Source: Halorientalis sp. LT38
GTDB lineage: Archaea; Halobacteriota; Halobacteria; Halobacteriales; Haloarculaceae
Assembly: GCF_037031225.1 (NCBI RefSeq)
Contig: NZ_JAYEZN010000001.1
Coordinates: forward strand, 930,001-994,000
DNA: 64,000 bases
Direction of reading: 5' to 3'
Below are positions 1-64,000 of this stretch, piece by piece (position 1 is the first letter of the stretch; every line of letters starts with the position of its first letter). The notes beneath the pieces are model-generated. The model saw nothing but the letters and a program-made list of their open reading frames with translations. It had not been told where the DNA came from and made no database searches. The position numbers and the translations under genes are program-made.

Positions 1-1
1 G

Positions 2-172
2 GCCCTGTACCACATGCACCTGCCGAAACTCGAACAGTACGGCTACATCGAGCGGAAAAAGGACGCCCGAGAAGTCGCCAAAGGGCCACGGTTCGAGGAA
101 ACTCGTCCGCTGCTCGAATGGGTTGACGACCACGCAGAAGTAGCCGACCAGAGCGACTATTCCTTCGCATGA
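2..172 (+). CDS. Winged-helix DNA-binding protein, C-terminal fragment
   Basis: Only the last 56 codons are in the window; the start lies upstream. The visible peptide opens with LYHMHLPKLEQYGYIE, the recognition-helix/wing region typical of the small haloarchaeal winged-helix family (DUF7344 type), and is followed by a short acidic tail ending in SDYSFA. The stop codon overlaps the start of the next gene (ATGA at 169-172), so the two are probably translated from one message. A transcriptional role is inferred from the fold alone; the target is unknown. Confidence 0.7.
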   Translation, partial: ALYHMHLPKLEQYGYIERKKDAREVAKGPRFEETRPLLEWVDDHAEVADQSDYSFA

Positions 173-381
173 AATCGACCCAAACAGACACGGACCTCCT
201 CACGACCGCCGTCGAGGAGGGGTATTTCAGGGTCCCTCGGCGAACGACGTTAGTAGCCCTCGCGGACGCACACGACATTTCGGACGTCGAAGCGTCCGAA
301 CGACTTCGCGCCGGGATCGATTTGGCTCTGCGAGAACATCTCGACGGTGTTGATGCCACTGACGCTACCGATCACGAGTGA
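169..381 (+). CDS. Small Bat-type HTH protein
   Basis: A 70-residue protein. Residues about 19-58 (YFRVPRRTTLVALADAHDIS and onward) match the HTH_10 helix-turn-helix that ends bacterio-opsin-activator (Bat) regulators. Here the HTH stands alone, without the sensory GAF/PAS parts. It overlaps the preceding winged-helix gene by 4 nt, so the pair is likely an operon of two DNA-binding proteins. The family match is clear; the regulated genes cannot be read from the sequence. Confidence 0.75.
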   Translation: MKSTQTDTDLLTTAVEEGYFRVPRRTTLVALADAHDISDVEASERLRAGIDLALREHLDGVDATDATDHE

Positions 382-725
382 TTATCTGCGGCGGTCGTCG
401 TTTGCGTGGTTCTCGACTGCTAGTAATTCGTCGAACAGCACCTCGGAGAAACAACGTCACGGCGGATGGCTCCGGTCAAGCAACACACTGTACTGATCGA
501 ATTGAGAGGAGCGAAGAACGGGTGTGTGAGCTGCTCTGTGCCACCATCGGTGGGTTACTCAGCATCCGCGACGCGAAGTCGGTCGAAAGGCGCTACGCGC
601 TCGTTCGTGATGTCCCCAGACGTCTCCGATTTCTGGCTGCAGGCGGGAACGTTCCGATTTCCCGCAACGACGAGAGACGCCACTGGTCTCTCGAACCACC
701 GCGACTCGACGAAAAAGGTACGTTC
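382..725. other. Intergenic stretch, no gene recognised
   Basis: This 344-bp stretch separates the plus-strand HTH pair from the end of the minus-strand aroA' gene. Frames that remain open across it read as arginine- and serine-rich antisense of GC-rich DNA. I see no convincing promoter, hairpin or RNA gene. Confidence 0.5.
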
Positions 726-1529
726 TCAGGCCTCGACGGCCAGTCCGGCCTCGCGGGCGGCCTCCTCGGCGCTCGCGTCGTCGTGGATGACGCCCGCCAC
801 GCCACGCGTGATCGCCTCGGGGTCGTCGTGCTGGAAGATGGACCGGCCCATCGAGACGCCGGCCGCGCCCGCGTCCATCGCCCCGCGGACCATCTCGAGG
901 GTCTCCTGGTCGGTCCCCTTCGCACCGCCCGCGATGACGACCGGCAGGCTGGTCGACTCGACGACGTGCTGGAAGCTGTCCGCGTCGCCCGTGTAGCCGG
1001 TCTTGACCACGTCCGCGCCGAGTTCCTCGCCCAGGCGGACGGCGTGGCCGACGGCCTGGTTGTAGTCCTCGGAATCGGGGTCGATGTCCGGGCCGCGGGC
1101 GTAGGTCATCGCCAGGACGGGCATCCCGTAGCGGTCGGCCTCGCTCGTGACCGCGGCGAGTTCCTCGATCTGTTCGCGCTCGTAGGTCGAGCCGACGTTG
1201 ATGTGGAAGGAGACGGCGTCGGCGCCCGCGCGGATGGCGTCCTCCACGGTCCCGGTCGTGCGCTTGTCGTTCTCGTCCGGTCCGATGACCGTCGAGCCGT
1301 TGAGGTGGCAGATGTAGCCAGCCTCGTTCTTGTTCTCGTGAACGCGTCCCGCGACGCCCTTCTGGGTGAGGACCGCGTCGGCCCCGCCCCGGGTGATCGC
1401 GTCGATGGTCGATTCGATGTCCTTGAGGCCCTTGACGGCTCCCAGTGTGAGGCCGTGGTCCATGGGGACGATGAGGTGACGTCCCCCTGTCCCGATGCGG
1501 GCCAGGCGCGCTGCGTTCCCCGTGCTCAT
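726..1529 (-). CDS. 2-amino-3,7-dideoxy-D-threo-hept-6-ulosonate synthase (class I aldolase type)
   Basis: A 267-residue TIM-barrel aldolase of the DhnA/class I fructose-bisphosphate aldolase family. Haloarchaea and methanogens use such an enzyme (AroA') to start the alternative shikimate pathway from aspartate semialdehyde. Visible features are the N-terminal HLIVPMDHGLT, the Schiff-base segment VVKTGYTGD and the phosphate-binding VIAGGAKG and SMGRSIFQ segments. I start at MSTGNAARL because the upstream codons are not conserved-looking and a TATA-like CTTATGT lies about 30 nt before that ATG. It follows trpA on the same strand, which supports an aromatic amino acid role. A plain fructose-bisphosphate aldolase is the alternative. 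Confidence 0.85.
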   Translation of the reverse strand: MSTGNAARLARIGTGGRHLIVPMDHGLTLGAVKGLKDIESTIDAITRGGADAVLTQKGVAGRVHENKNEAGYICHLNGSTVIGPDENDKRTTGTVEDAIRAGADAVSFHINVGSTYEREQIEELAAVTSEADRYGMPVLAMTYARGPDIDPDSEDYNQAVGHAVRLGEELGADVVKTGYTGDADSFQHVVESTSLPVVIAGGAKGTDQETLEMVRGAMDAGAAGVSMGRSIFQHDDPEAITRGVAGVIHDDASAEEAAREAGLAVEA

Positions 1530-1669
1530 GATATGGGGAGGTGTGGCAAGTACAGACATAAGCGTTGCGAGACTGCGACAGGCCGTTCCTGTGAGCGCCG
1601 TCACTCGCGGCGGTTTGACACCGCAGGAATCACCCGCCGGGCCGTGTCAGGGCCGCGAAACGTCGCCGT

Positions 1670-2515
1670 TCAGTCGCCGTCGGCCTCGGCGCTCTCGGCC
1701 GCGCCCCGCACGGCCCCCGCTTTCAGTTCGCGAGCCTTGGCCTCTAGCCGGTCGGCCACTGTCTCGACCGAATCGCCGTTCTCGTGGCCCTCGGCCACGA
1801 TGTCGACCAGGGCGGAGCCGACGATGATCCCGTCCGCGCCGGCGCGCACGATGCGTGCGGCGTGGTCGCCTTCCTTGATCCCGAAGCCGACGGCCTTCGG
1901 AACCGCCCAGTCGTCGATGCGGGCCAGGCTCTCGTCGGTCTGGTCGCTCACGTCGTCGCGCGCGCCGGTCGTCCCGAGCCGGGCCTGGACGTAGACGTAG
2001 CCCGACACCTGCTCGCGCATCCGGTCGAGGCGCTCGCCGCGGGTCGTCGGCGCGACGATGAACACCAGGTCGAGGTCGAACTCGTCGCAGGCCGCTCGCA
2101 GGGGGTCGGCCTCCTCCGCCGGGAGGTCCGGGACGACGAACCCGGTCAGCCCCACGTCGGCGGCCTTCTCGACGAAGGGTCGCGGGCCTTCGCCCTCACC
2201 GTACTGGTAGATCAGGTTGTAGTAGGTCATGCAGACCAGCGGGACGTCGACGTCGAGGTCCTCGACGAACTCGAAGTAGCGGTCGGGAGTCATCCCGCTC
2301 TCCAGGGCCCGGACGATGGCGCTCTGGATCGTCGGCCCCTCCGCGATGGGTTCGGAGAAGGGCAGGCCGAGTTCGATCACGTCGGCGCCGCCGCGGGCCA
2401 GCGCCTCGACGTATTCGAGGGAGGCCTCGTAGTCCGGATCCCCCGCGGCCAGGTAGGGAACGAAGGCCGGTTCGTCGCGCTCGAAGACGGCGCCGAGGGC
2501 GGGGTTGTTGGCCAT
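1670..2515 (-). CDS. trpA: Tryptophan synthase alpha subunit
   Basis: A 281-residue TIM barrel that cleaves indole-3-glycerol phosphate to indole and glyceraldehyde 3-phosphate, passing indole to TrpB. The family signature is visible at about 46-64 ([19 protein letters not shown]), with the catalytic Glu at about 48. The second catalytic acid, Asp60 in Escherichia coli numbering, is Glu here. Phosphate-loop glycines are seen in [10 protein letters not shown] and IIVGSALVD. The start codon abuts the trpB stop with no gap, so trpC, trpB and trpA are one transcription unit. Confidence 0.95.
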
Positions 2516-3766
2516 TCAGACCCCCTCCTGGGCGGCCCCCTCGAAGACCGACATATCCACGTCCACGTCCAGGTCCCGTTTCTCGGTCTCCTCGACGACG
2601 GTTTCGAGGTCCTTGTCGCCCCGTCCGGAGACGTTTATCACTGTGACGTCGCCCACTGCGTCGGGGTGTTCGTGCAGGTAGCCGAAGGCGTGGGCCGTTT
2701 CGAGGGCGGGGATGATCCCCTCCTCGCGCGAGAGGCGGTGGAACGCCTCCAGCGCGGCGTCGTCGTCGACGTTCGCGGGCGTGACCCGGCCCTCGTCGAC
2801 CAGATGCGCGAGTTCCGGGCCGACGCCGGCGTAGTCCAGGCCCGCCGAGACGCTGTGAGACTCCATGATCTGGCCGTCCGAATCCTGCAGGAGCTTGGTG
2901 CGGGCGCCGTGGAGGACGCCCTCGTCGCCGGTCGACAGCGTCGCGGAGTTGGGAGCGACGCCCGCTTCCTCGTCCACAGAGAGCGAGGAACCGCCGGCCT
3001 CGACGGCGACGAGGTCCACCTCGGCGTCGTCGACGAACTCGGCGAACGCACCCATGGTGTTGGAGCCGCCGCCGGCGCAGGCGACGACGGAGTCGGGCAG
3101 GCGACCCGCCTGCTCGCGGATCTGTTCGCGAGCCTCCTCGGAGATCACAGATTGAAACTCCCGGACCATGTGGGGGAAGGGCGCGGGACCGACGACCGAC
3201 CCGATGACGTAGTGGGTGGTCTCGACGGTCGTCGCCCAGTCGCGCATCGTCTCGCTGATGGCCTCCTTCAGGGTGCCCCGGCCCACCGTGACGGGGTTGA
3301 CCTCGGCGCCGTTGAGCCGCATCCGGAAGACGTTGGGCCGCTGGCGGTTGATGTCGGTCCGGCCCATGTAGATCTCGCAGGGCATGTCCAGATGGGCGGC
3401 GGCCATCGCCGTCGCGGTGCCGTGCTGGCCGGCCCCGGTCTCCGCGATGATCCGCTCTTTGCCCATGTACTTCGCCAGCAGCACCTGCCCGAGGGCGTTG
3501 TTCAGCTTGTGCGCGCCGCCGTGGACGAGGTCCTCGCGCTTGAGGTACACCGCCGTGTCGTACGCGTCCGAGAGCTGTTCGGCGTACTGGAGCGGCGTCG
3601 GCCGGCCGCCGAAGTCCCGTAATCGCTCGCGGAACTCGTCCATGAAGCCGTCCTCGTTTGCCAGCACGTAGCGCTCGTAGGCGTCGGTCAGTTCCTCGAT
3701 GGCCGGCATCAGCGCCTCCGGCACGTACTGCCCGCCGTATCGTCCGAACTTCTGCGTGTCGCTCAT
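2516..3766 (-). CDS. trpB: Tryptophan synthase beta subunit
   Basis: A 416-residue PLP enzyme that condenses indole with serine. The PLP lysine sits in [18 protein letters not shown] at about residue 86, followed by [12 protein letters not shown]. The glycine-rich phosphate-binding loop is [11 protein letters not shown] near 229-239. The length and the N-terminal [16 protein letters not shown] are those of the classical TrpB1 group, not TrpB2. The start overlaps the trpC stop by 3 nt (ATGA), and trpA follows immediately, so the subunits are made from one message. Confidence 0.96.
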
Positions 3767-4542
3767 GTCTCACCCTCGGCGTTCGTCAACCGCGCCGTGT
3801 TCGCTTCGACCGGGCCGTCCATGATCGCGCTGCCGATCAGCAGGCCGTCCGCGCCCGCCTGCCGCATCCGGGTCACGTCGTCGGCCGTCCCGATCCCGCT
3901 CTCGGCGATCAGGGTCACGTCGTCCGGGACGTCGGGAGCGACCCGCTCGAAGGTCCCCAGATCCACGTCCAGCCGTGCGAGGTCGCGGTTGTTCACACCG
4001 ACGATATCGGCCCCCGCGTCAAGTGCCTGCTGGAGTTCGGCGGCGTCGTGGACCTCCACGAGCACCTGAAAGCCCCGTTCGCGGGCCGCTTCGAGGAGGT
4101 CCGGCAGGTCGTCCGTATCCGCTTCCTCGAGAAAGCGGACGATGAGGAGGACCACGTCGGCCGCCACGGCGTCGAGCTGTTCCTCGCGCAGGACGAAGTC
4201 CTTCCGCAGGACGGGCACGTCGACGGCCTCGCGCACCCGCCGGAGGTTCTCGGACGACCCCCCGAAGTGTTCGGGCTCGGTTAGCACCGAGAGGGCTGCC
4301 GCCCCGCCGGCGACCATCTGCTCGGCGAGTTCGACGGGGTCGTCGGCCCGTTCGCCGTCCGTCGTCGGACTCGTCGGTTTCACCTCCGCGATCACCGGCA
4401 CCCGGTCGTCGGCCTCGGCGGCCGCGAAGGCCGCCTGCAGGTCCCGCGCCGCGACCGACAGCCGCTCGCCCCCGCCGCCGCGCTCCCTCGCGGCCGCGAG
4501 GATCGACTCGACCGCTGGTGCGATCTCATCATTAGCGTCCAT
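3763..4542 (-). CDS. trpC: Indole-3-glycerol-phosphate synthase
   Basis: A 259-residue TIM barrel that converts carboxyphenylaminodeoxyribulose phosphate to indole-3-glycerol phosphate. The hallmark [12 protein letters not shown] carries the catalytic lysine; further motifs are [30 protein letters not shown] and LIAESGI. I start at [11 protein letters not shown]: a TATA-like CTTAT lies about 30 nt upstream and the longer reading frame has no family resemblance. It is the first gene of trpCBA. No anthranilate synthase genes are in the window. Confidence 0.95.
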
Positions 4543-4570
4543 TACTGTACATTGACGGACGGAACTGCAC

Positions 4571-4577
4571 ATAAGGC
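4571..4577 (-). promoter_or_regulatory. TATA-like box of the trpCBA operon
   Basis: On the minus strand the sequence reads CCTTATG, centred about 31 nt upstream of the trpC ATG at 4542, the usual spacing for a very short leader or leaderless transcript. A similar CTTATG stands at the same distance before the aroA' gene (about 1557-1563), so both genes may have their own promoters. Confidence 0.5.
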
Positions 4578-4650
4578 TTGCGTCACGACCCCGGATCGAG
4601 CGGAGCGACGGGCAACGCTCAAGGGGTGTCACTCAAAAGGGACGACGTAG

Positions 4651-5304
4651 ATGACGGACAGACGGAGTTTTCTCCGGGGAACGGTGGGGCTCGGGACCCT
4701 CGCGGTCGCGGGCTGCCTCGGTGGGGGCGGCGAAGGCGAAGAGGGTTCACCGGGGACGACGGACGACGGGGACGTCCTCACGCCGACGCCGTTCGGCCCC
4801 GACGAGAACGAGCGGTCGTTGCCGTCCGAGCTACGGATCGTCTCTGCTGTCGGGACCAACGTCGCCGATCGCCGCATCGGCACCGTCGAGGTCACGGTGG
4901 CGACGGTGCAGGGGGTCGAGGAGATCGATCTGACGAAAGTCACGGCCGACTGGACGGTTCCCGCGGACACTTACGAACTGGCGGCGGCCGCCGGAAAGGC
5001 GACCGCCGACGGCTACTTCGGGATCGAACCGGAGGGCGGTGGCGCCGGCGACGCGACCCTCGAAGACGAGGACGAGCGCTACCGACTCGTGTTCGATCTC
5101 GGGAGAGACGACGCCGAGAGCGACGACCGGCCGCGGCGCGGCCAGCCCACGGTCGAACACTTCGGGAGCGTGCTCCAGAACGGCGAGGCCGTCAGGCTCC
5201 GGCTCAGGACCGCCGGATCGGCGACGACGAACGTGATCCTGCTGACGCCCGAGGACGTGACGGCCATCGAGGGGCCCGTCCAGCTGACCGTGGAGCCAAC
5301 GTGA
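4651..5304 (+). CDS. Predicted Tat-exported lipoprotein, function unknown
   Basis: A 217-residue protein with a twin-arginine leader (TDRRSFLRG) followed by a short hydrophobic stretch and a lipobox (LAVAGC, Cys about residue 22). Such proteins are usually exported folded and anchored by a lipid on the cysteine. A Gly/Glu/Asp-rich linker follows, then about 150 residues of mainly beta-like sequence that I cannot assign to a family. It is divergent from trpC, so its promoter lies within the roughly 108 bp between the two starts. Confidence 0.7.
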   Translation: MTDRRSFLRGTVGLGTLAVAGCLGGGGEGEEGSPGTTDDGDVLTPTPFGPDENERSLPSELRIVSAVGTNVADRRIGTVEVTVATVQGVEEIDLTKVTADWTVPADTYELAAAAGKATADGYFGIEPEGGGAGDATLEDEDERYRLVFDLGRDDAESDDRPRRGQPTVEHFGSVLQNGEAVRLRLRTAGSATTNVILLTPEDVTAIEGPVQLTVEPT

Positions 5305-5370
5305 TCGAGGCGCAGCCAACGACGTCGCGCCGGGGGCAGGTTCAAGGGACTCTCCGTCGTGCTGGCGTGT

Positions 5371-5835
5371 ATGCAAGGCGACGAGGCCGGAATCTTCGCC
5401 CGCGAAGCACCGTATCTCGACCGCCACGTCCAGGTGGGCGTCGCGCAGGGCCGCGTCATCTCCGTCTCCTTCCCGAGGACGCCGGACGGAGAGGCCAGAA
5501 GCGACCACGAACTCCTGGACCGGATCGAGTCCTACCTCGACGGCGTCGAGGAGTCGTTCGACGACGTGCTGGTGGCGCTGACCGTCCCGACCGACCAGCG
5601 CAGCGTCCTCGAAGTCCTCCGCGAGATCCCCTACGGCGAAAACGCGAGCGTCGGCCAGCTGGCGCGACTGACCGCCGGGCTCGACGACGACAACGACGAC
5701 GACCTGCGGACCGTCCGCGAGGCGCTGGCCGAGAACCCCGCGCCGCTGCTCATCCCGGACCACCGCGTCCGCGACGGCCCCGGTGCGACGCCGCCCGACA
5801 TCGTCGACAAACTCAGATCCATCGAGAAGCTCTGA
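5371..5835 (+). CDS. MGMT-like (alkyltransferase-like) protein lacking the acceptor cysteine
   Basis: A 154-residue protein. Its C-terminal half resembles the DNA-binding domain of O6-alkylguanine-DNA alkyltransferases: REIPYGENASVGQLARL near 84-100, then LLIPDHRVRDG near 127-136. In true MGMT the last motif is PCHRV, with Cys accepting the alkyl group. Here Asp130 occupies that position, so direct repair by alkyl transfer is not expected. Such proteins may bind alkylated bases and recruit other repair, as shown for ATL proteins elsewhere. I chose the ATG at 5371; a GTG 12 nt upstream is also possible. Confidence 0.75.
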   Translation: MQGDEAGIFAREAPYLDRHVQVGVAQGRVISVSFPRTPDGEARSDHELLDRIESYLDGVEESFDDVLVALTVPTDQRSVLEVLREIPYGENASVGQLARLTAGLDDDNDDDLRTVREALAENPAPLLIPDHRVRDGPGATPPDIVDKLRSIEKL

Positions 5836-5888
5836 CGCGGAGCCGACGCGGCCCGACCGATTTATTCCCATCTGTTTGTCCCTGAAAC

Positions 5889-5897
5889 TTTTTATAG
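5889..5897 (+). promoter_or_regulatory. TATA box before the GMC dehydrogenase operon
   Basis: TTTTTATAG is centred about 26 nt before the GTG at 5919. That spacing fits a leaderless transcript and was used to choose the start codon of the small-subunit gene over the in-frame TTG at 5901, which lies too close to the box to be transcribed in full. Confidence 0.6.
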
Positions 5898-5918
5898 TCG
5901 TTGTGCGGACGACAGGTC

Positions 5919-6815
5919 GTGGAGGGGAACAACGTCACGCGGAGAACGGTACTGCGCGGCGTCGCGGCGGGTGGGGGGACGCTGGCCGTCTCGGGTCAGG
6001 CCGCCGGCTCGTCGACGACGTTCGACACGCACACGAAGATCACCTTTCGAGCGATCGTCGACGCGGTGCTCCCGGAGACGCCAGGGCTCGAAGACAGCCT
6101 GGGCGCCGAGCACGTGCCCGGCGGCCTGGCCGTCGACCTCGAAGCGTTTCTGATCACCTACGCGAACGACCTGTTCACGTTCGGCCTGCCCTACGTCGGC
6201 GAGGTGGGGAACATCCCCATCGCGAGCCCGGTCGCGGCGGTGCTCGACCTGGCCGCGAAGGAGTTGCTCGCCGAGGGTGACAACGAGGACGAGCCCAGCG
6301 TCGACCGGCCGCTCTCGCTGCTGGAACCCGAGGACGAGTCGGCCTGGGTCGTCCGGTTCGTCGCGGGAACGTTCGCCAAACTGTCGCGGCGCGACCGCCT
6401 CAGGGCCATCGGCCTGCTCGACGGGTACGAACTCGAACTGTCGCCCGTCTCGGGGACCGTGTTCGAGGCCGACGCCGGCCTCGTCGGCCAGCTGGTGGTC
6501 GGCTTCGCGGAGGTCATCTACTACAGCGAGTGGGAGGGCTACGACGAGTTCACGCAGCCGCCGAGCCAGCGCGAGCACGCGAACGACCCCGCCGAGGTAC
6601 AGAGCTGGCGCCAGACCGGCTACCCCGGCTTCTCGGACGGCTACGCGGCCCTGCGAGGGTACGTCGGGACGCCCGACGGCCCGCTGGGCGGCGGTGACGT
6701 CTGGACCGAGATCGACGACGACGGGGCGGTGCTGGTGACGCGCGACTCGGGCCACTTCCGCGAGAACGACTACGACACGAGCGACTACGAGGAGCCGTAT
6801 CCGGAGGGTGCGTAG
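5919..6815 (+). CDS. Tat-exported small subunit of a GMC dehydrogenase (gluconate 2-dehydrogenase subunit 3-like)
   Basis: About 298 residues. It begins with a twin-arginine leader (TRRTVLRGVAAGGGTLAVSG), which would export it folded, probably together with the flavoprotein encoded next. The segment THTKITFRAIVDAVLPETPG is typical of the gluconate 2-dehydrogenase subunit 3 family, small partners of FAD dehydrogenases. The stop TAG is followed at once by the ATG of the GMC gene, so the two are co-translated. The GTG start is inferred from the upstream TATA box. The substrate is unknown. Confidence 0.75.
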   Translation: MEGNNVTRRTVLRGVAAGGGTLAVSGQAAGSSTTFDTHTKITFRAIVDAVLPETPGLEDSLGAEHVPGGLAVDLEAFLITYANDLFTFGLPYVGEVGNIPIASPVAAVLDLAAKELLAEGDNEDEPSVDRPLSLLEPEDESAWVVRFVAGTFAKLSRRDRLRAIGLLDGYELELSPVSGTVFEADAGLVGQLVVGFAEVIYYSEWEGYDEFTQPPSQREHANDPAEVQSWRQTGYPGFSDGYAALRGYVGTPDGPLGGGDVWTEIDDDGAVLVTRDSGHFRENDYDTSDYEEPYPEGA

Positions 6816-8525
6816 ATGGTCGCGAGCGAATACGACGCGGTGATCGTCGGCGCCGGCGGCGACGGCCCGGTCGCGGCCTGGAAACTCGCCGAGGCGGGCC
6901 TCTCGGTGCTGGTGCTGGAGGCCGGCCCGTTCCACGGCAACGAGAAGTGGCCCAAGCCACACGAGGACCCCGGCGGGGAGGCCTCCTCCTCGATCGAGGA
7001 CCTCAGCGGCGAGTTGCTCGACGAGCAGTTCACCACCCGCGAGTTCGAGATGGTGAACAAGCTCATCTTCGGGCCCGCCGATCACGAGCGGGGCTTTTAC
7101 TTCCGGAAGTTCCCCGGCGACGGCGCGATCCTCCAGTGTTCCGGCGTCGGCGGTACGACGCTGCACTACACCGGCAACCACCCGCGGGCCTACCCCGCCT
7201 CGATCGACGAGCAGGGCCACTGGCCCATCGACTACGCCGACCTCGTCCCCTACTACCAGGAGATCGAGGAGATGTGCGAGGTCGCGCCCGCGCCCGTCAC
7301 CGCCAAGGAAGAGCTGTTCTTCCGGGGCGCAGCGGCCGCCGGCTGGGATCTGCTCGACGAACTGAACGTCACCGAGCCGGGCTACCGGCCCCAGCCGAAC
7401 GCGATCCGCCAGCCCGACGAGAAACTGCACGTCGACGCCGACTACGACGGCGACTTCCAGTATCCCGAGGTCGAGGGCGACACGCTCGCGCTGGGCAACA
7501 TCGCCGGCAATCCACACCCGCGGGGCGCACCCTTCGAGGAGAAGGCCAAGCGAGCGAGCAACATCAGCTTCGTCCCGCCGGCCCTGAAGACCGGGAACGT
7601 GACGATCCGACCCAACGCCTTCGTCACTGACATCCACACCGACACCTGGTTCGGCGACGACCCCTCGGCGACCGGCGTCGAGTTCCGCGACACCTGGTCC
7701 GGCGACAAAGAGGACGTCGAGGCCGAAGTGGTCGTCCTCGCGGCGGGGGCCATCGAGACCCCGCGGCTCTGGAAGAACGCCGACCTCCCCGAGAACGACT
7801 GGGTCGGCAGCGGCATGACCATCCACTTCGGCGACAACGTGATGGGCCTGTTCGAGGGGGCGGATCTGGACGGGACACTCGGCACAGACACCGTCGACCA
7901 GTTCCAGGGCCAGGACATCGCCGCCCGCTTCGACTATCCCGGGCTGGGGATGCTCCAGACCGTCGGCACCACGCCCGGCCTCGGCGCCATCCTCGGCTTC
8001 GGCGCGAGCGCCTCGGGCTTTACCTTCCAGAACGACACCAGCGACGCCCCCTGGGACACGATGGGCCGGCTCGCCGGGCGCGAGCTGAAGGAGACCCTCG
8101 CGGAGTACCGCCGGATGCTCCAGATTCTCGTCGTAAGCGACGACCGCCCGCACGAGCGCAACGGCGTGACCGTCGTCCCCGGCGTCTCGGACGAGAACGG
8201 CTCGATCCCGCTGGTCAACTACGTGCCGAGCGACGGGGACAAGAAACGCCGCGACGAACTCGCCGAGATCGCCGCGGAGATCCTCCGTGAGGCCGGTGCG
8301 TCCCACGTCCATCGCTCTGACTCCCCGCCGACCGCGCTGCACGTCCAGTCCACGATGCGCATGGGGAAGGTCGTCGACACCGCCTGCGAGGCCTACGACG
8401 TCGATCGACTCTTCGTCGCCGATCACAGCGCGCTGGCGAACTCGGTCGGCGGCGTCAACCCGACCAATACGGGGCAGGCCCTGGCCGCCCGGACCGCCGA
8501 GAAGATCGTCGACCGGTACTTCTGA
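6816..8525 (+). CDS. GMC-family FAD oxidoreductase
   Basis: A 569-residue flavoprotein of the glucose-methanol-choline family. The N-terminal dinucleotide fold is clear (AVIVGAGGDGPVAAWKLAEAG, then VLVLEAG), and the FAD segment CSGVGGTTLHYTGN lies near 107-120. The C-terminal catalytic region reads DHSALANSVGGVNPTNTGQA, with the conserved His and Asn of the family. It has no leader of its own and probably rides out with the Tat-bearing small subunit encoded directly upstream. It should oxidise an alcohol or sugar and pass electrons to the respiratory chain; the substrate cannot be read from sequence. Confidence 0.88.
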   Translation: MVASEYDAVIVGAGGDGPVAAWKLAEAGLSVLVLEAGPFHGNEKWPKPHEDPGGEASSSIEDLSGELLDEQFTTREFEMVNKLIFGPADHERGFYFRKFPGDGAILQCSGVGGTTLHYTGNHPRAYPASIDEQGHWPIDYADLVPYYQEIEEMCEVAPAPVTAKEELFFRGAAAAGWDLLDELNVTEPGYRPQPNAIRQPDEKLHVDADYDGDFQYPEVEGDTLALGNIAGNPHPRGAPFEEKAKRASNISFVPPALKTGNVTIRPNAFVTDIHTDTWFGDDPSATGVEFRDTWSGDKEDVEAEVVVLAAGAIETPRLWKNADLPENDWVGSGMTIHFGDNVMGLFEGADLDGTLGTDTVDQFQGQDIAARFDYPGLGMLQTVGTTPGLGAILGFGASASGFTFQNDTSDAPWDTMGRLAGRELKETLAEYRRMLQILVVSDDRPHERNGVTVVPGVSDENGSIPLVNYVPSDGDKKRRDELAEIAAEILREAGASHVHRSDSPPTALHVQSTMRMGKVVDTACEAYDVDRLFVADHSALANSVGGVNPTNTGQALAARTAEKIVDRYF

Positions 8526-8578
8526 GCCCCCGGTATTGCACGACCGGGCCGGTACGTCGCGAGGTGCCGGGTCGGAGA

Positions 8579-8597
8579 TGAAAGCAGTGGGCTTTCA
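8579..8597 (+). terminator. Hairpin after the GMC operon, possible terminator
   Basis: TGAAAGC and GCTTTCA form a perfect 7-bp stem around a 5-nt loop, 54 bp past the GMC stop. No long T-tract follows, so a role in termination or 3'-end stability is only suggested by its position. Confidence 0.3.
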
Positions 8598-8721
8598 GAT
8601 CCGAACGCCGATACCACGGCACTGTGGACGTGCTCGTCTCTCCCAGTCGACACGGACGGTCCCGGTGGTGCAGCCGTCGGTACGGCTACCGACAGTCCTC
8701 GGTCACCGGTGAGGGTGGACG

Positions 8722-9723
8722 ATGAGCGCCCTCTATCTGCTGCTCGGGCTCTTCCTGCTGCTGCTCGTCGTGGTCGACCTCCTGTGGACGACGCTCTGGG
8801 TCGAGGGCGGCGCGGGGCCGCTGACGACTCGGCTCACGAAGTGGACGTGGCGCTCGCTTCGAGCCGTCGCCGGCGACCGCCCTCGACTGCTGTCGATCGC
8901 CGGGCCGGTGATACTCCTCGGCAGCCTGACGCTGTGGATCGCGTTGCTGTGGGCCGGCTGGACCGCCCTCTTCGCCGGCGCCGAGAACGCACTGCTCGAT
9001 ACGCGGGATCCGGGTCCGATCTCCTGGATCGAGCGCATCTACTTCGTCGGCTATTCGATCTTCACGATGGGCAACGGGGATTTCACCCCGCGAGACGGGC
9101 GCTGGCAGATCGTGACGTCGCTCGCGACGGCGAGCGGCATGCTGTTCGTGACCCTGAGCGTCACGTACGTCCTCTCCGTCCTCGGCGCCGTCACGCAGAA
9201 ACGCTCGCTCGCGAGCAGTATCAGCGGACTGGGGAGCGACAGTACCGAGATACTCGAGGCGAGCTGGGACGGCGACCGGTTCCGCGGACTCGACGTCCCG
9301 CTCGAGTCGATATCAACGCGCCTCGACACGCTCACGACCAACCACAAGGCGTATCCGATACTCCACTACTTCTACACGCCCGATTCCAGCGCGGCCCCGG
9401 CCACGGCCGTCACCGTCCTGGACGAGACGCTGACGCTCCTCCGCTTCGGCGTCCCGAAACGGACCCGCCCCAGTGAGATCGCCATCACACAGGCCCGGAC
9501 GAGCGTCCGTTCCTATCTCGAGACGCTCGATAGCGCGTTCGTAGAGCCGGCCGACGAATCGCCCCCGTCACCCGACATCGCCGCGCTCCGTGACAGGGGC
9601 GTCCCGACGGTTTCGGACGACGACTTCGAGGACGCCATCGTGGAGTTAGACGATCGGCGACGGGAACTGTTCGGCCTGGTCCGCTCGGACGAACGCCAGT
9701 GGCCCGGGTCCGAGAATCCGTAA
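8722..9723 (+). CDS. Ion-channel-like membrane protein with a GNGD filter
   Basis: A 333-residue protein with three hydrophobic segments (about 3-25, 58-84 and 128-155). A pore loop between the last two reads YSIFTMGNGDF (111-121), the position of TVGYGD in potassium channels. The arrangement helix-pore-helix is that of the Ion_trans_2 family, but the second filter glycine is preceded by Asn instead of Tyr or Phe. The C-terminal 180 residues are soluble and helical, with no RCK domain recognisable. Selectivity is therefore uncertain. It stands alone between the GMC operon and a convergent transporter. Confidence 0.7.
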   Translation: MSALYLLLGLFLLLLVVVDLLWTTLWVEGGAGPLTTRLTKWTWRSLRAVAGDRPRLLSIAGPVILLGSLTLWIALLWAGWTALFAGAENALLDTRDPGPISWIERIYFVGYSIFTMGNGDFTPRDGRWQIVTSLATASGMLFVTLSVTYVLSVLGAVTQKRSLASSISGLGSDSTEILEASWDGDRFRGLDVPLESISTRLDTLTTNHKAYPILHYFYTPDSSAAPATAVTVLDETLTLLRFGVPKRTRPSEIAITQARTSVRSYLETLDSAFVEPADESPPSPDIAALRDRGVPTVSDDDFEDAIVELDDRRRELFGLVRSDERQWPGSENP

Positions 9724-9758
9724 TCCCGCCGCGAGGACCCGTTCGTCGCCGCCTGCTC

Positions 9759-11756
9759 TCACAGCCCCCAGAAGAATGCGATGCCGACCGTCGTGACGAC
9801 GGTCAGGATGAGTTGCAACGGCGCGCCGACGCGGGCGAAGTCGGTGAACTTGTACCCGCCGGGGCCGTAGACCATGAGGTTCGTCTGGTAGCCGACCGGG
9901 CTGAGAAGCGGCGTGCTGGCGGCGAACGTCACCGCGAGGGCGAACGCGAAGGCGTCGACGCCGAGCTGGCCGGCGACCTCGATCGCGATGGGGAGCATCA
10001 ACACGATGCTGGCGTTGTTGCTCACCATCTCCGTGATTATCGCGGTCCCGAGATAGAATGTCGCGAGCATCGCGATCGGTGGGAGCACGGCACTTCCCGC
10101 GACGATCCCCGTCGCGATCAGGTCCGCTGTCCCGGAGGCTTCGAACGCGATACCCAGCGGGATGACCCCGGCCAGCAGGAAGATGACGTCCCAGTCGACG
10201 GCCTCGTAGGCGTCCTCCGGGCGGAGGATGCCCGAGAAGAGCATCGCGACGACGCCGGCGAGGGCGCTGACCATGATCGGGAGATACTCGAGGGCGGCCA
10301 GTCCGACGACGCCCCCCACGATGCCCAGCGCGATGGGGATTTGCGTCCGGTCGAACTCCTCCCAGCGCTCGTCGCTGGAGACGACGACGTTCGTGTCGGT
10401 CCGCAACCGGTCCAGGACCTCCTCGTTCGTCTGGACGAGCAACACGTCCCCGGCCTGGAGGTCGACGTCGCGCAGGCGCTGGCGAATGACTTCGTCGCCC
10501 CGGCGGATCGCGAGCACGGTCGCGTCGAACTCGCGTTCGAACCCCGCGACGCCGTCCCGCCGCTTCGACCACTGCCCGGGGAGCAAGACGACTTCCGTGA
10601 GCGACGTTTCCGCCTCGGCAGCGTGTGCTTCCTCGTCGTCCTCGCCCTCGTCGTCGTTCTCGCCATCCTCGTCGTCCGGGTTCGTCTCGGGGGACGCTGC
10701 CGGTGGATTCCACTCGTGGCGTTCCGGGTCGAATCCCTGGGGCAGCGGTTCGTCCTCGTCGGCTCCGGCGTCGAGCAGTTCCGGCAGGAGCACGAGGTGG
10801 TCGTCCTCGATGACCTGTTCGAGCGTCTCCTGACTCGCTCTGACCGAGAGCACGTCACCGGCGCGGATCCGCTCGGAGGGGAGCCCCCGGACGATGACGC
10901 GGTCGTTGCGCACGATCTGGAACACGTCCAGGTCGAGGTCGCCGCGGCGGACGTCACGGACCTGCGAGCCGACGAGGTCGGAGTCCTCGTGAACGACCAC
11001 GTCGGTCAGGTAGTCGGCCATGCCGAACTGGTCCGTGGGAGACCCCTCGGCGGTGATCCGGGCGGGCGTGAGGTACCGACCGACGGTCAGCAGATAGACC
11101 ATCCCGACGGCCAGCACGACGGCGCCGAGCTGCGTGAACTCGAACAGCGAGAACGGCTCGCCGGTCGGGCCGATCTGCGCCCAGATGTCGCTCGCGAGCA
11201 GATTCGTCGACGTCCCGATGACGGTGAGCGTCCCGCCCAGCATCGAGGCGAAGGAGAGCGGGATCAAAAGTTTGGAGGGCGAGGTGCCGGTCTTCCGGGC
11301 GAGGTTCGTGACGGCGGGGATCAACACCGCGACGATCGGCGTGTTGTTCACGAAGCCCGCCGCGGGGCCGGAGAGTCCGACCGTCGCGATCAGCTGTCGG
11401 GACTCGCTGTCGCCCGCGAACGCCTCCATTTTCCGGGTGAGGATCTGGATGACGCCGGTCTGTCGAACGCCTTCGCTGAGGATGAACATGGCCAGCACGG
11501 TGAGCGTGGCGGGGTTCGAGAAGCCCGACACGCCCTCCTCGGGGGACACCCCCGTCCACGGCCCGAGGAGGATGAGCGCCACCATCAGCGCGATGGCGGT
11601 GGTGTCGATCGAGACAGGCTGCAGAACGAACAGGACGAGCGCGACCGCGACCACCAGCAGCACGACGAACACGTCGATGGAGACGGGGAGCCCCACCGGG
11701 AATTGCTGGAGGGAGACGGGCGTCGCCAGTGTGAGTTCGGGCAGGATGGTCGTCAC
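9759..11756 (-). CDS. SLC13-family permease with two TrkA-C domains
   Basis: A 665-residue membrane protein of the DASS/SLC13 transporter family, whose members carry dicarboxylates, sulfate or other anions with sodium. Hydrophobic segments fill residues about 25-205 and 440-665; hallmarks are FVNNTPIVAVLIPAV and SNNASIVLMLPIA. Between them lie two TrkA-C (RCK-C) regulatory domains (about 223-290 and 355-430) joined by a very acidic linker. This layout is common in haloarchaea and cyanobacteria. The cargo cannot be deduced. It is convergent with the channel gene. Confidence 0.85.
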   Translation of the reverse strand: MTTILPELTLATPVSLQQFPVGLPVSIDVFVVLLVVAVALVLFVLQPVSIDTTAIALMVALILLGPWTGVSPEEGVSGFSNPATLTVLAMFILSEGVRQTGVIQILTRKMEAFAGDSESRQLIATVGLSGPAAGFVNNTPIVAVLIPAVTNLARKTGTSPSKLLIPLSFASMLGGTLTVIGTSTNLLASDIWAQIGPTGEPFSLFEFTQLGAVVLAVGMVYLLTVGRYLTPARITAEGSPTDQFGMADYLTDVVVHEDSDLVGSQVRDVRRGDLDLDVFQIVRNDRVIVRGLPSERIRAGDVLSVRASQETLEQVIEDDHLVLLPELLDAGADEDEPLPQGFDPERHEWNPPAASPETNPDDEDGENDDEGEDDEEAHAAEAETSLTEVVLLPGQWSKRRDGVAGFEREFDATVLAIRRGDEVIRQRLRDVDLQAGDVLLVQTNEEVLDRLRTDTNVVVSSDERWEEFDRTQIPIALGIVGGVVGLAALEYLPIMVSALAGVVAMLFSGILRPEDAYEAVDWDVIFLLAGVIPLGIAFEASGTADLIATGIVAGSAVLPPIAMLATFYLGTAIITEMVSNNASIVLMLPIAIEVAGQLGVDAFAFALAVTFAASTPLLSPVGYQTNLMVYGPGGYKFTDFARVGAPLQLILTVVTTVGIAFFWGL

Positions 11757-11869
11757 CGCATCAACTGGCTCTCACATCTCGATGGCGTATCATTAAAAGT
11801 ACGGTTCTGGTTCGACAGCCGTTCCCTGCGTGAGCGATCGGTGGCGGTCCGCACCCGGACCGCGACCCG

Positions 11870-12604
11870 TCATCCCAGCCGCTGTTCCCACTCGTCGACG
11901 GGCATCGATTCACCGGTGACGCCGTCCGGCCCCTGCGCCAGGAGTGCCGTGGCAGCGTCGTTCATGACGTCGGGACCGAGAATCGTCTCCCGTTCCTCGT
12001 CGGGCAGGTGGTCCCAGAACCCGGTGTCGACGCGGCCGCCGGGGTCGAGCGCGTTGACGTTGATATCGTGCTCGTCCAGTTCCAGGGCCTGGGTCCGGGT
12101 CATCCCCTCGAGCGCCCACTTCGAGGTGACGTAGGGGCCCCACGTCGCCGAGCCGCGACGGCCCAGGCCCGAGGAGACGTTGAGGACGTTACCGCGCCCC
12201 GCCTCGATCAGTTCGGGGACGACGTACTTCGAGAACAGGAAGACGCCGGTGACGTTCACGTCCATGATCTGGCGGAAGTCCGCCGCGTCGACCTCGTGGA
12301 GAACGCGGCCCTCGTCGTACATGCTCAGGAGGCCGATTGCGGCGTTGTTCACGAGTCCGGTGACCGAGCCGTACTCGTCGACCGTCGCGTCGACCACGTC
12401 GCGGACCGCGTCCTCGTCGGTGACGTCCGCGGGCGCGACGAGCACGTCGCCGTCGGCGGCGGCCGCGACGTCGGCCAGCGCCGACTCGCTGCGAGCGGTC
12501 ACCGTCACGGCTGCACCCTCCCGGGCGAATCGTTGCGCCATCGCTGCGCCGAGGCCCCGGCTCGCGCCGGTGACGATCACGACGTCGTCGTCCAGGGTCG
12601 TCAT
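11870..12604 (-). CDS. SDR-family NAD(P)-dependent oxidoreductase
   Basis: A 244-residue classical short-chain dehydrogenase. The cofactor motif TGASRGLG is at residues about 12-19, the NNA motif (LVNNAAIG) near 84, and the active site is SSGLGRRGSATWGPYVTSK, with Ser, Tyr and Lys all present. The expected activity is reversible reduction of a keto or hydroxyl group using NAD(P)H. Neighbours give no hint of the substrate, and it is not clearly in an operon. Confidence 0.88.
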   Translation of the reverse strand: MTTLDDDVVIVTGASRGLGAAMAQRFAREGAAVTVTARSESALADVAAAADGDVLVAPADVTDEDAVRDVVDATVDEYGSVTGLVNNAAIGLLSMYDEGRVLHEVDAADFRQIMDVNVTGVFLFSKYVVPELIEAGRGNVLNVSSGLGRRGSATWGPYVTSKWALEGMTRTQALELDEHDINVNALDPGGRVDTGFWDHLPDEERETILGPDVMNDAATALLAQGPDGVTGESMPVDEWEQRLG

Positions 12605-12651
12605 GCACGGGACTAGAACCGCAACGGCCTAAAAGGGGTAGCTCCGGCGAC

Positions 12652-13548
12652 TCACCCGTCCGAACCCGCGCCGCCGGCCCACTCGATGCCCAGCAGTTCG
12701 TGGACCACGAACTCCAGGGCGTTCACGAGGTAGTGCGCGACGAAGACGACCAGGAAGCTCCCGGTCAGGACGAACGCCGCCGCCAGGACGAACCCGAGCG
12801 CGCCGGTGACGGCGACCCCGACCCGGCCCTGTGCGCCGTGTCCCAGGGCAAAGGCCAGCGACGAGACGACGGCCAGCGCCCACGGCGAGGTGTCGAACCC
12901 GGCGCCCGTCGCGCCGATCACCGCGGCCCGGAAGATGAACTCCTCGACGCCGGCGATGATCGGCAGGACCAGGAAAAGCAGTATCAGCCACCCCGTCGCC
13001 GACTCCGGCGCGAGCAGCGACCGCAGTCGCTCGTCGTACTCGACGCCCATCGCGTCCGCGCTCGCCGCACCGACCTCGTTGACGGCGTACAGCGAGACGC
13101 CGACCACGATGCCGACGCCCACGGCTGGGAGGCCGGTGCTGAGCGAGGCGTCGGAAACGCCGAACGCCCACGCGGGGATCTCGAAGTACCAGGCCCCGCC
13201 CAGCAGAATCGCCCCGAACAGCCCCTGCGTGAGCGCGACGTTGGCGAGCAGGGCACCGGTCGAGAACTGGTCGGGACCGGCCGCGGGCCCGCCTTCCGTC
13301 GGCGTCGCCGCCAAATCGCCGTCCGTCCGGAGCGATCGCTCGCGAGTCACTGGGTCGGGAGCGTCCCCCTCCGGCGGGACGAAGGTCGGATACGCGTCGT
13401 CCGGATCGCGGGACTCGGGCTGTTCGGGAGCGTCGTCGTCGGACGCCGGACCGTTACCGCGGACGGCGTACTGGGAGAGACGAGCGAGCGCGAGCAAGAG
13501 GGTCAGGACGACGCCCGTCAGGCCGACGAACGCCGTCCACTGCGGCAC
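12652..13548 (-). CDS. CPBP-family intramembrane glutamic endopeptidase
   Basis: A 298-residue membrane protein with several hydrophobic helices. Its C-terminal half carries the CPBP/Rce1 protease motifs: GVEEFIFRAAV (the EExxxR catalytic box), FALGHGAQG and FVAHYLVNALEF (metal or active-site histidine and asparagine). It starts with GTG only 3 nt after the lonB stop codon, so it is almost certainly co-transcribed with the membrane-bound Lon protease. A joint membrane-protein quality-control role is a reasonable inference; the substrate is unknown. Confidence 0.85.
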   Translation of the reverse strand: MPQWTAFVGLTGVVLTLLLALARLSQYAVRGNGPASDDDAPEQPESRDPDDAYPTFVPPEGDAPDPVTRERSLRTDGDLAATPTEGGPAAGPDQFSTGALLANVALTQGLFGAILLGGAWYFEIPAWAFGVSDASLSTGLPAVGVGIVVGVSLYAVNEVGAASADAMGVEYDERLRSLLAPESATGWLILLFLVLPIIAGVEEFIFRAAVIGATGAGFDTSPWALAVVSSLAFALGHGAQGRVGVAVTGALGFVLAAAFVLTGSFLVVFVAHYLVNALEFVVHELLGIEWAGGAGSDG

Positions 13549-13551
13549 GGG

Positions 13552-15681
13552 TTACTGCGGGCTCGGACTGCCGCTGCCGTGCCCGACTTCGCGCTGTTCC
13601 AGCGCCTTGCCGGTGATGTTCTTGAGCCGGTCGACCAGCGAGTCCTTCTCGGGTTCGCCCGCCAGAGCGACCTCGAGGACCTCGCTGATGTGGGAGACGG
13701 GGACGATCTCGATCATCTCCTCGTACTCCTCCTCGATCATCACGTCCTGCTCGTTGGCCTTGGGGATGATGACCGTGTCGAGGCCGGACTTGGCCGCGGC
13801 CTCGATCTTGTGGGTGACGCCGCCGACCGGGAGCACGTCCCCGCGCACGGAGAGCGATCCGGTCATCGCCAGGTTCTGCTCGACGGGGACGTTCTCCAGC
13901 GCGGAGATGACCGCCGTCGCCACGGTGATGGAGGCGGAGTCGCCGTCGACACCGCCCTCACCGGCCTGGACGAACTGGATGTGAACGTCCTTCTCGGTGA
14001 TGTCCTCGTCGCTGAACTTCTTGATGATCGCCGAGACGTTCTGGACGGCCTCCTGGGCCATCTCCTTGAGCTGGCCCGTGGCGATCACTTCGCCGGGGCC
14101 CTGGCTCGGCGTGACCTCGGCCATGACGGGGAGGACGATCCCGGAGTCCTCGCCCATGACGGCCAGGCCGTTGACGCGGCCGATCACGTCGCCCTGGTTG
14201 ACGGTCAGCTCGTAGTCCTTGCGGCGCTCGATGTAGTTGTCCGCGAGCTGTTGCTCGATGGAGCGGCTGCGGCGCTTGGCCTGCAGCACGTCCCCGCGCT
14301 CGGTGTACTCCTTGTCCTCGGCGCGGGCGATGTCGCCCGCGACCCGGACGAGGCCACCGAGGTCGCGCAGTTTGAGGGTGAGGTGGCCCTTCCGGCCGGC
14401 GCGGCGGCGGGCCTCGAGGATGACCTCCTCGACGGCCTGCTCGTCGAAGTGGGGGAGCCGCCCGTCCTTCTCGACCTCCTGGGCGATGAAGCGGGCGTAC
14501 TTCCGGCGCATCTCGGCGTCGTCCTCGATGGTGTCGTCCATGTACACCTCGTACCCGTAGCCCTTGATCCGCGAGCGCAGGGCGGGGTGCATGTTCTCCA
14601 TCGCGTCGAGGTTCCCGGCCGCGATCATGATGAAGTCACAGGGGACGGGCTCGGTCTGGACCATCGCGCCCGAGGAGCGCTCGGACTGGCCCGTGATGGA
14701 GAACTTGCCCTCCTGGATGGCCGTCATCAGCTTCTGCTGGCTGCGGATGTCGAGCGTGTTGATCTCGTCGACGAAGAGCACGCCCTTGTTGGCCTTGTGG
14801 ATCGCGCCGGGCTCGACGCGGTCGTGGCTGGGCGTCTCCATGCCGCCGGACTGGAACGGGTCGTGGCGGACGTCGCCCAGCAGCGCGCCGGCGTGGGCGC
14901 CGGTGGCGTCCTCGAACGGCGCGGTGTTCTGCTCGGCGTTGTTGACGAGCAGGTTCGGGATCATCGAGTCGTTGCCCCGAGAGCCGTAGCGGAAGGCGAG
15001 GTAGATGACACCGGCCGCGAGGATGCCCAGCAGGGGTTGCTGGACGATCAGCAGCGAGTAGCCGATGACGATGGCGATGATGATCCACATGAGGAAGCTG
15101 CGCATCTGGTTGCGCTTGCGAGCTTCCTCCTTGTGGGCGTCGACGATCTGGTCCCCCTTGCCGGCGGGCACGGTCCGAACTTTCGGCTCGTTCCCGTCGT
15201 CGGGGTTGTGGTAGACGAGCACGTCCTGCAGTTCCTCCTTGGGGAGCAACTGGCTCATCGCCTTCGCGAGCATCGACTTCCCGGTCCCGGGCGAGCCGAT
15301 CATCATGACGTGGCGACGCTGCTTGGCCGCCTTCTTCACCACGTCGCGGGCGTGGTCCTGGCCGATCACCTGATCGACCAGTCGGTCGGGCACCTCGATG
15401 TCCTGCGTGGAGCCGATCTCGAGGCCGCCGAGGATGTCGTCTTCGGCGCCCTCCTCGTCGACCGGCGCGTCGATCTCGACCTCGCTCCCGAGATCGTCGA
15501 TCGTGCCCTCGTTACCGTCGGGAACCCCCGACTCCTCCTCGTCCCCGTCGTCGCGGCGGCTCTCGACGCCGTCGACCTCCTCGACGTCGTCGGCCGCGTT
15601 CTCGTAGGCGTGTGGGGACTCCTCCGCGGAGTCGGGACCCCCGTCTTCGGGGTCGTCGTCCGTGTCCGTTTCGTTGCTCAT
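13552..15681 (-). CDS. lonB: Archaeal membrane-anchored ATP-dependent protease LonB
   Basis: A 709-residue protease. An acidic N-terminus is followed by an AAA+ module with Walker A GSPGTGKS. Two transmembrane helices (about residues 200-245, beginning [16 protein letters not shown]) are inserted between Walker A and Walker B, the defining feature of archaeal LonB. The C-terminal Ser-Lys dyad lies in [13 protein letters not shown] and [15 protein letters not shown] start at [10 protein letters not shown] (15681): the frame stays open for 243 more codons, but these run antisense through nadM and a TATA-like sequence sits at 15721-15730. LonB degrades regulatory and damaged proteins at the inner membrane face. 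Confidence 0.95.
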
Positions 15682-15819
15682 AGAAGCGTTGCTGTTACCG
15701 GAACGGAAGGGCCGTCGACTGATATACTTTCTCCCCTCTACCGACCGCCGAGAACCTCCAAACCGCCGGACAGCGGCCCGACCGAAACCGCTCGACGCTC
15801 CTCGCCTGCGACTCGCGTG

Positions 15820-15828
15820 TTTTATCAA
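15820..15828 (+). promoter_or_regulatory. TATA box of nadM
   Basis: TTTTATCAA is centred 26 nt before the nadM ATG, fitting a leaderless transcript. It lies in the divergent region shared with lonB, whose own TATA-like AAAGTATATC is on the opposite strand at 15721-15730. Confidence 0.55.
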
Positions 15829-15849
15829 ACTGCCCGCGGACGTACCTGT

Positions 15850-16383
15850 ATGACACGGGGGTTCTACATCGGCCGCTTCCAGCCGTTCCACGACGGCCAC
15901 CGCGAGATGACGGCGGAGATCGCCGCGGAGGTCGACGAGGTCGTGGTCGGCATCGGGAGCGCCGACGCATCCCACTCCGTCCGCAACCCGTTCACCGCCG
16001 GCGAGCGGGTCATGATGGTCTCGCGCGTGCTCGAAGACGTGGACACCCGGACCTACGTCGTCCCCATCGAGGACATCGACCGCAACTCCGTCTGGGTGAG
16101 CCACATCGAGAGCATGGCGCCTGACTTCCAGGTCGCCTACTCGAACAACCCGCTCGTGATCCGCCTCTTCGAGGAGGCCGGCATCGAGGTGCGCCAGTCC
16201 AGGATGTACAACCGCGAGGACCTCAAGGGCTCGCGCATCCGCTCGCGGATGATCGGCGGCGACGACTGGGAACACCTCGTCCCCGACGCGGTCGTCGACG
16301 TCATCGACGAGATCGACGGCCTCGAGCGCCTCCAGACCATCGCGGGCGACGACGGCGGCGACGCGAGCGAGAACGACCACTGA
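15850..16383 (+). CDS. nadM: Nicotinamide-nucleotide adenylyltransferase
   Basis: A 177-residue archaeal NMN adenylyltransferase that joins NMN and ATP to give NAD+. The nucleotidyltransferase signature [10 protein letters not shown] is at residues 8-17 with the HxGH variant [24 protein letters not shown] and the C-terminal [10 protein letters not shown] (counterpart of ISSTxxR) also match. The acidic tail is typical of halophilic proteins. It is divergent from lonB and 19 nt upstream of the SAM hydrolase gene, with which it may be co-transcribed. Confidence 0.93.
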
Positions 16384-16402
16384 CCCGCCACGGCCAGAAT
16401 CG

Positions 16403-17170
16403 ATGATCACCCTCAGCTCCGACTTCGGTACCCCCTACCCGGCCGCGATGAAGGGCGTGATCCTCCAGGACTCGGACGCCCGGCTGGTCGACGTGGCCCA
16501 CGACTTCCCCCGCCAGGACGTCCGGACGGCGGCGTTCTGGCTTCGCGAGGTCCTCCCGTATTTCCCCCCGGCGGTCCACCTCGTCGTGATCGACCCCGGC
16601 GTCGGCACCGACCGCGCAGCGGTCGTCCTCCGGGCGGGCGATCACGCGCTCGTCGGGCCCGACAACGGCGTCCTCCGGCCGGTGGCCCGCGAACTGGCTG
16701 GCGGTGAAGACGGGATCGAGGCCTTCGAGATCGACCTCGGTGACCCCGCGAGCAGCACCTTCCACGGGCGAGACGTGTTCGCGCCCGCGGCCGCGCTGGT
16801 CCACGAGGCCGGGATCGGCGAGTTCGAGACTCGCGAAGCCTTCGCGCCGGCCGACGACCTCGTGGACCTGACCTTCCCCGAACCGACGGTCGACGACGAG
16901 CGCGCCACGGGCGAAGTGCTGGTCGTCGACGACTTCGGCAACGCGATCACGAACGTTCCCGGATCGATTCTCGACGGTCGCTACGGCGACCACGTGACGG
17001 TCAACGGCGAGCGCGCGCCGGTGGAACCGACCTACGCCGCGGTCGACCCGGACCAGCGGCTCGTGACGGTCGGGAGCCACGGCAACGTCGAACTCGCGGT
17101 CAACCGGGGTCGGGGCGAGGCGGCCTTCGGCGTGGCGGTCGGCGACCGCGTCGCCATCGACCTCGACTAG
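16403..17170 (+). CDS. SAM hydroxide adenosyltransferase (SAM hydrolase, DUF62)
   Basis: A 255-residue protein that starts [17 protein letters not shown], the family's adenosine-binding opening, with later motifs [33 protein letters not shown] and [11 protein letters not shown]. These enzymes hydrolyse S-adenosylmethionine to adenosine and methionine with water or hydroxide; the halogenating relatives make fluoro- or chloro-adenosine but contain an insertion not seen here. It probably shares a transcript with nadM. The stop overlaps that of the convergent cinA-like gene through a shared CTAG. Confidence 0.9.
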
Positions 17171-17685
17171 TCGCGTTCCTCGATCCGGTCGAGCAGGTCG
17201 GCCAGCGCCCGCCGCGCGATCCGTTCCTTGATCTCCGGGCGCGAGCCCTCGAACTGGTAGCGCTCGACGGTCGTCGACGAGTCGCCGGTCCCCCACGGTC
17301 TGGCCTCTGCCACGCCGACGAAGACGGTCCCGACGGGGTGATCGGCGCGGTCGCGTCCCGGGCCGGCCACGCCGGTCGTCGAGAGCCCCCAGGTCACGTC
17401 GGCGGTGTCGCGTGCGCCCTGGGCCATCTCGCGACCAACCGGTTCGGAGACGGCGCCGTCGACGTCGAGCGCCTCGCGGGAGACGCCCAGGAGTTGCCGT
17501 TTCGCGTCGTAGCTATAGGCGACGACCGAGCGGTCCAGGTACGCGCTGGCGCCGGGAACGTCGGTAAGCAGCGAGCTCACGAGCCCGCCGGTACAGGACT
17601 CGGCGACGGCGAGCGTCTCTTCGCGCCGTTCGAGCGCGTCGCCCACCTGCGTCTCGATCAGCGGCTCCATCCCGAACTCTGTCAT
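17167..17685 (-). CDS. CinA-family protein (PncC-type amidohydrolase domain)
   Basis: A 172-residue single-domain CinA C-terminal protein. Visible motifs are SCTGGLVSSLLTDVPGASA and VTWGLSTTGVAGPGRD, corresponding to the NMN deamidase active site in which Ser and Lys/Arg residues act. The reaction in characterised PncC enzymes is NMN to nicotinic acid mononucleotide. A nearby nadM fits NAD metabolism, although the two genes are convergent. I start at MTEFGMEPLIE; a GTG 12 nt upstream is possible. Its stop overlaps the SAM hydrolase stop by 4 bp. Confidence 0.85.
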   Translation of the reverse strand: MTEFGMEPLIETQVGDALERREETLAVAESCTGGLVSSLLTDVPGASAYLDRSVVAYSYDAKRQLLGVSREALDVDGAVSEPVGREMAQGARDTADVTWGLSTTGVAGPGRDRADHPVGTVFVGVAEARPWGTGDSSTTVERYQFEGSRPEIKERIARRALADLLDRIEERD

Positions 17686-17860
17686 GCGTCCGGTCACGAG
17701 GCCCGGCGATTTGAATCCCGCGACCGTTTCGGTCCGGCGGCACCACCGGTTATCCGCAGGAATCCGAGTGCCTGCCGATCACGATAGCCGACGCTCACGG
17801 ATCGAGCCAAAAAATGGAGTGCGGTTGGCGGTCGGGTGATCGGACGCGAACGAACGGCGT

Positions 17861-17969
17861 CGTTACTCGGCAGCGATGACGTCGTCGATGCGGACGATCA
17901 TCGTCGCGGCCTCGGTCGCGGACTCGACGGCTTCCTGCTTGACCGCGGCGGGGTCGAGGACGCCGTACT
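17861..17969. repeat. Left attachment repeat (attL) of the integrated element
   Basis: 109 bp identical to 23179-23287 except for one base (17869 versus 23187). It corresponds to the final 35 or so codons of the thermosome gene including its stop. To the left is unbroken chromosomal DNA running to cinA; to the right the sequence becomes AT-richer element DNA. The strand exchange took place somewhere within these 109 bp. Confidence 0.9.
17863..17969 (-). pseudogene. Displaced 3' end of the thermosome gene
   Basis: Reads on the minus strand as the thermosome C-terminus from YGVLDPAAV to IDDVIAAE and the stop codon. It has no start and no promoter of its own, and the codons upstream differ from the real gene. 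I interpret it as the original chromosomal gene end, pushed 5.3 kb away when the element integrated and supplied its own copy. Its single difference from the current gene end is synonymous (GCC versus GCG, Ala). Confidence 0.88.
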
Positions 17970-18047
17970 TGCGGACCTGTGAACAGGCCCGCCGTCTTGC
18001 GGATTCGCAAAACGAACCCACAAGTCGTCGGGGTCGCCGTCAGATCC

Positions 18048-18090
18048 ATTCAGTCTTCGATGACTGGGGTCCTCTGCCGTATGGTGGTTA
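18048..18090 (+). repeat. Left arm inverted motif of the element
   Basis: Begins ATTCAGTC, contains the dyad CAGTCTTCGATGACTG (18051-18066) and, 9 nt later, GCCGTATGGTGG. The reverse complement of 23067-23109 has the same two blocks with the same 9-nt spacing. It lies about 80 bp inside the left junction. Arm-type integrase binding sites are the most likely reading. Confidence 0.65.
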
Positions 18091-18184
18091 TCTCTATTGA
18101 AGGCGCGAAAGTAAAACCACAGGATCGTTTTCGTGGCCTTCGGTGGAGTCAACGAGAGATGAAAAGCAGTTCCTCCAGCAGAGG

Positions 18185-18430
18185 TTATTCGTCAATAGCG
18201 CGGTGGTAGGAGACGAACAGATGTGTAAATCCAAGCGTTACTATACCAACGAAGAAAATTATCGCATAAGCACCAAATTCGTACCATATTGATCGGCCAG
18301 CCTGCGCTACCTGCAACGCCTGCCCCCCGAGTACCCCGCCCATAATTAGCACAATCACCTGCTCCAGCAAGTCCAGCCCATCTTTCTCCATCTCTTCACC
18401 GATCCGTTCCATAAGCGACTTGTCTTCCAC
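18185..18430 (-). CDS. Small two-helix membrane protein of the element
   Basis: An 81-residue protein with a charged amphipathic N-terminus (MEDKSLMERIGEEMEKDGLD), a first hydrophobic segment (about 21-38) and a second (about 50-70). I recognise no family. The GTG start shares one nucleotide with the stop of the preceding small membrane gene (TAGTG), so both are translationally coupled. Within a mobile element such pairs may be membrane or virion proteins or holin-like, but that is speculation. Confidence 0.6.
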   Translation of the reverse strand: MEDKSLMERIGEEMEKDGLDLLEQVIVLIMGGVLGGQALQVAQAGRSIWYEFGAYAIIFFVGIVTLGFTHLFVSYHRAIDE

Positions 18431-18627
18431 TATCGACCGCCCCCGACTATACTTAACAAGGTAATCGCGATGATTGCTAATACACCAACATAAACAACGA
18501 GCGTGATACCGCTCTCCATGAGGCCCGTTACTGTTGATGCGTTTGCTCCGTTCAGAATAGCAATAACCCCAACGCCTACAATCAGCATGACACCAGCGAC
18601 GATCAATTCACCTATGTCGGCAGTCAT
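18430..18627 (-). CDS. Tiny two-helix membrane protein of the element
   Basis: A 65-residue protein, almost wholly hydrophobic, with two helices (about 4-25 and 37-58) separated by a short polar loop (NGANASTVTG). The ATG at 18627 is preceded by a TATA-like ATTTTATC at 18648-18655, about 25 nt upstream, fitting a leaderless message that also carries the 81-residue gene. No family is recognised. Confidence 0.6.
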   Translation of the reverse strand: MTADIGELIVAGVMLIVGVGVIAILNGANASTVTGLMESGITLVVYVGVLAIIAITLLSIVGGGR

Positions 18628-18764
18628 TACCAAATTACATCACTGAATGATAAAATGGCTTTCGTCGCCATTTGAGAACCGAGTTGAGATAATTTTCAAG
18701 TGGCTGAGACCGTCTTAGGTTGACTACTCACCCTCAAACAATTGCGCGCTTTTGAACTATGTAG

Positions 18765-19124
18765 CTACCTAAATCTGCGTAGATACTTCGTGACGGTCTC
18801 TGTTTTCACGTCCATTGTCTCCGCAATTTCATCCTTAGAAAATTCGTGAACACCGTGGAGAAATGTTGAAATGGCAGGATTCCCGTCAATAGCAACTTCA
18901 ATAGGGATCAAACCCTCATCTATTTCCAATCGAGGATTGTCGTATTTTTCAAATATATGAGCCAATGATCTTGCAGTACTGTATCTATCTTTTTCCACTT
19001 CGATTCCATCGATAGATTCCACCACAAAAGGTGGCGCACCCCAGTCTCGGAGTCCTTCGCGTCTAATGATTTCAGCTTCAATCACCGTTCCGTTATCGTA
19101 CTCTTTGAAGATATCTCGGCTCAT
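18765..19124 (-). CDS. Element-encoded HTH regulator candidate
   Basis: A 119-residue protein. The last 25 residues (FSKDEIAETMDVKTETVTKYLRRFR) form a clear helix-turn-helix of the type found in small haloarchaeal plasmid and provirus regulators. The first 90 residues are not assigned. I start at MSRDIFKEYD (ATG 19124) rather than the GTG 18 nt upstream. Lower GC and codon use differ from the chromosomal neighbours and fit the element. Confidence 0.65.
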   Translation of the reverse strand: MSRDIFKEYDNGTVIEAEIIRREGLRDWGAPPFVVESIDGIEVEKDRYSTARSLAHIFEKYDNPRLEIDEGLIPIEVAIDGNPAISTFLHGVHEFSKDEIAETMDVKTETVTKYLRRFR

Positions 19125-19438
19125 GTCGTATTTAAGGTTCACAAATTGTCCGAAGCGAAAGTTCTTGACGATTCCCCTCCTCGGCTAAATCACGTTCACG
19201 GGAAAGCGGGCTCCTGGCCCGTGAGAGAATGTAGTACAGGTCGTAGTGACATCCCTGTCGCTCGTGAACGTAGATCGGACGCAGAAAGGGATGCTGGCCC
19301 TGAGACGCACAGCATCCCATTGCACACCCATCGGCCACCGAAGTAACCCGATGCCCGAAAGGTTGGTTGACTCATTTACACTGAGTCAACCTGACTCCTT
19401 CGGTCGGGAAGCTCGGTGGGATACGAATAGAGGCATCC
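19125..19438. other. Divergent control region inside the element
   Basis: This 314-bp stretch lies between the minus-strand HTH gene and the plus-strand nuclease-like gene and should hold both promoters. It contains the 10-bp inverted repeat at 19365-19391. The short frames in it look random. Confidence 0.5.
19365..19391. promoter_or_regulatory. Perfect inverted repeat, candidate operator
   Basis: GGTTGACTCA and TGAGTCAACC form a perfect 10-bp dyad around a 7-nt spacer, ending 47 bp before the nuclease-like gene and just upstream of a weak TATA-like ATACGAATAG (19421-19430). A dimeric repressor site is likely. The element's HTH or ribbon-helix-helix protein would be the obvious candidate to bind it. 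Confidence 0.5.
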
Positions 19439-19993
19439 ATGTCCACAGAGAAACGCGAACCCGACCGAAGCGACGTACAGCCCGCAACCGAACCAGCACC
19501 GACACCCCTGGTTTCAGCCGCTCAGTTCTCTCTCGATCAGTTTCCTCTACATCACGTAGAGCAAAATCGGTTATATCCACTACGGGAACACGCTGCCCGT
19601 ATTGCAGACACCACCACTGGGACAACAGAGAACTTCCTAACTGGCCTCATTGGTGAGGACGCCGTCGCACACCACCTCGGTATCGAACAACGTCTGAACA
19701 CCGAAGTGTACGCCGATGGTGGGGATGGTGGAGTCGACCTAACCTATCGAGGGGCCACTATTGACGTGAAAACAGTTGGTCGACACCGCTCGAATCCTGC
19801 CCTGACTGTCGATGCATACGAACCACTGACGGCAGACTACTACGTATTGGCCAGTCGTATCGGGAAGGTGGATTGCCGACTGATTGGGTACGTCCCTCGG
19901 TGGTTCGTCGTCAATGCACCGATACAGTACCACAATGGCGATCCATACCATTTCGTCGACCAGGAGTTTCTTTTCCCCTTCGCACCACGGTAA
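19439..19993 (+). CDS. PD-(D/E)XK nuclease-like protein
   Basis: A 184-residue protein. After a 60-residue polar N-terminus comes a region with GEDAVAHHLG (Glu73), GVDLTYRGATIDVKT (Asp100, Asp109-Val-Lys111) and a hydrophobic strand-rich tail (YYVLASRIG, LIGYVPRWFV). This Glu...Asp...DxK pattern is the catalytic core of the restriction-endonuclease-like fold. It could cut DNA for element mobility, exclusion of competitors or repair. There is no methyltransferase partner nearby. Family assignment is by pattern only. Confidence 0.6.
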   Translation: MSTEKREPDRSDVQPATEPAPTPLVSAAQFSLDQFPLHHVEQNRLYPLREHAARIADTTTGTTENFLTGLIGEDAVAHHLGIEQRLNTEVYADGGDGGVDLTYRGATIDVKTVGRHRSNPALTVDAYEPLTADYYVLASRIGKVDCRLIGYVPRWFVVNAPIQYHNGDPYHFVDQEFLFPFAPR

Positions 19994-20792
19994 TCGAGAG
20001 CTTTTGACGTTTCCCGCATTAGTCCACTTCTATCCCATGAGTCATGACTGAGTTAGATCCTGCAAATACGGATGAACGGGCCACTACAACCCCTCTATTC
20101 TGGTGACGTCTGGATGTTCCAAGAGTGTGCCATGACCCACGTAGGAAATACCACAATCGAATGATTGGATTGGTGTGCTGTGAGCGGTCGGTTCGGGGGA
20201 GGTTCTCGGCGTTGCGGTCAGAGACACGCAACGCCTGCGCTTTCCTCCCCACGAACACGACACGCTCGATTCAACTCCCTGAATAGGATAGTGAGTGGGG
20301 GAAAGGTTAGTTCTCAAATTCTGCTCTCAGTACCCTCATGGACACGATTACGAAGGGGATGGATATACTGTACATAGGTGGAGGGCATCCCCTCCAACGT
20401 CCGTAGCCAATTTATTTCAGGGGGTATCCCCCCATGGTCACGGTTGTCTCATGATCAATCCTCAATCCTGCCTCGGCCAATTTCACAAAAATTTTCGAGA
20501 TCGCGAGAACCAGTTGGATAAATGGACGATAAGCAGCATCGGCTCATCTGGGACAATGCCTACTGTCCCAAAGAGAGTGGATCAATTGGCCCCGATATTG
20601 CATTGTACATCAAATAACATACATATTAATATATCTTATAGGTGGTCCCGAAAGTCATTACTAAGATGCAGACTTCACGATCTGGGCGGAGTATTCAGGA
20701 CTCACTATCATTCCATGATCCACGTTCAGAATGTACAATAGGCGCCCAATTCTTCCTCCTACACCACTCAAGCTGAACCGCGAATTAAACTG

Positions 20793-20823
20793 AGGGGGAA
20801 ACATCCTGTAAACTCAGAATCGA
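20793..20823 (+). repeat. 31-bp direct repeat, copy 1
   Basis: Starts GAGGGGGAAACATCCTGTA and ends AGAATCG. It matches 21248-21278 at 29 of 31 positions in the same orientation, 455 bp apart. Both copies are in the non-coding part of the element. Confidence 0.7.
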
Positions 20824-20955
20824 CTCTAAGGTTACTCAGACATACGTAGCGTAATTTCTCCCGAATCTCCCTCATCACGATGTTACCCCAAGAAATTGGA
20901 ACCCAACATCAATTTCTCGACCACCTCCTTCTAATCCCCATCCTCCTTCTTCCCT

Positions 20956-20985
20956 AACACCCAAACGGGTGTTTTACCAGTAAAA
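20956..20985. other. Two overlapping dyads (AACACCC/GGGTGTT and TTTTAC/GTAAAA)
   Basis: The first dyad has a 7-bp stem with a 4-nt loop and runs into a T-tract; the second, TTTTAC-CA-GTAAAA, begins within that T-tract. Either a terminator-like structure or a protein-binding site. Confidence 0.4.
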
Positions 20986-21011
20986 ATAGATGCGAGTGAA
21001 CGACGACCGCA

Positions 21012-21069
21012 GTACCCCCGAAGGAGGGTTACACGAACGTAGTGAGTGTAACCCGACTGAGTGGGGTAC
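21012..21069. other. Nested stem-loop with GAACGTAGTGA loop
   Basis: An inner perfect stem GGGTTACAC (21026-21034) / GTGTAACCC (21046-21054) encloses the 11-nt loop GAACGTAGTGA. An outer stem GTACCCC (21012-21018) / GGGGTAC (21063-21069) encloses the whole. The loop matches hairpins at 60856-60882 and 32411-32443 although the stems differ. Confidence 0.55.
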
Positions 21070-21247
21070 AAGGGAGGAGTGAACGAGCATTATTGTACTC
21101 AAACTCTTCTATTGTATCTGAATTTCAGATAATTTACACACTCTGAGCCGTCAAGGAATGATACAGAGTCCAGAGTTACCTGAGAGAGGGATCAGAGTGT
21201 TCCACAGACCGACATAGCGTACATTTTGAGGGATTGGATACGGAACC

Positions 21248-21278
21248 GAGGGGGAAACATCCTGTATACTAAGAATCG
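21248..21278 (+). repeat. 31-bp direct repeat, copy 2
   Basis: The second copy of the motif at 20793-20823, with two substitutions. It lies 55 bp from the end of the ribbon-helix-helix gene. Confidence 0.7.
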
Positions 21279-21333
21279 GTGCAAAAGGTGTGAGATGGGG
21301 AGTATAGTGGAGAATTTTGAAAAGGGGTTCCCC

Positions 21334-21471
21334 TCACTCGAATTGGTCGATTAACATTGATCGAAGGACCTCCGACTTGGAGGAGTAACTGGTACTGGGA
21401 GACTCTGCAACTTCTTCGACGTGCTCAACGATATGATAGGGAAGTCGAGTAGCAATTGGCGTCGTCGACAT
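21334..21471 (-). CDS. Ribbon-helix-helix DNA-binding protein
   Basis: A 45-residue protein. The N-terminal strand (TPIATRLPYHIVEHVEEVAE) and the following helix (KSEVLRSMLIDQF) fit the CopG/ribbon-helix-helix fold used by plasmid copy-number repressors and antitoxins. I start at MSTTPIATRL; a T-rich TATA-like stretch (TTTTTACCT) lies about 25 nt upstream. It lies downstream of the 85-residue membrane gene and integrase on the same strand and is a plausible regulator of the element. Confidence 0.7.
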   Translation of the reverse strand: MSTTPIATRLPYHIVEHVEEVAESPSTSYSSKSEVLRSMLIDQFE

Positions 21472-21529
21472 GGTTACTTGTTCGGTTCTCTTAGGTAAAA
21501 ATGTAACGTTCAGGAATCTGAGACAACTG

Positions 21530-21787
21530 CTACTGGAGGTCAACAACTATTCCAACAATTACGAGAATCCCACCACCGACGATGATCGGCGCACGGAAGT
21601 CGTTGTCTTCCTCACGGGTCACTTCCTCGTAGCCTCCGACTTTGCAGTTCCCTGGATTCGAGCCAGGCTCAACACACTCCCCCTCTGTGCTGGCTACTGT
21701 ATCAGGTAACATTAGCCCCGTTGTCAGAAGTACCAATCCAAGCAGGAATATCAGAGTGCCTTGGGTAATATCCATGTGTATCCTCAT
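21530..21787 (-). CDS. Small membrane protein of the element
   Basis: An 85-residue protein with hydrophobic segments at about 9-28 and 66-82 and a polar middle that contains two cysteines (GECVEPGSNPGNCKVGG), possibly an exported disulfide loop. No family is recognised. ATG codons at 21787 and 21775 are both possible starts. It lies between the integrase and the ribbon-helix-helix gene. Confidence 0.55.
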   Translation of the reverse strand: MRIHMDITQGTLIFLLGLVLLTTGLMLPDTVASTEGECVEPGSNPGNCKVGGYEEVTREEDNDFRAPIIVGGGILVIVGIVVDLQ

Positions 21788-21957
21788 TCAGTGATCCAAG
21801 AAAGGATCTTCCTTTGACACATTGGTCAGCGGGTGAGTCTGGAATGGGAACATACCCTTCCTCACCCCACCAGTTGTCTCAACAGCAGGTGTCCAAACGG
21901 GTTCTATCGATACAGTAATGGTCTCAAATCGACAGCCCTCTTGGTATCCACCCATCA

Positions 21958-23061
21958 TTATTCGAAGAAGCTCCGCCGTGTCTCCATTCGTTCCTTCTCA
22001 CTACGAGCGTCGTAGTGCTTGTTCAAGACGTCCTCCCCGACGTCTGCACGGTCAGAGATGGCACGTACTGGTGTTTCTTCGTTCAACAGGAAGGATATTG
22101 CACCCCGTCGGACCTCATGGGGTGAATGGGTCGACGGACACTGTGCGGCCAAATGTACCTTCTGCTTGGCTTCACAGGACTCTGGATTACGATTGTGGGG
22201 ACAATCGTCACCCCGCTGGCAAGGACGGGTCCACCGATACACTGCCCGTCGGATAGTCGATCCGCCAGCCCGTCCCCGATTGGTTACGAACAGAGGGTTT
22301 CGGCCATGCTCGTCAGAGGTATCGGGACGGTTGTGTTCAATGTAGTCTGCGAGCGTCTCACTCGTCCGTGGATCGAGCGCAAGCAATCGTTCGGCCCGTT
22401 GCCCATTCTTCAGTGGTGTACCCGTCTTGGGCCGATGACGGACAGCCAGGGTCCGATCTTCGCTATCGAAGTCCTCGACGTCGAACGTTCGAACGGTCCC
22501 GACACGTACCGCCGTCACCCATAGCAGTCGGATCAGGGCATGGTCACGGGATGCATACTGGAACTTCCGTAGGTGTTCGAGGACAATGTCGGCCACTTCC
22601 TCCTGTAGACGTCCATCCCGTACTTTGCGTTCGACTTCGGGCATCCTGATACGGTCCCCCAGCCCGACAGGGGCCGCTTCGATTGACTCTGCGAAGCGAA
22701 TGAACTGTCGGAGCGTCCCCAGTTGGGAACGCAGTGTATTGCCGCTCACCTCCTGTCGTCGGTCCATCCGAAACTCGTGAAGGTCACGGCCTCTAAGGTC
22801 GGCCACTGCATCGACGTCGTTCTCTCCGCACCAATCTACGAACCGTTCGATGACATAGCGATGGGACCGACGGGTTTTCTCGGCTAAGTCCGTCTCCCGT
22901 TCGGACAAATAGAGGTCGAGAACGGTGCTTGGTTGGATTCGATCCAGATCACTAACCCGCTGTTGTGACTTGTCGGGGTGATTGCGACTCCCTTCTACCG
23001 AAGAAGTGGTGTTGTTTTGCCGTCGGTGTGAACCGTCGTCTTGGTCGGTGTCTGCGTCCAT
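21958..23061 (-). CDS. Tyrosine recombinase/integrase
   Basis: A 367-residue integrase. The SAM-like core-binding domain spans about residues 44-130; the catalytic domain follows with Arg186 (TAVRVGTVR), Lys212, the H-x-x-R box PHEVRRG (His315, Arg318) and Tyr350 (NKHYDARS). A Cys/His cluster (Cys281, Cys287, His289, Cys296) sits before the HxxR box, as in several haloarchaeal provirus and plasmid integrases. The gene ends inside the element and starts about 118 bp from the right attachment repeat, overlapped by the inverted arm motif, so its product may control its own promoter. ATG 23076 is an alternative start. Confidence 0.9.
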   Translation of the reverse strand: MDADTDQDDGSHRRQNNTTSSVEGSRNHPDKSQQRVSDLDRIQPSTVLDLYLSERETDLAEKTRRSHRYVIERFVDWCGENDVDAVADLRGRDLHEFRMDRRQEVSGNTLRSQLGTLRQFIRFAESIEAAPVGLGDRIRMPEVERKVRDGRLQEEVADIVLEHLRKFQYASRDHALIRLLWVTAVRVGTVRTFDVEDFDSEDRTLAVRHRPKTGTPLKNGQRAERLLALDPRTSETLADYIEHNRPDTSDEHGRNPLFVTNRGRAGGSTIRRAVYRWTRPCQRGDDCPHNRNPESCEAKQKVHLAAQCPSTHSPHEVRRGAISFLLNEETPVRAISDRADVGEDVLNKHYDARSEKERMETRRSFFE

Positions 23062-23066
23062 TATTG

Positions 23067-23109
23067 TCACCACCATACGGCGGCGACCCGCAGTCACCGA
23101 TGACTGAAT
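23067..23109 (-). repeat. Right arm inverted motif of the element
   Basis: On the minus strand it begins ATTCAGTC, contains CAGTCATCGGTGACTG and, 9 nt later, GCCGTATGGTGG: the mirror image of 18048-18090 in order and spacing. It is 70 bp inside the right junction and overlies the integrase start region. Confidence 0.65.
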
Positions 23110-23178
23110 CCTGCGTGGGAATCGGCGGTGTGTAACCGACGAACCTCACCCACTAATCACCCGACGTGAGGCGAGTCC

Positions 23179-23287
23179 CGTTACTCCGCAGCGATGACGT
23201 CGTCGATGCGGACGATCATCGTCGCGGCCTCGGTCGCGGACTCGACGGCTTCCTGCTTGACCGCGGCGGGGTCGAGGACGCCGTACT
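23179..23287. repeat. Right attachment repeat (attR)
   Basis: 109 bp matching 17861-17969 with one substitution. Here the sequence is in frame with the rest of the thermosome gene and supplies its last codons and stop. Left of it is element DNA; right of it the chromosomal gene continues. Confidence 0.9.
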
Positions 23288-24758
23288 CGACGGGGTCGCC
23301 GATGATGCCCGTCTGGCCCTCGGAGATGATGCCGGCGCGGCCCTCGCTGTCGAACTCGGCGCGCAGGTCGACCAGCGCGTCGATGGGGTCCATGCCGGTG
23401 TTGGCCGCGAGCGTGCGCGGGAGCACGTCGACGGCGTCGGCGAAGGCCTCGACGGCCAGCTGCTTGCGGCCCTCGATGCTCGCGGCCTCGTCGCGGATGT
23501 GGGCCGCGATGGCGATCTCCGCTGCGCCGGCGCCGGGGACGACGCCGCCCTCGTCCAGCGCGGCGGTCACGACGTCGAGCGCGTCGTTGAGCGCGCGTTC
23601 GAGCTCGTCGGTGACGTGTTCGGTCCCGCCGCGGGCGAAGACGGTGACGGCCTCTGCGGCCGCGCCGCCCTCGACGAAGGCGAGTTCGTCGTCGCCGAGC
23701 TTCTCGACGCGGACCTCGTCGGCCTGGCCGAGGTCGTCGCCCTCGAGGTCGTCGACGGAGCCCGCGCGGGAGGCGCCCGTCGCGGAGGCGATGGACTTGG
23801 CGTCGTCGTCGCCCACGCTCTCGAACGCGAGGATGCCGCGCTTGGCGAGGAACGCCTTCGCGCGGTCGGCGATGTCACCGGTGACGAAGAGGACCTTCGC
23901 GCCGGCGTTCTCGATGGCGTCGACGTAGCCGCGGAGTTCCTTCTCCTCGGCCTCGATGGCCTGGTCGAGCTGGTCGACCTCGGTGATGTTGTACTCGGCG
24001 TCGATGCTGGACTCCTTGAGGTCGACGTCGTTGTCGACGACGGCGATGGCGGCATCGCTCACGGAGCCGGGCATGTTCTCGTGTGCCGACTCTTCCTCGA
24101 CGATGACGCCCTCGACGAGTTCGGTCGCGGAGGACGACGAGCCGGTCTGGGTCCGGACGGTGATGTTGTCGCGGACGACGCCGGCGTCGGAGTCGACGTG
24201 CTGGACGGCGTCGACGACGGTCTGGGCGAGGGCGGCGGCGTTGACGTCGCCGGTGCCCTTGCCGGTCATGGAGGACTCGGCGACCGAGAGGAGGGTCTGC
24301 TCGTCGACGTCGGCGTCGAGCGTCTCGGCGTCGATGGACTCCTGGGCCAGTTCGGCGGCGGCGTGGTAGCCCTCGACGATGGTCGTCGGGTGGACGTCGT
24401 CGTCGAGGAGGTCCTCGGCCTGGCTGAGGAGTTCGCCGGCCAGCACGGAGGCGGTGGTGGTCCCGTCACCGACCTCGTCCTCCTGTGTCTGGGCGACTTC
24501 GACGATCATCTGGGCCGCCGGGTGTTCGATCTCCATCTCCTCGAGGATGGTCGCGCCGTCGTTCGTGATGACGACGTCACCGGCGTCGGAGACGAGCATC
24601 TTGTCCATCCCGCGGGGACCGAGCGTGGTCCGTACCGACTCGGAGATGGCCTTGCCCGCCGAAATGTTGGAGGTCTGTGCGTCTTTCCCCTCCGTCCGCT
24701 GGGAATCCTCGTTGAGAATGAACATGGGCTGGCCGCCCATCCGTCGCTGTTGACTCAT
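23181..24758 (-). CDS. Thermosome (group II chaperonin) subunit
   Basis: A 525-residue chaperonin subunit that forms the double-ring ATP-driven folding machine. Motifs are [21 protein letters not shown], the ATPase loop [15 protein letters not shown] and [16 protein letters not shown]. The start [18 protein letters not shown] is standard, and a strong TATA box precedes it. The C-terminal 35 or so codons lie within the element-borne repeat, so the present C-terminus was delivered by the integrated element. Which paralogue (alpha, beta or gamma) it is cannot be settled here. Confidence 0.95.
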
Positions 24759-24785
24759 ATTCACTAATGAGGTGGTCAGCGGTTC

Positions 24786-24794
24786 TATATAAAA
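24786..24794 (-). promoter_or_regulatory. TATA box of the thermosome gene
   Basis: The minus strand reads TTTATATAG about 32 nt before the ATG at 24758, a near-consensus archaeal TATA box expected of a highly expressed chaperonin gene. Confidence 0.65.
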
Positions 24795-24907
24795 CTTGCT
24801 ATCGGGAGAAAGCGAGAGACGGGGACCGGATGGGGATCGACCCGGTGACGGGGGCCGGGCCCGGCGGGCCCGCCGCGTCGAAATCGACTGGCAACCGGCG
24901 GGCAACC

Positions 24908-24916
24908 GTTATTAAC
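24908..24916 (+). promoter_or_regulatory. TATA box of the amidohydrolase gene
   Basis: GTTATTAAC is centred 28 nt before the ATG at 24940, fitting leaderless transcription. It is divergent from the thermosome promoter. Confidence 0.5.
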
Positions 24917-24939
24917 GGGCCGTCCGTTGCGGGCGATGG

Positions 24940-25761
24940 ATGCTGGAACTGGAACACGAGTTCCGCGTCGTCGACGTCCACGCTTGCCTGGAACCCGAGG
25001 AGTCCCGGCGGCCGGACGGCCGGACCGGTGACCCCGAGACCATCGAGCGGGAGATGCACCAGGCCGGCGTCGTCCGGTCGGTGGTGTTCCCCGGCCCCCG
25101 CGACGGCAGCTACCTCAAGGTCAACAACGCCGTCGCCCGGATGAGCGTGGGCCGTTCGTTCGTCGCTTTCGCCCGGATCAACGGGGCCAGGGACGCGGGC
25201 ACGGGGCCGACCTCGCGGCTCCGCAACCTCGCGGCCTCCCGTGACGACCGCCATACCTCCCCCGAAGACGTCGAGCAGTACGCCTACGACGACCGCTTCG
25301 CGGGCTTCAAACTCCACCCCGCGGTCGACGGCCTGCCCGACGAGGCGGTGCTGGAACGCCTCGCACAGGTGGGCCTGCCCGTCCTCGTCCACGGCGGTCG
25401 GGAGTTCCCGCCCGCAGCCATCGCGGAACACCTGCTGGACTACGAGTTCCCGGTCGTCGTCGAGCACTTCGGCGGGTACCCGCTCGACCACGACCTGATC
25501 GCCGACGGCATCGGCCTGCTCGACCGCTGGGAGTCCTGCTTTCTCGATACGAGTTTCGTCCGCTTTCGCACGCCGCTCGAACAGGCCATCATGGAACACC
25601 CCGACCGGATCTGCTTCGGCAGCGGCGCGCCCGCCACCCACCCGGACGTGGGTGTGATGGAGATCCTGACGCTGGACGTCCCCGAAGACGCGATGCGGAA
25701 GGTCTTCTCGAAGAACCCCTCGCGAGTCGTTCCGGAACTCGGCCCCTCCGGTGGGGAGTGA
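24940..25761 (+). CDS. Amidohydrolase-family (Amidohydro_2-like) protein
   Basis: A 273-residue TIM-barrel hydrolase candidate. Conserved positions visible are VVDVHACLEP (the N-terminal metal motif, with Cys where HxH is usual), FKLHPAVDG, VLVHGGREFP, VVEHFGGYPLDH and FGSGAPATHP. The change of the HxH histidine to Cys may alter metal binding. It is divergent from the thermosome gene. The substrate is not predictable. Confidence 0.7.
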   Translation: MLELEHEFRVVDVHACLEPEESRRPDGRTGDPETIEREMHQAGVVRSVVFPGPRDGSYLKVNNAVARMSVGRSFVAFARINGARDAGTGPTSRLRNLAASRDDRHTSPEDVEQYAYDDRFAGFKLHPAVDGLPDEAVLERLAQVGLPVLVHGGREFPPAAIAEHLLDYEFPVVVEHFGGYPLDHDLIADGIGLLDRWESCFLDTSFVRFRTPLEQAIMEHPDRICFGSGAPATHPDVGVMEILTLDVPEDAMRKVFSKNPSRVVPELGPSGGE

Positions 25762-25784
25762 GCGAGGCGTGCGAGAATCCCCGG

Positions 25785-26687
25785 TCAGCGCCAGTCGTAG
25801 ACGGAGACGGCGCGGTCCGTCCGATCGGCCCGGCCGTTAGGGTTGCGCGCCGGCGTCCGGTCGCGCCACCGGGCCCGGACCCCGTCTTTGAGCCCGACCG
25901 CCAGGCCGGTGACGACGTCGCGGCCGTTGCCGAACCACTGCGAGGGCTCGACGGCCCCGTCGGCGACGTCCCGCAGGGCGCCGATGCCGTCCCGTCCGGC
26001 GTGGCCCACCAGGCGACGGACGACCGTCGGCCGGAGCCCGTAGTTCTTCACGAGTCGGTAGGAGAGCGCGCGGTACTTCCAGCGCCAGTCGGTGTCCCTG
26101 ACGCCGCCGTCGGCGCCGTACTCGCCGCGGACGGACATGTCCCCGCGCCAGGTCACCTCGAAGTCGTGGCCGGCGAGTCGGTGGGCCAGGTCCCGGGCCC
26201 CGCCGGTCCGGAGGTACTCGTCGAACCCGTCGACGGCGTCCAGTGCGGCCCGGTCGAACGCCGCGTTGTCGCCGTTGAAGTAGGTGACCGTGCGGCCCTT
26301 GATCGTGGTCGACTCGACGCTCTCGGTCGTCATCCCCGCCTTGAGTTCCTGGTGGGTCGGCCCGGTGACGGCGTCGGCGGTCCCGATACCTCGCTCCAGC
26401 GCGTCGTACCAGTCGTGTTCGACCGCGAGGGCGTGACTGACGAACGCGATCACGTCGCCGCTGGCGCGGTCGAGACCGGCGTTGCGCGCGACGTTCAGCC
26501 GGCGGTCGGCGATCTCGACGAGCACAGATACGTCGTCACGGTCCCGAACCATCCCTGTCGTCCCGTCGGACGACGGGCCGTTGACGACGACGACCTCGGC
26601 CTCGGGCGCGTGGTCGGCGAGGGCGTCGAGACAGCCCGCGAGCCGGTCGCGCCCGTTGAGCGTCGGGACGACCACCGAGAGATCCAT
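25785..26687 (-). CDS. Family 2 glycosyltransferase
   Basis: A 300-residue protein with the GT-A start LSVVVPTLNGRDRLAGCLDAL and the ADRRLNVARNAGLDRASGD segment typical of GT2. The position of the nucleotide-sugar DxD motif reads FVSHALAVEHDW, so the canonical acid pair is not obvious. The remainder (NGDNAAFDRAALDAVDGFDE) fits the acceptor region. No transmembrane helix is evident. It probably adds a sugar to a surface glycan or lipid; the neighbouring methyltransferase on the same strand could act in the same pathway. Confidence 0.8.
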   Translation of the reverse strand: MDLSVVVPTLNGRDRLAGCLDALADHAPEAEVVVVNGPSSDGTTGMVRDRDDVSVLVEIADRRLNVARNAGLDRASGDVIAFVSHALAVEHDWYDALERGIGTADAVTGPTHQELKAGMTTESVESTTIKGRTVTYFNGDNAAFDRAALDAVDGFDEYLRTGGARDLAHRLAGHDFEVTWRGDMSVRGEYGADGGVRDTDWRWKYRALSYRLVKNYGLRPTVVRRLVGHAGRDGIGALRDVADGAVEPSQWFGNGRDVVTGLAVGLKDGVRARWRDRTPARNPNGRADRTDRAVSVYDWR

Positions 26688-26727
26688 ACACCCCGTTCCC
26701 CGCCCGACCCCTAAAAAACTCGCGCCG

Positions 26728-27465
26728 TCAGGGGACCCGAGAGTTCCAGTACGAGACCGACGCCAGCCGCTTGCCCAGCGGCGACCCGATCAGCGTCGTG
26801 TCGATATCGCGGAACACACTCGCCAGTTCGTTCGGGATCTGGCGGTAGAGGCCGTACGGGAACGCGAAGTCGTGATCCGACTCGACGAGGTGGAGGCCCG
26901 CGCTGTCGAGCAGGCGCGACACCTCCCAGCGCGAGTAGAGGCGCGACCCCATCGGGAGCGCCCAGTTGTACAGCGACCGGGTGGTAAAGCGGTTGAACGT
27001 GTCGAAGAATACCTGGTCGCGCGAGACCCGACGCATCTCGCTCAGGAAGGAGGCCGGCTGGTCGGCGAGGTGGAAGAATCGCATCGCCAACACGGAATCG
27101 AAGCTGTCGTCCGGGAACGGGAGCCGCCCGGCGTCGCCCCGCATCAGGTCCATGTTCTCCGCGACGCCGGCCCGTTTCGCCTTCTCTCGGCCCTGCTGGA
27201 GCATCGGCCCGGAGATGTCCAGTCCGACGACGTTGGCCCCCCGTTCGGCCAGCATGACCGTGAACCGGCCGGTCCCGCAGGCGATCTCCAGGACGTCCGA
27301 GTCCTCGACCGGTCCGATGGCGTCGAGGACCGCCTGTTTCTCCCGCCGGTCGATCAGCCGCCCGCCGCGTGAGAACCGTTTTTCCTCGTACTCCTCGGCG
27401 ATGTCGTCTTCCTGATACCACTCCTGTCCCTTCACGGTTTGTCCCTGATTGCCGTACCCGTCCAT
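26728..27465 (-). CDS. Class I SAM-dependent methyltransferase
   Basis: A 245-residue protein with the Rossmann methyltransferase motif VLEIACGTGRFTVMLAERGA (residues about 58-77), motif II ANVVGLDIS and DAGRLPFPDDSFDSVLAMRFFHL (motifs for adenine binding). The C-terminal part has FDTFNRFTTRSLYNWA. The substrate is unknown. It runs in the same direction as the glycosyltransferase gene 40 bp downstream. Confidence 0.85.
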   Translation of the reverse strand: MDGYGNQGQTVKGQEWYQEDDIAEEYEEKRFSRGGRLIDRREKQAVLDAIGPVEDSDVLEIACGTGRFTVMLAERGANVVGLDISGPMLQQGREKAKRAGVAENMDLMRGDAGRLPFPDDSFDSVLAMRFFHLADQPASFLSEMRRVSRDQVFFDTFNRFTTRSLYNWALPMGSRLYSRWEVSRLLDSAGLHLVESDHDFAFPYGLYRQIPNELASVFRDIDTTLIGSPLGKRLASVSYWNSRVP

Positions 27466-27893
27466 AAAACGATACTGAAAGCGGCCGGCGCCGGGTCAGC
27501 CCTGGGCGACGTCGGCCGGTCGGAGTCGTCCGCATCGGGCATGCTCACCCCCACTCGCGGGTCGGCCCGTGGGTTGCGCCCCTCGCGCCGAGCGCGCGGT
27601 GGTGAACAGCAGTCACTTCGCGTCGCCGTCGTAATCGATCCGGACCGGGGTCGGCTGTGGACTTCCGTCCGGAAACAGGGTCGATACGTGGGCGAACGTT
27701 TCCGAATCGGACAGGTCGTGGAAAGATCCGGGTAACGACACCGGACAACCGACGGACTGGAGCGGGGGTATCGGTTGCGGCAATTTGTGTCGGCGGTCTT
27801 TGTATAAGGATGCATAAAACGCACTTAATTATTCCAATTGTTTTGTCATACATATAGCCAACTTTTACCAGTGGGCTCCGGCGACGGGAGTGT
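27466..27893. other. 428-bp intergenic region, promoters only
   Basis: Lies between the divergent methyltransferase and winged-helix genes. The right part (about 27790-27870) is AT-rich and likely holds the promoter of the winged-helix gene. Open frames across it read as random Arg/Pro-rich sequence. No RNA gene or strong hairpin was recognised. Confidence 0.45.
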
Positions 27894-28181
27894 ATGAGCA
27901 CGACGCCGGACGAGAGTCCCCCCGACGGAAGCAACGAGGAGAATCCGCTGGCAGATCCCGAGTTCCGCGAGCGGTTGCGAGAACTCCCGCCGAGCGCGAA
28001 ACTGGTCGCCAAAGTCTTAGAGGGCGACGCGCCGCTCTCGCAGGGCCAGCTGGCCGAGGAGTCGCTGCTGCCCGACCGCACCGTCCGCTACGCGCTGAAC
28101 CGCCTCGAGGAGTCGGAGCTGGTGGGGTCGCGCTACAGCTTCCACGACGCGCGCAAGCAGGTCTACTACCTGAGCGCCTGA
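27894..28181 (+). CDS. Winged-helix transcriptional regulator
   Basis: A 95-residue protein. After a polar N-terminus, residues about 35-90 form a MarR/TrmB-like winged helix (SAKLVAKVLEGDAPLSQGQL, then LPDRTVRYALNRLEE as recognition helix and YSFHDARKQVYYL as wing). This short form is widespread in haloarchaea. It is followed 50 bp later by an MBL hydrolase gene on the same strand. The targets are unknown. Confidence 0.85.
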   Translation: MSTTPDESPPDGSNEENPLADPEFRERLRELPPSAKLVAKVLEGDAPLSQGQLAEESLLPDRTVRYALNRLEESELVGSRYSFHDARKQVYYLSA

Positions 28182-28231
28182 CCGACGCGGGACCGCAGTC
28201 ACTTTCCCCCGGCGCACCCCAGGGGTGGGGT

Positions 28232-29007
28232 ATGAACGTCTCCCGGGAACCCGTCGAGACGCCCACGCGCGGCCCCGGCGGCGCGACGAACGCCTACCTG
28301 CTGGGCCGCGAGGACGCCATGCTCGTCGATCCGGCCGACAGGACGGACGACCTGGACGCGATCCTCGCAGACGCCACAGTCTCCCACGTGGCGGTCACGC
28401 ACCACCATCCGGACCACGTCGGCGCCGTTGCCGACTACGCCGATTCGTGCGACGCGACCCTCTGGGCTCGCGCCGGCCGCGCCGACGAGTTCGAGCGAAC
28501 CGTCGGCACGGCCCCCGACCGACTCTTCCGACCCGGCGACAGCATCGAGACCGACCAGGGCCCAGTCCGGATCCTCGACACGCCGGGCCACGCGCCCGAG
28601 CACGTCGCGTTCGTCTGGGATCGCGGTGCGCTGGTCGGCGACCTCGCCGTGGCCGCCGGCAGCGTCGTCGTCGGCGCGCCGGAGGGAGACATGCGCGCCT
28701 ACGTCACCAGCCTCCGCCGCCTCCGCGCCCGGGGCTTCGAGACGCTCTATCCGGGTCACGGACCGGTGATCGAGGATCCAGGAGGGACACTCGACCGACT
28801 GATCGAACATCGGCTCGACCGCGAGGACCGCGTCCGTCGCGCCGTCACGGCCGAGGGAGCCAGAACGGTCGACGAGGTCCTCGACGCGGCCTACGACAAG
28901 GACCTCACCGGCGTGCGTGACCTCGCGCGGGCGACCGTCGCCGCCCACCTCGAAAAGCTGGCCGTCGAAATGGACCTCGACTTCGACGGTGAGCGGGCAA
29001 CGCCCCG

Positions 29008-29011
<4 letters not shown>
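28232..29011 (+). CDS. MBL-fold metallo-hydrolase
   Basis: A 259-residue metallo-beta-lactamase-fold protein. Metal ligands are visible in THHHPDHVGAV (HxHxDH), TPGHAPEHVAF, VVGAPEGDMRAY and LYPGHGPVIEDP. The C-terminal helical region (about 195-250) resembles the winged domain of LACTB2-like hydrolases. The likely activity is thioester or phosphodiester hydrolysis; the substrate is open. Its stop overlaps that of the convergent MoxR gene through CTAG. Confidence 0.85.
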
Positions 29012-29955
<944 letters not shown>

Positions 29956-30061
29956 GTGCCGTCCATCCACGTCCCGTCATTTAGACGTTGGGTCGCTGAA
30001 ACGAAGCGGGCGTCTCCCGAATCGAAACGGATAAACACCAACCGGCAGAAGAATCGAGTGA

Positions 30062-30146
30062 GCCGAGGTAGCCTAGCCTGGCCAAGGCGGTTGCTTCGAG
30101 AGCAACTGTCCTCACGGACTCAGGAGTTCAAATCTCCTCCTCGGCG
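30062..30146 (+). tRNA. tRNA-Ser (anticodon CGA)
   Basis: The acceptor stem pairs GCCGAGG (30062-30068) with CCTCGGC (30139-30145), followed by discriminator G. The anticodon loop TTCGAGA is held by GTTGC/GCAAC and reads CGA, decoding UCG. The long variable arm (GTCC-TCAC-GGAC) is that of a class II serine tRNA, and the T-arm is GGAG-TTCAAAT-CTCC. CCA is not encoded. The 3' half is repeated downstream (see the repeats). Confidence 0.92.
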
Positions 30147-30208
30147 CTTCTGCCGACGCAAGCCGACGAGCAACGCGAGTCGGTACCGTCGGCAGAGCGG
30201 CGAGTGGA
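30126..30208 (+). repeat. tRNA 3'-end repeat, copy 1 (within the tRNA and its downstream flank)
   Basis: Starts with GTTCAAATCTCCTCCTCGGC, the T-loop and acceptor end of tRNA-Ser, and continues about 60 bp beyond the tRNA. The whole 83 bp recurs at 30402-30484 with only a few substitutions, 276 bp apart. Confidence 0.75.
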
Positions 30209-30274
30209 ATTTGAATGAGGGGAGTCGCAGCCCGCGCAACGAGCGAAGCGAGTGAGCAGGACCGTCTTCGCGTG

Positions 30275-30295
30275 GTTCAAATCTCCTCCTCGGCG
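30275..30295 (+). repeat. tRNA-Ser 3'-end repeat, copy 2
   Basis: An exact 21-bp copy of the T-loop, T-stem and acceptor 3' strand of the tRNA, beginning GTTCAAATC. The sequence after it differs from copies 1 and 3. Confidence 0.8.
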
Positions 30296-30401
30296 TTTTT
30301 CACGAGCCAACTCGGCGAGTGGAAACGCCGTCGAGATTTGAGCAGACGAGTCGCAGCCCCGGAACGGTGCGAAGCACCGCACGCCCGGAACGTCTCGGCG
30401 T

Positions 30402-30484
30402 GTTCAAATCTCCTCCTCGGCGCTTCTGTCGACGCAAGCCGACGAGCCCCGCGAGTCGGTACCGTCGGCTGAGCGGCGAGCAAC
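30402..30484 (+). repeat. tRNA-Ser 3'-end repeat, copy 3 with extended flank
   Basis: The first 21 bp are an exact copy of the tRNA 3' end; the following 62 bp repeat the tRNA's own downstream flank with a few changes. The copy ends just before the small membrane gene at 30500. Confidence 0.8.
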
Positions 30485-30499
30485 ACGCGAGCGAGAAGG

Positions 30500-30778
30500 T
30501 CACCGAATCCGTCGAACGATGGCCAGCACACCGAAGGCGGCTGCGGCGATGACGGAGAGGCCGCCGAGCGCGTTGAAGGCGGGGAGCGACGTCCGGTTAC
30601 AGCCGTCGGTCACGACGACGGCGAAGCGCTCCCAGTCGAGGCCGAGGAAGCGGGGATCGCCGACGACCGTGCAGGCCCGGGCGGTCCGAGAGATGAACCC
30701 CGAGGCGGTGATCGACCCGAGGAAGAAGAAGGCAAAGGCGAGGACGAAGCAGGCCGCCGCGGCCCGTTTGAAGTCCAT
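30500..30778 (-). CDS. Small membrane protein, function unknown
   Basis: A 92-residue protein with hydrophobic segments at about 6-28 and 69-88. Between them is an outside-type loop with two cysteines (ARACTVVG, DGCNRTS) that could form a disulfide. No family is recognised. It sits between the tRNA repeat region and the divergent P450 gene. Confidence 0.6.
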   Translation of the reverse strand: MDFKRAAAACFVLAFAFFFLGSITASGFISRTARACTVVGDPRFLGLDWERFAVVVTDGCNRTSLPAFNALGGLSVIAAAAFGVLAIVRRIR

Positions 30779-30899
30779 GGGGTACCCTTCCGGAGCGGGA
30801 CTATCAAGCTATCGGCAACAGCATCGGTCCCGCGCCCCCTCTTCAACACCCCGAGAAGCGAGCCAGAGAAACCAAGGGCCGACGGCCGGTTGTGAACGC

Positions 30900-32228
30900 A
30901 TGGCAGAGTCAGACGCGGGTGGGCTGGAGGGGCCGGACGGCTGGCCGGTCGTCGGCAACACGTTCCAGTTCGCGCGCGATCCGTTCTCGTTCTACGAGCG
31001 GTGTGCGGACATGGGCGACGTCGTGCCCTACGAGATCGCGGGGCGGACGTTCTACCTCGTCTCCCATCCCGAGGCGATCGAGCGAGTGCTCTCGACGGAA
31101 CACGGGACGTTCGAGAAGGGAAGTTTCCAGCGCGAGCAGTTGAGCGGGATTCTGGGCGAGGGGTTGCTGACGAGCGAGGGCGAGCGGTGGCGCGAGCAGC
31201 GCCAGCGCATCCAGCCCACCTTCGGGCCGGAGAAGATCGACTCCTACGTCGGGATCATGACCGACTGCGCGACGGACGCGGCCGAGCGCTGGCGGGGCGA
31301 GCAGCGAATCGCGGTCGACGACGAGATGCGCCGCATCACCGTCCAGATTCTGGCGCGTTCGCTGTTCGGGACGGACATCAGCGACCACGTCGAGACCATC
31401 GCCGAGGCTATGGGCGACATCGGCGCGCAGGCGGAAGCGCCGGCAGCGGCGGCCCTGCTCCCCGAGTGGGTGCCGACGCCCTGGGATCGGCGGGCCCGGC
31501 GCGGCGTCGAGGCCATCGACGGCGTGATCGAGGACCTGATCGACCGCCGGCGGGGCGACGCCGAGGGTCGGGACGACCTGCTGTCGACGCTGCTTGTGGC
31601 CCACGAGGAGGGCGAGATCCGGCGGGGGACGCTCCGCGATCAGCTGGTGACCTTCCTGCTCGCGGGCCACGAGACCACGTCGCTGGCGCTTTCCTACACC
31701 TGGTACCTGCTGGCCGAGAACCCCGACACGCGCGAGCGACTCCACGCAGAGGTCGACGACGTGCTGGGCGGAGCGGTGCCGACGATGGCCGATCTCGGCG
31801 ACCTGAAATACACCGAGCGAGTGGTGACCGAGGCGATGCGATACTACCCGCCGGTCCACCGGGTGGTCCGGGAAGCCAGCGAGGACGTCGAGTTGCAGGG
31901 GCGGTCGATCGAGGCGGGGTCCATCCTCACGATGCCGCAGTGGATCGTCCACCGGGACCGGCGGTGGTACGACGACCCCCTGAGGTTCCGACCGGAGCGG
32001 TGGGCGGGTGACAGCGATCGGCCTGACTACGCGTACTTCCCGTTCGGCGGCGGCCCCCGGCGGTGCATCGGGATGCGGTTCGCGAAACTGGAGGCCCAGC
32101 TCATCCTCGCGACGCTCGCACGAGCGCACCGGCTGGAACTGGCAGGAGAGGGCGGGCCGCTGGAGCTACAGTCGGGCGTGACCGCGTCACCGGCCGAGCC
32201 CGTCGAGATGATTCCGCGAGCGCGGTGA
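30900..32228 (+). CDS. Cytochrome P450
   Basis: A 442-residue P450 monooxygenase. The heme-thiolate loop FPFGGGPRRCIGMRFAKLE near 380-398 carries the cysteine ligand. The I-helix oxygen-binding motif LLAGHETTS and the ExxR motif (EAMR) are intact. No membrane anchor is visible, so it should be soluble and take electrons from a ferredoxin. Haloarchaeal P450s of this type (CYP174-like) have no settled substrate. No redox partner is adjacent. Confidence 0.93.
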   Translation: MAESDAGGLEGPDGWPVVGNTFQFARDPFSFYERCADMGDVVPYEIAGRTFYLVSHPEAIERVLSTEHGTFEKGSFQREQLSGILGEGLLTSEGERWREQRQRIQPTFGPEKIDSYVGIMTDCATDAAERWRGEQRIAVDDEMRRITVQILARSLFGTDISDHVETIAEAMGDIGAQAEAPAAAALLPEWVPTPWDRRARRGVEAIDGVIEDLIDRRRGDAEGRDDLLSTLLVAHEEGEIRRGTLRDQLVTFLLAGHETTSLALSYTWYLLAENPDTRERLHAEVDDVLGGAVPTMADLGDLKYTERVVTEAMRYYPPVHRVVREASEDVELQGRSIEAGSILTMPQWIVHRDRRWYDDPLRFRPERWAGDSDRPDYAYFPFGGGPRRCIGMRFAKLEAQLILATLARAHRLELAGEGGPLELQSGVTASPAEPVEMIPRAR

Positions 32229-32230
32229 GC

Positions 32231-32290
32231 ACTCCGTTCGTTCTCAGCCCCACGCTCCGCGGGTCGCTTCGCTCCCCGCTCCGCCTCGAG
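32231..32290 (+). repeat. 60-bp direct repeat, copy 1
   Basis: Starts ACTCCGTTCGTTCTCA and ends CGCCTCGAG. Recurs at 32355-32414 with 3 substitutions, 124 bp apart. It starts just after the P450 stop codon. Confidence 0.75.
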
Positions 32291-32295
32291 GTCCT

Positions 32296-32341
32296 CGAAA
32301 ATCGCAGATTTTCGGGATCACGAGACGGCTCCGCCGTCTCG
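32296..32341. terminator. Two adjacent hairpins after the P450 gene
   Basis: CGAAAATC/GATTTTCG (32296-32314, 3-nt loop GCA) and CGAGACGGC/GCCGTCTCG (32321-32341, 3-nt loop) are strong tight hairpins between two convergent genes and between the two copies of the 60-bp repeat. They could end transcription from both sides. Confidence 0.45.
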
Positions 32342-32354
32342 AACGATCTCTCTC

Positions 32355-32414
32355 ACTCCGTTCGTTCTCACCCGCACGCTCCGCGGGTCGCTCCGCTCCC
32401 CGCTCCGCCTCGAG
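32355..32414 (+). repeat. 60-bp direct repeat, copy 2
   Basis: The second copy of the 32231-32290 sequence (57 of 60 identical). It runs into the hairpin at 32411-32443. Confidence 0.75.
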
Positions 32415-32443
32415 ATCTCCCTCACTCCGTTCGGTCGATCTCG
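32411..32443. other. Hairpin with ACTCCGTTC-type loop overlapping a gene end
   Basis: CGAGATC and GATCTCG enclose a 19-nt loop that, on the minus strand, contains GAACGGAGTGA. The TGA of this motif is the stop codon of the 83-residue membrane protein gene. The same 11-nt motif forms the loop of hairpins at 21026-21054 and 60856-60882. Confidence 0.5.
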
Positions 32444-32673
32444 CCTGTCACATCCCCAGTACGATCCGCCGCGAACCCGGTCCGGAAGGCGATGTAGCCG
32501 AGCACGCAGATGAACAGGATCGGGGGCATGATCATGAAGCCCCAGAGCCCGTCGAGTCCCCAGAGCAGGATGAGGAGGAGGGACGAGAATCCGAGCAGGA
32601 AGAAGGGCACCACGGCCAGGATCGCCCACTTCCGGTCGAGTCCGGGCCCTTCGTCGGACACGAGTTCGTCCAT
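32422..32673 (-). CDS. Small haloarchaeal membrane protein
   Basis: An 83-residue protein with an acidic N-terminus and two hydrophobic helices (about 16-37 and 43-63, including MIMPPILFICVLGYIAF). I know no function for this type. Its last four codons and stop lie in the loop of a hairpin. Convergent with the P450 gene. Confidence 0.65.
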   Translation of the reverse strand: MDELVSDEGPGLDRKWAILAVVPFFLLGFSSLLLILLWGLDGLWGFMIMPPILFICVLGYIAFRTGFAADRTGDVTGEIDRTE

Positions 32674-32833
32674 AACCGGGGTACGACACGCGCGGTAAAA
32701 AGCGTCGCGTTGTCCGCCACCGCACCCCGCGGCCGAGTTGTTAACAAAATCGACGTCAGTTATTAAGGAAAGGCAGGACGGGGTGGGGGTGTAACAGCGC
32801 GATTAATAAGTCGCGAGGGGCTAGTCCCCGCCA

Positions 32834-35158
32834 ATGAGTCGCGATGCTGCGACGGACGGGGCCGGTGGCGAGGAGCCGGTCGAGGGCGTCCAGTACCGGC
32901 TATCGGTCCCGGACATGGACTGCCCCTCCTGTGCCGGAAAGGTCGAAAATGCCATCGACGGCGTCGACGGCGTGAGCGCCGCGGAGTTCAGTCCGGCGAC
33001 CGGGGTCGTGACGCTGACCGCGGCCTCGGAGCGAGCGCGGGACGACGCGGTCGCGGCGGCGGAAGCGGCCGGCTACGACGTGGTCGACGTCGCCGAGGCC
33101 GGGGCCGGACGGGCGGGTCCCGCCGCGGCGGAGCCGGTCTGGCGGACCAGCCGGGCGATGAAGACGGCCGTCGGCGGCGTCCTGCTGCTCGCGGGCCTCT
33201 TCGTCCATTTCCTCCCGTTCGGACTCGACAGCGTGCTCGCCACGCCGTTCGGGCACCCCTTCTTCCTCTCCGATGCCATCCTGTTGATCGCCGTCGCGGT
33301 CGGCGGCGAGGTGATCGTCCGGAACGGCTTCTACTCCGCCCGGAACCTGAGTCTCGACATCGACTTCCTGATGAGCGTCGCGGTGCTGGGCGCGACGACC
33401 GTCTCCCTCCTGACGCCCGAGCGCCTGCTCGTCGAGGCGGCGTCGCTGGCCGTCCTCTTCAACGTCGCCGAACTACTGGAGCGCCACGCCGTCGACCGGG
33501 CCCGCAACTCCCTGACCGAGCTGCTGGAACTGGCGCCCGACCGGGCCCTGGTGCGTCGCGACGGGGAACTGACCGAGGTCCCTGCTGGTGACGTCGCCGT
33601 CGGCGAGACGGTCGTGGTCGAACCCGGCGAGAAGGTACCCCTCGACGGCGAGGTGACGGACGGGGAGAGCGCCGTCGACGAGGCGCCGATCACGGGTGAG
33701 AGCGTCCCGGTCGACAAGACCGTCGGCGACGAGGTGTACGCGGGGTCGATCAACCAGAGCGGCTACCTCGAGTTCTCCGTGACCGCGGGGGCCGACGACA
33801 CGACCCTCTCGCGGGTGATCGACCTCGTCGAGAGCGCACAGGAGCGCAAGACGAAACGCGAGCAGTTCGTCGACCGCTTCGCCGGCTACTACACGCCGGT
33901 CGTCGTCGCGGCGGCGATCCTGACCGCGACCGTCCCGTCGCTGGTCTTCGGCCTGCCGGCCGTCGAGTGGGTCGTCCGCGGCATCACCTTCCTCGTGATC
34001 GCCTGCCCCTGCGCGTTCGTCATCTCGACGCCCGTCACCGTCGTCTCGGGGGTCACGAGTGCCGCGCGCAACGGCGTCCTCGTCAAGGGCGGCGACCACC
34101 TGGAGGCGATGGGGGAGGTCGACGCCATCGCGCTGGACAAGACGGGGACGCTGACGACCGGCGACCTCGGCGTGACCGACGTCGTCCCGCTCCACGGGAA
34201 CGAGGCGGCCGACGTGCTCCGGTGTGCGCGCGGCCTCGAAGCCCGGAGCGAGCACCCCATCGCCGCGGCCATCGTCGGCCACGCCAGCGCCGAGGGGGTC
34301 GCGGACGGCGACCGCGAGGTCGAGGACTTCGAGAGCCTCACCGGGCAGGGCGTCCGCGCCGACCTCGGGGGCGCGACCCACTACGCCGGCAAGCCCGCCC
34401 TCTTCGAGGACCTCGGGTTCGAACTGGATCACGTCCACTTCACGACCGGCGCGGGCGAACTCCCGGACAGCGCCCGCGAACGCTGCGAGCGCGAGGGCTG
34501 TCTCGACCTCGTCGAGGACACCATCCCGCGGCTCCAGGCCGAGGGCAAGACGGTGATCCTCGTCGGGACAGAAGACGAACTCGAGGGCCTGATCGCCGTC
34601 TCCGACACGATCCGACCGAACGCGGCCCGGACGGTCGCGGCCCTCCGAAAGCAGGGGCTGACCACCGTGATGCTCACCGGCGACAACGAGGGGACCGCCC
34701 GCGCCGTCGCCGAGGAGGTGGGCGTCGACGAGTTCCGCGCCGGCCTGCTCCCCGAGGAGAAGGTCAACGCCGTCGAGGCGCTCCAGGACGAGTACGGCGA
34801 GGTTGCGATGGTCGGCGACGGCATCAACGACGCGCCCGCGCTGGCGACCGCCGACGTGGGCGTCGCGATGGGCGCCGCGGGGTCCGACACCGCCATCGAG
34901 ACCGCCGACGTGGCGCTGCTGGGCGACGACCTCACGCGCCTGCCGTACCTCTCGAAACTCTCCCGGCGGGCCAACGGCGTCATCCGACAGAACATCTGGG
35001 GCTCGCTCGGTGTGAAAGCCGTCCTCGCGCTGGGCATCCCCTTCGGGTTCGTCACCGTCATCCACGCCGTCCTCATCGGGGACGTGGGCATGACCAGCGC
35101 CATCACCGGAAACGCGATGCGGCTGGCGCGGCTCGAACCCGACGACCTGCTGGAGTAG
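32834..35158 (+). CDS. Zn/Cd-type heavy-metal P-type ATPase
   Basis: A 774-residue P1B ATPase. The N-terminal HMA domain has MDCPSC (Cys30, Cys33). The transmembrane metal site is IACPCAFVISTPV, and the ISTP continuation is that of ZntA/CadA exporters rather than the LATP of copper ATPases. Catalytic motifs are TGES, DKTGTLT, SEHPIAAA and GDGINDAP. It should pump Zn2+, Cd2+ or Pb2+ out of the cell. No metal regulator is adjacent; the wide upstream region suggests its own promoter. Confidence 0.92.
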   Translation: MSRDAATDGAGGEEPVEGVQYRLSVPDMDCPSCAGKVENAIDGVDGVSAAEFSPATGVVTLTAASERARDDAVAAAEAAGYDVVDVAEAGAGRAGPAAAEPVWRTSRAMKTAVGGVLLLAGLFVHFLPFGLDSVLATPFGHPFFLSDAILLIAVAVGGEVIVRNGFYSARNLSLDIDFLMSVAVLGATTVSLLTPERLLVEAASLAVLFNVAELLERHAVDRARNSLTELLELAPDRALVRRDGELTEVPAGDVAVGETVVVEPGEKVPLDGEVTDGESAVDEAPITGESVPVDKTVGDEVYAGSINQSGYLEFSVTAGADDTTLSRVIDLVESAQERKTKREQFVDRFAGYYTPVVVAAAILTATVPSLVFGLPAVEWVVRGITFLVIACPCAFVISTPVTVVSGVTSAARNGVLVKGGDHLEAMGEVDAIALDKTGTLTTGDLGVTDVVPLHGNEAADVLRCARGLEARSEHPIAAAIVGHASAEGVADGDREVEDFESLTGQGVRADLGGATHYAGKPALFEDLGFELDHVHFTTGAGELPDSARERCEREGCLDLVEDTIPRLQAEGKTVILVGTEDELEGLIAVSDTIRPNAARTVAALRKQGLTTVMLTGDNEGTARAVAEEVGVDEFRAGLLPEEKVNAVEALQDEYGEVAMVGDGINDAPALATADVGVAMGAAGSDTAIETADVALLGDDLTRLPYLSKLSRRANGVIRQNIWGSLGVKAVLALGIPFGFVTVIHAVLIGDVGMTSAITGNAMRLARLEPDDLLE

Positions 35159-35239
35159 CTACTCCCCGTTTCAGTAACTAAGTGGGAATCGTATCTTTTC
35201 TGGGGAACGTTTTTGACTCGGCCCACCGTACGGTTACCC

Positions 35240-35470
35240 ATGTCGGAGGCAAGGCTAGACGATCGGGGTCGGCTCACGCTCCCGAAGGAGTTCCGTGAAC
35301 GATACGGTGATCGGTATCACGTCGTCGACCTCCACGACGGAATCAAGCTGGTGCCCATCGACGACGACCCACTCGCCGCGCTCCGTGAGGAGTTCGAAGA
35401 TGTAGAAAAGTCGGCCGAGGAACTCCGTTCCGGAGCCAGGGAAACGGCAATTGACGAGGCGGGGCAGTAG
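35240..35470 (+). CDS. AbrB/MazE/SpoVT-fold antitoxin (VapB-like)
   Basis: A 76-residue protein. The N-terminal swapped-hairpin DNA-binding domain reads RLDDRGRLTLPKEFRERYG, HVVDLHDGIKLVPID, and the C-terminal acidic helix is the usual toxin-binding part. The stop is directly followed by the ATG of the PIN-domain gene, so the pair is a type II toxin-antitoxin operon, likely repressed by this protein. Confidence 0.88.
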   Translation: MSEARLDDRGRLTLPKEFRERYGDRYHVVDLHDGIKLVPIDDDPLAALREEFEDVEKSAEELRSGARETAIDEAGQ

Positions 35471-35845
35471 ATGTACGCCGAAACGGACTTCCTCCTCGCG
35501 CTGATCAAGAACGAGGACTGGCTGGGGCCAGCCGCGGAAGAGGTCTACCAGGAGCACCGCGACGACCTTTGGACCTCGCAGTTCACACTCATCGAACTCC
35601 TGCTCGTCGCCTACCGCGAAGACCGCGACGCGGAAGCCGTCGTCACGAACGCTGCGAATCTGGTCGACGTGAGAGGTGACGTGGACACGGTGGTCACCGC
35701 AGCCACTTACGTCGAGGATCACGGGTTCACGCCGTTCGACGCGCTTCACCTCGTCGAGTCAGACGGTGCGCCGATCGTATCCAGTGACGAGACCTACGAC
35801 GAGTTCGCCCCCAAAATCGACCTCCGAGACCTCGACGACGAGTGA
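35471..35845 (+). CDS. PIN-domain toxin (VapC-like)
   Basis: A 124-residue PIN-domain ribonuclease. Acidic active-site positions are visible: Asp6 (ETDFLLALI), Glu near 42 (LIELLLV), Asp near 90 (PFDALHLV) and Asp near 105 (SSDETYDEF). VapC toxins cut tRNA or rRNA when released from the antitoxin. It is coupled to the AbrB-fold gene with no spacer. Its end nearly touches the convergent enoyl-CoA hydratase gene. Confidence 0.88.
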   Translation: MYAETDFLLALIKNEDWLGPAAEEVYQEHRDDLWTSQFTLIELLLVAYREDRDAEAVVTNAANLVDVRGDVDTVVTAATYVEDHGFTPFDALHLVESDGAPIVSSDETYDEFAPKIDLRDLDDE

Positions 35846-35846
35846 C

Positions 35847-36635
35847 TCACTCCCCGCGGAACTCGGGCTCTCGATCCTCCAGCATCGCGGCGAACCCCTC
35901 CCGGTGGTCGTGGGTGTCCCAGACCTCCCGGGCGCGGTCGTACTCCATGTCCAGGCCCGCCTCCAGTGTCACGTCGAAGGCGCTGTCCAGGCACTCCTTG
36001 GCCCGGGTCATGCCCATCGGCGCGCGGGTCGCGAGTTCGTCTGCGAACGCCTGGGTCTCCTCGTCGACCGTTCCGGGCTCGACGACCTCGTTGACGAGAC
36101 CGAACCGCTCGGCCTCCGCGGGGTCGATCCGATCGGACTGCATGACCAGTTCCTTGGCCTTCCCCAGGCCGATCAGGCGGGGGAGGCGCTGGGTTCCCCC
36201 GCCGAAGGGGAAGATGCCGAGTTTCGTCTCCTTGAGGCCGTAGGCCGCGTCCGCGCCGATAACGCGGAAGTCGAAGGGGAGGGTCAGCTCGAAGGCCCCG
36301 GCGATGGCGGCCTTCTCGATGCCGACGACAGTGGGGACGGAGAGGTTCGCGATGCCGTCGAAGACGCCGCGGAGTCCGGAATAGATCTCGTCGTGGCCGT
36401 CCATGTCGGCCTCGGCCATCAGTTCGAGGTCCATCCCGGCCGAGAAGACGGGGCCGTTCCCGAGCAGGGTCATCACCCGGACGTCGTCGCGGTCGTCGAC
36501 GGTCTCCAGGGCCGCCCGGAGGTCGTCGATCAGGTCGAGGTCCATCGCGTTGCGCTTTGCGGGCCTGTCGAGGGCGACGTCCGCGCGGTGGTCCTCGTAC
36601 GTTACGGTCACGTTGCCGGCACCGATCTCTGGCAT
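35847..36635 (-). CDS. Enoyl-CoA hydratase/isomerase family protein
   Basis: A 262-residue crotonase-fold protein. The oxyanion-hole segments are present: RPAKRNAMDLDLIDDL, FSAGMDLELMAE and KAAIAGAFELTLPFDFRVIG. The Glu positions of a true hydratase are replaced in part (AIAGAFEL), so isomerase or another crotonase activity on a CoA thioester cannot be excluded. I start at MPEIGAGNVTVTYED. Monocistronic as far as can be seen. Confidence 0.88.
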   Translation of the reverse strand: MPEIGAGNVTVTYEDHRADVALDRPAKRNAMDLDLIDDLRAALETVDDRDDVRVMTLLGNGPVFSAGMDLELMAEADMDGHDEIYSGLRGVFDGIANLSVPTVVGIEKAAIAGAFELTLPFDFRVIGADAAYGLKETKLGIFPFGGGTQRLPRLIGLGKAKELVMQSDRIDPAEAERFGLVNEVVEPGTVDEETQAFADELATRAPMGMTRAKECLDSAFDVTLEAGLDMEYDRAREVWDTHDHREGFAAMLEDREPEFRGE

Positions 36636-36683
36636 GGGCGCATCGACTGGCGAGGCGGACAAAAAACTACGCCCGCCGGCGGC

Positions 36684-36830
36684 TCACTCCCGAGGGACGC
36701 TCAGGTCGGCCATCCGGGCGCCGCACTTCGGGCAGAGCGCCGGCTGGTGGTCGGCACTGACCCGGTGGTCGCACTCGGTGCACTCGTAGATGTACGGCGG
36801 GTCGGGGGAGTACGGATCGCCACTGGGCAT
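36684..36830 (-). CDS. Small zinc-ribbon (rubrerythrin-like domain) protein
   Basis: A 48-residue protein with two CxxC pairs (YECTECDHR and LCPKCGARM) spaced like a rubredoxin/rubrerythrin zinc ribbon. I start at MPSGDPYSPD, since the longer frame is antisense to the next promoter region. Very short proteins of this type are common in haloarchaea; the role is unknown. Confidence 0.7.
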   Translation of the reverse strand: MPSGDPYSPDPPYIYECTECDHRVSADHQPALCPKCGARMADLSVPRE

Positions 36831-36949
36831 GTGTGTGTATTGGTGGCGCACCCACTTCAATACGGACCGACGTTCACGGGCGGTGACATCGCGGGAGGGT
36901 CGCGGAGCCACGGGCCGGCGATCCGCCGGGGGCCGAGGAATTCGTCGCG

Positions 36950-36967
36950 GGGTATCTTTTCATACCC
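36950..36967. promoter_or_regulatory. Dyad overlapping the bifunctional-nuclease promoter
   Basis: GGGTAT and ATACCC flank a 6-nt T-rich spacer, ending 18 nt before the ATG at 36986. The position is that of a core promoter, so this may be an operator overlapping the TATA element. Confidence 0.35.
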
Positions 36968-36985
36968 GCCGGTCGTACTGCGTGT

Positions 36986-37423
36986 ATGAACGAGGCCACC
37001 GTCGAGGGCGTCGGGGTCGGCGTCGGCGACGAAGGCGAGGGCGCGCCCGTGGTCGTCTTGCACGCGCGCGAGGAACTGCTCCCCATCTTCGTCAGCAGCG
37101 ACCAGGCCCAGTCGATGCAACTGGCCATCGAGGGCGAGCCGTTCGACCGGCCCCTGACCCACGACCTGTTCGTCGAGATGGTCGCGGAGTTCGGCGGCGC
37201 GATCGACAAGATCCGCATCGACGACCTGGCGGACGGCACCTTCTACGCCAAGATCGACGCCGAGCAGTACCACGGCGGCGAACGCAAGGAACTGGTCTTC
37301 GACGCCCGCCCCAGCGACGGGATCGCCCTCGGCCTCCGGGTCGACTGCCCCATCCTGATCTCCGACGAGGTCCTCGACGCGGCCGGCCGTCCGCCCGAGG
37401 AGTTCGACGTCGAGGGCGCCTGA
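36986..37423 (+). CDS. Bifunctional nuclease (DUF151) family protein
   Basis: A 145-residue protein with the DUF151 core: LPIFVSSDQAQSMQLAIEGE, RPLTHDLFVEMVAEFGG, FDARPSDGIALGLRVDCPI. Plant and bacterial relatives have DNase and RNase activity; the archaeal function is less clear. The acidic residues in DARPSDG are the likely catalytic or metal-binding ones. Followed by a UspA gene on the same strand, 82 bp on. Confidence 0.88.
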   Translation: MNEATVEGVGVGVGDEGEGAPVVVLHAREELLPIFVSSDQAQSMQLAIEGEPFDRPLTHDLFVEMVAEFGGAIDKIRIDDLADGTFYAKIDAEQYHGGERKELVFDARPSDGIALGLRVDCPILISDEVLDAAGRPPEEFDVEGA

Positions 37424-37505
37424 TCGAGTGAAAGCGGGCATCTTCAGTCGCTGGGAGATAGCGGCCGTCTTTTTACTTGTGCCGGGAGAATTGCGAAACG
37501 AACCC

Positions 37506-37994
37506 ATGGAAGACCGCGATTACGACTCGATTCTGGTCCCGACCGACGGGAGCGACGGCGCACTGGCGGCGGCCGAACACGCCATCGGGCTGGCCGATCG
37601 GTACGACGCGACGATCCACGTCCTCGCGGTCGTCGACGTCGACGACGTCGCGTTGACGACCCCGGCGGACACCGACGTCGACGCCCTGAAATCGAGCCTC
37701 AGGGCACGGGCCCAGGCCGACATCGACGAGGTGGTGAGCCTGGCCAGGGCAGCGGGACAGCCCACAGCGGAGGCGATCAGCCCCGGCACCGAGGAGACCA
37801 TTCTCGTCGGTGTCCCCCACCGTGCCATCGTGGACTACGTCGAGGACGAGGGGATCGACCTGGTCGTGATGGGGACCCACGGACGGCGCGGTCTGAAGCG
37901 AGTGTTGCTGGGCAGCGTGGCCGAGCGCGTCGTCCGCACGTCGCCGTGTCCCGTCATGACCATCCGGCCCGAGGAGGACGACACCGAGGCGTGA
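37506..37994 (+). CDS. Universal stress protein (UspA family)
   Basis: A 162-residue UspA domain with DSILVPTDGSDGALAAAEHA at the start and the ATP-binding signature VMGTHGRRGLKRVLLGSVAERVVRTSPCPV near the end (Gly-x2-Gly-x9-Gly-Ser). It is probably an ATP-binding dimer. A T-rich TATA-like CTTTTTACTT about 35 nt before the ATG supports the start used. Its stop touches that of the convergent coaD gene. Confidence 0.9.
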   Translation: MEDRDYDSILVPTDGSDGALAAAEHAIGLADRYDATIHVLAVVDVDDVALTTPADTDVDALKSSLRARAQADIDEVVSLARAAGQPTAEAISPGTEETILVGVPHRAIVDYVEDEGIDLVVMGTHGRRGLKRVLLGSVAERVVRTSPCPVMTIRPEEDDTEA

Positions 37995-38465
37995 TCACTC
38001 GCGGATTCGCCCGTGCTCGTCGATCTCGCCCCGGACGATCCGCGTAGAGGAGATCCGCTCGCCGTCCGCCGCCAGCACGTAGGGCGCGACGATCCCCTCG
38101 ATCGGGTCGAACCCCCGCTCGCGGCGCGTCTCGTTGATCGCCGCCAGCTCCGGAGCCGTCTCCGGCGAAACCACGAGCGCGTCGATGTCTGGCTCGTCGG
38201 TGACGATCCCGTGCTCGGTGGTCAGCCGCCTGATCTCCACTTCGCGGCCCCAGTCGTCGAGGTCGGCGATGGCGGTTTCGAGCGCCGCCCGACGGTCCTC
38301 GAACGACGGGATCTCGCGGGTGCGGGACGCGCGGGCGAACGCGTCGCTGGTCAGCCCGACGATCAGCCCCTCGTCTGCGTATTTCAGCGCCGTGCCGAGG
38401 AGGTTGCGGTGCCCGTCGTGGAGCGGCCCGAACGTCCCAGCGACGGCCACGCGAGTGCCGGTCAT
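37995..38465 (-). CDS. coaD: Phosphopantetheine adenylyltransferase
   Basis: A 156-residue archaeal PPAT that transfers AMP to 4'-phosphopantetheine in coenzyme A synthesis. The nucleotidyltransferase signature is VAVAGTFGPLHDGHRNLL (HDGH), with VGLTSDAFAR, LVVSPET and the C-terminal ISSTRIVRGEID. This family is the archaeal counterpart of bacterial CoaD and eukaryotic COASY. Confidence 0.92.
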   Translation of the reverse strand: MTGTRVAVAGTFGPLHDGHRNLLGTALKYADEGLIVGLTSDAFARASRTREIPSFEDRRAALETAIADLDDWGREVEIRRLTTEHGIVTDEPDIDALVVSPETAPELAAINETRRERGFDPIEGIVAPYVLAADGERISSTRIVRGEIDEHGRIRE

Positions 38466-38613
38466 AGCGGGTGTTCTGGTGCCAGGTACTTCAACGCCGA
38501 CGGACCGACTGAGGTATCCGGAGCCCGCTCGGGAGGCCCGTTCTCCGACCCCGACTTCATGGCGGCGAGATGACTGGCGTCGTCCTTTTCAGGCCTCGCG
38601 CCCAATCTCGGCC

Positions 38614-39075
38614 ATGGACTCCGAGTTCGAGGAGCGACTCGCTGAGGCGGTCGACGGCGACCTGCCCGAGGGGGTCGACGAGGCGGCCCTCGAGCGGGTG
38701 AAGGCGGTCGCCTACGTCATGGACGAGAGCATCAGGGTCCCCGGGACGGACGTTCGGGTCGGGCTCGACCCGCTCGTGAGCGCGGTGCCGGTCGTCGGCG
38801 ACGTGATCGGCGGCGGCCTCTCGATGTACATCGTCGTCGAGTCGGCGTACATGGGCGTCTCCTACACGACGCTGGCCCGGATGCTCGCGAACGTGGCGAT
38901 CGACCTGGCCGGGGGCTCGATCCCGTTCGTCGGCACGGTCTTCGACGCGTTCTGGAAGACGAACGTCCGGAACGTCGAGTTGCTCGTCGAGGAGCTAAGC
39001 GCCCAGGCCGACCGGTCGCCGCCGAAGACGACCGATCCCGAGCCGGTGACCATCGAGGTCACGGAGTCGGACTGA
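38614..39075 (+). CDS. DUF4112-domain protein
   Basis: A 153-residue protein. Residues about 28-130 match the DUF4112 pattern: AYVMDESIRVPGTDVRVGLDPLV, VVGDVIGGGLSMYIVVES and IPFVGTVFDAFWKTNVRN, with two hydrophobic stretches that may be membrane-embedded. The function of the family is unknown. It precedes the AMP phosphorylase gene by 51 bp. Confidence 0.8.
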   Translation: MDSEFEERLAEAVDGDLPEGVDEAALERVKAVAYVMDESIRVPGTDVRVGLDPLVSAVPVVGDVIGGGLSMYIVVESAYMGVSYTTLARMLANVAIDLAGGSIPFVGTVFDAFWKTNVRNVELLVEELSAQADRSPPKTTDPEPVTIEVTESD

Positions 39076-39126
39076 CCGCGACCGATCGACGGCCCATACT
39101 TATGCCAGCCGCTCGCAGACCGGGGT

Positions 39127-40608
39127 ATGGAGTTGCAGGCACGCGAGATCGACATCGGAACCCGGACGCCGACGGTGTTGCTCAACGAAACGGACGCCAG
39201 TGAGCTCGGCGTCCACCCGCTCGACAGGGTCGAGATCGAACACGACGGGCGGACCGTCGTCGGCGTCGTGAAACTCACCGACGAACTCGTCGCCCCCGGC
39301 GAACTGGCGGTGACGCGACCGCTCGGACACATCGAGGGGCCGGTCTCGGTGACGATCGCCCCGAACCCGCGGTCGGCCTCGTTCGTCCGCAAGAAGCTCG
39401 ACGACATCGAACTCGAGGCCGAGGAGATCGAGGCGATCGTCACGGACATCAAGTACGACCGGCTCACCGACGCGGAGCTGTCGGCGTTCGTCACCAGCGT
39501 CTACACCAACGGCCTCTCGCGGGCCGAGATCGTCCACCTCACCGAGAGCATGGTCGCGGCCGGCGAGGAGGTGTCCTGGGACAGGTCCCCCGTCGCGGAC
39601 AAACACTCGATCGGGGGCGTCGCGGGCAACCGGGTGACGCCGATCGTCGTCCCCATCGTCGCCGCCGCGGGCGTGACCATCCCCAAGACATCCTCGCGGG
39701 CGGTCACCTCAGCCGCCGGCACCGCCGATACGATGGAGGTGTTCTGCGAGGTCGAGTTCGACATCGACGAGATCCGGGCGATCGTCGCCGAGACGGGCGG
39801 GTGTATGGTCTGGGGCGGCGGCGTCAACCTCTCGCCGGTCGACGACAAGATCATCCGCGTCGAGACGCCCCTCTCACTGGACCCGCCCGGCCAGATGATC
39901 GCCTCGGTCCTCTCGAAGAAGAAAAGCGCCGGCTCCACGCGCGTCGTCATCGACATCCCCTACGGCGAGGGAGCGAAGGTCCCCAGCCTCGCCGCCGCCC
40001 GGGAGATGGCCGAGGACTTCGGCCGCGTCGGCGACGCCCTCGACATGCACGTCGACTGCGCGATCACCCGGGGCAACCAGCCCGTCGGGGCCGGCATCGG
40101 CTGCGGCCTCGAGGCCCGGGACGTCCTCGCGGTCCTGCAGGGCGAGGGCCCCGACGACCTCCGCGCCAAGAGCGTCACCATCGCCGACATGGTGCTCGCT
40201 GCCTGTGACTGCGATGACCGGGCCGCGGCGATCCTCGACGACGGGCGCGCCCTCGCGAAGTTCCGCGAGATCGTCGCCGCCCAGAACGGCGACCCCGACG
40301 TGACTGCGGCCGACCTCCCCATCGGGAGCCACACGGGCACGGTCGCGGCCCCCCGCGACGGCCTGGTCAGCCACGCGAACAACCGCCTGGTGAACGAGAC
40401 CGCGCGCCGCGCCGGCGCGCCGCGGGACAAGGGCGCCGGCCTCGAACTGGCCGCCAGGGTCGGCGACGCCGTCGCGGAATCGGACCCGCTGCTCACCGTC
40501 TACGCCCAGACCGCCGACAAACTCGCGGAAGCCCTCCGGTTCGCCCGCGAGAACGTCCCGCTCCGGGTCAACGCGCCCGACGAGGCGCTGGTCGAACGGT
40601 ACACCTGA
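39127..40608 (+). CDS. deoA: AMP phosphorylase
   Basis: A 493-residue archaeal AMP phosphorylase that releases the base from nucleoside 5'-monophosphates to give ribose 1,5-bisphosphate, which archaea feed to RuBisCO or, in haloarchaea, the pentose bisphosphate route. Signatures are VSWDRSPVADKHSIGGVAGN, KTSSRAVTSAAGTADTME and GGCMVWGGGVNLSPVDD. The N-terminal double-psi barrel (about 1-80) and the length separate it from bacterial thymidine phosphorylase. Confidence 0.93.
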   Translation: MELQAREIDIGTRTPTVLLNETDASELGVHPLDRVEIEHDGRTVVGVVKLTDELVAPGELAVTRPLGHIEGPVSVTIAPNPRSASFVRKKLDDIELEAEEIEAIVTDIKYDRLTDAELSAFVTSVYTNGLSRAEIVHLTESMVAAGEEVSWDRSPVADKHSIGGVAGNRVTPIVVPIVAAAGVTIPKTSSRAVTSAAGTADTMEVFCEVEFDIDEIRAIVAETGGCMVWGGGVNLSPVDDKIIRVETPLSLDPPGQMIASVLSKKKSAGSTRVVIDIPYGEGAKVPSLAAAREMAEDFGRVGDALDMHVDCAITRGNQPVGAGIGCGLEARDVLAVLQGEGPDDLRAKSVTIADMVLAACDCDDRAAAILDDGRALAKFREIVAAQNGDPDVTAADLPIGSHTGTVAAPRDGLVSHANNRLVNETARRAGAPRDKGAGLELAARVGDAVAESDPLLTVYAQTADKLAEALRFARENVPLRVNAPDEALVERYT

Positions 40609-40770
40609 GAGCGGACAGTGAAAGGGTGGATTCAGCAGGTGTTCCCACACGCCACATCGAAGGTGCTGACCCAGCCAGTTACGCCACCCGAGAACTTATG
40701 CGTGTCCAGACGGCGAGAGACCGAGTTCGATGGAGATCCGACACCTTACTAGTGAGGTTTACGTTATTAG

Positions 40771-40782
40771 TCACGTACGTGA
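40771..40782. promoter_or_regulatory. Perfect 12-bp palindrome before the redoxin gene
   Basis: TCACGTACGTGA ends 12 nt before the redoxin ATG and directly follows a TATA-like TTTACGTTATTA (40758-40769). The spacing places it around the transcription start, as expected for a repressor operator. A redox-responsive regulator is a guess. Confidence 0.5.
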
Positions 40783-40794
40783 TACTGTAGTAGT

Positions 40795-41358
40795 ATGTCT
40801 CTTGTTGGCGATTGCGCACCGTCTTTCACGCTTCCGGGAACGGTAGGCGACGAGACGGGTGCGATCGAAACGGTCAGTTTGTCCGAAACCACCGACGAGG
40901 ATCGGGCAGTGCTCCTTCTGTTCTATCCGTTCGATTTCAGCCCGGTTTGTACGACCGAGCTCTGTGCGATTCGAGACGCCGAATGGTTCGAGTTCACCCC
41001 TGATCTCGACGTCTGGGCAGTCTCCGGCGACAGCGTGTACGCTCATCGAGCCTTTGCCGACGAGTACGGGTTGAGCTTTCCGTTATTGAGCGATTACAAT
41101 GGCGAAGTCGCTGACAGATACGGTGTCCGCTATGACGAGTGGGACGAGCATACAGACGTCCCAAAGCGTGCCGTGTTTCTCATCGACAGCGACCAGGTCG
41201 TTCGATACGCGTGGCACACGGACGACGCACTCGAAGTGCCCGACTTTTCGCCCGTGGAGAACGCCCTCAAGGAAATCGTCGACACTCGTGCGGACATGAC
41301 CCCGGGCGAGCCCGAGTTGCTGCTGGAATACGACAGCAGTATCAGAGAGAATCGATAG
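40795..41358 (+). CDS. Peroxiredoxin-like (AhpC/TSA, redoxin) protein
   Basis: A 187-residue thioredoxin-fold protein. The peroxidatic site is FYPFDFSPVCTTELC, in which Cys within PVCT is the catalytic residue; a second Cys follows four residues later. DYNGEVADRYGVRYDE and KRAVFLIDSDQVVRYAW are typical of the family. It should reduce peroxides. Base composition is lower in GC than the neighbours, and the gene stands alone with its own palindrome-bearing promoter. Confidence 0.87.
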   Translation: MSLVGDCAPSFTLPGTVGDETGAIETVSLSETTDEDRAVLLLFYPFDFSPVCTTELCAIRDAEWFEFTPDLDVWAVSGDSVYAHRAFADEYGLSFPLLSDYNGEVADRYGVRYDEWDEHTDVPKRAVFLIDSDQVVRYAWHTDDALEVPDFSPVENALKEIVDTRADMTPGEPELLLEYDSSIRENR

Positions 41359-41601
41359 CGGAGCACCGTCGACCGAACTGTCGGTCTCTCCCGAGCGACG
41401 TCTCCCCTCGACACCTGCACTCCGGTTCGTCCTGCAGACGCAGATCGACTGTCTCGGATCTCGAAGGAGAGCGTCACCGAAAACTGGCGTCCGCGAGAGC
41501 AGGGCGGGACCGCAGTCCCGCATACCACGCGAACAGGCGCTTCGCGTCCGTGAGCAGAGAAGGGGGCGCCGCGCGCACCCCCTCGCAGTAAAAAGTGGGT
41601 T

Positions 41602-43146
41602 CTAGTCGTCCGCGAGCGGCTGATCGGGTTCGTTGGCGATCAGGCGGTCGATGGCCTCGACCATCGCCTCGACGGAGGCCCGCGTGATGTCGGCGTCGGA
41701 GACGGCCACGGTGACCGAGTCGTCGCCGCGGGACATCTCCACCTCGACGGTGACGACGGCGTCGGTGCCGCCGGTGATGGCGTCGACGTGGTAGGAGTCG
41801 AGCGACGCGTCGGCGGCGTGGCCCAGCGCCGCCTGGACGGCGGAGACGGCGGCGTCGACGGGGCCGTCGCCGTGGCCCGAGGCGACGCGTTCCTCGCCGT
41901 CGACCTCGACGCGGACGCTGGCGGTCGGGGTGCCAGACCCGCTCGCGGCGGTCATCTCCAGCAGTTTCACGCGGCGCTCGCGGTCCTGGCCGACGACCTC
42001 CTCGGCGATGGTCAGGAGGTCGGCGTCGGTGACGCGCTTGCCGCGGTCGCCGATGGCCTTGACCCGCTGGACGACCTGGTCGATCTCGTCGTCGTCGGCG
42101 TCGATGCCGTGCTCTTCGAGCGCGGCCGCGACGCCTGCGTGGCCGGCGTGTTTCCCCAGGACGAGGCGCCGTTCGCGGCCCACCTTCTCGGGCGGGTACG
42201 GCTCGTACATCGTGTCGTCCTTCAGGGTGCCGTCGGTGTGGATCCCCGACTCGTGGGTGAAAGCGTTCTCGCCGATGACGGCCTTGTTCGGGGCCAGCGG
42301 CACGCCCGTCGTCCGGGCGATGAGCTGGGCGAGGTCGTAGACCTCGGTGAGGTCCATCGGCTCGACGCCGTAGCCGTGATCGAGCGCGATGGCGACCTCT
42401 TCGAGCGCGACGTTGCCCGCGCGCTCGCCGATGCCGTTGATCGTCCCGTGGACGAGGTCCGCGCCCGCGGCGACGCTCACGAGGGCGTTCGTGACCGCCA
42501 GCCCCAGGTCGTCGTGGGTGTGGGTGCTCGTCGGGCCGAGTTCGGTCATCGGCTTGATCCGTTCGAGCGTGTCGTCGGGCGTCGCGTGTCCGACCGTGTC
42601 GGCGTAGCAGATGCGGTCGGCGCCGGCGTCCATCGACGCGCCCATCAGCTCTTCGAGGTACTCCACTCGCGCCCGGGAGCCGTCCTCGGCGATGACCTCG
42701 ACCCAGAGGTCGTGGTCCTTGGCGTAGGCGACCAGTTCCTCCGTGCTCTGGACGTTCTCCTCGGGCGTCGTCCCGACTTTCTTCTCGATGTGTTTGTCGC
42801 TGCCGGGGACGACGATCGTGACGCCGTCGACGTCGCAATCCAGCGCGAGGTCGACGTCGTTTTTGATCCCGCGACAGAAACTCGTGATCGTCGCGTCCAG
42901 GTCGAGGTCCGTGACGCGCCGGATCGTCTCGCGCTCGCCCGCGCCGGTGCAGGCGCTGCCGGCCTCGATGAAGTCGATCTCGGCTCGATCGAGCCCGCGG
43001 GCGATGCGCGCTTTCTCCTCGGGCGTCAGCGAGACGCCCGGCGCCTGCTCGCCGTCGCGCAGGGTCGTATCGAGAAACTGTACGTCGTCGACGTCACTCA
43101 GGTCCCGGAGCTGTGGGTGGCTCCCGAAGAAGCTACTGTCTGTCAC
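41602..43146 (-). CDS. cimA: (R)-citramalate synthase / 2-isopropylmalate synthase family
   Basis: A 514-residue HMGL-like synthase. Motifs are FLDTTLRDGEQAPGVSL, HTHDDLGLAVTNALVS and the HESGIHTDG region. A C-terminal LeuA allosteric domain (about 380-510) follows. In haloarchaea this subfamily is usually annotated as citramalate synthase, which makes the isoleucine precursor from pyruvate and acetyl-CoA. An isopropylmalate synthase is the alternative. It starts with GTG, preceded by GGTGG 7 nt upstream, and a 25-codon ORF lies between this and the TATA box. Confidence 0.85.
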   Translation of the reverse strand: MTDSSFFGSHPQLRDLSDVDDVQFLDTTLRDGEQAPGVSLTPEEKARIARGLDRAEIDFIEAGSACTGAGERETIRRVTDLDLDATITSFCRGIKNDVDLALDCDVDGVTIVVPGSDKHIEKKVGTTPEENVQSTEELVAYAKDHDLWVEVIAEDGSRARVEYLEELMGASMDAGADRICYADTVGHATPDDTLERIKPMTELGPTSTHTHDDLGLAVTNALVSVAAGADLVHGTINGIGERAGNVALEEVAIALDHGYGVEPMDLTEVYDLAQLIARTTGVPLAPNKAVIGENAFTHESGIHTDGTLKDDTMYEPYPPEKVGRERRLVLGKHAGHAGVAAALEEHGIDADDDEIDQVVQRVKAIGDRGKRVTDADLLTIAEEVVGQDRERRVKLLEMTAASGSGTPTASVRVEVDGEERVASGHGDGPVDAAVSAVQAALGHAADASLDSYHVDAITGGTDAVVTVEVEMSRGDDSVTVAVSDADITRASVEAMVEAIDRLIANEPDQPLADD

Positions 43147-43159
43147 CGTTTGTCCACCA

Positions 43160-43237
43160 TCAGGCAGAACCGAGAATTTCGCGGCCAGCCGCCTTGCGGC
43201 GACTTCCTCTATCCTCCGTCGGTGTCTGGTCCGACAT
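43160..43237 (-). CDS. Candidate leader peptide upstream of citramalate synthase
   Basis: A 25-codon ORF on the minus strand (starts MSDQTPTEDRG and ends EILGSA) lies wholly in the leader of the citramalate synthase gene and stops 13 nt before its GTG. Its ATG is about 30 nt after the TATA box, so the transcript would begin at or near this ATG. It contains a short GCCGC-AAG-GCGGC dyad and an Ile-Leu pair near its end. It may be a regulatory peptide; coding is unproven. Confidence 0.4.
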   Translation of the reverse strand: MSDQTPTEDRGSRRKAAGREILGSA

Positions 43238-43265
43238 TGTATCAGGGAGTAGGCCGCCGCCTGCG

Positions 43266-43277
43266 CATATATCTATT
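43266..43277 (-). promoter_or_regulatory. TATA box of the citramalate synthase transcript
   Basis: The minus strand reads AATAGATATATG. It is about 120 nt from the synthase GTG, too far for the leaderless layout seen elsewhere in the window, but about 30 nt from the ATG of the upstream ORF. Confidence 0.5.
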
Positions 43278-43318
43278 GGATTCCGGACGGCACGACCGTC
43301 CGCCCCACCCGGGCCGGC

Positions 43319-43780
43319 TCACTCGCTCGTTTCGGCGTCCACTGCTTCGTCGGCTTCGGCTTCCGTCCCGCTCTCGTCTACCGGTTCCGTCCCGCTCTCG
43401 TCCTCTCGCTCGAGATGGACGGTGTCGCCGACGGCGACGCCTTCGGCGTTGCCGGCGGGGAGTTCGACGACGGTGTCGGCCTTGGCGACGCCAAACCCGG
43501 TCCACGGCGAGAGCGTCGCGACCTTCACCACCTCGTCGTCGCGGAGCCAGAGGACGTCGAGGCCCGTCCGCACGAACAGCATGTGGATCGCGCGGCGCGG
43601 GACGGTGTCGCGAAGCCGGTAGAGGTAGCCGGGGTCGCCGAACTCGAAGACCAGCGCGTAGTCGTCGGGCAGCGACGACTGGCCCATCAGCCCGACGGTC
43701 TGGGAGACGAAGGAGTCGGCGAGGTCGACGGTCGTCGCCAGGGTCCGCTCGGTCCCGTCGGCGACGTGAACCAGGCGCAT
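43319..43780 (-). CDS. DUF192-domain protein
   Basis: A 153-residue protein whose residues 20-120 fit the DUF192 fold: SFVSQTVGLMGQSSLPDDYALVF, HMLFVRTGLDVLWLRDDEVVKV and VVELPAGNAEGVAVGDTVHL. The C-terminal 30 residues are a low-complexity acidic tail. No leader peptide is visible, unlike many bacterial members. The function is unknown. Confidence 0.85.
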   Translation of the reverse strand: MRLVHVADGTERTLATTVDLADSFVSQTVGLMGQSSLPDDYALVFEFGDPGYLYRLRDTVPRRAIHMLFVRTGLDVLWLRDDEVVKVATLSPWTGFGVAKADTVVELPAGNAEGVAVGDTVHLEREDESGTEPVDESGTEAEADEAVDAETSE

Positions 43781-43821
43781 ACCCCCCGGTCGAACGGTGG
43801 CGGCAAAACCCTTTGGTTCAG

Positions 43822-44349
43822 TTAGGTGTCCGACCCATCGAACAGGTCGTCGTGGCGCTGGGCCAGGTTCGTGTAGTCCCCCGAGCTATAGGCCTCGAAG
43901 ACCGACTCGGGGTCGATAGTCGTCTCCGAGAGCGGCGTCACCGTCGCCGGCATCCCCCGGACGAACGACCTGGCGGGCACCTCGTACCCCTCCGGGACGA
44001 TGGTGCCGGAGGCGACGATGCTCCGCTCGCCGATGATCGATTCGGTCACCGTCGAGTTGAACCCGACGAGGGCGCCGTCCCGTACCGCCGAGTCGTTGAG
44101 GACGGCGCCGTGGCCGACCATGACCTGCTCGCCCACCGTCGCCGCGTGCAGGACGGCGTTGTCGCCGACGTGTGACTGTGTGCCGACCCGGACCGGTCCC
44201 ACGTCCCCCCGCAGGACGACCCCGGGCCAGACGCTTGCGTCGGCCGCGACCGTCACGTCCCCGACGACCGTCGCCTCGCGGCTGACGCGTGCCGTCTCGT
44301 CGATCTCTGGGCTCGTCCCCTCGAACGCGTACTGGCGGCTGTCACCCAT
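43822..44349 (-). CDS. Gamma-carbonic-anhydrase-like hexapeptide-repeat protein
   Basis: A 175-residue left-handed beta-helix protein with repeated hexapeptides (VVGDVTVAADASVWPGVVLRG). Metal-ligand histidines are seen in SHVGDNAVLHA and VMVGHGAVL, as in Cam/CaiE-type carbonic anhydrases. It may hydrate CO2 or be a related acyltransferase-fold protein. I start at MGDSRQYAFEG. It is divergent from the FAH-family gene. Confidence 0.85.
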   Translation of the reverse strand: MGDSRQYAFEGTSPEIDETARVSREATVVGDVTVAADASVWPGVVLRGDVGPVRVGTQSHVGDNAVLHAATVGEQVMVGHGAVLNDSAVRDGALVGFNSTVTESIIGERSIVASGTIVPEGYEVPARSFVRGMPATVTPLSETTIDPESVFEAYSSGDYTNLAQRHDDLFDGSDT

Positions 44350-44449
44350 ACCGTGAAACTCGTGAGCATCGACCAAATCACTGGTGGCGATCCCCGCCGG
44401 TCGATCGAGACCGAGAGAGGTAAACGGGCGGCCGCGGAATCCACGGGCG

Positions 44450-45160
44450 ATGAAACTCGCACGCGCTGACACGCCCGACGGCGTGGTCGAAGGCGAATAC
44501 GTCGACGGCGTCGTCGAGACCGACGACGGCAGCTACGAGATCGGCGAGGAGGCGACCCTGCTCGCGCCCTGCGACCCCGACGCGCTGTTCTGCGTCGGCC
44601 GCAACTTCGGCGAGAAGGTCGAGCAGATGGACTACGACGTCCCCGACGTCCCGGACTGGTTCATCAAACCGCCGCACAGTCTCCATCCGCCGGAGCAACC
44701 CATCCCGTACCCGAACTGGACCGAGGAGTTGACCTACGCCGGGGAACTCGCGGCCGTGATCGACGAGCCCTGCCACGAGATCACCGAAGAGGAGGTCGAC
44801 GGCGTGGTCCGGGGCTACACGATCCTAAACGACATGGACGCGCTCGACCAGGAGCGCCGGACGGCCAGAAAGGCCTTCGACGGCTCCGGCCCGCTCGGCC
44901 CCTGGATCGAGACCGACTACGAACCCGTCGGGAAGGAGATGGAGACCCACATCAACGGCGAGCGCCGCCAGCACGACAACACCGAGAACATGTTCAACAA
45001 GCCACGGGAGACCATCGCCTTCCTCAGCGAACGCTACACCTTCCGCGCCGGCGACGTGATCTCCTTCGGCAGTCCCGCCAACCCCGGCCTCGTGGAGCCG
45101 GGCGACGAAGTCGAAATCCGCTACGAGGGGATCGGCACGCTTCGAAACGAGATCGAGTGA
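44450..45160 (+). CDS. Fumarylacetoacetate hydrolase (FAH) family protein
   Basis: A 236-residue protein of the FAH/HpcE family. Visible are FCVGRNFGEKVEQM, FIKPPHSLHPPEQPIPYP, ELTYAGELAAVID (metal-binding Glu region), YTILNDMDALD and VISFGSPANPGLVEPGDEVEI. Members hydrolyse or decarboxylate acylpyruvates and related oxo-acids in aromatic breakdown or oxaloacetate repair. The exact substrate is unknown. Confidence 0.87.
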   Translation: MKLARADTPDGVVEGEYVDGVVETDDGSYEIGEEATLLAPCDPDALFCVGRNFGEKVEQMDYDVPDVPDWFIKPPHSLHPPEQPIPYPNWTEELTYAGELAAVIDEPCHEITEEEVDGVVRGYTILNDMDALDQERRTARKAFDGSGPLGPWIETDYEPVGKEMETHINGERRQHDNTENMFNKPRETIAFLSERYTFRAGDVISFGSPANPGLVEPGDEVEIRYEGIGTLRNEIE

Positions 45161-45248
45161 ACCGCGGCGAACGGAGGATCGGGTACGCACCCGGCAAGTT
45201 ATACAAAACTGTTATGTATCCATACGTATTATTGTGGGTAGACATTCT

Positions 45249-47177
45249 ATGGATCGAGATTCTAGCAGAACAACCGGTGGTGGTGGACGAAAACGGGATT
45301 CTTCCGATTCCACGGCCACGATAGAAGACCAGGTTAATGGCGAAAACGTAACAGTTTCTGGGGCGGACGCGAGCACGGGGTCGGCCACCGACCGGGAGAC
45401 CGTGTCGCTCGCCGAGGCGGTCGACCGCCACGATGCCGTCGCCCTGACAGCCGAGGACGTCGGGTCCGACGTCATCGTCTGGGAGGACACCACGGTGGTC
45501 GAGATCGTCGCCGAGGTAATCGAGTACTTCAGGACCGCGGAACTGGACGCCGACTTCGCCGATCCGCCGGACGAGGCGTTCGTCGCCGACCAGTTTTTCG
45601 ACTTCGAGTACCTCGAGCACTACGAGGAGGTCGAGCGAACGTGGTTGCAGAAGCCGTTCGCCTACGCCTCGATCCTCTACGATCCCACGGAGAACGAGCA
45701 CCTCTATCACGTCAGCGAACCCACGCTCGACGCGTTCGAGCGGTTCGTCCAGCAGGACCTGGTCGCCCTGCTGAGGGACAACCTGCTGTACCGCGACTTC
45801 GACGGGGAGCAGGACCGCGAGACCCTGTTCCAGCAGGAGGCGCGTACGCTGATCCTCGACCACGCCGCTACCGTCGACGACGGCTCGCTCCACAAACTCC
45901 TCTACTACCTCCTGCGGGACTTCATCCACTACGGGCCGATCGACCCGATGATGCGGGACGGGGCCATCGAGGACATTTCCTGTGACGGGACGGACGTGCC
46001 CATCTTCGTCTACCACCGCGACTACCGCGACCTGAAGACGAACGTCAGCTTCTCGCGGGAGCGACTGGACTCGTTCACGTTCCGGCTGGCACAGCGCTCG
46101 GGCAAGCAGATGACGGTCTCCAGCCCGCTGGTCGACGCCAGCCTGCCAAACGGTTCGCGCGTCCAGTTGACGCTGGGCGGTGAGGTGAGCACGCGCGGGT
46201 CGAACTTCACGATCCGGAAGTTCGCCGACGTGCCCTACACGCCGGTCGATCTCATCACCTCCAACACCTTCTCGGTCGAGCAGATGGCCTACTTCTGGCT
46301 CGCCATCGAGAACAACAAGAGCCTGATCTTCGCCGGCGGCACGGGGTCGGGGAAGACCTCGAGCATGAACGCCGTGTCGTTTTTCATCCCGCCCCGGAGC
46401 AAGGTCGTCTCCATCGAGGACACGCGAGAGATCGACCTTCCGCACGAGAACTGGATTCAGAGCGTCTCGCGCGGCGGCGCGTCGGCCGACGGACGGGGCG
46501 ACGTCTCCATGTTCGAGTTGCTGCAGGCGGCGCTCCGACAGCGCCCGGAGTATCTGCTGGTCGGCGAGATCAGGACCGAAGAGCGGGTGGCGCTAACATT
46601 CTTCCAGGCGATGTCCACCGGGCACACGGCGTACACGACGTTGCACGCCGACACGGTCGAGACGGCGATGAGTCGCCTCCGGAATCCGCCGCTGAACGTC
46701 CCCGTCCAGATGCTACAGGATCTGGACATCGTCTCGATCCAGTCGCAGGCGTTCGTCGACGACCGGCGGGTGCGGCGCAACCGGACGGTCGCCGAGATCG
46801 AACCCGGCGCGGACGACTCGACGATCGACGTCGAACCGATCTTCAGCCGTGACGCCGCCAGCGACACGCACGAACGGGTCGGCGAGTCGCGCGTCCTCGC
46901 CGACATCGCCGAGGACCGTGGCTGGTCCGCCGAGCGCCTCCAGCGCGAACTCGAGGACCGCGAGACCGTGCTCGGGTACCTCTCGGACCACGGCATCACG
47001 GGGTACGACGAAGTGGCCCGGGCGATTCACCTCTACTCTCGCGACCCCGACCGCATCCTCGCGGAGGTCGAGTCGGCCGAACTCGACCGCCAGACGCTCT
47101 TGGACACCGGCCCGGACATCGACGAGATCTCGCCCACGGAACTGGGTGCCAGTGACGGGTTCCTGAACGGATCATGA
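45249..47177 (+). CDS. Type IV pilus/type II secretion ATPase
   Basis: A 642-residue hexameric ATPase of the PilB/TadA/ArlI group that drives pilin assembly. Walker A is FAGGTGSGKTSSMNAV near 360, the Asp box EDTREIDLP, Walker B LLVGEIRTEER and the His box TGHTAYTTLHADT. The N-terminal 170 residues are haloarchaeal-specific and acidic. The next gene starts at 47174, overlapping the stop by 4 nt (ATGA), so ATPase and membrane platform are coupled. Confidence 0.93.
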   Translation: MDRDSSRTTGGGGRKRDSSDSTATIEDQVNGENVTVSGADASTGSATDRETVSLAEAVDRHDAVALTAEDVGSDVIVWEDTTVVEIVAEVIEYFRTAELDADFADPPDEAFVADQFFDFEYLEHYEEVERTWLQKPFAYASILYDPTENEHLYHVSEPTLDAFERFVQQDLVALLRDNLLYRDFDGEQDRETLFQQEARTLILDHAATVDDGSLHKLLYYLLRDFIHYGPIDPMMRDGAIEDISCDGTDVPIFVYHRDYRDLKTNVSFSRERLDSFTFRLAQRSGKQMTVSSPLVDASLPNGSRVQLTLGGEVSTRGSNFTIRKFADVPYTPVDLITSNTFSVEQMAYFWLAIENNKSLIFAGGTGSGKTSSMNAVSFFIPPRSKVVSIEDTREIDLPHENWIQSVSRGGASADGRGDVSMFELLQAALRQRPEYLLVGEIRTEERVALTFFQAMSTGHTAYTTLHADTVETAMSRLRNPPLNVPVQMLQDLDIVSIQSQAFVDDRRVRRNRTVAEIEPGADDSTIDVEPIFSRDAASDTHERVGESRVLADIAEDRGWSAERLQRELEDRETVLGYLSDHGITGYDEVARAIHLYSRDPDRILAEVESAELDRQTLLDTGPDIDEISPTELGASDGFLNGS

Positions 47178-49318
47178 CGGATCGATCGAGCGATCCGTCG
47201 ACCGCCGTACAGCCCGACTCGGGCGAGGCCGCCGCCGCCCGGTTCCCGCCCGTCGAGCGCAGTGGCCCGTCCGACAGCGAGCGCATCCGCGAGGAGTACG
47301 GCCGGGTGCGGGCCTACTTCAAGCGACGGGGGGCGCAGTACCGCGACCTCCAGCGCGCGCTCAACCAGTCCCGGGCGGGCGTCGGCTACGACGTCTACCT
47401 GAAGCGAACGGCATTCTACGCGATCGCGACCGCCTTCGCCGGCGCACTCGTCGGCGTCTTCGTGACGCTCCTGCTTTCGAACCTGGGCGTGATCGCCGAA
47501 CTCCGGAACCCGCTCTCCGTCGACGGCGGCGTCGCTCGGTTCGTCGGGCAGAACCGCTCTATGTTCTTCGGGGCCGGCGCGACGCTCGTGCTCGCGGCGC
47601 TGTCGGGTGGCGCGGTCTGGTACGCACGGACGACCTATCCGCGGTATCTCGCCGACAATCGGCGACGGAACATCGACGTGACCCTGCCACACGCGATCAC
47701 GTTCCTCTACGCGCTCTCTCACGGCGGGATGAGCCTGCTCGAGACGATGCGCGTGCTCGCCGAGTCCGAGGACAGCTACGGCGAGGTGGCAAACGAGTTC
47801 GACATGATCGTCCGCGACGTGGATCTGTTCGGGAACGACCTCTACACCGCGATCCGAAACGCCCGGGACCTGACGCCGAGCGACAACCTCGAGGGGTTCT
47901 TCGACGACCTGCTGGCGGTGCTCGACGCCGGTGGTGACGTGACCGAGTTCTTCAGCGACGAGACGGACACGTACCTCGAGGACGCGCGCGAACAGCAGGA
48001 CCAGTTCGTCTCGACGCTGGAGCTGCTCTCGGAGGTCTTCGTCGTCGGCTTCGTCGCCGCGCCGCTGTTTCTGGTCGTCATCCTGCTCGTCATTAGCATG
48101 CTGGGCGGGGCGACGCTCGGCCAGCTCACGCTGTTGATCTACGCCATCCTCCCGCTCGGGATGATCGCGTTCCTGGTGTTGATCGACACGCTCTCGACGC
48201 CGTACCGGGTTCCCCGCACCGAATTCGAGGCCGAAGCGGGAATCGTCGGCGACCGCTTCTCGACGCTCGGGACGGCGGTCGTCCGCGACGCGTTCGCGGA
48301 CCTGCTCGACTGGCTCGGCGTGGTGAGTCGGTCCGCGCCCGACGAGGGGGCGCTGTCGCCACCGGAGCGCGATCGGATTCGGACCGATCGGTACCTGCGG
48401 GCGCGGCGGCGAGAGGAGTTCCGCAAGCGGCTGCTGGACCCGCTGGCGTCCGTCCGGCGGGACCCGCTTTCGTCCCTGCTGGTGACGCTCCCGCTGGCGC
48501 TCGTGACCGTCGGTGGCTTCCTCGCGACCGGCCTCGTCGAACCGACCCGGGACGCCTTCCTCGCCGAACCGGTCACGGCGACGACGCTCGTGGTCGTGGT
48601 CCCATTCTTGCTCGTGGCGATACCGCTGTCGGTGTTCCACGAACTGAAGACGCAGCGCGAGACCGACTTCGCGCGACGGTTTCCGGACACGCTGAACGTC
48701 CTCTCCAGCGCGAACCGGATGGGGATCGAGTTCACCGACGCGCTCGCGATGGTCGGGCAGTGGTCCCGGGGCCCGCTGGCGACCGAACTCCGGATGGTCC
48801 GCAACGACATCCGGTGGCACTTCGACACCCGGTCTGCGTTGCTCGGACTGGCAAACCGGATCAACGCCCCATCGCTCTCGCGGACGCTGAAGCTCGTCGC
48901 CGAAGGGACGCGCTCGTCCAGCGACGTGGCTCGCGTCCTCTCGGTCGCCGCCGACGACGCGCGCGACCGGTTCAAGATCGAGCGCCGCCGGCGACAGGAC
49001 CTCTCTGCGTACACGGTCGTCGTCATCATCGGCTTCCTGGTGTACATGCTCGTGATCGTCCTGCTCGACACGAGCTACCTGCGACCCATCGCCGACGCAC
49101 CACCGGTGCCTGCTCCGGAGGGAGTCACGGGCACCCCTGTGAGCCTGGAGAACCTGCCCGTCGAGGCCTATCGGGCGCTGTTCTTCCACTCGGCGCTCAT
49201 CCAGGCCGTCGGCATCGGCCTGATCGCCGGGAAGCTCTCCCGCGACAGCGTTCTGAGCGGTCTCAAGTACGGCATCGCACTGATCACACTCACCCTCATC
49301 ACCTTCGCACTGCTATGA
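47174..49318 (+). CDS. Type II/IV secretion platform protein (TadC/PilC-like)
   Basis: A 714-residue polytopic membrane protein containing two T2SSF domains. Hydrophobic clusters are at about 75-105, 132-155, 275-335, 430-490 and 610-710; the cytosolic part ITFLYALSHGGMSLLETMRVLAE is a T2SSF signature. It anchors the pilus-assembly ATPase encoded upstream. The start overlaps that gene and the stop overlaps the pilin-like gene (ATGA at 49315-49318). Confidence 0.9.
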   Translation: MTDRSSDPSTAVQPDSGEAAAARFPPVERSGPSDSERIREEYGRVRAYFKRRGAQYRDLQRALNQSRAGVGYDVYLKRTAFYAIATAFAGALVGVFVTLLLSNLGVIAELRNPLSVDGGVARFVGQNRSMFFGAGATLVLAALSGGAVWYARTTYPRYLADNRRRNIDVTLPHAITFLYALSHGGMSLLETMRVLAESEDSYGEVANEFDMIVRDVDLFGNDLYTAIRNARDLTPSDNLEGFFDDLLAVLDAGGDVTEFFSDETDTYLEDAREQQDQFVSTLELLSEVFVVGFVAAPLFLVVILLVISMLGGATLGQLTLLIYAILPLGMIAFLVLIDTLSTPYRVPRTEFEAEAGIVGDRFSTLGTAVVRDAFADLLDWLGVVSRSAPDEGALSPPERDRIRTDRYLRARRREEFRKRLLDPLASVRRDPLSSLLVTLPLALVTVGGFLATGLVEPTRDAFLAEPVTATTLVVVVPFLLVAIPLSVFHELKTQRETDFARRFPDTLNVLSSANRMGIEFTDALAMVGQWSRGPLATELRMVRNDIRWHFDTRSALLGLANRINAPSLSRTLKLVAEGTRSSSDVARVLSVAADDARDRFKIERRRRQDLSAYTVVVIIGFLVYMLVIVLLDTSYLRPIADAPPVPAPEGVTGTPVSLENLPVEAYRALFFHSALIQAVGIGLIAGKLSRDSVLSGLKYGIALITLTLITFALL

Positions 49319-51036
49319 CCACCGAAAGAGACACGATCGACCGACAGCATTCGACCACGAGCGCGACGGGGCGCCGGCGCCTGCGGACCGACGACCGCGG
49401 GGTCTCGGAAGTCATCGGCGCGCTCCTCATGTTCGCCCTGCTCATCCTGTTGCTGGTCCTCATCCAGGTGAACGCGGTGCCGGCGGCCAACCAGCAGGTC
49501 GAGTTCGAGCACAGCCAGCGCGCCCAGGGCGACTTCCAGGAACTGCAGGACGTGATCCTGCTCGCGGCGTCGACCGGCCGCGAGGGCAGTGTCAGCGTCG
49601 AGACCGGGACCGGGTACCCGGCGCGACTGTTCCTGTTCAATCCACCGCGAGCGTCCGGGACCATCGAACGCTCCGCGACCGGGACCGCCGAAGTACGCAA
49701 CGCGCTGGCCGCCGGGGAAGTCGGTGACTACGTCGACGGCACCCCCATCTCGTTCGAGTCCGGCGGACTCGCCTACCGCCCGAACTACAACGAGTACGGC
49801 GGCGCACCGACGACCGTCTACGAGAACGGCGTCCTCTACAGCAACTTCACGGGCAACCGCTCGGTGATTCAGGAACGAGGAGCCATCGTCAGCGGTCGCG
49901 ACGTGTCGCTCGTGGCGCTGCAGGGCACGCTCGCCACGTCGAGTTCGCAGTCGGTCTCGGTCGGCGTCACGCCGATCAGCGCCCCGACGCGGACGGTCAG
50001 CGTCACGAACTCGGCTCCCGGGGCGCCGGTCACCGTCACGGTGCCGACCCGACTCGGGCCGGACGCCTGGCGGACGATTCTCGAGGAGGAACTCGAAGCA
50101 AACGGCGGGTACGTCACGCGCATCGAGCGGGCCTCGAGTTCGAGCGTCCGGTTCACGCTGGCAGAGGACGTGGTCTACGACCTGCGGATGGCGGCGGTCG
50201 GCGTCGGAACCGGTTTCGACCGGTCGACAGAGGCTCAGTACGTCACCACCGTCGCGGGCAACGGCTCGACCGTGCCAGAGGACGGCAGTCAGCGGATCGT
50301 CGCGGAGGTGCGCGACGCCTACAACAACCCCGTCAGCAACGAGTCGATAGCCGCCGAAGCCGTCCAGGGCGGCGGGACGGTGCAGGTCGTCGGGTCCGAC
50401 CAGACCGACGACGAGGGACAGGTCGAACTGGAGTACACCGCCGGTGGCATCAACACGCCCCTGGAGGACGTGGTAGTCGAGGTCTGGATCGGGAACGGGT
50501 CGACGCCACCGACCGATCCCCAGCGCGTCGCCGAGGTCTCGCTCACCGTCTTCGACGTTGACGGGACCGGCCAGACCGGCTCTCCGGGCGGCAACCCGGT
50601 CAACCCGGGGATCAACCTCCAGCTGACGGGGGCCGAAGCCGTCGGGAGCGGCGGATGTAACGCCCGGAGCAACGGCTGTGACGCGGGGGTAACGATCACC
50701 AACCGGAACAGCCAGACCGGCTGGACCGTCGAGGATATGCGCGTCAGCGTCTACGCCGCACAGGGCGACAGCGGGCCCACCAGTTACGTCGTCTCAGACA
50801 CCCGCGGCGGAAGCGGGACGTCGCTGAGCGTCGGCGCCGACTTCAGGTCGGTCGGCCTCGACGACTTCGGTCCCGAGGGTGCCGCCGACGACGAACAGAG
50901 GTACGTCTTCGACTTCGCCGGCTTCTCGACCGCACAGGACGGGGTCCGAACCGGGGACACCTTCGTCCTCGAAGTCATCTACGAGGACGACGACGGGAAT
51001 CCGGCCGTCGTGACGTACTTCGTTCCGCTGGCCTAG
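49315..51036 (+). CDS. Large pilin-like exported protein with an Ig-like domain
   Basis: A 573-residue protein. It opens with a class III-type pilin leader: DDRGVSEVIGALLMFALLIL at residues 27-46, where cleavage precedes the hydrophobic helix. A long Ser/Thr/Gly-rich extracellular part follows. Residues about 305-400 (STVPEDGSQRIVAEVRDAYN onward) look like a Big_1 invasin-type Ig domain. As the last gene of the ATPase-platform-pilin operon it is likely a substrate of this machine, perhaps an adhesin-bearing minor pilin. Confidence 0.8.
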   Translation: MTTERDTIDRQHSTTSATGRRRLRTDDRGVSEVIGALLMFALLILLLVLIQVNAVPAANQQVEFEHSQRAQGDFQELQDVILLAASTGREGSVSVETGTGYPARLFLFNPPRASGTIERSATGTAEVRNALAAGEVGDYVDGTPISFESGGLAYRPNYNEYGGAPTTVYENGVLYSNFTGNRSVIQERGAIVSGRDVSLVALQGTLATSSSQSVSVGVTPISAPTRTVSVTNSAPGAPVTVTVPTRLGPDAWRTILEEELEANGGYVTRIERASSSSVRFTLAEDVVYDLRMAAVGVGTGFDRSTEAQYVTTVAGNGSTVPEDGSQRIVAEVRDAYNNPVSNESIAAEAVQGGGTVQVVGSDQTDDEGQVELEYTAGGINTPLEDVVVEVWIGNGSTPPTDPQRVAEVSLTVFDVDGTGQTGSPGGNPVNPGINLQLTGAEAVGSGGCNARSNGCDAGVTITNRNSQTGWTVEDMRVSVYAAQGDSGPTSYVVSDTRGGSGTSLSVGADFRSVGLDDFGPEGAADDEQRYVFDFAGFSTAQDGVRTGDTFVLEVIYEDDDGNPAVVTYFVPLA

Positions 51037-51042
51037 ATCGGT

Positions 51043-51486
51043 CTAGGCCTGTCCGTCGCCGATATCCACCACGAGCGTCGGGCGGCCGACGTTCTCGACG
51101 ACGCGTTCGGTCACACTGCCGAGTGACGCCACACGGTCCCGCCCCGTCCGCCCGTGGGTCCCCATCACGAGCAGGTCAGCGTCGATCTCCGACGCGTAGT
51201 CCGTGATCTCGGTGTGGGGGATCCCTTCCCGGCGTTCCCGGACGACCTCGACGCCGGCCTCGTCGCCCGCGGTCTCGACGGCGTCGAGGGCGGCCTCGCC
51301 CTCCGCTTCGAGGGTCGCGATCACGTCGTCCTGGGTGTCCTCGTCGGCGGCCAGGAACAGGCGGCGGTCGACGACGTAGAGCGCGTGAACCGTCGCGTCG
51401 TTGTCCGCGGCGACGTGGAAGGCGTGCTCGAGAGTTTCGTCGGTCCCGCTGCTCCCGTCTGTCGGCACGAGTATCCGGTCGTACAT
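51043..51486 (-). CDS. Universal stress protein (UspA family)
   Basis: A 147-residue UspA protein with YDRILVPTDGSSGTDETLEHA at the start and LLVMGTHGRTGRDRVASLGSVTERVVENVGRPTLVV as ATP-binding end. I start at MYDRILVP. Convergent with the pilin-like gene, 6 bp apart. It differs clearly from the UspA at 37506. Confidence 0.9.
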   Translation of the reverse strand: MYDRILVPTDGSSGTDETLEHAFHVAADNDATVHALYVVDRRLFLAADEDTQDDVIATLEAEGEAALDAVETAGDEAGVEVVRERREGIPHTEITDYASEIDADLLVMGTHGRTGRDRVASLGSVTERVVENVGRPTLVVDIGDGQA

Positions 51487-51704
51487 GCTCGCGGAGTTGG
51501 CCTGGCTGGTACTTGAAACACCACCCCCGAGTTCCCGGGTCGTCGCCGGACCGTCGCGTCGGCGGGCGGCCCGAATCGGGGTCGGGAACCGGTGTGTCAC
51601 AACTTCGCACAACACACCTCGCGTTTACACTGTTAGGCTATGAGAAGCAATTTCTTCACGAAAGAACCACCAATTTTAGTTAGGTGGATACCGACGGTGT
51701 GTAT

Positions 51705-51956
51705 ATGGTCGACAAAGACGACCTGCGACAGCAGCTGATCGACGGCTTCGAAGGCGCAGACTATCCCGTGAACAGCCCGATGGACCTCGTTCCGGCTCTG
51801 CCGAACGGTCCGTCCACCACGTTCGAGTCCGGTGACGTGAGCTTCACCGCAATGGAGCTCAACCAGAAGGGCGGCGGCGGCGACTTCCCCTACGACGACG
51901 TGGAGTCGCTCGTCGACGACATCCTCGAAGGCCTCGAGGACGAAGGTTACATCTAA
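51705..51956 (+). CDS. MTH865-family protein
   Basis: An 83-residue EF-hand-like protein of the MTH865 family (VDKDDLRQQLIDGFEGADYPVNSPMDLVPALPNGP and DDVESLVDDILEGLEDEGYI). The structure of the methanogen homologue is known but no function. Starts at ATG 51705 behind an AT-rich leader. Confidence 0.85.
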   Translation: MVDKDDLRQQLIDGFEGADYPVNSPMDLVPALPNGPSTTFESGDVSFTAMELNQKGGGGDFPYDDVESLVDDILEGLEDEGYI

Positions 51957-52059
51957 CGCCCGCAAACCGACCCCGATTTTTTCGCGACACGAGCCGGATA
52001 GCAGCCGGTACGTCTCGCCCGCCCCAACCCGTATCAACGTTCGGTCCCTACCGGCGGGT

Positions 52060-52470
52060 ATGTCACGGAACGCCGAGCGAGACCTGCCAGAGACCGACGA
52101 GGAGTGGCGCGAAGTGCTCGACGAGGAGGCGTACAGGATCCTCCGCGAGGCCGGCACGGAGCCGAAGTTCAGCGGCGAGTACGTCGACCAGAAGGCGGAC
52201 GGCACCTACGTCTGCGCCGGCTGTGGGACGGAACTGTTCGACTCCGAGACGAAGTTCGAGTCGGGCTCGGGGTGGCCCAGCTTCTACGACGCCGCGCGGG
52301 ACAACGTCGAGACCCGACTCGACACCAGCCACGGGATGCGGCGGACGGAGGTCGTCTGCGCGACGTGTGAGGGCCACCTCGGCCACGTCTTCGAGGACGG
52401 ACCGGAGCCGACGGGCGAACGCTTCTGCATCAACTCGGCCGCCCTCGAGTTCGATCCCGAGGAGGAGTGA
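52060..52470 (+). CDS. msrB: Peptide-methionine (R)-S-oxide reductase
   Basis: A 136-residue MsrB that repairs oxidised methionine. Zinc is held by the two CxxC pairs (YVCAGCGTEL and EVVCATCEGH). The catalytic Cys lies in the C-terminal RFCINSAAL. GSGWPSFYDAA and GHLGHVFEDGPEPTG are family hallmarks. No MsrA is nearby. Confidence 0.95.
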   Translation: MSRNAERDLPETDEEWREVLDEEAYRILREAGTEPKFSGEYVDQKADGTYVCAGCGTELFDSETKFESGSGWPSFYDAARDNVETRLDTSHGMRRTEVVCATCEGHLGHVFEDGPEPTGERFCINSAALEFDPEEE

Positions 52471-52501
52471 GCGGCCGCTCGCGGCGTCTGTTCGAGTGTA
52501 A

Positions 52502-52510
52502 TATTTTATA
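52502..52510 (+). promoter_or_regulatory. TATA box of the histidine kinase gene
   Basis: TATTTTATA is centred about 30 nt before the GTG at 52536. It supports the GTG as a leaderless start. Confidence 0.55.
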
Positions 52511-52535
52511 GGTGATGATCCACTGAACTTGCCCT

Positions 52536-53741
52536 GTGGTCGCTGCGGATCGGTCTGGGGGCGACGGGGAGCAGTCAGAGTCAGACGCCGACGGCGGGAG
52601 CCGCGCCGGCGCTGTTCGCGAGCGTGCCGTGCGGTTCGCGGCGGCGACGCCGCGAGGCGGACCGGCGGTCGTCGGCGCCGTCGGAATCGGGCTGTTCCTG
52701 ATCACGCTTTTGAACTTCGTCCGTGAGTTGCGCCTGTTCGGCTTCGAGTGGCCACAGGTCGTCGCGGTCTCGCTGAGCGCGTGGCTCTCGGCCGCCATCG
52801 TCTACGCGGCGATCTACCTCCACGTGAGCGACTTCACGCCCGAGCAGCGCTGGCAGGTCGCGGCCGCGTCGCTCACCGGCGTCGTCTTCGTCTACTTCGT
52901 GATGTACGCCACCGTGTTCGTGCGGCTCTCGATCGGTCTCCGGTTCGTCGGGCCGACGCTGCAGTTGCTCGCCAGCGCCCACGCCGGCGCCATCGCCGGC
53001 TACCTGATCGGCCTGCTGTACGTCAAGGCCCGGCGGGACGCCCGGCGCGCCCAGCGGATCGGCCGCCAGCTGGAGTTCATGCACAGCATCCTCCGTCACG
53101 ACGTGCTCAACAGCATGACGGTCGTCAGAGCCCGCGCCGAACACCTCGACGGGCGCCTCGACGGGGAGCACGACGAGTCGATCGACGCCATCCGCAACCA
53201 GGCCGAGAGCGTGATCGATCTCTCCCAGCGCGCGCGGGCGACGGTCGACGCGCTGGCCGCCGACGCCGACGTGACGCCCGAACCCGTCGACCTGTCGGCC
53301 GTCCTCCGCGAGGAGGTGACGACCGTCCGCTCGACGTACGACGACCTGAACGTGACCGCGGACGTCCCCGACGAGGTGCTCGTGCAGGCCGACGACATGC
53401 TCCCGGCCGTCTTCGGGAACCTGTTGAGCAACGCCGTCCAGCACAACGACGCCGACGGCCCGCGGATCGACGTCGCGGTCATGGTCGGTGCCGACTCGGT
53501 CGAGGTCCGCGTCCGCGACAACGGTCCCGGCATCCCCGACGAGGAGAAAGAGACCGTGTTCGAGCAGGGCCACAGCTCCAGCGGCGGCGGTTTCGGCCTC
53601 TTTTTCGTCCGGACCATGCTCGACCACTACGGCGGGTCGATTACCGTCGAGGACAACCAGCCCCGCGGCTCGACGTTCGTCGTTACCCTGCCGCGCGCGG
53701 AGCGGAGCGAAACCGCACCGTTCGGCGGCATCGGTGTGTGA
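52536..53741 (+). CDS. Membrane sensor histidine kinase
   Basis: A 401-residue kinase. After an acidic N-terminus there are four hydrophobic helices (about 45-170). The phospho-acceptor segment is MHSILRHDVLNSMTVVRARAEHL (His near 189), and the ATP-binding lid includes GNLLSNAVQHN, VRVRDNGPGIPDEEK and GGFGLFFVRTML. It lacks a recognised extracellular sensor, PAS or receiver domain, so the membrane helices may sense. No response regulator is adjacent. Confidence 0.9.
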   Translation: MVAADRSGGDGEQSESDADGGSRAGAVRERAVRFAAATPRGGPAVVGAVGIGLFLITLLNFVRELRLFGFEWPQVVAVSLSAWLSAAIVYAAIYLHVSDFTPEQRWQVAAASLTGVVFVYFVMYATVFVRLSIGLRFVGPTLQLLASAHAGAIAGYLIGLLYVKARRDARRAQRIGRQLEFMHSILRHDVLNSMTVVRARAEHLDGRLDGEHDESIDAIRNQAESVIDLSQRARATVDALAADADVTPEPVDLSAVLREEVTTVRSTYDDLNVTADVPDEVLVQADDMLPAVFGNLLSNAVQHNDADGPRIDVAVMVGADSVEVRVRDNGPGIPDEEKETVFEQGHSSSGGGFGLFFVRTMLDHYGGSITVEDNQPRGSTFVVTLPRAERSETAPFGGIGV

Positions 53742-53824
53742 GCGACGGGCTGTGCGCTCGGTCGGTAGCTGTCGAAAGAATCGAAGTCGCGTCCAGTCGC
53801 CGTCAGGCGACAGTACGAAACTCG

Positions 53825-54019
53825 TTAGTTACGAACGACGTTCGTCGCGCGCGGGCCCTTGGGGGCCTGTTCGATGTCGAAATCGATCTCGGTCCCCTCG
53901 GTGAGGTCCTCGCCGCCAACGTCCTCCATGTGGAAGAAAACGTCCTCGTCCGCGTCCTCTGTGTCAATAAAGCCGTAACCGCCAGTGTCGTTGAAGAAAT
54001 CAACCTTACCGTTTGCCAT
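53825..54019 (-). CDS. cspA: Cold-shock-domain protein
   Basis: A 64-residue CSD protein with both nucleic-acid-binding motifs: GKVDFFNDTGGYGFIDT (RNP1 region, with KxGYGFI variant) and EDVFFHMED (RNP2, VFFH). It binds single-stranded RNA or DNA and acts as an RNA chaperone. It is preceded by a TATA-like TACTTAACC at 54046-54054. Convergent with the histidine kinase. Confidence 0.95.
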   Translation of the reverse strand: MANGKVDFFNDTGGYGFIDTEDADEDVFFHMEDVGGEDLTEGTEIDFDIEQAPKGPRATNVVRN

Positions 54020-54045
54020 TGCGAATGAACGAACGCCGAGTATAC

Positions 54046-54054
54046 GGTTAAGTA
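54046..54054 (-). promoter_or_regulatory. TATA-like box of the cold-shock gene
   Basis: The minus strand reads TACTTAACC, about 31 nt before the ATG at 54019, leaving little or no leader. Confidence 0.5.
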
Positions 54055-54276
54055 TTCCGCATCTGTTTTCTAGTTTGGGTATTTTCCGAACGAATGTCTC
54101 GGGTTAAACCATTATACTGGAACAAGTGTACCGTTTGGTCGGTTTCGCGCCGAACGGCGTCCGATCGGTCACAACGAGCGTGAAGCTCCGAGGGATCGAC
54201 AGTTCTCGGCCGGCCGGTTTAGTAGGCCTCTCCGCTCGCGGGGAGGTCTTAACTGGATCGACGTGTCCCGTGAGGT

Positions 54277-55341
54277 ATGACGTCTCTGGACGACGTATTC
54301 GTCGCCGACGCGGTCTCACACGCGTACAACCTGCATCCGTCGAACTACGCGATCGAGCGGTACGCCCAGCCGGTGGTCGACCTGATGACCGGCGTGGAGA
54401 AGGCGATGCCCGAGGGGTACCAGCGGACCGAGGAGTCGTTCCTGACGGACTGGGACCCCGAGGTGACCGCGAACATGCTCTTCCGGGAGAGCCAGGTCGA
54501 CTTCACCGTCTTTCACCCCCAGTCCATCACCATCTTCGAGGACGGCCTCACCTCGCTGGAGAAGGCCGCGCGGTTCGTCGAGGCCCACCCGGACCGGACC
54601 GAACCGCTCGCCAGCGTCGACATCATCGGGATGGACGACCCCGAAGCGGAACTCGAACGCCAGGTCCGGGAGTTCGGCAGTCACGGCGTGAAGGTCTATC
54701 CGTCCTACTGGAGCGACGACGGACACACCGGGTTCGAGATGGACGACCCCGAGTCCGCGTTCCCGCTCTGGGAGAAGTGTGCCGACCTCGGCCTCGACGT
54801 CGTCGCGGTCCACAAGGCCGTCCCGTTCGGGAACGTCCCGCTCGACTCCTACGAGGTCGACGACGTGCCCGAGGCCGCCGAGAGTTTCCCGGACCTCAAC
54901 TTCGAGATCGTCCACGGCGGGTTCATCCTCGCCGAGGAGACGGGCTATCACGTCGCCGAACACGACAACGTCTACGTCAACCTCGAGATCACCGCCGCCG
55001 ACGCCGCGACCCGCCCCGACGCGTTCGTCGAGACGATGGAGAACCTGCTGTACGCCGGCGGGAAAGAGGCCCTCGACAGGGTCATCTGGGGGTGTGGCAC
55101 CCCGCAGTTCCACCCGCAACTGCTGCTCGAGTCGTTCTGGAACATCGACTACCCCGAGATGGAGTCCCGGGACGGCACGTTCACGATCACCGAGGACGAC
55201 AAACGCAAGATGGTCGGCGCGAACCTCGCCGAGGCCCACGGGTTCGACGTGGACGAACTCCAGGAGCGCATCGGCGACGACGAGTACAGCGGCGACCTCG
55301 AAGCCCCCTACTCCAAGACCCCCTTCGAGGTGGTGGCGTGA
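54277..55341 (+). CDS. Amidohydrolase-2 family protein (ACMSD-like fold)
   Basis: A 354-residue TIM-barrel protein. Conserved segments include FTVFHPQSITIFEDG, SHGVKVYPSYWSDD, VVAVHKAVPFGN (barrel His), FEIVHGGFILAEETGYH and VIWGCGTPQFHPQLLLE. Such enzymes hydrolyse or decarboxylate cyclic or acidic substrates using one Zn2+. The stop overlaps the GTG of the next gene (GTGA at 55338-55341), so its product is functionally linked to an iron-sulfur-assembly-like protein. Confidence 0.8.
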   Translation: MTSLDDVFVADAVSHAYNLHPSNYAIERYAQPVVDLMTGVEKAMPEGYQRTEESFLTDWDPEVTANMLFRESQVDFTVFHPQSITIFEDGLTSLEKAARFVEAHPDRTEPLASVDIIGMDDPEAELERQVREFGSHGVKVYPSYWSDDGHTGFEMDDPESAFPLWEKCADLGLDVVAVHKAVPFGNVPLDSYEVDDVPEAAESFPDLNFEIVHGGFILAEETGYHVAEHDNVYVNLEITAADAATRPDAFVETMENLLYAGGKEALDRVIWGCGTPQFHPQLLLESFWNIDYPEMESRDGTFTITEDDKRKMVGANLAEAHGFDVDELQERIGDDEYSGDLEAPYSKTPFEVVA

Positions 55342-55697
55342 CGAGCGAAGCCCGCGTCCGCGAGGCACTCCGGGAGGTGGTGGACCCCTGTACCGCCGCG
55401 AACGGCTCCGACCTCGACGTGGTGGAGATGGGGCTAATCGCTGACCTGACGGTCGAGGACGGCGCCGTGCGGGTCGACCTGCGGCTCACGACGCCCGCCT
55501 GCCACATGGTCCCCTACTTCATCACCGAGATTACGGACCGCGTGGAACCGCTCGACGGCGTCGAGTCGGTCACCGTCGAGACGGACGCCGGCATGGATTG
55601 GACGCCCGAGATGATGACCGACGCGGCCCGGGCGAAGCGCCGCGCCGTCCTGGATCGGTACGACGAGAAGTACGAGGCGGCACGGGCGACGGACTAA
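55338..55697 (+). CDS. MIP18/PaaD-like (DUF59) protein
   Basis: A 119-residue protein starting with GTG. Residues 5-90 fit the DUF59 fold ([51 protein letters not shown]). The Cys of TPAC is the conserved one in scaffold and targeting factors for Fe-S proteins. It is coupled to the amidohydrolase gene, so it may serve that enzyme or a metabolic oxygenase-like pathway. Confidence 0.85.
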
Positions 55698-55751
55698 CCG
55701 CTACCCCGGAACCGACTGGTCGTGGTACACGCTATCGAACCTTCCGGATGA

Positions 55752-55760
55752 CTTTAAAGG
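55752..55760 (+). promoter_or_regulatory. TATA box of the aIF-1A gene
   Basis: CTTTAAAGG is centred 25 nt before the GTG at 55781, the classical spacing for a leaderless archaeal gene, and decides the start codon. Confidence 0.6.
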
Positions 55761-55780
55761 ATTCAGTTCGTATTGTAACT

Positions 55781-56065
55781 GTGAGTGAGAACACAGGGCG
55801 TCGGAATCTCCGCATGCCCAACGACGACGAGCTGTTTGCGGTCGTGACAGAACACAACGGTGGGAACCACGTCCGCGTGCAGTGCGAGGACGGCGAGAAC
55901 CGGATGGGGCGCATCCCCGGCCGGATGAAGTACCGGACCTGGATCAGCGAGGGCGACGTCGTCCTCGTCGAGCCCTGGGACTGGCAGGACGAGAAGGCGA
56001 ACATCGAGTGGCGCTACGACGGCCAGGACGCGGACCAGCTTCGCGCCGAAGGCCACATCGACTGA
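55781..56065 (+). CDS. Translation initiation factor aIF-1A
   Basis: A 94-residue OB-fold factor ([62 protein letters not shown]). It binds the small ribosomal subunit A-site region and helps initiator tRNA selection. The frame continues far upstream, but the TATA position makes GTG 55781 the start. Haloarchaea often have more than one paralogue. Confidence 0.92.
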
Positions 56066-56131
56066 TATTTTACACCCGCACGCGGTGTCGCCGTCCGACG
56101 GGACTATACGTGTCCACAGACCAGCGTAGCT

Positions 56132-56758
56132 GTGGATTCGAACGAGGTCCGCCGACAGTGGCTCGACCGGTCCGGAGAGTACTCCCCCGAGTATTACGCC
56201 CATCACGGCCCCGACCGGCGGAGCGAGTCCGTTCGCGACGTCCTCGAGGAGTTCTGCGACCGTGACGCGCGAGTGCTCGAACTGGGCTGTGGCGTCGGTC
56301 GGCACCTCGAACACTGCAGGCAACACGGCTTCGAGAACCTCTCGGGCGTCGACATCAACGAAGAGGCGTTCGAGACGATGGAAGCGGCGTATCCGGATCT
56401 GGCCGCGACGGGGACCTTCTACTGCGACGCCATCGAGGACGTCGTCGGCGAGTTCGCCGACGGGCAGTTCGACGCCGTCTTCTCCGTCGAGACCCTCCAG
56501 CACGTCCATCCCGACGCCGACTGGGTGTTCGGGGAGGTGGCCCGGATCACGGACGACCTCCTCGTCACAGTGGAGAACGAGGGCGAGACGGGCCCCGACG
56601 AATCGCCCGAGGACGACGTGAACTACGTCAACGACGACTTCCCGCTGTACTACCGCGACTGGGGCCAGGTCTTCACCGACCGCGGGCTCGTCCAGGTCGC
56701 GGTCGAACCCGGTGACCGGGACACGCTGCGGGCGTTTCGTCACGAAGACCATCGTTGA
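56132..56758 (+). CDS. Class I SAM-dependent methyltransferase
   Basis: A 208-residue protein with GTG start. The Rossmann motif is RVLELGCGVGRHLEHCRQHG (about 47-66), with LSGVDINEEAFETM and FDAVFSVETLQHVHPDADW. The N-terminal YYAHHGPDRRSESV and the C-terminus do not identify a substrate. A TATA-like ACTATACG at 56103-56110 precedes it by about 25 nt. Confidence 0.85.
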   Translation: MDSNEVRRQWLDRSGEYSPEYYAHHGPDRRSESVRDVLEEFCDRDARVLELGCGVGRHLEHCRQHGFENLSGVDINEEAFETMEAAYPDLAATGTFYCDAIEDVVGEFADGQFDAVFSVETLQHVHPDADWVFGEVARITDDLLVTVENEGETGPDESPEDDVNYVNDDFPLYYRDWGQVFTDRGLVQVAVEPGDRDTLRAFRHEDHR

Positions 56759-56901
56759 GCGACGGGGGCGCTGGTTCTCTCAGCGGTTCGTCCCGACCGG
56801 CGATCGACCCTGCCCGGAGAACCCCTTCTTTACGTTTGTGGTATTTCAAGGCGTGAGAACTGGAGGGAACGAGTGAAAACGGGGTAGTGGGAAGGGCTAG
56901 T

Positions 56902-58698
56902 ATGGCCGGTTCGCCGTCGGGGGTCGCGCTCGCCTACTACGTGCTGCCAGCGGTCGCCACCGTGCTGCACGCGGTCCTCGCGTACTGGATCCTCCTGCAT
57001 CACCGCCACCGGTCGGGCGCGAAGTGGTTCGTGATCGCGCTCGCGACGGGCGGGGTCGGGACGTTCGCGTTCTGGCTCTTCATGCTCGCCCCGCCGGGCC
57101 CCCTCAAGCTGTTCCTGTTCTACCCGTCGGCGCTGGGCGCGCTCGCCTCCTACGTCGCGTTCGCGGTGTTCGCGGGCCGGTACACGGGGACGGACTACCA
57201 CCGCCACTGGCTCGTCCGCGCGATGTTCGTGGTTACCCTCGGCGGCTTCGTCGGGATGATGCTCGTCAGACCGTACGTCAACCTCTTCTTCACGAACGTC
57301 CATCTGGTCACCGATCCCGTCGTCTACTACAGCTACGACCTCAAGAGCGGACTCCTCGTCATCTACCTGCTGAACTACCTGCTGGGCTTTTACAACGCGT
57401 ACAAACTGATCCGCTATCTCCTCTCGACCTCGGCGCGGTCGGCCGGGCAGCTCGTGTTGCTCGTCTGCGGGGCGCTCTCGATCGTCCTGATCACGGCCGC
57501 GAGCGAGGCCGGCCTGTTCCCCGCGACGGATCTCAATCACGCCCCCTACGCGACGATCCCCTTCATCCTGCTCACGACGTTCGCGCTGTTTCGCTTCGAC
57601 TTCCTGAACGTGCAACCGGTCGCGCGCAACGCCGTGGTGGAGAACCTCCGCGATCCGGTACTCGTCCTCGACGACGAGCGTCGGATCGTCGACTACAACG
57701 CGGCGAGCACCGCGATCTGGCCCGACCTCGGATCCCGCGTCGGCGAGTCCTTCGAGGCCGCCTGTCCGGCGCTGGCCGAGGCCGTCGACCCCGGCGACCC
57801 GGACAGGGAGCGGACGGCCCAGGTGACGCTCCCGACCGAGGACGGCGAGCGCCACTTCTCCGTCACCGTCTCGTCGGTCGCACGGACGAACAGGGACGAA
57901 ACCGAGTGGCTCTCGATCCTCCTGCGCGACGTCACCGCGCTCGAACGGTCTCGGTGGCAACTGGAGAAACAGAACGAACGGCTCGATCAGGTCGCCTCGA
58001 CGATCTCCCACGACCTCCGTAACCCGATCCAGGTCGCCGACGGCTACGCCGAGATCCTCGAGCGGTTGCTCGGGCCGGACGGACTCGACCCCGACGAGGC
58101 GGCCACGGCCGCCGACCACGTCGGCGAGATCCGGTCCACTCACACCCGGATGGAGGCGATCATCGCGGACGTCCTCACCATCGCTCGCGAGGGCAAGACC
58201 GTCGACGAGACCGAACCGGTCTCCCTGGCCGCCGTCGCCCGGGAGGCCTGGGACAACGTCGACACGGGCGAGGCGAGACTGTCCGTCACGGGCGATCTGA
58301 CGATCCCGGCCGATCACAGCAAGTTCCTCTCGATCCTCGAGAACTGCTTCCGGAACGCCGTCGATCACGGGCCGCCCGACGTGACCGTGACGGTCGGCCC
58401 CACGACCGGCGGTCCGACCCCGGCGGGCGAGAACGGGCCCGAAGGCAGCACCGGCTTTTTCGTCGCTGACGACGGCCCGGGGATTCCAGCGGAACACCGG
58501 GACAACGTCTTCGAGTACGGCTACACCACTAGCCAGGAGGGCACGGGCCTCGGGCTCTCCATCGTGCGGACGATGGCCGAGTCCCACGGCTGGACGGTCG
58601 AACTCGACGCCGACTACGAGGGCGGCGCGCGCTTCGTCTTCGCGGAGGTCGGCGGGAAATCCGTCACGGAGGAGCAGCAGACCCGCATCGCGTCCTGA
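56902..58698 (+). CDS. Sensor histidine kinase with 7TM and PAS-like domains
   Basis: A 598-residue kinase. The first 235 residues contain about seven hydrophobic helices, the N-terminal 7TM sensor common in haloarchaeal kinases. A PAS-like domain follows (VVENLRDPVLVLDDERRIVD, about 245-350). The HisKA phospho-site is STISHDLRNPIQVADGYAEIL, and the HATPase has NCFRNAVDHG, VADDGPGIP and GTGLGLSIVRTM. I start at MAGSPSGVALAYYV. Convergent with the transducer gene, ends 5 bp apart. Confidence 0.9.
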   Translation: MAGSPSGVALAYYVLPAVATVLHAVLAYWILLHHRHRSGAKWFVIALATGGVGTFAFWLFMLAPPGPLKLFLFYPSALGALASYVAFAVFAGRYTGTDYHRHWLVRAMFVVTLGGFVGMMLVRPYVNLFFTNVHLVTDPVVYYSYDLKSGLLVIYLLNYLLGFYNAYKLIRYLLSTSARSAGQLVLLVCGALSIVLITAASEAGLFPATDLNHAPYATIPFILLTTFALFRFDFLNVQPVARNAVVENLRDPVLVLDDERRIVDYNAASTAIWPDLGSRVGESFEAACPALAEAVDPGDPDRERTAQVTLPTEDGERHFSVTVSSVARTNRDETEWLSILLRDVTALERSRWQLEKQNERLDQVASTISHDLRNPIQVADGYAEILERLLGPDGLDPDEAATAADHVGEIRSTHTRMEAIIADVLTIAREGKTVDETEPVSLAAVAREAWDNVDTGEARLSVTGDLTIPADHSKFLSILENCFRNAVDHGPPDVTVTVGPTTGGPTPAGENGPEGSTGFFVADDGPGIPAEHRDNVFEYGYTTSQEGTGLGLSIVRTMAESHGWTVELDADYEGGARFVFAEVGGKSVTEEQQTRIAS

Positions 58699-58703
58699 CC
58701 CGC

Positions 58704-60392
58704 TCAGTCGTCGGTCGGCGCGGGCGTGACCGGGGCAGTGTCGTCCGTCGGCGTCGAGCGCGGGAGGGTGAAGCGGTCGAGCAACTCGGTCAGGTCCGAC
58801 GCCGCCGTCGAGAGCGCGTCGGTCCGATCCGCGACCGCGGAGACCGAGGTGGTCTGCTGTCGGGCGGCCGCGGCGACGGTCTCGGCCTGGGCGGCGGTCT
58901 CCTCGCTGATCGCCGCCACCTCGTCGACGGTCTCGACGACCTCCTCGGTCGTCTTCGCCTGGTCGTCGGTCGCCGTCGAGATCTCCTGGACGCTCGTGTT
59001 CAGGTCGCCGACGACGTCGACGATGTCCTCGAAGTTCGACAGCGTCCCCTCGATGGTCTCGATGCTCTCGGTCACCTGGTCGTTCATCTCGCGGGTCTCC
59101 GCGGCCGTCTCGTCGGCCTCGCGCTGGATCTCGGCGATGAGCCCGGACATCTCGTCGGCGGAGTCGCGGGCCGCGTCGGCCAGCGCCTTGACTTCGTCGG
59201 CGACGACGGCGAACCCGTCGCTGTCCTGGCCGGCGCGTGCGGCCTCGATCGAGGCGTTCAACGCCAGCAGGTTCGTCTCCTCGGCGATCCCCTCCATCGT
59301 CGAGGCCATCTCGTCGATCCGGTCGATCTTCTCGACGAGGCCCTCGACCGCCCCGGCGGCGTCGTCGATCCGGGACTCGACGGCGTCGAGTTCGTCGATG
59401 GCCTCGGCCGCGGCCTCCCGCCCAGACCGACCGCGCTGGGCTGCCGCCGCAGCGGTGTCCGCCACCTCGTCCGCAGAGGCGGCGATCTCCTCGACCGTCG
59501 CCGAGAGCGTATTCATCTCCGCGGCGATGGACTGGAGCCGGTCGCTCTGGGTCGACGCGCCATCGGAGATCTCGGCCGTCGAACCGGCCACCTCGTCGCT
59601 GGCGTCGTCGATCTCGGCCACCGACGAGCGGAGGTCCGTGCTCGTCTCGGCGACCGAGTCCGCGAACCCGGCGACCTCCTCGATCGCGTCGGCCAGCGTC
59701 CGCAGGAGGTCGTTGTAGTTCTCGAGCACCGCGGCGTGTTCGCCGTCGGCGGTCTCCACGTCGACCGTCGCCGTCAGATCGCCCTCGCGGGCCTGTTCGG
59801 TCGCCGCCGCGAAGGCCTCGGCCATCGCCTCCAGGTTCGCCGACCGCGTCTCCAGTTCGGCCGTCATCGTCTCCAGCTCGGTCGTGTACGACTCGAGCTC
59901 CGTGGCCATCGTCGAGAGCGACTCGCCGAACGCGCCGGGGACGTCCTCGTCCAGGGCGGGCGCGTCGAACTCCTGACGGGCCAGCGCGTCTGCCTGCCGG
60001 GAGACCGTTTGCAGGTACTCGCTCATGTCCGCGACGGCGTTGGTGAGCGAGCCGATTTCGTCGGGCTGGTCCGACCGCGCGACCGACACGTCGAGGTCGC
60101 CGGCGGCGACGGCCTCGACCCGCCGTTCGATCTCCAGGATCGGTTCGACCAGGTCCGTTCGTGCGATCAGCAGCGTGTTCGCGAACGCCACGGCGGCCGC
60201 GACGACGAACGCGATCACGAGCGCGAGGCGGACCGGGCCCGAGAAGAGAAACGGGAGGACCGCCTGTGCGAGCGAGATGCAGAACTGAATCGCCACCGCG
60301 ACGGCGACCTTCCGCTCGACGGAGCCGTTCACGCCGATGCGATCCATCGTGTCCCACAGCATGGTCCGATACGCGTCGAGGACGCTATGCAT
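58704..60392 (-). CDS. Methyl-accepting chemotaxis (halobacterial transducer) protein
   Basis: A 562-residue transducer. One or two hydrophobic helices lie near 28-78; then a HAMP domain ([20 protein letters not shown]), a long coiled coil and the signalling tip [22 protein letters not shown], which is the CheW/CheA-binding hairpin. There is no extracellular ligand domain, so it may sense through the membrane part or a partner. I start at [12 protein letters not shown]. Confidence 0.92.
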
Positions 60393-60600
60393 GTACCTCG
60401 AACGTCTTCGGGGAATGGCTTTTAGCCACCCAGTAATTCTCAGTTCGTGAAATTCCTCCCTGCAGCCCAGTTGCAAGCATTCTGTGCGTTATTTCCCCCG
60501 AAGTTTCGTATTCACAGGTGAGATTCGGATCGCGGGCGACAGCGAGAACCGGCCGCGGGGGTGCCAGACGATTCAAGGCGCCCCCGCCCGGAGCGGAGGT

Positions 60601-61215
60601 ATGGAGAAGACGCCGACCGGCACCGCCGTCGGAGTCGACGACCCCTACGTCCACGTCGACCGCTGTGACCACCTCACCGACGCCGGGAAGTGCCGGTTCG
60701 CGGTCGAGCAGGGCGAGCGCGACCCCCAGTTCGCCGACGCCCGCAGCGCCGAGGACTTCCAGTGTCCGGTCGCCGGCGACCGCGACGCCGAGGGACTGAC
60801 CGGCCCCTGGGACTGGGCCGACTGCCCGCACTTTCGTTGTCGTGACCACGGGCAGCGAGGCGCGAGCGGAGTGAGCGCCTCGGGCAATGCGAGCGGTGCA
60901 ACCGCGAGCCGGGAGTGTCTCCGCTGCGGTCTCGAGGAGCGGCGACTGGCCCACGACGACGAGCGGCCCCTGCTGGAGGAACACCACCTCTCCTACGCCG
61001 ACGCCGCCGAGGAGGCCGGGGAGCCCAGCCACGAGATCACGGTCGTCCTCTGCCGGTGGTGTCACGGCAAGGTCCACGACTCCTGGGCGCGGATCGACGA
61101 CGACGTCAACCCAGACCCGGAGGCCATCGCCGAGGCCGAGACCCGGCGGGCCCGCGAGCAGGACGAACTGGGGTTTTCGACCGCCGCCGAGCGGTTCGAC
61201 CGCGACGGCGAGTGA
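60601..61215 (+). CDS. Cys-rich zinc-binding protein with HNH-like core
   Basis: A 204-residue protein known to me only as a conserved haloarchaeal family. Metal-binding pairs are spread along it: Cys22/Cys31, Cys55, Cys75/Cys80, Cys106/Cys109, then EEHHLSY (126-132) and LCRWCHGKVHDSW (150-162), which together resemble a His-Asn-His-type metal finger. Residues 84-104 are a low-complexity Gly/Ala/Ser insertion encoded by two hairpins (60856-60905). Nuclease activity is possible but unproven. Confidence 0.65.
   Translation: MEKTPTGTAVGVDDPYVHVDRCDHLTDAGKCRFAVEQGERDPQFADARSAEDFQCPVAGDRDAEGLTGPWDWADCPHFRCRDHGQRGASGVSASGNASGATASRECLRCGLEERRLAHDDERPLLEEHHLSYADAAEEAGEPSHEITVVLCRWCHGKVHDSWARIDDDVNPDPEAIAEAETRRAREQDELGFSTAAERFDRDGE
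60856..60882. repeat. In-frame hairpin element inside a coding sequence
   Basis: CGAGGCGC and GCGCCTCG form a perfect 8-bp stem around the 11-nt loop GAGCGGAGTGA. A second small dyad (GCGGT-GCA-ACCGC, 60893-60905) follows. Together they encode a Gly/Ala/Ser-rich stretch between two Cys pairs of the host protein and keep its frame. The loop matches other hairpins in the window. Confidence 0.6.
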
Positions 61216-61261
61216 GTCGGTTCCGGGCGACTTATCCGTTCCACCGACCTCTCTCCCGCCA

Positions 61262-61810
61262 ATGACGCGCATCGACGTGGTCGACAACCACGGCCAGTTC
61301 ACCCACCTGGAACACCGCGCGCTGCGGGACCTGGGCGTGGACGTGGAGCTCATCGACAACACGACCCCGCCGGCTGAAATCGACGCCGACGGCCTCGTCC
61401 TCTCGGGCGGCCCGGACATCGACGACATCGGCAACTGCCCGGCCTACCTCGACCTGGACGTGCCGGTGCTGGGGATCTGTCTCGGCATGCAGTTGATCGC
61501 ACACGAACTCGACGGCCGGGTCGGGGCCGGCGACTACGGCGGCTACGCCGACGTCACCGTCGAGATCGTCGAGGAGACCGACCCGCTGATCGGCTCGCTG
61601 GCCCCCGAGACGCGCGTGTGGGCCAGCCACGCCGACGAAGTCAAAGCAGTGCCGGAAGGCTTCGTCCGGACCGCCACCAGCGACGTCTGCGGCGTCGAGG
61701 CCATGAGCGACACCGACCGCGACCTCTACGGCGTCCAGTGGCACCCTGAGGTCTCCCACACCGAGGAGGGCGAGGCCGTGTTCGAGAACTTCATCGATAT
61801 CTGTCAGTGA
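61262..61810 (+). CDS. guaAA: GMP synthase subunit A (glutamine amidotransferase)
   Basis: A 182-residue class I amidotransferase that supplies ammonia to the separate GMP synthase B subunit. The nucleophile elbow is VLGICLGMQLIAHEL (Cys near 77), the oxyanion region LVLSGGPDIDDIGN, and His/Glu in YGVQWHPEVSHT. The length and split form are archaeal. The guaAB partner is not in the window. Confidence 0.93.
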   Translation: MTRIDVVDNHGQFTHLEHRALRDLGVDVELIDNTTPPAEIDADGLVLSGGPDIDDIGNCPAYLDLDVPVLGICLGMQLIAHELDGRVGAGDYGGYADVTVEIVEETDPLIGSLAPETRVWASHADEVKAVPEGFVRTATSDVCGVEAMSDTDRDLYGVQWHPEVSHTEEGEAVFENFIDICQ

Positions 61811-61948
61811 CGGCCGATCGGGGGCGACGTATCCGGTTTTTCGCGGGCTGAGACGGCGGACGTGAGCCCTTTTGCTCCGTACGTATACGTTCGTCTATAG
61901 TCAGGCGGGCATCAAGAACTATGACGGAGGGGCGTGGAACCCCAGACG

Positions 61949-63847
61949 ATGACCACGACGCAGGGCGATCTCGCCGGGCTCTCCCGGTACATCTTCCGGG
62001 CGCCCAACTGGTACTCGAGTCTCACCTTCGCCCTCGTCATCGCCGCCGTCACCGGCGTCGCCGTCTTCGACGGCCGCTACGTCCTCGCCGACGCCTGGGA
62101 GGGCATCTTCTTCGTCGGCCTCCCGACCGTCGCCGCGAGCCTCGTCACCGCCTCCGTCGACCGGTGGCTCGGCGGCCAGTTCACCCACAACCGCGCGTCG
62201 CTTTTGGCGCTGACCTGCGAACTCGTCATCGTCGCGGCGCTGGTCGCGGCCGGCCTCGTGAGCGTCCTCTCCGGGCCCGTACAGTCGCTCGTCCTCGGGG
62301 AGGTCGTCGTCGGGCCGCTGGGCCAGGAGTTCGTCTTCGACGCGCTGCTGGTGGCGCTTGCCTCCATCTTCGCGCTGCGGCTGTTCGTGATCGTGGCGGT
62401 CTCCCGGCACTCGCTGCCCGTCGCGGCGATCCCGGCCAGCGTCCAGACCGTCGCGGCCGCCGTCCTCCTGTTCATCTACAGCGGGACGCTCCGGTATCTG
62501 GAGGTCGGCGGCCCCCTCGCCAACTCCTATCTCTCCCGGACCGAAGAGGCACCACCGGAACTGACGATCATCACCCCCGAGGACTTCGTCCTGCTCGCGG
62601 CGACCTGTCTGCTGTACGCCGGGGGCGTCTGGCTGTTCCTCCGGGCGATCGACTCGCCGTGGCGGCGCAGCATGGACGTCTCCGTGCTCGATTTCGTCCG
62701 CGGGTTCATCGGCCACATCGCCGAGGGGACCCGCGAACTGGAGGACTTCTTCGAGGAGATCGGCGAGGAGGCCGTCGTGCCGGTGACGGTCCTCTGCTTC
62801 CGGACCGACGAGGGGGCCGAGAAGGCCCGGTTCGTCCTGCCGATGATCCACCCCGGCCCGATGGGCGAGATCGGCGGCGGGAACCTCCCCGAACGGGTCG
62901 CCCGGCGCGCCGAAGGCCTGGCCTTCCCGCCCCACGCGACCGCGGGCCACGACTTCAACCTCGTGACCGAGCGAGAGGTCGACTCGATCCTCGCGGCCGC
63001 CGAGACCGCCATCGAGGGGATCGAGTACACCGACGAGGCGTCGGTCAGCGTCCGGACCACCGAGGGCGACGCGAAACTGCTCGGGCAGGCCTTCGGCGAC
63101 GACGCGCTCGCGGTGGCGACCTACGCCCCGGGCTTCGCCGACGACGTGGAGTACGCGGTCGGCCTCTCGGCCGCCGCCGAGGCCCGCTCGGCCGGCCTCG
63201 GCGACGTGATGCTCGTCGACGCCCACAACAGCAACGACGGACTCGAGGGCGACGACCTGGGCCACGTCACCCCCGGGAGCCGGCGCTCCTTCGACATGAT
63301 CAGCGGGGCCGGCGAGATCGGTGCCACCCTGACCGACGCCGAGCGCGGCCGGCCGAAACTGGGCGTCGCCTGGGACGAGACCCCCTGGGAACCGACCGAT
63401 GGGATCGGCCCGCTCGGCGTCCGCGTGGCCGTCCTCGAGGTCGGCGACCACCGCACCGCCTACGTGCTCGTCGACGGGAACAACATGGAACCGGGTCTCC
63501 GCGGGAAGCTGATCGACGCCATCTCAGGCGTCGACCACGCCGAAGTGATGACGACGGACACGCACATCGTCAACACCGTCGAGGCCGACAACCAGGTGGG
63601 TGCGGCCATCCCCGAACACGACCTGATCGCCGTCGTCACGGATCTGGTCGACCGCGCGATCCACGACCTCGAACCCGTCGAGGCGGGCATGGCGACCGAA
63701 CGCGCCGAGGTGACCGTCTTCGGCAACGACCGGACGGAGACGCTCGCTGCCCACGCCAACGCGATGATCTCCATGGGCGCGACGCTGGCCGCCGCCGTCA
63801 TCGTCGCCGTCATCACCATCTCGGTGATCCTGTTCGTGCTCGCCTAG
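61949..63847 (+). CDS. DUF2070-family membrane protein
   Basis: A 632-residue archaeal protein. About seven hydrophobic segments fill residues 25-235; a large soluble part (about 240-600) follows with HPGPMGEIGGGNLPERVA, TAGHDFNLVTEREV and TDTHIVNTV; two or so helices close the protein. The middle motifs resemble an enzyme site but no activity is known to me. I use ATG 61949; GTG 61934 is also possible. Confidence 0.88.
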   Translation: MTTTQGDLAGLSRYIFRAPNWYSSLTFALVIAAVTGVAVFDGRYVLADAWEGIFFVGLPTVAASLVTASVDRWLGGQFTHNRASLLALTCELVIVAALVAAGLVSVLSGPVQSLVLGEVVVGPLGQEFVFDALLVALASIFALRLFVIVAVSRHSLPVAAIPASVQTVAAAVLLFIYSGTLRYLEVGGPLANSYLSRTEEAPPELTIITPEDFVLLAATCLLYAGGVWLFLRAIDSPWRRSMDVSVLDFVRGFIGHIAEGTRELEDFFEEIGEEAVVPVTVLCFRTDEGAEKARFVLPMIHPGPMGEIGGGNLPERVARRAEGLAFPPHATAGHDFNLVTEREVDSILAAAETAIEGIEYTDEASVSVRTTEGDAKLLGQAFGDDALAVATYAPGFADDVEYAVGLSAAAEARSAGLGDVMLVDAHNSNDGLEGDDLGHVTPGSRRSFDMISGAGEIGATLTDAERGRPKLGVAWDETPWEPTDGIGPLGVRVAVLEVGDHRTAYVLVDGNNMEPGLRGKLIDAISGVDHAEVMTTDTHIVNTVEADNQVGAAIPEHDLIAVVTDLVDRAIHDLEPVEAGMATERAEVTVFGNDRTETLAAHANAMISMGATLAAAVIVAVITISVILFVLA

Positions 63848-63914
63848 CGGTTACCGATTCTGATAACCCGACGGGACGTTTTAAGCCGGGTCACGCCCGA
63901 GGACCGGGAAACGG

Positions 63915-63932
63915 CGGAGTCGCGCGACTCCG
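63915..63932. promoter_or_regulatory. Perfect 18-bp palindrome near the right edge
   Basis: CGGAGTCGCGCGACTCCG is fully self-complementary. It lies 67 bp after the DUF2070 stop and 13 bp before an ATG at 63946 that could begin the next gene. It could be an operator or a hairpin. Confidence 0.4.
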
Positions 63933-63945
63933 ACGAACGTCGACG

Positions 63946-64000
63946 ATGCACCCTGGCTCACCCCGCCCCGACCCGGAGCCCGCAGCGCCGGCCGATCGGC
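63946..64000 (+). CDS. Possible start of the next gene (cut by window edge)
   Basis: An open frame from ATG 63946 to the window end encodes a proline-rich start (MHPGSPRPDPEP). With only 18 codons visible, coding cannot be judged. Confidence 0.2.
   Translation, partial: MHPGSPRPDPEPAAPADR

What the first reader, a model, noticed from the sequence alone, without database searches (positions are those of the whole stretch)
30126..30484. Repeats built from the tRNA-Ser T-arm and acceptor end
Two exact 21-bp copies of the tRNA 3' end follow the tRNA-Ser(CGA) gene. Before each copy stands an inverted T-loop (ATTTGA core) and a shared block GAGTCGCAGCCC, so each unit can fold back on itself. The tRNA's own downstream flank is also repeated with the third copy. 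Serial integration scars would give direct copies, but the inverted T-loop and shared internal block suggest a replicating tRNA-derived unit or a processed RNA.
Basis: partly seen in the sequence, partly recalled or inferred. Interest (0 to 1): 0.72.

Follow-up and report, generated by a model that had tools for sequence, protein, structure and literature searches.

The report
Hairpin repeats mirroring haloarchaeal tRNA ends
Just after many tRNA genes in salt-loving archaea sit short hairpin-forming repeats that carry a mirrored piece and a forward copy of the end of whichever tRNA gene they follow; they are class-wide, I found no description of them, and they hint at an unrecognised way of inserting DNA at tRNA genes.

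Summary
Behind tRNA-Ser(CGA) lie two units, each built as: flank hairpin, inverted T-arm, hairpin core (NAGTCGCAG...CGTCTN), exact copy of the tRNA 3' end. A covariance model finds units in 187 of 194 Halobacteria genomes, about 25-35 in the richest, and in no non-haloarchaeal genome sampled from the phylum. Of 149 units, 144 lie behind a same-strand tRNA (31 isoacceptors). The direct copy matches the local tRNA (acceptor 7-mer 75%, against 0.5% for other tRNAs), and the inverted arm follows even rare T-loops. Near-identical cores sit at different tRNAs in one genome, each with arms matching its own tRNA. tRNA-proximal tails are better preserved than distal ones. Rfam, viral contigs and open-access papers gave no description. 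Simple integration scars or one 276-bp duplication do not explain this. My preferred, unproven mechanism is serial insertion at tRNA 3' ends by recombination at the T-arm, with the unit's folded hairpin as partner site. An RNA role in the tRNA trailer is the main rival.

The parts
30062..30146 (+). tRNA-Ser(CGA) gene, the anchor of the array
   Evidence: ARAGORN and Rfam RF00005
30126..30146 (+). T: the tRNA's own T-arm from G53 plus acceptor 3' strand, the copied tail
30147..30204 (+). F1: flank hairpin behind the tRNA (CTTCTGCCGACG...CGTCGGCAGAG)
   Evidence: fold z -3.8
30205..30216 (+). t'1: inverted T-arm of unit 1
   Evidence: model hit 30205-30286
30217..30274 (+). linkers and core hairpin of unit 1 (AGTCGCAG...CCGTCT at 30223-30267)
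30275..30295 (+). T copy 1: exact 21-nt copy of the tRNA tail
30296..30332 (+). F2: second flank hairpin, different from F1 but like the flank behind tRNA-Ser(CGA) in sister species
30333..30343 (+). t'2: inverted T-arm of unit 2 (GAGATTTGAGC)
   Evidence: model hit 30332-30413
30344..30401 (+). linkers and core hairpin of unit 2 (AGTCGCAGCCCC...CCCGGAACGTCT)
   Evidence: fold z -3.2
30402..30422 (+). T copy 2: exact 21-nt copy of the tRNA tail
30423..30480 (+). terminal flank, a copy of F1 (95% identical)

Best explanation
The window holds two members of a class-wide family of small repeats that sit serially at the 3' ends of tRNA genes in Halobacteria. SHOWN: each unit is [flank hairpin F][inverted T-arm t'][core hairpin c][direct T-arm plus acceptor 3' strand T], so an array reads tRNA(T)-F-t'-c-T-F-t'-c-T-F. 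T, and less strictly t', match the tRNA at that locus, whereas cores and linkers are shared between different tRNAs. INFERRED: new units enter at the tRNA end by recombination within the T-arm. The single strand t'-c-T folds so that its stem rebuilds the T-arm duplex of that tRNA, and this folded site recombines with the T-arm in the tRNA gene. The incoming tail restores the tRNA; the old tail is pushed outward and decays. Functionally this would resemble integron attC or CTXphi attP hairpins, with the T-arm as target. The recombinase is unknown and would act in trans.
For: Units in 187/194 Halobacteria genomes, none outside the order in the phylum sample. 144/149 behind a same-strand tRNA, 31 isoacceptors; blind pattern scan 111/127; own genome 17/42 tRNAs with a direct tail copy downstream, 0/42 upstream. 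Tail follows the local tRNA 75% against 0.5%, inverted stem 6-mer 22% against 2%; T-loop variants followed 21/27 and 13/15. Same core at different tRNAs in one genome with local arms. Stem covariation above shuffles. Sister species have 2, 4, 5 and 0 units at the same tRNA with reassorted flanks and cores. Proximal tails better preserved, 22 against 6 arrays, p 0.004. Flanks before and after a single unit usually differ (87/96), as insertion predicts. A flipped core in L061. Haloferax prahovense has a perfect 21-nt inverted tail, eroded in relatives.
Against: No recombinase identified; G036, with more than 30 units, has only two PF00589 matches, and unit-free genomes have as many as others. 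No unit in phage records or viral contigs with the patterns tried. Usually no cargo. No circular form or fresh junction seen. The inverted arm rarely extends beyond the T-arm. Unit 1 of the window does not fold better than shuffles. Nine of 96 single-unit arrays have duplicated flanks, which local duplication explains better.
Confidence: 0.42

Rival explanations
1. RNA-level element: the units are transcribed as part of the tRNA 3' trailer and act as terminators, processing guides or decoys for tRNA 3'-end enzymes. t' pairs with the downstream tail copy, keeping it off the real tRNA, and selection on this fold keeps the arms matched to the local tRNA.
For: Same strand as the tRNA and near-constant distance; stem covariation; G-U pairs exceed A-C on the tRNA-sense strand, though mostly in two subfamily columns; hairpins near 3' ends can promote termination in Haloferax volcanii (PMC7237163).
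Against: Sister species differ in having 0 to 5 units at the same tRNA, many tRNAs have none, and some genomes have none at all, so the units are dispensable. An RNA role does not explain how a shared core acquires arms of a new tRNA. The T-rich flank would be expected to end transcription before the unit. No expression data available here.
Confidence: 0.25
2. No dedicated machinery: units spread and stay matched through repeat-mediated rearrangement, replication template switching and gene conversion between the tRNA tail and its copies, acting on a common haloarchaeal hairpin sequence.
For: Flank duplications in 9/96 single-unit arrays and exact tandem copies; first and last flanks alike in this locus; repeat-mediated deletions are described in Haloquadratum (PMC3119063); cores also occur away from tRNAs.
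Against: Does not by itself place units at dozens of different tRNAs with both arms local, nor explain why they follow tRNA genes almost only.
Confidence: 0.2
3. Serial scars (attR remnants) of ordinary integrative viruses or plasmids that target tRNA genes.
For: tRNA 3' ends are the usual archaeal att sites (PMC8371274). True scars exist beside units: L130 (42-bp tRNA-Gly fragment plus unit on both sides of 3 kb), L041, L258.
Against: Scars would not share one core across 31 tRNA isoacceptors, carry an inverted T-arm, or keep a uniform short spacing. No unit found in viral contigs. The clear scars hold more of the tRNA and look different.
Confidence: 0.08

Closest known systems
Integron attC sites and cassette arrays
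   Same: Imperfect hairpin of similar size, array growing from one fixed end, occasional genes between sites (L040, L132)
   Different: Anchored at dozens of different tRNA genes; stem sequence follows the local tRNA; no attC core consensus; no integron integrase shown
tRNA attachment sites of archaeal tyrosine recombinases (SNJ2, SSV, pT26-2 and others)
   Same: Element end carries a copy of the tRNA 3' end that restores the gene
   Different: Units of about 130-150 bp usually without genes, with an added inverted T-arm and a core shared across tRNA specificities
CTXphi attP fold-back hairpin
   Same: Two inverted att copies close together can fold into one duplex target site
   Different: Known from memory as XerCD/dif based in Vibrio; no single-stranded phage link found here
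REP/BIME and MITE palindromic repeats
   Same: Many dispersed short palindromes without genes
   Different: Fixed sequence and scattered sites, not arms matched to the adjacent tRNA
tRNA-derived SINEs
   Same: tRNA sequence within a multiplying repeat
   Different: SINEs descend from one tRNA and insert elsewhere; here the tRNA part follows each locus

Membership tests
Integron attC array | Conserved core sites RYYYAAC / GTTRRRY (consensus from memory) | tested here: not met
   The tail copies begin GTTCAAA or GTTCGAA, with C where R is needed
Integron attC array | Integron integrase IntI nearby | not tested
   Only PF00589 was counted in whole genomes, without typing; the window neighbours scanned by Pfam include no recombinase
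Integron attC array | Imperfect hairpin of about 55-140 nt in a polarised array | tested here: met
   67-91 nt hairpins; proximal tails better preserved
Ordinary tRNA integration scar (attR) | Direct copy of the tRNA 3' end at the distal boundary | tested here: met
Ordinary tRNA integration scar (attR) | Integrated element with integrase or viral genes between copies | tested here: not met
   Units are 127-149 bp apart here without genes; cargo seen in L040, L130, L132 and L054 shows no integrase
CTXphi-like hairpin attP | Hairpin carried by a single-stranded DNA virus or element | tested here: inconclusive
   No real hit in phage records or viral contigs with the patterns tried
REP/RAYT system | Dedicated Y1 (RAYT) transposase | not tested
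Known structured RNA (Rfam 15) | Match to a family model | tested here: not met
   Window and 14 other unit loci: no unit reached a family's gathering score
Transcribed and processed tRNA trailer RNA | Transcription through the unit and defined ends | not testable with these tools
   No expression data held

The most novel reading that the evidence does not exclude
Halobacteria carry an unrecognised integron-like recombination system that uses tRNA genes as anchors: single-stranded hairpins whose stem rebuilds the T-arm of a given tRNA are inserted serially behind it, usually empty and occasionally with cargo genes.
Probability: 0.3. Interest if true: 0.92.

Novelty: categorically new. Interest (0 to 1): 0.8.

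Why it matters
A repeat family found in nearly every haloarchaeal genome, beside a large share of its tRNA genes, has no entry in Rfam and no description that I could find. Its arms are matched to each host gene, which fixed-sequence repeats cannot do. It offers a testable case either of hairpin-based site-specific recombination at tRNA genes in archaea, or of a class-wide RNA feature of tRNA trailers. It should also help annotators who meet partial tRNA copies in haloarchaea.

Tried and rejected
Single 276-bp duplication: rejected, cores and flanks differ. Block found only here: rejected. Virus or plasmid origin: no hits in phage records, only chance coding matches in viral contigs, one weak plasmid hit in Natrinema. 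Known RNA family: none. A full inverted tail including the acceptor end as a rule: rejected; the inverted copy is mostly the T-arm only (median 13 of 21 matches against 12 in controls), with a perfect 21-nt case only in Haloferax prahovense L232. Strand polarity from G-U against A-C: suggestive only, driven by two columns that mark subfamilies. Abundance of tyrosine recombinases as an explanation: unit-free genomes have as many PF00589 matches as unit-rich ones. A core inherited vertically with its tRNA: not seen between two distant genomes. Literature searches found no description; most subscription journals and bioRxiv are not covered.

Full report
CHECK. The tail is far beyond chance (0.01 matches expected with up to 3 mismatches). 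The block by itself is weaker evidence: its exact form occurs four times in the genome, two of them outside this locus.

HOW WIDE. BLAST of 423 bp against 57 genomes of the family hit two stretches again and again. The hits stop at the T-loop, and the loci lie behind many different tRNAs. I aligned 36 units; the drawn structure has 94.4% paired cells (86.7% when shuffled) and 42 cells with changes on both sides (13 when shuffled). Model R1 built from them finds units in 187 of 194 Halobacteria genomes. In a phylum-wide sample of 197 genomes, all 31 with a match belong to the window's order. Full listings give 33, 36 and 26 matches in three genomes, a few of these being one palindrome read on both strands. 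The seven genomes without a match at first have few weak matches or none when searched more deeply.

ANCHORED TO tRNA. Of 149 distinct units, 144 have a tRNA upstream on the same strand, 31 isoacceptors in all; first units lie mostly 31-107 nt behind it. Because these loci were fetched through earlier hits, I used two further checks. In the window's own genome, 17 of 42 tRNAs have at least 12 nt of their tail repeated within 400 nt downstream and none upstream; inverted copies of 9 nt or more, 18 against 1. A unit-free haloarchaeon (0 of 16) and a non-haloarchaeal genome (1 of 16) lack this.

ARMS FOLLOW THE LOCAL tRNA. The acceptor 7-mer (nt 66-72) of the own tRNA is in the unit tail in 75%, of other tRNAs in 0.5%. 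For the inverted arm the stem 6-mer gives 22% against 2%. T-loop variants are followed: 21 of 27 for TTCGAATC and 13 of 15 for rarer loops such as TTCAATTC and TTCAACTC. Beyond the T-arm the inverted copy is weak: median 13 of 21 matches against 12 in controls. A perfect 21-nt inverted tail exists behind tRNA-Leu(UAA) of Haloferax prahovense and is incomplete in two related species.

CORES ARE SHARED. In G133, Ser(CGA) and His(GTG) carry nearly the same core (94%) with arms AGAGATTTGAACC/GGTTCAAATCTCT and AGAGATCGAACC/GGTTCGATTCTCG; Gly(TCC) and Gly(GCC) of G036 share an identical core with different arms. Between these two distant genomes, core similarity at the same tRNA (0.414) equals that at different tRNAs (0.412). 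Cores can be replaced by quite different hairpins, while linker pairs recur.

ARRAY BEHAVIOUR. Four species of one genus, with the same cytochrome P450 gene downstream, have 2, 4, 5 and 0 units at this tRNA, with flanks and cores reassorted (P450). The proximal tail is better preserved than the last in 22 arrays and worse in 6 (p = 0.004). In 87 of 96 single-unit arrays the flanks before and after the unit differ; in 9 they are near-duplicates. In L061 the core is flipped while the tail keeps its orientation. Conventional integration scars also occur next to units and look different: L130, with a 42-bp tRNA fragment and a 3-kb insert, L041 and L258.

MECHANISM. The facts ask for a process that joins a shared core to arms matching the target tRNA and puts new units at the tRNA end. 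A folded single strand t'-c-T whose stem is the T-arm duplex, recombining with the T-arm, does this and restores the tRNA. It is an inference by analogy with integron attC and CTXphi attP (known to me from memory). No enzyme, circle or junction was seen. G036, unit-rich, has only two PF00589 matches. The RNA-trailer model is the main rival; no expression data were available. Gene conversion and repeat-mediated rearrangement surely contribute, as the duplicated flanks show.

COMPARISON. No Rfam family matches the units. The tail copies do not fit the integron core consensus. The units are not ordinary attR sites. The searched passages of the archaeal tyrosine recombinase review and of the archaeal integron paper do not describe them (PMC8371274, PMC9668308), and the Haloquadratum paper links its partial tRNAs to prophages (PMC3119063). 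I rate the family as a new kind, with the reservations that its mechanism is unproven and that a description in literature I could not search is possible.

Noticed in passing
L055, L072, L085, L164, L167, L178, L184; also L206, L232: Unit tail copies recurrently carry one extra base in the T-loop (GTTCACAATC, GTTCGACATC, GTTCAATATC) at nearly the same point at different tRNAs and genomes, reminiscent of extrahelical bases.
   Followed up: partly
L252 around 290-450 (reverse strand), G386:C43:7571-7719: In a MAG the tRNA-Asp gene is interrupted exactly between G53 and T54 by a t'-core segment; no other intact tRNA-Asp was found in that assembly. Misassembly is possible.
   Followed up: partly
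L061 3085-3167: Core in inverted orientation relative to the tRNA while the distal tail keeps tRNA orientation.
   Followed up: partly
L060, L065, L087, L091, L094, L096, L097: Solitary core hairpins without T-arms and without a nearby tRNA, in or beside intergenic regions.
   Followed up: partly
L040 3000-4890, L132 (reverse strand), L054 6300-15650, L130 2780-6200: Genes lie between units of one array: a 201-aa protein with a twin-arginine-like signal, a luciferase-like monooxygenase, a pst phosphate operon, and a DUF7342 protein inside a conventional tRNA-Gly insertion.
   Followed up: partly
L154, L157, L160, L175, L176, L055, L067, L040: Another repeat (CCACCTTTTTACTCGTCGGGTTCGC...AAAAATCTGGACCAAAAACG...GGCGGATGCTGG) often follows the last unit tail and in L040 itself ends in the tRNA tail.
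   Followed up: no
G069, G102, G165 (no match); G075, G091, G120, G158 (few, weak): The few Halobacteria lacking units; several gave far fewer first-look candidates, perhaps because of lower G+C. Loss was not separated from divergence.
   Followed up: partly
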